20,987 bases of DNA, taken from IMG/VR virus record IMGVR_UViG_3300042691_019518, positions 1 through 20,987 of that record. The stretch is one strand, 5' to 3'. The first letter of the stretch is position 1. Each line of letters begins with the position of its first letter. Made by a program: the position numbers and the translations under genes. Positions 1 through 20,987 of this stretch are shown here, piece by piece. The stretch comes from a virus. Under the pieces are notes generated by a model, which ran no database searches, had not been told where the DNA came from, and was given only the letters and a program-made list of their open reading frames with translations.

Positions 1-1
1 C

Positions 2-1141
2 ACTCGACACAAGGCTTTAGAACGTGCTATCATCAACTCGGCAGATCTATTAGAAAAACACGAATATGGTCAAGTAGAGATGATGATTAAAGAAGCAGTA
101 CAGATTGGTCTAGCCAAAGATATGGGTACTGATTACTTTGCTGATCCCCGTGCTAGATTGATGCGCATCAAAGACAAGAACGGACAGATATCAACAGGCT
201 GGCCCAGCTTAGATAAGAAACTGTTTGGTGGTATGAACAGAGGAGAGCTTAATATTTTTGCTGGAGGTAGTGGTGCTGGTAAATCTCTGTTCTTAGCAAA
301 CTTAGGTGTTAACTGGTGCCTTCAAGGGCTCAATGTTGTCTATCTAACATTAGAACTTTCAGAAGAACTAGTGTCGATGCGTATTGATGCTATGACTACT
401 GGTATAGCTACTAAAGAGATCTTCAAAGATATTGATGATGTTGAAATGAAGGTTAAGATCATCGGTAAGAAATCTGGTGCTATGCAGATCAAATATATGC
501 CTAGCGGTAAGACCTGTAACGATCTTAGAGCTTACCTAAAAGAATTTGAAATCAAAACAGGACGAAAGGTGGATGTGTTGTTGGTAGATTATCTAGACTT
601 ATTGATGCCAATTAGCCGTAAGATTTCGCCAGCAGACTTATTCATCAAAGACAAATATGTTTCGGAAGAACTGAGAAATCTAGCAGTAGAAAGACAATGT
701 ATACTAGTCACAGCGAGTCAGTTAAATCGTGGTGCTGTTGAAGAAGTAGAATTCGATCACAGTCATATTTCAGGCGGTCTGAGTAAAATTCAGACAGCAG
801 ATAATGTGTTTGGTATCTTTACTAGCCGTGCTATGCGTGAGCGTGGTCGTTATCAGATACAGTTGATGAAGACTCGCTCTAGTTCGGGCGTAGGTATGAA
901 GGTAGATCTAGAGTTCAATCTAGAAAGCCTAAAGATTACAGATTTACCCGAAGATGAGCAAGATCATAATGGTGCTACATCTAGAGGTAGTTCTAGTATA
1001 ATCGAAAGTATTAAACGCAAAACAGAACTACAGCCCAGAGAAGAGCCCACTGATGGTGCACCTGTAGGCAAGATCCGTGCCGAAGTACAGAGTACAAAAC
1101 TTCGAGAAATTTTAAGCAGTATGAACACCGATGAAGAGTAA
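2..1141 (+). CDS. DnaB-family replicative DNA helicase (T4 gp41-like), 5' end missing
   Basis: This is the ATP-driven hexameric helicase that unwinds the replication fork. The frame is open from the window edge (base 2), so the N-terminal domain lies outside and 379 residues are visible. The RecA-fold core has Walker A GGSGAGKS (about residues 88-95), Walker B VLLVDYLDLL (192-201), a TASQLNR motif and KTRSSSGVG, the DnaB/gp41 arginine-finger region. The last 60 or so residues are polar and low in complexity, as in the T4 gp41 tail. An internal ATG at base 80 is not the likely start, because in-frame coding continues upstream. The next gene starts inside its last codons. Function is sure at family level; T4-like relatedness is inferred. 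Confidence 0.93.
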   Translation, partial: TRHKALERAIINSADLLEKHEYGQVEMMIKEAVQIGLAKDMGTDYFADPRARLMRIKDKNGQISTGWPSLDKKLFGGMNRGELNIFAGGSGAGKSLFLANLGVNWCLQGLNVVYLTLELSEELVSMRIDAMTTGIATKEIFKDIDDVEMKVKIIGKKSGAMQIKYMPSGKTCNDLRAYLKEFEIKTGRKVDVLLVDYLDLLMPISRKISPADLFIKDKYVSEELRNLAVERQCILVTASQLNRGAVEEVEFDHSHISGGLSKIQTADNVFGIFTSRAMRERGRYQIQLMKTRSSSGVGMKVDLEFNLESLKITDLPEDEQDHNGATSRGSSSIIESIKRKTELQPREEPTDGAPVGKIRAEVQSTKLREILSSMNTDEE

Positions 1142-1376
1142 TCGTATAGAATTAACTAGCTGGGAATATACCACAGACGAATCAGCAAATTATCTAGATA
1201 TAGATTGGCCCAAAGTACAAAGAACTGTGGGCCGTGATGAAATCAATTGGTTACTTAAACAACCTAAGAATTACTGTCAACTTGTGCTGGACAAAGCCGG
1301 TTCTAATGTAAAACTAATGGCAGAATTTTACGATCAAAAAACTTTGACCGCATACCATTTAATGTGGGCTAAATAA
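1131..1376 (+). CDS. Small conserved-looking protein, unknown function (81 aa)
   Basis: I do not recognise this protein. It is an acidic, soluble-looking 81-residue chain with several Trp and Tyr residues and no membrane segment. Its ATG lies 11 bases inside the end of the helicase gene, and there is no clear Shine-Dalgarno, so translation is probably coupled to the helicase. It stops 3 bases before the next ATG. The tight packing between two real genes is the main support. A role in replication would be a guess from position only. Confidence 0.7.
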   Translation: MKSNRIELTSWEYTTDESANYLDIDWPKVQRTVGRDEINWLLKQPKNYCQLVLDKAGSNVKLMAEFYDQKTLTAYHLMWAK

Positions 1377-1379
1377 TGG

Positions 1380-1766
1380 ATGCGAGCAAAAGAATTTATT
1401 CAAGAAACCAAAAGTAAAGGGGTAGCTGAGAAAATCTCTGACCGTAGAAGCGGACCTCTTCCTGGTGTATTTGTACAGACACAATTAAGAAACACTGATC
1501 CATATATGCAGTATCGCTATGCGATGGCTGTGGCTGCTGCTCGTTCCCGTAAAGAAAATGGTATTGATTTTGATCAAGAATCCGCATGGGCTGAAAACAT
1601 TACTCAAGTTATGTTTGTGCCAGAAGATGAAGAAACTATTAGGTTAGCATCTAAGTTGATGGGCGTTACTCCTACTAAAATCGCAGACAACAAAAGTAGA
1701 GAACCCAAGTCTACATATACAGCAAGTCCTGTGGCTAAACCTAAAAAGAATCGTTACGGAGTTTAG
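1380..1766 (+). CDS. Phage protein with MRAKEFI-type N-terminus, unknown function (128 aa)
   Basis: This hydrophilic 128-residue protein begins MRAKEFIQE, an N-terminal signature I associate with assorted proteins of T4-like marine phages. The middle (about 40-90) looks helical. The C-terminal 30 residues are rich in Lys, Pro and Ser and probably unfolded. It begins 3 bases after the previous stop, and an alternative ATG four bases earlier runs into an early stop. No Shine-Dalgarno is obvious. The next gene begins one base after its stop, so the four genes from the helicase onward form one operon. No function can be assigned. Confidence 0.78.
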   Translation: MRAKEFIQETKSKGVAEKISDRRSGPLPGVFVQTQLRNTDPYMQYRYAMAVAAARSRKENGIDFDQESAWAENITQVMFVPEDEETIRLASKLMGVTPTKIADNKSREPKSTYTASPVAKPKKNRYGV

Positions 1767-1767
1767 T

Positions 1768-2481
1768 ATGCGATTAAATCAGTTAGATGAAAATCCGCTG
1801 TTCGTAACGGTCAATAAAACACTTAACCCTAAGCTATGGCAAGACGGAGTGTTGGACACAGAAGTAGCAGCTAAACTAGAAGATATCGCTAGAGCATTTG
1901 AAGATTTTATTGGTGTAGATCTTGAAATATTAGATTATACCATTACTGGTAGCAATGCCAATTATACCTGGACCGAATACAGTGATCTGGACTTACATCT
2001 TATTATTCCCGGTACGCCCACCGACGAACAAAGGGAACTGTTTAATGCTAAGAAAGCTCTTTGGTCAGAGCAGCACGATATTTCGATCAAAGGACTACCA
2101 GTAGAGTGTTATGTACAGGGTGAAGACGAACCACATCACTCAACAGGTGTCTACAGTCTTAGCAAAGATCAATGGTTGGTAGAACCCAAAAAGGTCAAGC
2201 CTTCAGTTGACGATGCAGCCATAGAAGCTAAAAAAGATGCTATACTGGCACAGATAGAACAGGCCCTGCTCAGCAGAGATCTAGCCAAACTGAGATCAGT
2301 CAAAGACAAGATCACACAGATGCGCAAAGCAGGACTTGAAAGAGCCGGAGAATGGTCAGTGGAAAACCTAGTGTTTAAGATCTTGCGTAATCTAGGTTTA
2401 ATTGATCAAATTACAGAAAAAATAAGAGAGCTGGAAGATGCCGAGCTCTCTTTAGAACAACAAACTAATATATTAAATTAG
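1768..2481 (+). CDS. Nucleotidyltransferase-fold protein
   Basis: The N-terminal half carries the polymerase-beta-type nucleotidyltransferase signature: a GS pair followed by an acidic pair (GSNANYTWTEYSDLDLH, residues 61-77). A later acidic position in VECYVQ (E113) could be the third metal ligand. This arrangement is typical of phage nucleotidyltransferase-like proteins. The substrate is unknown; transfer of a nucleotide to a protein or RNA is the family expectation, not something shown here. Residues about 150-230 are charged and helical. The start has a good GGAG Shine-Dalgarno in the end of the previous gene. Its last 4 bases overlap the tail of the convergent membrane-protein gene. The protein also begins MRLNQLDE, resembling the previous gene's N-terminus. 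Confidence 0.82.
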   Translation: MRLNQLDENPLFVTVNKTLNPKLWQDGVLDTEVAAKLEDIARAFEDFIGVDLEILDYTITGSNANYTWTEYSDLDLHLIIPGTPTDEQRELFNAKKALWSEQHDISIKGLPVECYVQGEDEPHHSTGVYSLSKDQWLVEPKKVKPSVDDAAIEAKKDAILAQIEQALLSRDLAKLRSVKDKITQMRKAGLERAGEWSVENLVFKILRNLGLIDQITEKIRELEDAELSLEQQTNILN

Positions 2482-3164
2482 TCTTTGCGACCGCCAAACA
2501 ATTGCAGCAGGCTTAGGAACAGATTGATAAAGTCTAGATACAGTGTTAGGGCACCCCAGATCTCCATCTTACCATCATTCTCATAGCTGACTAATTCACG
2601 GATCTTTTGTGTGTCGTAGGCAGTTAGTCCTAGAAACACGATCACAGCGATCGCTGAAATCACCATCTGCAATACTGTACTACCTAAAAAGATATTCACA
2701 ATACTAGCGATGATGATCGCGATCAGGCCCACGAACAAGAACTGTCCGATGCTGGTAAGATCTTTCTTGGTAAAGTAACCATAGAAGCTCATCACACCAA
2801 ACAAGATAGCACCGCTCATAAAAGCTGACACTATCGAACCCATATTGTAAACGATAAAGATAGTGGAAAAACTCAGTCCCATTAGAGCAGCGAAACCGTG
2901 CAAGAACAATTGTAGACTTGATTTGCTCATATTCTCATAGGCAAATCCTGCGATCAGTATAGCTACCAACGGTGCGAAAATGATCACCCATTTCATAGCA
3001 CCTGTAAAGAAAAACGCCATCAGCTCTGGACTAGACGATACCAACAATGATACGATCATTGAAGTTAATACTGCCAGTCCCATCTGGGCATAGACACGGC
3101 CCATAGCAGAATTGATCTGGCTAGCAGAACGACTGATACCTTGAGCAAGTGTAGTGTCAAACAT
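2478..3164 (-). CDS. Bax inhibitor-1 / YccA-family integral membrane protein
   Basis: This 228-residue protein has about seven hydrophobic helices. It has the family's C-terminal signatures GLTAYDTQKI (about residues 182-191) and LYLDFINLFLSLLQLFG near the end. Length and topology match bacterial YccA/YbhL/BI-1 proteins, which reside in the inner membrane; YccA modulates the FtsH protease and eukaryotic members are ion-leak channels. In a phage it could protect membrane proteins from FtsH or alter membrane ion balance (inference). It has its own sigma70-type promoter and an AAGGAG Shine-Dalgarno, so it is an isolated transcription unit opposite to its neighbours. Family assignment is firm; the role in the phage is unknown. 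Confidence 0.92.
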   Translation of the reverse strand: MFDTTLAQGISRSASQINSAMGRVYAQMGLAVLTSMIVSLLVSSSPELMAFFFTGAMKWVIIFAPLVAILIAGFAYENMSKSSLQLFLHGFAALMGLSFSTIFIVYNMGSIVSAFMSGAILFGVMSFYGYFTKKDLTSIGQFLFVGLIAIIIASIVNIFLGSTVLQMVISAIAVIVFLGLTAYDTQKIRELVSYENDGKMEIWGALTLYLDFINLFLSLLQLFGGRKD

Positions 3165-3195
3165 ATTTGGACTCCTTGAAGTTGTTATAATTTAT

Positions 3196-3224
3196 ATTAT
3201 ACAGTAAAATATTTACAAGGTCAA
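3196..3224 (-). promoter_or_regulatory. Sigma70-type promoter for the BI-1 gene
   Basis: On the minus strand: -35 TTGACC, 17-base spacer, -10 TATAAT. The predicted start is near 3189, about 25 bases before the ATG at 3164, with an AAGGAG site between. Confidence 0.85.
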
Positions 3225-3253
3225 TGCGAGTAGATATCAAAAATGTGGTTTTT

Positions 3254-3281
3254 TTGAAAGATCTATAAATACGCATATAAT
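3254..3281 (+). promoter_or_regulatory. Overlapping T4-late-type box and possible sigma70 promoter
   Basis: An exact TATAAATA (3264-3271), the T4 late promoter consensus, precedes the GNAT-like gene. The same stretch also contains TTGAAA (3254-3259), 16 bases, then TATAAT (3276-3281), which would place a sigma70 start near 3288, five bases before the ATG at 3293. Which one is used cannot be told from sequence. Confidence 0.6.
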
Positions 3282-3292
3282 GGAACACGACT

Positions 3293-3730
3293 ATGTTACA
3301 CATCATCAATGATTTACGAGACAATTTATTAAATCTTATCAAGGACGATCCCGTACGTCCAGAACTGCCTGCAGACTTTCGTGTCAATGAGAACAGTCGA
3401 ATTTTTGTCTTACAAGATGACGAAACCAAGAAACCCCTAGCAGTGACCTGTGTGAAATTTTTGGAACAGATTCCCGAATCAGTTGATGACCTAACCAAAA
3501 CTGTGGTCAAGACCAATACTGCTGTGTTCTATACTATCTGGAGTTATGCTGCGGGTGCTGGCCGTACACTAATTGAACAGGCTCAGGCACAGATCAAACA
3601 AGAGCATCCGGAAGTAGAAACCTATGTGACCCTAAGTCCAAAAACTGAAATGGCTCGTAGATTTCATTTGAAGAATGGTGCGGAAGTCTATAGAGAAAAT
3701 CCCGACACTGTGAATTATCTCTACAGATAA
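3293..3730 (+). CDS. GNAT-like acetyltransferase-fold protein
   Basis: This is a 145-residue protein with the alternating strand/helix layout of GCN5-related N-acetyltransferases. It has a beta hairpin around residues 36-57, a helix opened by a Gly-rich turn (AAGAGRTLI, about 86-94) where acetyl-CoA would bind, and the C-terminal strand and helix MARRFHLKNGAEVYR (about 120-134) typical of GNAT ends. The canonical Q/R-x-x-G-x-G/A motif is only approximate, so activity is uncertain. There is no Shine-Dalgarno before the ATG. The gene stands alone on the plus strand and its stop abuts, tail to tail, the stop of the next minus-strand gene. Confidence 0.65.
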   Translation: MLHIINDLRDNLLNLIKDDPVRPELPADFRVNENSRIFVLQDDETKKPLAVTCVKFLEQIPESVDDLTKTVVKTNTAVFYTIWSYAAGAGRTLIEQAQAQIKQEHPEVETYVTLSPKTEMARRFHLKNGAEVYRENPDTVNYLYR

Positions 3731-3937
3731 TTAAGATCTTTCAGTGGGCTCGTAGGATTGGCAATAGCCCTGCCAAGTATCTCCGGTTTTCACAGTCATC
3801 TGTTCAGCTACACGATCAGCCATCATTTGGCATTCTCTACGCTGATGTTGCCCATAACGAACACCTTTGAGATCCTGCTGTTTAACTGTCTGCCCTGTGC
3901 GGAGATTGCGGGCCATTGGTAAGATATATTGCATCAT
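3731..3937 (-). CDS. Small two-cysteine protein, unknown function (68 aa)
   Basis: I do not recognise the family. The 68-residue chain has a short hydrophobic N-terminus and then a charged helical region with Cys36 and Cys59 and a WQGYC motif. A TTG six bases upstream is in frame, but the tandem ATG ATG at 3937 is preferred. There is no Shine-Dalgarno. An exact TATAAATA ends 7 bases before the ATG, and the same box contains the stop codon of the membrane-protein gene upstream. The protein resembles other small paired-Cys proteins in this window (4813, 7133). Confidence 0.68.
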   Translation of the reverse strand: MMQYILPMARNLRTGQTVKQQDLKGVRYGQHQRRECQMMADRVAEQMTVKTGDTWQGYCQSYEPTERS

Positions 3938-3944
3938 AGTCAAA

Positions 3945-3952
3945 TATTTATA
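3945..3952 (-). promoter_or_regulatory. T4-late-type promoter box TATAAATA
   Basis: An exact match on the minus strand, ending 7 bases before the ATG at 3937. A T4-type late start would fall about 6 bases downstream, almost on the ATG. Confidence 0.55.
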
Positions 3953-4298
3953 CGAAATGCTTGACTATCACTGCTGTGGCCAACCAAACCCATACAGTGT
4001 TAAAGGCTACTAGGCTGGGCAACAGTTTCTCGTTTGATGCCCAGATCAGCGTAAGGCTAGTGATAGCTGCTAAGATATAAAACTGCCAGATCTGTATGCC
4101 AAATACCAAACCAGGAATGATTATGATAGCTTTGGCAAACCATGAAGCTGCTTCTACCACATTATAGGCTCGCCAGTATTCACGGGTAAACCACATACCA
4201 TAACAGGCCACAACCTTGCGCCAACTAGTTAAAGTATATACTGTGCCAATTAATAGGGACCAAATGGCAAATGTCCATAGTGTTTGTTCTAGTGTCAT
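3948..4298 (-). CDS. Small integral membrane protein (116 aa)
   Basis: There are four likely transmembrane helices (about residues 7-23, 51-69, 71-87 and 95-112) with a Trp/Arg-rich loop between the first two (SWRKVVACYGMWFTREYWRA). I do not recognise the family. Only a weak purine stretch (AGAGCGATAA) precedes the ATG. It follows the 4320-4544 gene by 21 bases and precedes the 68-residue gene by 10, so the three probably form one minus-strand unit. The function is unknown. Confidence 0.75.
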   Translation of the reverse strand: MTLEQTLWTFAIWSLLIGTVYTLTSWRKVVACYGMWFTREYWRAYNVVEAASWFAKAIIIIPGLVFGIQIWQFYILAAITSLTLIWASNEKLLPSLVAFNTVWVWLATAVIVKHFV

Positions 4299-4319
4299 GA
4301 CTGTAGTTATCGCTCTGAG

Positions 4320-4544
4320 TCAGTCGAACAGGGTCTTTATGATCCTAGAATTTTCGGGATATTTGATCAACCAGATATCTGCGTACATTACTTCAGAAAA
4401 CAGCAGCCACCAATCTGTGGGTATAGCTGAATTATAGTCGTCGGTGTGTGCCCAAGATCTGGGCCAATAGTGTACTCGACCCTGCCAGCTGCTTAACAAC
4501 TGCTGTTGGGGTTTTTGGAATGGCTCCAAGTACACGATCAACAT
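4320..4544 (-). CDS. Small Trp-rich protein, possibly membrane-associated (74 aa)
   Basis: This 74-residue protein of unknown family has six tryptophans and a hydrophobic patch (about residues 44-61) ending in a basic tail. There is no Shine-Dalgarno. The ATG sits 5 bases after a TGTAAATA box (4550-4557), a one-mismatch T4-late-type box, and 35 bases from a divergent start on the plus strand. Support comes from position at the head of a minus-strand unit and a plausible composition. It could still be spurious. Confidence 0.55.
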   Translation of the reverse strand: MLIVYLEPFQKPQQQLLSSWQGRVHYWPRSWAHTDDYNSAIPTDWWLLFSEVMYADIWLIKYPENSRIIKTLFD

Positions 4545-4549
4545 ACAAT

Positions 4550-4571
4550 TATTTACAAAATACTTTAAATA
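4550..4571. promoter_or_regulatory. Divergent pair of late-promoter-like octamers
   Basis: The 35 bases between the starts at 4544 (minus) and 4580 (plus) hold TGTAAATA on the minus strand (4550-4557) and TTTAAATA on the plus strand (4564-4571). Each has one mismatch to TATAAATA and lies 5-8 bases from its ATG. No -35 box or Shine-Dalgarno is visible. Confidence 0.4.
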
Positions 4572-4579
4572 ATAGTGTT

Positions 4580-4813
4580 ATGCACATTGAATTTAATCTG
4601 CCTACTGGAGCTGGTGGCCAGAGTGCTTATTACTTTAATACTGTGTTGGACTACAATCTCACACAGTGGAGTGTGCGTTACAGAATAAAATACACCAAGA
4701 CCCTGACCTACTACAAGGCTTGGATTTGGCTACCCCAAGAGGACGATTACACGGTTTTTGCCTTGACCTGGCAATATCCAACTCCTCGATGGGTAGTGCG
4801 AGAAAGGGAATAA
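4580..4813 (+). CDS. Small protein, unknown function (77 aa)
   Basis: This aromatic-rich 77-residue protein is predicted to be mostly beta strand (many alternating Tyr, Trp and Thr) and ends with charged residues. I do not recognise it. An earlier in-frame GTG at 4448 is unlikely, since it would cover the divergent gene's start. The ATG at 4580 is preferred although it lacks a Shine-Dalgarno. The gene heads a coupled plus-strand string: its TAA shares one base with the next ATG. Confidence 0.68.
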   Translation: MHIEFNLPTGAGGQSAYYFNTVLDYNLTQWSVRYRIKYTKTLTYYKAWIWLPQEDDYTVFALTWQYPTPRWVVRERE

Positions 4814-4977
4814 TGATCTTATACCAATTATTTTTAACAGCAGTGATCGCGGGCACTGTGAGTGAAATCCCCCTGGGCACTTTCCATAGATTTGAAGAGT
4901 GTTGGGAAGTAGCACAGCTAATGACGCACAACAGGCACGGATGGTCAGCCCGTTGTACCAGAGTGGAGGTAGAATAA
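4813..4977 (+). CDS. Small secreted or membrane protein with paired Cys (54 aa)
   Basis: The first 15 or so residues are hydrophobic, like a signal or anchor. The rest is polar, with FEECWEVAQLM and a second Cys 18 residues after the first (Cys30, Cys48). The start has a good AAGGGA site and a TAATG overlap with the previous stop. Longer in-frame starts exist but would overlap deeply with the previous gene. The family is unknown; by composition it probably acts in the envelope. Confidence 0.65.
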   Translation: MILYQLFLTAVIAGTVSEIPLGTFHRFEECWEVAQLMTHNRHGWSARCTRVEVE

Positions 4978-5186
4978 TGGAATATCCAGGAATCAGCACA
5001 TTGATAGTATTTTTCTGTATGGCGGCCATAGTGGTGTTGTTGGTCACGGGTTGCACAAATGCCTACGAGGACTGTCTAGAGCAGCAAAAAGCAGAATACA
5101 GAGCTAGGAATCCCCAGGCTAGTGTGGCTGCTGTGCTAAACCAGCAGAGGAATTTTGAAGTGATGTGCAGCAAGTTTAAGAGGTAA
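4977..5186 (+). CDS. Small lipoprotein (69 aa)
   Basis: A hydrophobic N-terminus (about residues 8-25) ends in the lipobox LVTGC with Cys26, so the mature protein should be lipid-anchored in the envelope. After it come YEDCLEQQKAEYRARN and a final Cys64, a helical paired-Cys pattern seen in other small proteins here. The start has a strong GGAGGT site and overlaps the previous stop (TAATG). It could be a spanin-like or superinfection-related lipoprotein, but nothing in the sequence decides this. Confidence 0.75.
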   Translation: MEYPGISTLIVFFCMAAIVVLLVTGCTNAYEDCLEQQKAEYRARNPQASVAAVLNQQRNFEVMCSKFKR

Positions 5187-5229
5187 TAGTCAGCAGTAAA
5201 GGGTTCCTAGTAGTACAAACGAGAGCGAC

Positions 5230-6015
5230 ATGGATCCAGTAACACTGTTTGCACTGGCCAACGGTGCAGTTAAATTAGTCAAAGAAGGCTGTAAACTCTA
5301 CAAGGATATCAAGGGTGCAGCCGGTGAAGTCAAGGATGTGTTAAAAGACCTTGACGATCAGTTCCACACGAAATTCCGCGATCGCCAGCCCACTGTAGCA
5401 GAAAAGAATCAGTATGTGCAGGAAAGAAACCGCGTCATAGAGCTGAACAAGCAGAGCGGCGACACCACCAACATCTATACAGAAATCGGCAATCACCTAG
5501 GCACTTACTATGACAACTACTACAAGTGCAAGGCCATATTCGATGAAGAAGAACGACGCTCAAAGACTGAAGTCTACACTGGTGAAGAAAGCCTAGGACG
5601 CAGAGCCCTACAGCGTGTGTTGATGCGCAAACAACTAGAGCAGATGGGCGCAGAACTCAGAGAGCTAATGGTCTATCAGAGTCCTCCAGAACTGGGCTCA
5701 CTGTACACAGAAGTTGAAGAAATGATGAAGCGAGTGGGCAAAGAGCAGGCGGGTGCTATACAGATACAGATGCGCCGCAATGAAGAAATCAGCAGAGTCA
5801 AACGACAGCGTAAACGCAAAATACATTATAGAGTGCTGTGTGCTTCAATAACCATAACTGCTACACTGTACATGATATGGTTGATATGGGCCATAGTACA
5901 GATAAGGATAGAACGGCATCCTGAACTGGGAGTTTGTCTACTGCCCAGAGGTAATGTGTTTTATGAGCGATATAACAACCTAATATGGGTGGATTGCGAG
6001 CAAAACATTAAATAA
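5230..6015 (+). CDS. Single-span membrane protein with long helical N-terminal part (261 aa)
   Basis: The first 200 residues are helical and charged. They start with an amphipathic stretch (ALANGAVKLVKEGCKLYKDI) and then coiled-coil-like segments. A basic patch (RVKRQRKRK, about 188-196) precedes one transmembrane helix (about 203-223), and a 35-residue Cys-containing tail follows. The basic patch suggests the large N-terminal part is cytoplasmic and the tail periplasmic. I do not recognise a characterised family; a structural, holin-like or injection role is possible but unproven. The ribosome site GAGAGCGAC resembles the GGAGCGA sites of the right-hand block. It is preceded by 43 noncoding bases. 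Confidence 0.82.
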   Translation: MDPVTLFALANGAVKLVKEGCKLYKDIKGAAGEVKDVLKDLDDQFHTKFRDRQPTVAEKNQYVQERNRVIELNKQSGDTTNIYTEIGNHLGTYYDNYYKCKAIFDEEERRSKTEVYTGEESLGRRALQRVLMRKQLEQMGAELRELMVYQSPPELGSLYTEVEEMMKRVGKEQAGAIQIQMRRNEEISRVKRQRKRKIHYRVLCASITITATLYMIWLIWAIVQIRIERHPELGVCLLPRGNVFYERYNNLIWVDCEQNIK

Positions 6016-6038
6016 CTGTACAACAGGGAGGCAGTGCT

Positions 6039-6104
6039 ATGATACAGTACAAGCGATCCAAACAGATGTGCCATATGGAGAATCCACCTAACTGCACTGA
6101 CTAA
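6039..6104 (+). CDS. Possible 21-residue peptide gene
   Basis: A short open frame with an excellent AGGGAGG ribosome binding site 7 bases before its ATG encodes a 21-residue peptide containing CHMENPPNC. It lies between the 261-residue gene and a strong terminator, so it would be the last gene of that operon. Very short, so real but uncertain. Confidence 0.4.
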   Translation: MIQYKRSKQMCHMENPPNCTD

Positions 6105-6142
6105 ATAACTGTTGATGCAAACTACACGATAAACTCGTTGAC

Positions 6143-6166
6143 AGCCCTAATCCGTTAGGGCTTTTT
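6143..6166 (+). terminator. Rho-independent terminator
   Basis: The 8-base stem AGCCCTAA/TTAGGGCT with a 4-base loop is followed directly by a T-run. It closes the plus-strand operon beginning at 4580. Confidence 0.9.
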
Positions 6167-6180
6167 CTTGAAAGAACACA

Positions 6181-6363
6181 ATGACAGAAACACACAAGAG
6201 AACTATAGCTCGTGCTATAGTATGGAGAATCATAGCGACCTGCGTGACTGCGATTTGGGCGGGATGGTCAGGTGCTATATGGGCCAACATAGTATTAACT
6301 GTGTTGCATTACCTACACGAGAGACTGTGGTTAAAGATCCGGTGGGGAAGGCAAGCTTTGTAG
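6181..6363 (+). CDS. DUF2061 small membrane protein, plus-strand copy
   Basis: This 60-residue protein has the DUF2061 pattern: a basic N-terminus, WRIIAT, a hydrophobic core (about residues 17-42) and the C-terminal HERLWLKIRWGR. Members are short inner-membrane proteins of unknown role, found in bacteria and phages. It begins just 14 bases after the terminator with only a weak purine site, and no promoter is obvious. A second, diverged DUF2061 gene faces it on the opposite strand 110 bases away. Family assignment is confident. Confidence 0.82.
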   Translation: MTETHKRTIARAIVWRIIATCVTAIWAGWSGAIWANIVLTVLHYLHERLWLKIRWGRQAL

Positions 6364-6426
6364 CGAAGCGCAGCGCAAAATTTTTTTTGAGCGCAGCGAT
6401 AAGCGGTAGCGCAAGATCGGTAGCGG
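6362..6426. repeat. AGCG-rich tract between convergent DUF2061 genes
   Basis: Eight AGCG tetramers lie in about 65 bases, in two clusters on either side of an A4T8 run. GCGC blocks flank the A/T run, so the centre could fold. It may serve as a two-way terminator or a protein-binding site. It does not read as protein. Confidence 0.5.
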
Positions 6427-6473
6427 TTTCTAGTGGCCCCGAGGATCTTAGGATCTACGGTGCAGACAGTGAT

Positions 6474-6680
6474 CTAGAGGCGACCCCAAGTGATTCGGGC
6501 CCATATGCGATCGTAGACATAGAATGAAGTCATCCATATGGCATTGATTATCAGTGTGGGAACTATGGCAGATTCTATGCTTTGGCCTGTGGTTAACAAC
6601 ATTACATAAGTGGTACATAACACCCAAATACGGTATATGACTGTTTTAACTAGACTGCGGACACGGGTTTCGTAGATCAT
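6474..6680 (-). CDS. DUF2061 small membrane protein, minus-strand copy
   Basis: This 68-residue DUF2061 member has SLVKTVIYRIWVL near the N-terminus, two hydrophobic stretches and the typical ending YDRIWARITWGRL. It is clearly related to, but strongly diverged from, the plus-strand copy. Its ATG overlaps the stop of a 36-residue membrane peptide gene by 4 bases, so the two are coupled. The function is unknown, as for the family. Confidence 0.83.
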   Translation of the reverse strand: MIYETRVRSLVKTVIYRIWVLCTTYVMLLTTGQSIESAIVPTLIINAIWMTSFYVYDRIWARITWGRL

Positions 6681-6787
6681 AGATAGTGAACCACTATACG
6701 CACTATGATCATAACAGCGAATGATACTATAAGAACTGCAGAGAATGTGTGTCTGCGTATACGGCGTAGATCTTCGGGCGTGAGCAT
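6677..6787 (-). CDS. 36-residue single-span membrane microprotein
   Basis: The frame begins MLTPEDLRRIRRHTF, then forms one hydrophobic helix (about residues 15-35) and stops with TGA overlapping the DUF2061 ATG (ATGA). The basic N-terminus predicts it inside the cell. There is no convincing Shine-Dalgarno; alternative ATGs are absent nearby. The four-base coupling and perfect membrane-peptide composition support it. Confidence 0.6.
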   Translation of the reverse strand: MLTPEDLRRIRRHTFSAVLIVSFAVMIIVRIVVHYL

Positions 6788-6822
6788 ATGCTGATATATA
6801 GCCCGAAAAGGGTACACAGGGA

Positions 6823-6850
6823 TAAAAATTTGGCCGCGTAAAAAATTTGG
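6823..6850. repeat. Direct repeat TAAAAATTTGG / TAAAAAATTTGG
   Basis: Two near-identical A/T-rich words (6823-6833 and 6839-6850) start 16 bases apart in the 170-base gap upstream of the 36-residue gene. It may be an operator or a DNA-bending site. The rest of this gap (6851-6957) shows a small CCGGT/ACCGG hairpin at about 6929-6943 and a CA-rich stretch, but nothing else I can name. Confidence 0.35.
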
Positions 6851-6957
6851 GTGGAGTACTTAGGTTTTCAGGGTGGTGATTTTAGACCCCTACCAAAATA
6901 TTAGCAAGTTAGCAACTACTAACTATATACCGGTCACCCACCGGCCACCACCATCCA

Positions 6958-7167
6958 TCACCGACTGACCATGGAGCATCCAGGTGCCCGACCTTTGAAT
7001 CGGCCGCAGACATCCTGGTCCCAAGGGGGCAGCTGATCGAACAGTCTCTGACCTGGCTTTGGGTCCCAGGCGGCGTCTCTGGGATCTCTCTGCAGCTCTG
7101 CTGCTAGTTGTGCGCAGCCCTGTAGCTGTAAGCTAGTAACGACTAATAAGATCGCGAGCAATCGCAC
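6958..7167 (-). CDS. Small lipoprotein (69 aa)
   Basis: The start is a GTG at 7167, six bases after GGAGG, preferred over an in-frame TTG at 7185 that has no such site. A hydrophobic signal ends in LQGC (Cys18, lipobox). The mature part contains DPRDAAWDPKPGQRLFDQLP and a VCG...GC pair, a pattern I recall from small lipoproteins of enterobacterial and other phages. Its start lies 35 bases inside the preceding gene in another frame. The probable location is the outer or inner membrane, facing the periplasm. The role is unknown. Confidence 0.75.
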   Translation of the reverse strand: MRLLAILLVVTSLQLQGCAQLAAELQRDPRDAAWDPKPGQRLFDQLPPWDQDVCGRFKGRAPGCSMVSR

Positions 7168-7366
7168 AGTCCGCCTCCGTTTCAATCTCTTGATCTATGT
7201 GTGCATAAGCCAGCATGAGTATCATCACTGTGCATATGTCCTGCTGTGCCTGGTTAGGCAGGCTATCCCTAAAAGCAAGGCACTGCTCATATGTGTCCAT
7301 CTGCCATAAGATATCTAATATCATCTTCTGGAATGGCGATCGCACTTCTATAGTTACTTCAGACAT
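7133..7366 (-). CDS. Small helical protein with paired Cys (77 aa)
   Basis: The start MSEVTIEVRS at 7366 is chosen because GGGGA lies 6 bases upstream; seven codons further up is another ATG without a site. The protein is helical with Cys29 and Cys45 (YEQCLAFRDSL, then DIC). Its first 13 bases overlap the 29-residue gene upstream and its end overlaps the lipoprotein gene, so it sits in a nested operon. The family is unknown. Confidence 0.7.
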   Translation of the reverse strand: MSEVTIEVRSPFQKMILDILWQMDTYEQCLAFRDSLPNQAQQDICTVMILMLAYAHIDQEIETEADCAIARDLISRY

Positions 7367-7443
7367 TGGTATCCCCAGTATAGGCACAAAGGCACTGCAT
7401 ATATGATTAGGGCTAGTCTAAGTTGCTCTAGTAGTTCTTGCAT
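7354..7443 (-). CDS. 29-residue membrane microprotein
   Basis: The frame begins MQELLEQLRL, then one hydrophobic helix to the C-terminus, and stops inside the next gene. The ATG lies one base after the stop of the 101-residue gene, with an AGGT site 6 bases away. Position in the overlapping operon and composition support it. The length makes it less certain. Confidence 0.5.
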   Translation of the reverse strand: MQELLEQLRLALIIYAVPLCLYWGYQCLK

Positions 7444-7444
7444 A

Positions 7445-7750
7445 TCAATACCTGTTCTGGTTAGGCGCATACTGTCGATCGGGAGCCTGCTGACCTTGGC
7501 CCTTGGGCTGTGTTTCAACTAGACCGCGGAACTCGGGCGGCAGATGCATCTTGGGTATCTCTACATACTGCTCGCGCCAGTATTGTTGGCCCTGTTCGCT
7601 GGTCAAGTATTGATAACGATTCAACTTGGCCGCACCGTATCTCAATTGGTTCATGATGCCTGCATTCTTGGGCACATCAGGAACACGATGTGCATCTATG
7701 TTACCAGTAGCTATGGTAGCTGCTGTGATCACTGTGGCTAAGAGGTCCAT
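7445..7750 (-). CDS. Probable exported small protein (101 aa)
   Basis: The first 16 residues (MDLLATVITAATIATG) are hydrophobic and could be a short signal or anchor. The remainder is soluble, Tyr- and Gln-rich, with a proline/glutamine-rich tail, likely unfolded. I do not recognise the family. The ATG is 3 bases after the previous stop, and an AAGGA is about 10 bases upstream. It is the second gene of the operon from the promoter at 7976-8004. Confidence 0.72.
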   Translation of the reverse strand: MDLLATVITAATIATGNIDAHRVPDVPKNAGIMNQLRYGAAKLNRYQYLTSEQGQQYWREQYVEIPKMHLPPEFRGLVETQPKGQGQQAPDRQYAPNQNRY

Positions 7751-7753
7751 ATG

Positions 7754-7948
7754 TTATTGTCCTTGATCGTAATATTCACCACCACGCACACCCAGTGTGC
7801 CCACATACATCAGTGCTAGACCTAACACTGAGACTGCCAGGCTGCTGATCAGTGCGGTGTTCTCTACACTCTGCTCGATGCCGCCCACTCCCAACATGGT
7901 CAGCAACAGCCCGAATATGAACAATGCAAATGCTGTGTTTGTTTTCAT
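7754..7948 (-). CDS. Two-span small membrane protein (64 aa)
   Basis: Two hydrophobic helices (about residues 5-22 and 31-50) are linked by a short acidic loop, with a Gly/Tyr/Gln tail. This layout is holin-like but also common in unrelated phage proteins, so no function is assigned. The start has a textbook AAGGAGCGCAAG site and the promoter at 7976-8004. It heads an operon of at least five overlapping small genes. Confidence 0.78.
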   Translation of the reverse strand: MKTNTAFALFIFGLLLTMLGVGGIEQSVENTALISSLAVSVLGLALMYVGTLGVRGGEYYDQGQ

Positions 7949-7975
7949 CTTGCGCTCCTTTGTTTAAGTGTTTAC

Positions 7976-8004
7976 AGTATATGACAGATTGGGCTCTGTG
8001 TCAA
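7976..8004 (-). promoter_or_regulatory. Sigma70-type promoter (operon 7948 to 6958, perhaps 6474)
   Basis: TTGACA, 17 bases, TATACT on the minus strand. The -35 lies 4 bases after the stop of the lipoprotein gene upstream. Confidence 0.9.
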
Positions 8005-8007
8005 CCA

Positions 8008-8160
8008 TTATCTGATGTTGTAATTTCGCAACACATTTTGGTAGTGCGCAGCTCGCATCTCCGCGTCCTTGATCCGGGGCGCAGACCACGTGCTGCACCC
8101 CGTGAAGAGCGCAGCACTGACGATCACTGGGATCAGCTTAATCAAGGCGTGAACCTGCAT
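8008..8160 (-). CDS. Small lipoprotein (50 aa)
   Basis: The hydrophobic N-terminus ends in LFTGC (Cys22, lipobox), followed by a 28-residue polar tail. The ATG lies 23 bases inside the end of the gene upstream, in another frame, with only a weak purine site, so translation is likely coupled. An overlapping lipoprotein is reminiscent of outer-membrane spanins, but no partner inner-membrane spanin or endolysin is visible nearby. The envelope location is well supported; the role is open. Confidence 0.68.
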   Translation of the reverse strand: MQVHALIKLIPVIVSAALFTGCSTWSAPRIKDAEMRAAHYQNVLRNYNIR

Positions 8161-8485
8161 AAGCTTCAAAGCCGTACTTCTTGAAAACTGCTGCTGCGGC
8201 TTCTGCACCCTTCTCCAAGGTGTCGATGTTCTGGCACCCGAACTTTGAAGGATTCCACATCTGCAAGCCGCCGCTGTAGCTTGGACGGATATCGCACTCT
8301 TTGAGTGCGCGGCCGATCTTGGTGTTGCCTTTGACTCCATAGATGTTGACCCAGGCGAAACCACAGGCGAATTGATCCTGTCCTTTCAGCACTTCCCGGA
8401 AGTACTGATCAGCAGCTTGATATGCGGCCTGCTGTGCTTCGGCTACGATAGCAGGGATCTGCTCGGGGGTTGCGGTAATCGACAT
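8138..8485 (-). CDS. Conserved phage protein, unknown function (115 aa)
   Basis: I recognise the motif set as that of a widespread phage protein of unknown role: ACGFAWVNIYGVKGNTKIGR (residues 40-59), GGLQMWNPS (72-80), CQNIDTLEKGA (84-94) and the C-terminal GSRLD. Full length for the group. The start has an AAGGAGCGAACT site and its own promoter. The protein is soluble, with mixed helix and strand. Confidence 0.85.
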   Translation of the reverse strand: MSITATPEQIPAIVAEAQQAAYQAADQYFREVLKGQDQFACGFAWVNIYGVKGNTKIGRALKECDIRPSYSGGLQMWNPSKFGCQNIDTLEKGAEAAAAVFKKYGFEAYAGSRLD

Positions 8486-8512
8486 AGTTCGCTCCTTTGT
8501 TTAAGTGTTTAC

Positions 8513-8541
8513 AGTATACGATCTCTAGCCCAAAATGTCAA
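8513..8541 (-). promoter_or_regulatory. Sigma70-type promoter (8485 operon)
   Basis: TTGACA, 17 bases, TATACT. The -35 begins 3 bases after the stop codon of the 57-residue gene upstream. Confidence 0.9.
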
Positions 8542-8544
8542 CAA

Positions 8545-8718
8545 TTATTTGGCCTGGAAAAGGGCTCGGAACTCAGCCATCACACGGTAGTAGCTGCGCA
8601 GCTCTCTGATGGTGAATTCTTGGGTGTTGTTACCGATGTAGATCAGGGTTTCCAGTATGGGCTGCTGACCGATGCGCTCTTGGATGCCCTGGATCACTGC
8701 TAGATCTTGATTGATCAT
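8545..8718 (-). CDS. Small soluble protein, unknown function (57 aa)
   Basis: An all-helical 57-residue protein (MINQDLAVIQGIQERIG at the start). The ATG at 8718 is chosen because GAGGAGCGAACA stands directly before it; a longer in-frame start would run through the promoter. It has its own promoter and forms a single-gene unit. No family is recognised. Confidence 0.75.
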   Translation of the reverse strand: MINQDLAVIQGIQERIGQQPILETLIYIGNNTQEFTIRELRSYYRVMAEFRALFQAK

Positions 8719-8735
8719 TGTTCGCTCCTCGTTAA

Positions 8736-8966
8736 TTACAATACACGCAGTATAGCACCAATCACATAGATTGTCAATAGCACGGCATTGACTGTGATCA
8801 GTGCGGATTCTTTCATACGGATCGAAGCCCACAACCAAAATATCGCGCCCAGGTTGAACGCGAATACATTCAAGGGGTCGTAGTTGCCTAGGCTAGTTAG
8901 TAGGGCTCCTAGGATGGTAAACGCCGTTCCTAGCCATTTCAAGTGTTCTGTGTTTATCTTCATCAT
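8736..8966 (-). CDS. Three-span small membrane protein, apparently leaderless (76 aa)
   Basis: Three hydrophobic helices (about residues 9-27, 31-48 and 55-75) follow TEHLKWLG, a layout I recall from a common phage membrane protein of unknown role. There is no Shine-Dalgarno. The -10 box ends at 8973, so the expected transcript start is about 8966, the A of the ATG itself. Nearby in-frame ATGs at 8972 and 8963 are alternatives. The last 13 codons contain the whole promoter of the next gene. Confidence 0.78.
   Translation of the reverse strand: MMKINTEHLKWLGTAFTILGALLTSLGNYDPLNVFAFNLGAIFWLWASIRMKESALITVNAVLLTIYVIGAILRVL
8749..8777 (-). promoter_or_regulatory. Sigma70-type promoter inside a coding end (for 8718 gene)
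   Basis: TTGACA, 17 bases, TATACT with an extended TGC before the -10. It lies wholly within the 3' coding end of the 76-residue gene. Confidence 0.88.
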
Positions 8967-8972
8967 ATGCAT

Positions 8973-9001
8973 AGTATACGATCGTTGAGCCAAAATGTCA
9001 A
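8973..9001 (-). promoter_or_regulatory. Sigma70-type promoter abutting a start codon
   Basis: TTGACA, 17 bases, TATACT. Only 6 bases separate the -10 from the ATG at 8966. Confidence 0.88.
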
Positions 9002-9040
9002 CCAAAATGATTGTTGCTTTTTTGCAACAGTTAGTGGGCA

Positions 9041-9436
9041 CTAACTTTCGCGGATTAGATCAGCGCCTTCCTCTTTGCGGACCACGAATCGTCCTGCGCC
9101 GAATCTAGCTTCTAGGCTCTTGAATAGATCTTCACGATCCCGTCCTTGGGCCATGAACACGTTGTCAGCGGTACGCCAGGCGAACAGCTGCCCTTGATGC
9201 TGTTCTATGCGGATCTCAGTGGCAGTCCCGCTCGTGGTTACATGCTGTGCTGCAGAGGAGTCACTGGGATCATCGTCTGGCACTTCTATGCCGTGCTTGC
9301 GAGCGTAGTCTATGAGATGCTTCTGTGATATGCCCAGATCCCTGAGCAGACGTTGGAAGGTCATGATCATGAAGATGCCTTTGAGTCTGGCACCCAAGTA
9401 GAACGAAACGAAACCTACGATGATTAGTTCTAGCAT
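9041..9436 (-). CDS. Membrane-anchored soluble protein (131 aa)
   Basis: An N-terminal helix (MLELIIVGFVSFYLGARL) probably anchors it. It is followed by a short basic helix, an acidic Ser-rich linker (about residues 54-70) and a compact C-terminal domain (about 70-128) with FAWRTADNVFMAQGRDREDLF. The family is not recognised. The ATG at 9436 has no Shine-Dalgarno, and a TGTAAATA box ends 7 bases upstream, right after the terminator of the preceding gene. Longer in-frame starts would read through that terminator and are rejected. Confidence 0.75.
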   Translation of the reverse strand: MLELIIVGFVSFYLGARLKGIFMIMTFQRLLRDLGISQKHLIDYARKHGIEVPDDDPSDSSAAQHVTTSGTATEIRIEQHQGQLFAWRTADNVFMAQGRDREDLFKSLEARFGAGRFVVRKEEGADLIRES

Positions 9437-9443
9437 AGTTGTA

Positions 9444-9451
9444 TATTTACA
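9444..9451 (-). promoter_or_regulatory. Late-promoter-like octamer TGTAAATA
   Basis: One mismatch to TATAAATA, on the minus strand, 7 bases before the SD-less ATG at 9436. No sigma70 promoter is seen for this gene. Confidence 0.4.
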
Positions 9452-9478
9452 AAAAAAAGCCCTACACAGGGTAGGGCT
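9451..9478 (-). terminator. Rho-independent terminator
   Basis: The 8-base perfect stem AGCCCTAC/GTAGGGCT is followed by eight T on the minus strand. It closes the single-gene unit 9510-9812. Confidence 0.93.
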
Positions 9479-9509
9479 ATAAAGACCACTTAACCGGGAG
9501 CGAACTCGA

Positions 9510-9812
9510 TTAAGCAGTAACCGTTTCAGCCTTTTTAGCTGTAACCTTGGCCGCAGCCGGGGCAGGATTCTTCTTCTCTGCGTAGGCCATAGCAGCTTCG
9601 ATAGCTGCATTGCCCTTGCCAAATGCCACGGTCTTGAGATGCTGTACAGCCTCAGCCTTGGTCATCTCATTGGGCAGCTCTACCAACTCAACATCGGTAT
9701 GGCCGTTCTTGGCTAGGATCTTGATGCGCATAACATCGTTAGCGAATCGGATCTTGGTCTTACCATCAAGTGTCGAAACACCTGCTACAGAAAAACGCTT
9801 GTCAGTTGCCAT
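9510..9812 (-). CDS. Conserved phage protein with Ala/Lys-rich tail (100 aa)
   Basis: The N-terminal 50 residues are strand-rich (RFSVAGVSTLDGKTKIRFAN). A helical part (MTKAEAVQHLKTVAF) and an Ala/Lys/Pro-rich tail (from about residue 82), like that of DNA-binding or nucleoid-type proteins, complete it. I recall similar proteins in T4-like phages of aquatic bacteria, all uncharacterised. A dedicated promoter and a strong terminator isolate it as a single-gene unit, which suggests high expression (inference). The start has TTAGGAG about 9 bases upstream. Confidence 0.83.
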   Translation of the reverse strand: MATDKRFSVAGVSTLDGKTKIRFANDVMRIKILAKNGHTDVELVELPNEMTKAEAVQHLKTVAFGKGNAAIEAAMAYAEKKNPAPAAAKVTAKKAETVTA

Positions 9813-9864
9813 TTCTAAATACTCCTAAAAGTGTGTGTGTTTAAAACTAACTACTCGAGTACTA

Positions 9865-9893
9865 ATTATAGCATCGAGCTACCAAAGCGTCAA
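9865..9893 (-). promoter_or_regulatory. Sigma70-type promoter (9812 gene)
   Basis: TTGACG, 17 bases, TATAAT with extended TGC before the -10. It leaves a leader of about 45 bases. Confidence 0.87.
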
Positions 9894-9897
9894 CCAT

Positions 9898-10083
9898 TCA
9901 TTTGTCCAAAAGAGGCATCACTTGAATGGTTACCGCTTCTTTCTCGTCAAGGGCGGCGACGAATTCGTCGTCCATGACCAGATCCTGCATAGCCAAATCG
10001 ATCATATCTTCTACTTTGGCTAGATCGGGTGTGCCCTCCGTAGAGCACACCACGGTGAAACTGAAATTATAAGTTCTCGGCAT
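9898..10083 (-). CDS. Small acidic protein, unknown function (61 aa)
   Basis: An N-terminal strand (YNFSFTVVCS) is followed by a strongly acidic helical part. The ATG overlaps the preceding gene by 17 bases, with an AAGGAG site about 10 bases upstream inside it. It is the last gene of the three-gene operon from 11006-11034. No family is recognised. Confidence 0.75.
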   Translation of the reverse strand: MPRTYNFSFTVVCSTEGTPDLAKVEDMIDLAMQDLVMDDEFVAALDEKEAVTIQVMPLLDK

Positions 10084-10360
10084 TTTCCCAAAACTCCTTG
10101 CGCAATCGGAACATCACTAACGCTTCCTCTTTGAGATACACGGCACTCTTTTCCGAATCCCAAGCCCACTTTGGTTGTTCACCGTCGAAGTTCTCAGGAC
10201 GGGCCAGTGCTTGCTCTGCCGAAGGGCCAAACTGTTGCCACAGCCAGTTGCGGACCTTGATCCACTGCTTGATCCGCACCTGGGGGCCACCGTAGAACTC
10301 AACCCTATGGCTAAAGTAGCCATAGCCGTTGTAGTTCCTGTTCAGTTTGACTATGTTCAT
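10067..10360 (-). CDS. Small Trp-rich protein, unknown function (97 aa)
   Basis: This 97-residue soluble protein is rich in Trp, Tyr and Arg (GGPQVRIKQWIKVRNWLWQQ, residues 24-43). It looks like one compact domain. The ATG overlaps the stop of the DUF1281-like gene (ATGA), so the two are translationally coupled. No known family comes to mind. Confidence 0.78.
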   Translation of the reverse strand: MNIVKLNRNYNGYGYFSHRVEFYGGPQVRIKQWIKVRNWLWQQFGPSAEQALARPENFDGEQPKWAWDSEKSAVYLKEEALVMFRLRKEFWENAENL

Positions 10361-10980
10361 AGAGTTTTCAATTCGGCACGCTTCTCAACGCCGTCTTTGA
10401 TCCACTCTGTGAGTTCTTCTTCTTCCATAGCCTGATACTCACGGATGCTTTCAGAGATACAGAACGCTTCGTCTAACTCCGGATAGTTCTGCTCGATCTC
10501 ATCGGCACTCATACCTTCGAGGCTGAAGTCATCGCAGTTACCATCTTCGTAGGTGCCAGCAAATGCCATACCCGATTCATAGAACATTGCTGACACACGG
10601 AAACCCTGTGCTTCCAACTTTGCGTAGGCATTCACGGGTGGGCTCCACGCTGAATCAAACGAAGTGAACAGGCTCAGACCATCAGGATGGATATCACTCT
10701 GTCCTTGACCGCCGATATCCCACTTGGTTCCCCACTCGCCTACGCAGAAGTCATACCAGTTGCTATAGCCATACTTCTCAACATTGGCCTTCTGCTGTGC
10801 TTCCAGAGCCTTCTGCTTCTCGTCATCACCGTAGGATCCCGCCATAGTCTCTTTGAGATCATTGGGCACAGGAACGAACTCCTGCAGGAACTCTCCACGC
10901 TCCAGTGCGTTGTAGGCCCGCTGGATCATAGCAGGGTCATCGTGTTCTAGGGTCAAGTTGTTGTTGCACCAATTTGGCAT
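10357..10980 (-). CDS. DUF1281 / Api92-like protein
   Basis: The MPNWCNNNLTLEHDD start is the hallmark of the DUF1281/Api92-like group found in phages and plasmids. The core (about residues 60-150) contains WYDFCVGEWGTKWDIG, then PPVNAYAKLEAQGF and FYESGMAFAG, matching the ferredoxin-like fold proposed for this group. The acidic C-terminal third is less typical. The function is unknown across the family. A strong promoter and an AAGGAGCGGAT site precede it, and it is the first gene of a three-gene operon. Confidence 0.83.
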   Translation of the reverse strand: MPNWCNNNLTLEHDDPAMIQRAYNALERGEFLQEFVPVPNDLKETMAGSYGDDEKQKALEAQQKANVEKYGYSNWYDFCVGEWGTKWDIGGQGQSDIHPDGLSLFTSFDSAWSPPVNAYAKLEAQGFRVSAMFYESGMAFAGTYEDGNCDDFSLEGMSADEIEQNYPELDEAFCISESIREYQAMEEEELTEWIKDGVEKRAELKTL

Positions 10981-11005
10981 ATCCGCTCCTTCTAAGTATG
11001 TGTAT

Positions 11006-11034
11006 ATTATACTATCACTGTTTCAAAATGTCAA
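11006..11034 (-). promoter_or_regulatory. Sigma70-type promoter (10980 operon)
   Basis: TTGACA, 17 bases, TATAAT. The -35 lies in the last coding codons (LVDIL) of the 74-residue gene and its stop falls in the spacer. Confidence 0.92.
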
Positions 11035-11239
11035 CCAATTTCTTGTTCTGCAGATCTTGATAGTTGCGTGAGATCTTAGCATCTACTGCACCGATGAGAT
11101 TAGTTTCGATATCTGTGGCATTTTTGCCACAGATCTGGGCTACGGTCCTCAGCACCTTGGCCTGAGCCATCTGGGTCATCAGGGGATCCTCCAAGGCCTT
11201 CACAGCCCGTTGAATGTATTCAAACTCTTGTGGGGTCAT
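11015..11239 (-). CDS. Small helical protein, unknown function (74 aa)
   Basis: It is predicted to be almost entirely helical (MTPQEFEYIQRAVKALEDP at the start). The ATG overlaps the stop of the upstream gene by 4 bases (ATGA). The 3' end doubles as the -35 region of the next promoter. No family is recognised. Confidence 0.75.
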   Translation of the reverse strand: MTPQEFEYIQRAVKALEDPLMTQMAQAKVLRTVAQICGKNATDIETNLIGAVDAKISRNYQDLQNKKLVDILKQ

Positions 11240-11427
11240 TGTCTTTCACTCCATAGAAACGCTTCGGGCTGTTTGCTGACCTTTTGGATCGCAGTGTAAC
11301 CACACTCCGCCCTGAGATGGGTGATCACTGGCACTCCATCACGCAGTGCTTCCACGGCACAGGGGACCACACGGGCCGAATCATCTTGCTCATGCACATA
11401 GCCTACGAAATTGCTATAAGTTGCCAT
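11236..11427 (-). CDS. Small protein, unknown function (63 aa)
   Basis: The start MATYSNFVGYVHEQ at 11427 is chosen because GGAGAGTGACA stands before it; a GTG two codons earlier lies inside that site. It is a soluble mix of strands and helix with two Cys (PCAVEALRDG, AECGY). First gene of a two-gene operon with its own promoter. Confidence 0.73.
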   Translation of the reverse strand: MATYSNFVGYVHEQDDSARVVPCAVEALRDGVPVITHLRAECGYTAIQKVSKQPEAFLWSERQ

Positions 11428-11451
11428 TGTCACTCTCCTAAGTATGTGTAT

Positions 11452-11480
11452 ATTATACAGCCAAAACGATCAGTTGTCAA
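11452..11480 (-). promoter_or_regulatory. Sigma70-type promoter (11427 operon)
   Basis: TTGACA, 17 bases, TATAAT. The -35 is coding (ELVDN) in the end of the SWIM gene. Confidence 0.92.
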
Positions 11481-11823
11481 CCAATTCGGCCACGTGCTTA
11501 CAGGCACCCCTAAAGGTAAATCCCGGGCAAGTGCAGGTCTTTTCCTCTTTGTTTACAAAGTAGGAGTTGCCCTTAGAACCCTTAACTTCTAGAACCACTG
11601 GCTCTTCCCTCTTTGCATGCGAGAATGCATGAAAGGGGTTGGGTTCGAGTTTTTCGAACTTGCGGCCACGGCGGTCGATCTTGAGTTTGCCTGAACCGCG
11701 GATGATTTCACCTGTGCCCCAAGGCCTGTAGGCAACCACTCTATCCCCATCGAGGAGGTAGTCGTGATTGGGTTGCCGGTAATCAACCCCTGTCCAAACA
11801 GTCGTTTCACGCACCGCCTCCAT
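11470..11823 (-). CDS. SWIM zinc-finger protein (117 aa)
   Basis: The C-terminal CTCPGFTFRGACKH gives C97-x-C99-x8-C108-x-H110, the CxCx(n)CxH pattern of SWIM domains. These bind zinc and mediate DNA or protein contacts in transposases, helicases and recombination factors. Here the domain stands in a short protein without a helicase or nuclease part. The N-terminal half has a strand-rich segment (GDRVVAYRPWGTGEIIRGSG) with a basic patch around residue 50. An in-frame TTG three codons upstream is less likely than the ATG at 11823, which shares a base with the previous stop (TAATG). It may be an adaptor or DNA-binding protein. Confidence 0.82.
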   Translation of the reverse strand: MEAVRETTVWTGVDYRQPNHDYLLDGDRVVAYRPWGTGEIIRGSGKLKIDRRGRKFEKLEPNPFHAFSHAKREEPVVLEVKGSKGNSYFVNKEEKTCTCPGFTFRGACKHVAELVDN

Positions 11824-12089
11824 TAACGCCAATCCTTCTTGTCACCGCAACGCTCGTTATATTCGTAACCAGCTAGGTATTCAGCTCGCTCCTCAGCGGT
11901 AAGTTGCTCTACACGCTTGCCTGAATCACCACCAACACCACCATAGTGCGGTGAGCGTGGACGGCCGTAGTAGCTGTCTGCTGAGCCTCGATCGAATAGG
12001 CACCCGTGTTGTTTACGGTCAAACTGCCAACCCTTGAGGATCTTCACAAGACGCTCTTGCTCTGTGTCGGTTTCTAGTTTAATATACAT
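11823..12089 (-). CDS. Small protein, unknown function (88 aa)
   Basis: The N-terminal half has strand/helix order (MYIKLETDTEQERLVKILKG). A glycine/arginine/tyrosine-rich middle (SYYGRPRSPHYGGVGGD) follows, then a helix with LTAEERAEYLAGYEYNERC. I have a vague memory of similar phage proteins but no named family. The site is TAGGAGCGAAG; first gene of a two-gene operon with the SWIM protein. Confidence 0.76.
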   Translation of the reverse strand: MYIKLETDTEQERLVKILKGWQFDRKQHGCLFDRGSADSYYGRPRSPHYGGVGGDSGKRVEQLTAEERAEYLAGYEYNERCGDKKDWR

Positions 12090-12118
12090 CTTCGCTCCTA
12101 TTATCTAACTATGATGCT

Positions 12119-12147
12119 AGTATAGCACCAGTTGTCCAAAATGTCAA
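12119..12147 (-). promoter_or_regulatory. Sigma70-type promoter (12089 operon)
   Basis: TTGACA, 17 bases, TATACT with extended TGC. The TGA inside TTGACA is the stop codon of the 105-residue gene. Confidence 0.92.
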
Positions 12148-12461
12148 GCAATTCGATACAATAACCCTGTGCTGGTCTGGGTCTTTGTTACTCCCTGCTC
12201 AGCCCAGTATGATTCCATCTCGCGCAGCAGTTTGAGGTCTCGGATGAAGGGCTTGTCAACTTTGATTGACACTCGTTTTGGATTATATGCTTCGTAAATT
12301 TTGCCCGAGTATAGCTCTCCCAGCGCCATCTTCATGCGCTCGACTCGGAGATGCACATCGGCGGGCCATTTGCTTTTGTTTGCGATGCTCTTCATACGAG
12401 CATCTTGAGCTGCCCACCATGCGCAAGGGGCTGTGCGTGTTTCTTTGTCAGTTGTTTTCAT
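12144..12461 (-). CDS. Basic soluble protein, unknown function (105 aa)
   Basis: The start MKTTDKETRT at 12461 is preferred because AAGGAGCGATA precedes it; further upstream in frame lies the promoter. Lys/Arg-rich helical protein (DVHLRVERMKMALGELYSGK) with an early CAWWAAQ. It forms a single-gene unit with its own promoter. No family is recognised; a nucleic-acid contact is possible from charge only. Confidence 0.75.
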   Translation of the reverse strand: MKTTDKETRTAPCAWWAAQDARMKSIANKSKWPADVHLRVERMKMALGELYSGKIYEAYNPKRVSIKVDKPFIRDLKLLREMESYWAEQGVTKTQTSTGLLYRIA

Positions 12462-12484
12462 TATCGCTCCTTCACTATACCCAT

Positions 12485-12513
12485 AGTATAGCACCAAGCA
12501 GCCAAAATGTCAA
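12485..12513 (-). promoter_or_regulatory. Sigma70-type promoter (12461 gene)
   Basis: TTGACA, 17 bases, TATACT with extended TGC. Confidence 0.92.
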
Positions 12514-12520
12514 CCATTAT

Positions 12521-12548
12521 TTTGAAAGACCCTACAGGGCGTAAGGTC
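12521..12548 (-). terminator. Probable terminator hairpin
   Basis: The 8-base stem (GACC/GGTC core, one G-T pair) with loop of 5 is followed by a short, interrupted T-run on the minus strand. It lies just after the 108-residue gene and before the next promoter. Confidence 0.6.
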
Positions 12549-12560
12549 GTTGTACTTTTG

Positions 12561-12887
12561 TTAAGTCCTTCGTGGGCGGAGCAGAGCCTGTGCTTCCTTG
12601 CGTAGTTGTCCGGCTTCCCTGTACATCTTATCTGCTGTTTCGCTCATGGCCTCAGCACGGGCCACAGCTAACTTCCCACCGCCGAACTCTCGCTCGATGT
12701 AGTATTCGATCAACCTGTTACGGATCATAGTAGGAAGATCCATACCAGTGTCTTCTGGAACGATAAAACGGACAGGGCATCTGCCCCATCCGCCGTATTC
12801 TACAAAGTCTGCGTAATAGCGTCTGTGATCTTTATTATGCGGGTCAAAGGCCACTAAGGGCCTTGCGAGGTACTCTAGTTTGCTCAT
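12561..12887 (-). CDS. Conserved phage protein, unknown function (108 aa)
   Basis: The segment AFDPHNKDHRRYYADFVEYG, then WGRCPVRFIVPED and LIEYYIEREF, is familiar from hypothetical proteins of many tailed phages. It is followed by a basic helical tail. The ATG is 2 bases past the stop of the previous gene, without a good site. A GATAAATA octamer ends 6 bases upstream, so both coupling and a late-type start are possible. Third gene of the 13226 operon. Confidence 0.8.
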   Translation of the reverse strand: MSKLEYLARPLVAFDPHNKDHRRYYADFVEYGGWGRCPVRFIVPEDTGMDLPTMIRNRLIEYYIEREFGGGKLAVARAEAMSETADKMYREAGQLRKEAQALLRPRRT

Positions 12888-12888
12888 C

Positions 12889-13071
12889 TCAGCTATTTAT
12901 CGTGCTATATGGGTCACAGTCCATAACATAACACGCCTCTGGCTTTTCTTTACGCTGTGCCCTGGCTAGATCAGCAGCATCCTTCATGTTCTCAAGAATG
13001 TCTGCATCTTCGTCGATGAGTACACCATCTTCATCATAGAAAGGATCTTCGTTGAGTTTCCAATAGGTCAT
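12889..13071 (-). CDS. Small acidic protein, unknown function (60 aa)
   Basis: A very acidic 60-residue chain (DEDGVLIDEDADILENMKDA), probably with one central helix and two Cys near the end. The ATG overlaps the upstream stop by 4 bases (ATGA), with GGAG about 10 bases before. Second gene of a three-gene operon. No family is recognised. Confidence 0.73.
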   Translation of the reverse strand: MTYWKLNEDPFYDEDGVLIDEDADILENMKDAADLARAQRKEKPEACYVMDCDPYSTINS

Positions 13072-13193
13072 TTCACAGTCTCCTTCATGACTTCTTGGGT
13101 TTTGCCCACGGCCTTGTCAACAGCAGATGCAACGCCTGAGATCCCAACAGTTGCTACGAACATACCTGCGATAAACGCTAGTAAGACTTTCAT
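13068..13193 (-). CDS. Small membrane or secreted protein (41 aa)
   Basis: A 24-residue hydrophobic N-terminus (MKVLLAFIAGMFVATVGISG) ending in ASA, consistent with signal peptidase cleavage or a single membrane anchor. A 17-residue charged helix (VDKAVGKTQEVMKETVK) follows. I recall similar 40-residue peptides in T4-like phages of aquatic bacteria. The site is AAGGAGCGGTACT, with its own promoter. Confidence 0.75.
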   Translation of the reverse strand: MKVLLAFIAGMFVATVGISGVASAVDKAVGKTQEVMKETVK

Positions 13194-13225
13194 AGTACCG
13201 CTCCTTTCTGTGTTAATATATGTAT

Positions 13226-13254
13226 ATTATACGATCAATCTAGATAGATGTCAA
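13226..13254 (-). promoter_or_regulatory. Sigma70-type promoter (13193 operon)
   Basis: TTGACA, 17 bases, TATAAT. The TGA of the -35 box is the stop codon of the 46-residue gene. Confidence 0.92.
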
Positions 13255-13391
13255 TACCTGCCTACACGCACGTACGTAGCAGCGGGGCCTGTTGCTAAAA
13301 AGCCACAGCCGCCGGCACTCGCTACATCTGAGTGCGGAGGCAGATCATAATCCATAGGATCATCTGGGAACCTTGGTGTGGTAGGACTCAT
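13251..13391 (-). CDS. Small Pro/Gly-rich protein (46 aa)
   Basis: The chain starts MSPTTPRFPDDPMDYDLPPH and ends in an Ala/Gly/Val-rich part. It looks unfolded or a short linker. The ATG overlaps the VWA gene's stop by 4 bases (ATGA) with AAGGAG upstream, so it is coupled to that gene and could be an accessory of the MoxR/VWA pair (inference). Confidence 0.6.
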   Translation of the reverse strand: MSPTTPRFPDDPMDYDLPPHSDVASAGGCGFLATGPAATYVRVGRY

Positions 13392-14587
13392 GCTGTCTCC
13401 TTCTCATAGATTACAGTTTGACCAAAAGGTGCATTAGCCTGCTCGTTGCCTTTGACGATAAAGATAGTATCGCAATAGTCCTCGTCACCCCAACCACCGC
13501 AGGGGTAGCCGTCTGTGAACATAATGAACTTCTTAGGCTGGATGCCATTCTCTTGCATAAAGGACCAGTTGACTTCAAAGTCCGTACCACCACCGCCCAT
13601 AGGCTCGTAGTTTAGGAGCTCATCACTTTCGTCGTGTGTGATCTGTTTCCAGTTGTAGACTTCTGTGTCAAAGCACCACAGGTTGATCTTGAAGTCTTCG
13701 TACTGGTCCATAATGCCCTTGACTTCGCTAAGGAATACAGTTGCATCTTCCGTACCGATCGAACCCGACATATCGATGCTGATAGCCACATCAATAGTAG
13801 TTGCTTCTTTCATACCCGGAAGGATAGCGCCACTGTGCATACTCTTACGGTTAGGGCGGGTAAAGGAATAGTCATTGCGAACAATGCTTTGGATCTCTTG
13901 ACGGATCAAGGCACGCCAATCCATCTTAGGCTCAGTCAAGTCCTTGATCATACGCATAATGCCTGCGGGCACCTTACCTGCACCTGCGGCCGCGGCACTC
14001 TGGATCATAGCCTGCTTGATCTCGTCCTTGATCTTCTGTGCTTCTTCCTTGCTCATACCCGGACGGTTACCCTTGCCGTCCTTGTCACCCTCACCCTGGC
14101 CGTCACCCTCTTTGATGTGTTCATCTAACACATCGCCAAGTTGCTTGAGAAGGTCTTCCATAGGGATCTTCTCTGCCTTCTCGTAGAGCTCGTCATAGAT
14201 CTCTTCCCAGGCCTTGCCACGATACTTTGAATCGTAGCAGATCTTAACTTCAGTGATCTTCTCACCGATACGCTCATCAACAAGGATCTGGTTGACAGCA
14301 TAGTCCTGTGCGATGTTACTCAGGGTGCGATCACGGCTACCTACACGACCGAAGTGGTCTAGGATGCAGTGGAGGATCTCGTGTCCAAAGAGGAACTCTA
14401 GTTTCTTCTCGGATAGTTTCTCAACGAACTTGGTGTTGTAGTAGAAGTCACGGCCGTTAGTTGCCGCGGTAGGGCACCAGTCGTCTGCACATACCAGACG
14501 CATACGGGTGGCCATATTGCCGAAGAAGGGTGCTTTAAGCAAGAGTCCAACTCGGGCAGTTGTTAGTTTTTCAACAATGTTTGACAT
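13388..14587 (-). CDS. VWA-domain protein with HEXXH metallopeptidase-like domain (DUF2201 type)
   Basis: Residues about 1-140 match the metallopeptidase-like N-terminal domain of DUF2201 proteins: HEILH at 69-73, a further His at 78, and NIAQDYAVN at 91-99. A charged Gly-rich linker (about 160-180) leads to a von Willebrand A domain with an intact MIDAS: DMSGS (272-276), GGGGT (331-335) and D359. Such proteins usually partner a MoxR ATPase to load metal or remodel target complexes, as in RavA-ViaA. The MoxR gene is directly upstream. The gene has its own promoter and an AAGGAGAGCGAAAT site. The HEXXH may be a peptidase or purely structural; its target is unknown. Confidence 0.9.
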   Translation of the reverse strand: MSNIVEKLTTARVGLLLKAPFFGNMATRMRLVCADDWCPTAATNGRDFYYNTKFVEKLSEKKLEFLFGHEILHCILDHFGRVGSRDRTLSNIAQDYAVNQILVDERIGEKITEVKICYDSKYRGKAWEEIYDELYEKAEKIPMEDLLKQLGDVLDEHIKEGDGQGEGDKDGKGNRPGMSKEEAQKIKDEIKQAMIQSAAAAGAGKVPAGIMRMIKDLTEPKMDWRALIRQEIQSIVRNDYSFTRPNRKSMHSGAILPGMKEATTIDVAISIDMSGSIGTEDATVFLSEVKGIMDQYEDFKINLWCFDTEVYNWKQITHDESDELLNYEPMGGGGTDFEVNWSFMQENGIQPKKFIMFTDGYPCGGWGDEDYCDTIFIVKGNEQANAPFGQTVIYEKETA

Positions 14588-14612
14588 ATTTCGCTCTCCT
14601 TACAATGTATAT

Positions 14613-14641
14613 ATTATAGCACCGCCCGGCACTCTTGTCAA
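14613..14641 (-). promoter_or_regulatory. Sigma70-type promoter (VWA operon)
   Basis: TTGACA, 17 bases, TATAAT with extended TGC. It begins 2 bases after the T-run of the MoxR terminator. Confidence 0.92.
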
Positions 14642-14643
14642 CC

Positions 14644-14682
14644 AAAAAAGGCGGGCTACGAACCCTGAGAAGCCCGTAGCCC
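14644..14682 (-). terminator. Rho-independent terminator after the MoxR gene
   Basis: The 8-base stem GGGCTACG/CGTAGCCC with a 14-base loop is followed on the minus strand by GCC and six T. Confidence 0.85.
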
Positions 14683-14699
14683 TAGCAATGGGCGAGGTC

Positions 14700-15785
14700 T
14701 TAATTCTCCATTGCTTTCAAAACATACTTGCCGAACCGCTTGTGGAACTCATCGAAGCTCTTCATCTTCGTAGCGTCCAGGGGCAAGTCATAGTTGGTGA
14801 GTGCAGTCTTAGCACCCATAACAACCAGCTCAGTTGGGAAGTTATCCATCATATAACGGAAGAAACGATCAGCCATTTCATCCCAGTTCTTGGCCTTCTT
14901 CTCTGCACGATCCTTCAACTCATAGCACAAGGATACAGTCAAAGAATACATCGCAGATACTTCCTTGATCTGCAGATCCTTGACCTTACCATCGAGGATC
15001 TCTTCTGCACGAGGCAGTTTGGATGCGATCTTACGGTGCGCCATAAACTTCACAGCCAGGCCGTCACCGATAGCACCTGAGATCAAAGTCTGCAGGGTCT
15101 CCAAATCAGTGTCATCGTCTGTGAGCAGTTCGCTGACGAAATTCCAAGAACGAGGAGTTGCAAAGGCCTTAGAGGCACCCTTTGGATCGAAGTCATAGAG
15201 GTCCTGCTTGGCGTAGCCTACATAACCTACGACCTCAGGGTGGACCTTGTTAAGGGTAGCCCAATCCTGCCAGTCGTCGAAGTCCACCTTCATCTCAAGG
15301 TGCAGGAAGCGGTTAGCCAACGGAGCAGGCATACGGTAGGTAACGCCACGATCGCCTTCACGGTTACCCGCGGCAACGATGTCAACGCCCTTGGGCAGTT
15401 TGTATTGACCCACCGCACGATTAAGGATCAGCTGATAGGCCGCAGCCTGGACAGCCGGAGGAGCAGAGTTAAGCTCGTCAATAAAGATGATAGCAGTGGA
15501 CTCTGGATCCGTAGGCAGTTCTGCAGGAGGAGCCCAAACCATCTTGCCCTGCTCTGCATTGTAATAAGGGATACCTTTGATGTCTGTAGGCTCCCACAGG
15601 GCCAGACGAATATCAATGACCTCACGACCTGCGTCAGCACCGATTTGAGCCACTAGCTCGGACTTACCAATACCTGGAGGGCCCCAAAGGAACACTGGAC
15701 GGCGAGTTTGGATGGCCTTGCGGATAGCCTTCTTGGCTGACTTGGGACCAACTTGACGGACGGAAATATCTGTTTGCTTTGACAT
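14700..15785 (-). CDS. MoxR-type AAA+ ATPase
   Basis: A 361-residue AAA+ protein with Walker A GPPGIGKS (35-42), Walker B IIFIDELN (99-106), sensor AAGNREGDRG (138-147) and PLANRF (155-160), which holds the arginine finger. This is the MoxR/RavA pattern. These are hexameric ATPases that act with VWA proteins to activate or remodel other complexes. The partner VWA gene is the next gene downstream but has its own promoter. The C-terminal 120 residues are helical. The start is the ATG 4 bases after GAGG. The target in the phage or host is unknown. Confidence 0.92.
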   Translation of the reverse strand: MSKQTDISVRQVGPKSAKKAIRKAIQTRRPVFLWGPPGIGKSELVAQIGADAGREVIDIRLALWEPTDIKGIPYYNAEQGKMVWAPPAELPTDPESTAIIFIDELNSAPPAVQAAAYQLILNRAVGQYKLPKGVDIVAAGNREGDRGVTYRMPAPLANRFLHLEMKVDFDDWQDWATLNKVHPEVVGYVGYAKQDLYDFDPKGASKAFATPRSWNFVSELLTDDDTDLETLQTLISGAIGDGLAVKFMAHRKIASKLPRAEEILDGKVKDLQIKEVSAMYSLTVSLCYELKDRAEKKAKNWDEMADRFFRYMMDNFPTELVVMGAKTALTNYDLPLDATKMKSFDEFHKRFGKYVLKAMEN

Positions 15786-15833
15786 AAGACCTCGCTAAAA
15801 AAGCAGTTGAACAATTAATCTCTCAGTATCATA

Positions 15834-15862
15834 AGTATAGCACCTTTCGGCGCCCTTGTCAA
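15834..15862 (-). promoter_or_regulatory. Sigma70-type promoter (MoxR gene)
   Basis: TTGACA, 17 bases, TATACT with extended TGC. The TGA in the -35 box is the stop of the 210-residue gene. The leader is about 45 bases. Confidence 0.92.
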
Positions 15863-16491
15863 CCGATGAGTTTTACATAGTTGAGCTGTGTTGTTTTATC
15901 GCCACGCTGGGCTTTGATCTTGCCCTTGATGCGTAGCTCCCCTTTAAGCTCCTGGGAGAACCAGAAGTCCACGAAAGCTTCGCCCATACGGCCCTGGACA
16001 CGCCATTTGCAGTAGTTCTGATTGAACCAGCAGTTGATAACCGTGAAGTCGCCCACTACGGTTTCCCCCACTTTACCCTGCAGCTGATCGCTATTATAGA
16101 TCTCCCGCTTGATCTCTTGACGTTGTAGATCGCGACGAGCTACAGAGGGCAAGCATGAGATCACAGCAAAGTCGTAGAGATCGCGACCTGTGAACTCTTC
16201 CTTTTGGGCCAGCTTGAGAGCCTGTCTCTCAAAGTCATTGAGCTTGCCCGCTAGCTCTCGCATGATGAAGGTGTTGAAATACGTGCGAACCCGGCGGCCC
16301 TCCTCCACATCTTTCTCTGTGGTAGGATCGGATCCCTCACGCAACCAACGCTTGACCATGAGCTTGTTGGCCTCTTTGGTTTTCACCACTTGGCCATTCT
16401 GCTCTTCGTATTGGTCCTCTTTGCTGTAACCACCGTTGATACGGTCTGCGGCTACTGCAAGGGCCCAAACTTGGTCAGCTGTGAATTGCAT
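15859..16491 (-). CDS. Phage protein of unknown function (210 aa)
   Basis: Helical in the first two thirds (VWALAVAADRINGGYSKEDQ, then repeated charged helices) and strand-rich at the end (VVGDFTVINCWFNQNYCKW, INCWF/WFSQELKGEL). It resembles uncharacterised proteins of T4-like phages in aquatic systems, but I cannot name a family. A GAGGAGCGAACCC site and its own promoter precede it. Proximity to the MoxR/VWA genes may be meaningful or not. Confidence 0.8.
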   Translation of the reverse strand: MQFTADQVWALAVAADRINGGYSKEDQYEEQNGQVVKTKEANKLMVKRWLREGSDPTTEKDVEEGRRVRTYFNTFIMRELAGKLNDFERQALKLAQKEEFTGRDLYDFAVISCLPSVARRDLQRQEIKREIYNSDQLQGKVGETVVGDFTVINCWFNQNYCKWRVQGRMGEAFVDFWFSQELKGELRIKGKIKAQRGDKTTQLNYVKLIG

Positions 16492-16524
16492 GGGTTCGCT
16501 CCTCTTTGCTATTTAACAGTCTCT

Positions 16525-16553
16525 ATTGTACGATCATTTGGGCTAGTTGTCAA
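16525..16553 (-). promoter_or_regulatory. Sigma70-type promoter (16491 gene)
   Basis: TTGACA, 17 bases, TACAAT. Confidence 0.9.
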
Positions 16554-16599
16554 CCAATATTTCTGTTGCTTTTTTGCTACGGTTTGGGAGTGCCGGTCA

Positions 16600-16632
16600 A
16601 GAGAAAGGGGTGTTGTATTTCTACAACACCCC
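16600..16632 (-). terminator. Hairpin terminator after the winged-helix gene
   Basis: The perfect 11-base stem GGGGTGTTGTA/TACAACACCCC with a 4-base loop is followed by TTTCTCTT on the minus strand. Strong stem, modest T-run. Confidence 0.75.
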
Positions 16633-16677
16633 CAAAGACGCCCCGGGAGCGAATCGGATTGTCTTTGAAAACAGTCT

Positions 16678-16956
16678 TTAGATAGTATCTAAAGTCAAAC
16701 CAGCGGCCTTAGCTTTGTAACCAAGAGCAACGATTTCGCGGCTAGGTTGGCCCATCACATACTCAGTGACAGTAACACCATTGCCAGCAGTACGCTGATT
16801 AGCGTAAACAGCATAGCCACTGTGGCGGATGCGGCTAACTTCGGCGGAAATGTTCTTCACGCCCATCTTACGAGCTTGAGCTGCTGTAAGAGCTGCACCG
16901 TTGTAAAGTGCATTGAAGACCTTGAAAGTCTTTGATTCAGGATTAAAACGCTTCAT
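16678..16956 (-). CDS. Winged-helix-like small protein, possible regulator (92 aa)
   Basis: The order suggests a helix-turn-helix: a helix TFKVFNALYNG (10-20), LTAAQARKMG (23-32), then NISAEVSRIRHSG as recognition helix (35-47), and a two-strand wing (YAVYANQRT, VTVTEYVMG). Similar proteins recur in tailed phages, often annotated as HTH. The isolated transcription unit (own promoter, strong hairpin terminator) fits a regulator or a highly expressed DNA-binding protein. The site is AAAGGAAACTTAAAG, unlike the GGAGCGA sites around it. No target is known. Confidence 0.82.
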   Translation of the reverse strand: MKRFNPESKTFKVFNALYNGAALTAAQARKMGVKNISAEVSRIRHSGYAVYANQRTAGNGVTVTEYVMGQPSREIVALGYKAKAAGLTLDTI

Positions 16957-17005
16957 CTTTAAGTTTCCTTTGTTAAATGGCTGATTTATCTATCAGCGTT
17001 CTTTT

Positions 17006-17034
17006 AATATACATTAGTTGATCAGCAATGTCAA
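17006..17034 (-). promoter_or_regulatory. Sigma70-type promoter (16956 gene)
   Basis: TTGACA, 17 bases, TATATT. Confidence 0.88.
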
Positions 17035-17050
17035 CGACTTGTTTGCCCAA

Positions 17051-17248
17051 TCAACTCTTTTTGGTTACCCTTACACTAGGAGCCAGCACAGCCATCAAGA
17101 TAGCAGCGGCCAACCACGTGTAAAAGTTATACGGGATAGCCAATATCGGAAACAGCGTGTTCAACGCCCAGATACCAGCCAGTGGCCCGATCGCGACCAA
17201 AAACACGATCAGAGCCCCCACCGCAAACAACATAAACCAATTACGCAT
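17051..17248 (-). CDS. Two-span small membrane protein (65 aa)
   Basis: Two hydrophobic helices (about residues 5-24 and 40-57) are joined by a short loop (GIWALNTLFP), with a basic C-terminus. This pattern is common in tailed phages. The ATG overlaps the end of the GcrA-like gene by 8 bases. Third gene of the 18611 operon. The function is unknown. Confidence 0.78.
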   Translation of the reverse strand: MRNWFMLFAVGALIVFLVAIGPLAGIWALNTLFPILAIPYNFYTWLAAAILMAVLAPSVRVTKKS

Positions 17249-17477
17249 TATCTTCCTCCTGCTCAGCGATCAAACGCTGTAGTTCCAATTGGGCGATCTC
17301 CGCATCTATGACCTTTTCCTTCTTACGGCCAGCGACGGCACTGCCCTTCTTGTAGATCACATAGTAGTGATCGTGGCAATAACTCTTGCCCTCGATCACT
17401 CTGGATCCACAGTAGGGGGTTTCCCCCCTGTGTGTGCGTGGGTCGTACTCAGGACCCAAATATTGGCACCCTAGCAT
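17241..17477 (-). CDS. GcrA-like Cys/His protein (78 aa)
   Basis: The N-terminal half has CQYLGPEYDP (C4), PYCGSRVIEG (C23) and KSYCHDHY (C34, H37), the C...C-G...C-x-x-H arrangement of the C-terminal region of GcrA, an alphaproteobacterial cell-cycle transcription factor, and of many phage relatives. It probably binds zinc. The rest is a charged helix (EKVIDAEIAQLELQRLIAEQ). GcrA's N-terminal DNA-binding HTH is absent, so direct promoter binding cannot be assumed. The ATG shares one base with the stop of the AAA gene (TAATG). Confidence 0.72.
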   Translation of the reverse strand: MLGCQYLGPEYDPRTHRGETPYCGSRVIEGKSYCHDHYYVIYKKGSAVAGRKKEKVIDAEIAQLELQRLIAEQEEDNA

Positions 17478-18577
17478 TAGTAGGCTCCCTTCATAACAGT
17501 AACACGAGCCATGTTCTGCCAGTTAGTTGGGAAGCTCTTGCGAAGGTCTGCTACTTTGAGCACAGTACGCAAGCTCAACTCACGCATAGTTGCACGGTTC
17601 TCTTCGATAAAGTCTACGACCTCGTCGCGAGCAACATCTTCCATCTCGTAACTGTCCAACATACCGTCCTTGACGATCTGCTTGATACGCAGTACTTTCT
17701 CGCGATCAGTGTCCATACGCAGATCGATGTAGTGGCAACGGCTCTCCAAAGCAGCCAAGTGCTCTTGCAGTTTCTTCGAGCGTACATTCTCGAACTTCAA
17801 GTTTGTGATAAAGATAGCACCACCTTTGAACTCAAACTTGTCTGGGATGCCCTCAGAGCGTAGCAGACGGCTGTCAGTGTTCCAGCTAATAGTACGCTTC
17901 TTGCTAGAATCCAAAGCGGCCTTAAGGATGTTAAGTGCGATATCGTCCAAAAGGATGCTGTCGCAGTCGTCAAACACAAGGATGTTCTTAGCGTCTGAGA
18001 ACTGATAAAGCTTGGAGTAGAGTCCAATGGCACTCATAGCACCCTTGACGATCTCGTACTTGGGCTTGCGCTGACCCATCATATCGAACAGGTCGTCCTT
18101 GGCTAGTACTTCTTCTACGCCAAAGCTCTTGCCCACTCCTGGAGGGCCAGTGACGATCATAGCACGGACATCACCACTCTTGACTGCTTTGGTCATGTCC
18201 TTGAGGATCTCGAAGCGCAGTCGTGTACGCTCGATGATCTCTTCATCAGTCTCGTGCGCTACAGCCTCGTCAGCGACCTTGACCTGTGTGAAGTCCGTGA
18301 CACCCGCAGTCTCTTTGGAGGGCTTTTTCAGTGCAGTCAGCATACTTACTCCCTGTGGAATAGGTTTGGCTGAGCCTGCAACATTATAGGCACCCTGCTT
18401 ACAACGGATACGGATTGAACGATCTGGGAAGCCTGGCTGGCCACCGCCCTCTACGGTTACATAGCCTTCACCGCTCTTGGCTACTTTGTAGTCCTCAACT
18501 AGTTTAAAAGTGAGGCCCGCAACATTAGTGGGTTGGCCCTTGATGTTGTAATAGCCCTCAGTGAAAGTAATATACAT
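17477..18577 (-). CDS. AAA+ ATPase with a distinct N-terminal region (366 aa)
   Basis: The start MYITFTEGYYNIKG at 18577 is chosen because TAGGAGCGAACCG precedes it. Residues 1-75 are strand-rich (GYYNIKG, then QGAYNVAGSA), unlike common AAA proteins, and a variable linker follows. The AAA core has Walker A GPPGVGKS (144-151), Walker B ILVFDDCDSIL (199-209) and sensor FITNL (256-260). It is not a MoxR; the Asp-Asp Walker B and the DDCDS motif differ. Possible roles are protein or nucleic-acid remodelling. Coupled downstream with the GcrA-like and membrane-protein genes. No close named family comes to mind. Confidence 0.88.
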   Translation of the reverse strand: MYITFTEGYYNIKGQPTNVAGLTFKLVEDYKVAKSGEGYVTVEGGGQPGFPDRSIRIRCKQGAYNVAGSAKPIPQGVSMLTALKKPSKETAGVTDFTQVKVADEAVAHETDEEIIERTRLRFEILKDMTKAVKSGDVRAMIVTGPPGVGKSFGVEEVLAKDDLFDMMGQRKPKYEIVKGAMSAIGLYSKLYQFSDAKNILVFDDCDSILLDDIALNILKAALDSSKKRTISWNTDSRLLRSEGIPDKFEFKGGAIFITNLKFENVRSKKLQEHLAALESRCHYIDLRMDTDREKVLRIKQIVKDGMLDSYEMEDVARDEVVDFIEENRATMRELSLRTVLKVADLRKSFPTNWQNMARVTVMKGAY

Positions 18578-18610
18578 CGGTTCGCTCCTATGTGTTGTGA
18601 TCATTCAAGT

Positions 18611-18639
18611 ATTATACTGCCTCTGGGGTCGTTTGTCAA
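18611..18639 (-). promoter_or_regulatory. Sigma70-type promoter (18577 operon)
   Basis: TTGACA, 17 bases, TATAAT. Confidence 0.92.
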
Positions 18640-18644
18640 CCCCA

Positions 18645-18667
18645 GAAACCCTACAACTTGAAGGGTT
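18645..18667 (-). terminator. Possible weak terminator
   Basis: The 6-base stem AACCCT/AGGGTT overlaps the stop codon of the 139-residue gene and is followed by only TTTC on the minus strand. Confidence 0.4.
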
Positions 18668-19085
18668 ATTCGTCTTCTGCAATCAAGTGCTCTATGGTCA
18701 TTTGGGCCAGTGCTTCTGTCAAGGGCACCAAACCCCTTTTGATCAGCCCAGGAACATCATACACGGCACCCACATACCAAACTTCATTGCTCATAATATA
18801 GTAGTACTCAGCACCGCAGTTTTCTACCTGCTCGAGGAACTCTTCGAAGGTATGTGCTACTTGCCATTCGACATCTTCTTCCCCACGCTCTCTGTAGAAA
18901 TTCATATCTGCTGGAGTCTCTTTGACGCCACTGTTGTCACCGCGTGAGATCAGCTCATTGGCCAATACGGAGTTGTAGTGCTCATTGAGGATCTGCCCTG
19001 TGTACTCTAGATAGCCATCGTAGTGGCAGTACACACTCTTGCAGACATCGCCATGCATTACAGCTACACGTGATCTTGTACCCAT
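18666..19085 (-). CDS. Conserved phage protein, unknown function (139 aa)
   Basis: The opening MGTRSRVAVMHGDVCKSVYC, then HYDGYLEYTGQILNEHY, is characteristic of a protein widespread in tailed phages and of no assigned function. The remainder is mixed and acidic, with EYYYIMSNEVWYV. Full length for the group. The AAGGAGCGAGCA site overlaps the stop of the 50-residue gene before it. Confidence 0.87.
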   Translation of the reverse strand: MGTRSRVAVMHGDVCKSVYCHYDGYLEYTGQILNEHYNSVLANELISRGDNSGVKETPADMNFYRERGEEDVEWQVAHTFEEFLEQVENCGAEYYYIMSNEVWYVGAVYDVPGLIKRGLVPLTEALAQMTIEHLIAEDE

Positions 19086-19095
19086 TGCTCGCTCC

Positions 19096-19248
19096 TTAGA
19101 TTAGTTTAGGGGTTACGCTAACTAGAGTTAGCTGCTTGTCGTAGTTAAAAAATGCAGCGAAGTCTGAGATGGCTTCTGCGCGACTTGCTACAGGAGCCCA
19201 AAAACTGTAGACATTGTTTGTTGCTGTTTTGTAAACGACTACAAACAT
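19096..19248 (-). CDS. Small protein, unknown function (50 aa)
   Basis: A compact strand-helix-strand chain (MFVVVYKTATNNVYSFW, then ASRAEAISDFAAFFNY). The start has AAGGAGCGCAA and its own promoter. Its stop TAA is the first part of the next gene's ribosome site (TAAGGAG). First gene of a two-gene operon. No family is recognised. Confidence 0.72.
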   Translation of the reverse strand: MFVVVYKTATNNVYSFWAPVASRAEAISDFAAFFNYDKQLTLVSVTPKLI

Positions 19249-19277
19249 TTGCGCTCCTTGTTGTTAACTTAGCCTCT

Positions 19278-19306
19278 AGTATAGCACCTCAGCTGCCCGT
19301 TGTCAA
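19278..19306 (-). promoter_or_regulatory. Sigma70-type promoter (19248 operon)
   Basis: TTGACA, 17 bases, TATACT with extended TGC. The -35 is coding in the last codons of the 163-residue gene, whose stop lies in the spacer. Confidence 0.92.
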
Positions 19307-19780
19307 CCTCAATTGGTGTGGCTGATTTGCCACAGGTTCAAACGCTTCGATAAACACATGATGATCATCCCCTGAACGCCGTATGCAGCGATCAGCAGCA
19401 GTGTAGAGAGCAGCCCACGTATCGCCCGGGATAGTCTCATAGACAGCTTCCTTGCCCCAGTGATCCCTGTAGCAGATCTCACGTGCAGCAGTGTAGGGGT
19501 GCTCAGCAGCTAGATCGGGAACTTCGTAAAGACTCCAAATCGTCTTCAACCCCAGCTGCTGCTGTACTGTGCGATAGTGATCGTGCTTGCGATCGAAGGC
19601 AGTGTTGTCCTGTGCATATGCATCATCTAGGCTGTCTTCGAAATCACGGACCACACGCTGCAGACGTTCTGCTAGAGTGTCTGAGATCACCCCTGATAAC
19701 TGCTGCTGTACTGTGCGCAGCTCGCACAGGCTATTATGTAACAGGGTGAAGTCTTTGCCTTTAAGGGTCACTGTTTCCAT
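19289..19780 (-). CDS. Conserved phage protein, unknown function (163 aa)
   Basis: A helical N-terminal half with two RTVQQQL repeats (about residues 23-29 and 70-76) and an acidic middle (DFEDSLDDAYAQDN). The C-terminal part contains WAALYTAADRCIRRSGDDHH and VFIEAF, motifs I recall from uncharacterised proteins of many phages. The ATG follows the previous stop directly without a good site, so it is likely coupled. Second gene of the 20117 operon. Confidence 0.82.
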   Translation of the reverse strand: METVTLKGKDFTLLHNSLCELRTVQQQLSGVISDTLAERLQRVVRDFEDSLDDAYAQDNTAFDRKHDHYRTVQQQLGLKTIWSLYEVPDLAAEHPYTAAREICYRDHWGKEAVYETIPGDTWAALYTAADRCIRRSGDDHHVFIEAFEPVANQPHQLRLTTGS

Positions 19781-20086
19781 TTACATGCTCCAGTACAGTT
19801 CAGATGAAGGATCGCAGCTACGAGGAGTGTTGACACTCTGTGTGAACTCTTGGCCCGTCATCAAGTTGCGCTTGGTGACACGCTGCTCTATCAGCATATG
19901 ATAATATTGGCTCTCAGCTATAGCCCATTTAAACAACGGATCATCTTCATGCGCATTGCTGCCCGGCACATAGGGATTCTTCCTAGCGTAAGCTTTGTGC
20001 GCTTTAGTGATCCTGGACTTAGCTGCTGCTATAGTAGCATATGCATCGATCCGTTTGCTAGTTGCTTTATCGTATACTACCCACAT
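19781..20086 (-). CDS. Small protein, unknown function (101 aa)
   Basis: An N-terminal strand (MWVVYDKATSKRIDAY), basic helices (AAAKSRITKAHKAYARKNP) and an aromatic middle (FKWAIAESQYYHMLIEQ). It is soluble. I have seen similar sequences only as phage hypotheticals. An AAGGAGCGTACT site and its own promoter precede it. First gene of a two-gene operon. Confidence 0.77.
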   Translation of the reverse strand: MWVVYDKATSKRIDAYATIAAAKSRITKAHKAYARKNPYVPGSNAHEDDPLFKWAIAESQYYHMLIEQRVTKRNLMTGQEFTQSVNTPRSCDPSSELYWSM

Positions 20087-20116
20087 AGTACGCTCCTTGT
20101 TAACGCTACAGACACA

Positions 20117-20145
20117 ATTGTACAGCCAAAATCGCAGCTTGTCAA
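20117..20145 (-). promoter_or_regulatory. Sigma70-type promoter (20086 operon)
   Basis: TTGACA, 17 bases, TACAAT. The TGA in the -35 box is the stop of the GIY-YIG-like gene. Confidence 0.9.
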
Positions 20146-20462
20146 GTGCCGCGCTTGTCAGTGTTGTAAAATGGACGCAGTTCGCGGATTAATTCACGCT
20201 CGCGAGCATGTGCTTCACGCTTGCCGCGGACGATCTCTACGATCCTGACATCGATATCTTCTTTGCTGCTGTAGCCGCGTAACAGCTCACAGAGGGTCCA
20301 ATCTTTGGTTTCTTTCTGTGCGCGATAGTAGTGTTTGGCTATGCGGGCACGTACACTCTTTAATACAGTAGACTCAGTCTTGGCTGTGACACCCACGTAG
20401 ATGCCCTCAGGGCCCTGTATCTGATATATGATGTGATTACGATCTGATCTCTTTGCTCGCAC
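20142..20462 (-). CDS. GIY-YIG-fold nuclease-like protein (106 aa)
   Basis: The core fits GIY-YIG endonucleases: IYQI (12-15) for GIY, YVGVT (22-26) for YIG, a conserved Arg and His (R40, H44), the metal-binding Glu in ARERELI (E88 or E90) and the Asn in FYNTD (N100). There is no extra DNA-binding domain, so it may be a stand-alone nuclease or an inactive relative; it is close to the shortest size for the fold. The start is a GTG at 20462 directly after AAGGAGCGAACA, in line with neighbouring genes; an upstream in-frame GTG lies in that site. It lies near the tRNA cluster. Confidence 0.8.
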   Translation of the reverse strand: MRAKRSDRNHIIYQIQGPEGIYVGVTAKTESTVLKSVRARIAKHYYRAQKETKDWTLCELLRGYSSKEDIDVRIVEIVRGKREAHARERELIRELRPFYNTDKRGT

Positions 20463-20486
20463 TGTTCGCTCCTTCACTATGCATAT

Positions 20487-20515
20487 AGTATAGCATCAGG
20501 AGCCCAAAATGTCAA
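20487..20515 (-). promoter_or_regulatory. Sigma70-type promoter (20462 gene)
   Basis: TTGACA, 17 bases, TATACT with extended TGC. Confidence 0.92.
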
Positions 20516-20589
20516 CCAAAAAGATCCGTAGTTGAGCTAGCTGTAGGGTTTTGTGCCCCTTGAGAATGCAGCACTGCAGATCACAGGGA

Positions 20590-20727
20590 TCAGCGTGTGG
20601 CCCAAAGTACTAGCACCACGGCTGCTGCGCAGATACCCACGATGACCCCTACACGCTGCATGGGCCACAGCTCTGTGTACCAGCGTTTGAATCCGTCCAT
20701 TGGGTCTAAGGGGTTGGGTTGTCTCAT
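20590..20727 (-). CDS. Single-span small membrane protein (45 aa)
   Basis: The polar start MRQPNPLDPMDGFKRWYTEL is followed by one hydrophobic helix (about residues 25-43) and a short basic end. There is no Shine-Dalgarno. The ATG lies 7 bases after the encoded CCA of tRNA-Leu, so it is probably read from the tRNA transcript. No family is recognised. The remaining bases to the next promoter (20516-20589) hold no certain gene. Confidence 0.6.
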   Translation of the reverse strand: MRQPNPLDPMDGFKRWYTELWPMQRVGVIVGICAAAVVLVLWATR

Positions 20728-20734
20728 AGTTGTA

Positions 20735-20821
20735 TGGTGCCCGGAGCCGGAATCGAACCGGCACGCTCGTTAAAGCGAGAGATTTTAAGTCTCTTGTGTC
20801 TACCTATTTCACCATCCGGGC
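20735..20821 (-). tRNA. tRNA-Leu (anticodon UAA)
   Basis: A full cloverleaf of 87 bases with a 7-base acceptor GCCCGGA/TCCGGGC, a long variable arm as in class II tRNAs, an anticodon loop with TAA, a TTCGATT T-loop and an encoded CCA. Confidence 0.95.
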
Positions 20822-20839
20822 TAGTTGTGCTGCGTTAAC

Positions 20840-20916
20840 TGGCCACGCCTAAGGGATTCGAACCCCTGACCCACAGCTTAGAAGGCTGTTGCTCTATCCA
20901 ACTGAGCTAAGGCGTG
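20840..20916 (-). tRNA. tRNA-Arg (anticodon UCU)
   Basis: 77 bases with acceptor CACGCCT/AGGCGTG, D-arm GCTCAGTTGGATAGAGC, anticodon TCT in CAGCCTTCTAAGCTG and an encoded CCA. It would read AGA/AGG codons. Confidence 0.95.
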
Positions 20917-20918
20917 AG

Positions 20919-20987
<69 letters not shown>

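Follow-up and report, generated by a model that had tools for sequence, protein, structure and literature searches.

A conserved MoxR-DUF2201 gene pair in an early-type promoter context of a giant phage

We analysed a virus record of 20,987 bases from a giant-phage genome, here called the window. Its minus strand carries a real, intact gene pair, moxR followed by vwa, with the following features.

15834..15862, minus strand: sigma-70-like promoter of moxR, TTGACA-17-TATACT, an 11/12 match 48 nt ahead of the start codon
14700..15785, minus strand: moxR, a MoxR-type AAA+ ATPase of 361 aa (phrog_1297, E 7.8e-102; Pfam AAA_5, AAA_3 and AAA above cut-off)
15660-15683, minus strand: Walker A motif of moxR (GPPGIGKS)
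14653..14682, minus strand: terminator-like hairpin and T run in the moxR-vwa gap, with a 13-bp stem and a GCCTTTTTTG tail
14613..14641, minus strand: sigma-70-like promoter of vwa, TTGACA-17-TATAAT, a 12/12 match
13388..14587, minus strand: vwa, a DUF2201 protein of 399 aa (DUF2201_N, PF13203, 5.6e-41; DUF2201, PF09967, 2.1e-14)
14369..14383, minus strand: HEILH, residues 69-73 of the vwa product, opening HExxHxxxxHxxR; the same in 80/80 near relatives
13760..13774, minus strand: MIDAS motif DMSGS, residues 272-276 of the vwa product, with D272, S274, G275 and S276 invariant in 19 diverse phage proteins
13326..13391, minus strand: 22-codon core of a micro-ORF, MSPTTPRFPDDPMDYDLPPHSD, in ATGA overlap with the vwa stop
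13279..13319, minus strand: hairpin-forming element AGTGCC...CCCCGCTGC, 3' of vwa and ahead of the next gene's promoter
13226..13254, minus strand: sigma-70-like promoter of the next gene (13068-13193, minus strand), TTGACA-17-TATAAT, a 12/12 match with the start codon 32 nt downstream

Pfam divides the vwa product into a metallopeptidase-like domain with HExxH at the N-terminus and a VWA domain with the MIDAS at the C-terminus, with scores exceeding the curated cut-offs (141.4 vs 23.2 bits for PF13203; 54.1 vs 26.4 bits for PF09967). The pair further carries a Walker B DE, a sensor-1 N, GGGGT and TDG, confirming the claim of a first-pass annotation of this DNA that ATPase and MIDAS motifs are intact. 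Its description of the locus as a MoxR-VWA couple on a phage is upheld by the Pfam and PHROG matches and by structural matches to NorQ and CbbQ. The label 'HNH endonuclease', attached to phrog_1314 and carried by the partner in many records, was rejected because Pfam detects no HNH domain in the window protein or in gp25 of phage N4. Homing endonucleases do occur beside the pair: in Escherichia phage Pollock (L100, 4097-5023) an HNH homing endonuclease ORF comes after a short annotated gp24-like ATPase ORF (258 nt), and in PA5oct moxR and vwa are separated by a putative homing endonuclease. These neighbours may be the origin of the family's HNH label.

The motifs and the gene order are strongly conserved. 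HExxHxxxxHxxR, AxDxxxN and DxSGS are present in 80/80 relatives from viral contigs, GGGGT and TD in 79/80, the remaining protein being cut off, and moxR is the direct upstream, same-strand neighbour of vwa in each of the 79 relatives whose contig reaches that far. Among 19 proteins of widely differing phages, the residues H69, E70, H73, H78, R81, D95 and N99 are invariant; G334, T335 and D359 are invariant as well, together with the four MIDAS residues listed above. An alignment of 43 MoxR sequences keeps all ATPase motifs, with G35, P37-K41, D103, E104, N141, R159 and R212 invariant. At a threshold of E 1e-5, a VWA homologue is present in 750 phage records and a MoxR homologue in 856, each counted separately, and in most phages examined the order is the same, with moxR adjoining vwa or a few genes upstream. 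With its motifs intact and so widely conserved, the pair is neither rare nor degenerate in relatives, an outcome that the first-pass annotation had named as speaking against its reading. The near-clade alignment, used as a profile against genome contigs, found five loci. A Clostridia contig also has the two genes adjacent, and a membrane transporter and an EAL/GGDEF protein downstream of them look chromosomal. In the Vequintavirinae Ro1 and APECc02, nearby ATPase genes lie on the opposite strand and are candidate partners at most, a point that we count against the interpretation preferred below.

The AF2 model of MoxR (pLDDT 85) points to cellular MoxR-VWA systems. All residues of an active AAA+ site (Walker A/B, sensor 1, arginines) are kept, hairpin strands 72-76/81-85 follow helix 66-70 where MoxR proteins have the helix-2 insert, and the best PDB matches are chains of NorQ, several from NorQ/NorD complexes, and CbbQ. 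NorQ/NorD is a cellular system in which a MoxR ring works with a VWA protein (PMC9976466, PMC13036017), and its solved complexes (9qh4-9qhg) provide the best structural match to the motor fold. NorD differs from the window partner in having another N-terminal domain and a pore-inserting finger, and neither of these two papers mentions an HExxH domain in NorD. RavA/ViaA is also a MoxR and VWA couple, but RavA is absent among the best 50 structural matches listed and the window partner is a DUF2201 protein. Kinship to RavA-ViaA in particular, as first suggested, is therefore not supported, and the broader likeness to other MoxR-VWA systems stands.

In the AF2 model of the DUF2201 protein (pLDDT 77), the C-terminal part has matches among VWA folds. 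Over the full protein the model has no match among solved structures, and a PDB sequence search with the VWA protein gave no convincing relative; the whole model does match numerous predicted structures of phage proteins whose annotation is metallopeptidase or VWA-like. The conserved HExxH (H69 E70 H73) forms a zincin signature, with H78 and D95 as further ligand candidates, and our guess is that D95 is the third metal ligand of the putative site. The VWA part comprises ~135 aa, shows no evident extra hairpin and is preceded by a conserved loop of low confidence (~238-262), at which we would guess the pore contact to lie. A NorD-like pore finger is not evident in the model, and this, too, counts against our preferred interpretation.

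The promoters set the pair in a distinctive transcriptional context. Each of the three genes had initially been credited with its own promoter; this holds for moxR (11/12) and vwa (12/12) and not for the micro-ORF, whose best site (8/12) is at the level of shuffled sequence. The vwa promoter is a 12/12 match in 57 of 79 relatives and an 11/12 match in 12, and shuffled sequences mostly reach 7-8. The terminator-like hairpin between moxR and vwa is consistent with separate transcription units. Across both strands of the window we counted 45 sigma-70 sites against 23.6 expected, five of them 12/12, and many minus-strand genes between positions 2400 and 20987 have a consensus sigma-70 promoter of their own. 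Five large related contigs each carry 8-21 perfect sigma-70 sites at no more than 10 kb from vwa, which is located at or beside the densest cluster of perfect sites of its contig; the 10 kb on either side of the gp23-type capsid gene and of the terminase gene contain none. A sixth contig (G006), which has no capsid or terminase match, was left out of this count. The distance from the pair to the terminase in these five contigs is 42-48 kb, and to the major capsid gene 94-115 kb. The dense cluster at vwa and the absence of perfect sites around capsid and terminase genes suggest that the host polymerase expresses the pair early in this phage clade, as predicted from consensus promoters. T4-type late promoters (TATAAATA) show no enrichment, so that late timing of the capsid region is not demonstrable by that route. 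The early-type context is a new element with respect to published descriptions of the pair.

Several other genes of the window gave matches. The minus strand encodes a Bax inhibitor-1/YccA-type membrane protein (2478-3164; PF01027, E 2.8e-55) with a weak match to the FtsH modulator YccA, a small protein with a SWIM zinc finger match (11470-11832) and a small protein with a GIY-YIG match (20142-20477); on the plus strand, a small protein (3293-3730) matches a malonyl-CoA-decarboxylase C-terminal-like (acetyltransferase-like) domain. A phrog_1250 AAA protein (17477-18604, minus strand) lies a few genes upstream of moxR in 60/80 relatives. Despite this synteny it is common in many phages of other groups, and we therefore do not count it as a component of the machine.

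Downstream of vwa, a 46-codon ORF begins at the ATGA overlap with the vwa stop, confirming the overlapping tiny gene seen at first. The coupled 46-residue companion read from it does not hold, since only 22 residues are conserved as a peptide and the remainder is hairpin-element DNA. Pairwise differences, counted over pairs that are not independent, are 201 synonymous vs 30 non-synonymous for codons 2-22 and 40 synonymous vs 964 non-synonymous for codons 24-45, which are not kept as a peptide. Relatives of the L084 type have a stop straight after residue 22, L087 and L094 encode the 22-residue peptide away from vwa, and the AGTGCC...CCCCGCTGC element follows vwa in most near relatives in whatever frame, or without the 46-codon ORF. 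Taken together, these observations argue against an obligatorily coupled 46-residue partner. Judged by its codon conservation, the 22-residue micro-peptide is genuine; it is found in a minority of relatives, occurs at other loci too, and gave no match in a tblastn search against phage records. In the alignment of the hairpin, 97.6% of cells are paired, with compensatory change in only two pairs (weak covariation), and the window copy has no folding advantage over shuffled sequence (z -0.91), for which reason we claim a conserved hairpin-forming element and not a proven RNA structure. Rfam searches of the window and seven relatives returned tRNAs only, with no family match for the 3' hairpin. 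A second conserved stretch (about GGCAGTCCTAGG ... GCGGGCCAACTCTGCGCCCA), also without Rfam match, is located between the vwa stop and the hairpin and is present in L016, L020, L023, L034, L044, L045 and L055.

The moxR/vwa pair is the gp24/gp25 pair of Escherichia phage N4 (phrog_1297/phrog_1314). The gene order is alike, and gp25 scores 293 bits for DUF2201_N and 158 bits for DUF2201; N4 differs in being a 70 kb podophage with its own RNA polymerases, and its gp25 is 27% identical to the window protein. gp24 and gp25 belong to the set of 14 core genes that N4-like phages have, and both are middle transcripts in N4 (PMC4193335; a further source on the pair is PMC2784036). Neighbours of the pair in N4, Ka3 and D466 include dCTP deaminase, helicase and DNA polymerase genes. 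In 2021, Iyer and colleagues described a jumbo-phage couple in which a MoxR gene adjoins that of a vWA protein bearing a metallopeptidase domain at its N-terminus, and virion assembly was proposed for it in group 2.2 jumbo phages by analogy to the chaperones of Acidianus two-tailed virus (PMC7824862). The pair is thus already known from several hundred sequenced phages, and the first-pass view that its use to a phage is not known overlooks both the N4 core-gene work and the virion-assembly proposal.

As a virion-assembly chaperone or peptidase, the pair would fold, assemble or proteolytically process structural proteins. ATV ORF892 is found among the viral structure matches (rank 49), the PA5oct MoxR homologue is tagged 'ESI-MS/MS' as are several PA5oct structural proteins, four virion proteins are encoded near the gp24/gp25 homologues of roseophage RPP1, in a mid-phase second structural module, and RaK2 has annotated virion proteins upstream of the pair. 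In the five contigs related to the window, the pair resides far from the capsid gene and the terminase within a sigma-70 cluster that capsid and terminase regions lack, and the middle transcription of the N4 genes likewise argues against assembly. As read from sequence, the early-type context would disfavour the published proposal, and we consider a role in virion assembly unlikely for this pair.

We tentatively prefer, with slightly less than even confidence, a two-component machine of lytic phages that acts early as a chaperone/peptidase and remodels a complex of the host or an early one of the phage. MoxR would form a hexameric motor, judging from NorQ and CbbQ, on which the DUF2201 protein would dock via its VWA domain. 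The MIDAS metal site may then grip the target and bring the putative zincin-type peptidase domain to it, so that ATP-driven remodelling would be coupled to cleavage or metal-dependent processing. In the window's phage clade, the pair would be made early from host-type sigma-70 promoters, and such production would make the virion a less likely target than a complex of the host or an early transcription/replication complex of the phage. We count in favour of this reading (i) the invariant motifs of motor and partner, the constant pairing, the NorQ/NorD precedent and the early-type promoter context, and (ii) the status of N4 gp24/gp25 as core genes and middle transcripts and the replication and nucleotide gene neighbours. 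The host complexes already put forward as candidate targets in the first-pass annotation fit the early-type promoter context.

Two further functions have to be weighed against early remodelling. The pair could mature a metalloenzyme, for example of nucleotide metabolism, by metal-cofactor insertion or activation as NorQ/NorD or CbbQ/O do, in line with NorQ and CbbQ as the closest solved relatives of the ATPase and with the nucleotide-metabolism genes that often adjoin the pair. Such genes are, however, common beside early phage genes anyway, no one metalloenzyme gene is found with the pair in all neighbourhoods examined, and the two NorD papers describe no HExxH domain, which leaves this function improbable. 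Slightly less probable still is the disassembly or cleavage of a host defence complex early in infection: the early-type promoter cluster and the recurrence of MoxR-vWA couples in conflict systems would agree with it, but core status in N4-like phages of many hosts suits a general need better, and PADLOC returned weak ATPase matches only, with no strong defence-family match.

The early remodelling machine can be put in a bolder and distinctly more doubtful form. The pair may constitute a two-subunit early AAA+ metalloprotease that takes apart or cuts one specific complex of the host as infection begins and serves as a general takeover machine from N4-like podophages to jumbo phages. The literature consulted here holds no demonstrated function for a pair that belongs to the N4-like core set and occurs in hundreds of sequenced phages. 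Genome context predicts against the published virion-assembly proposal, and phage N4 is a suitable model.
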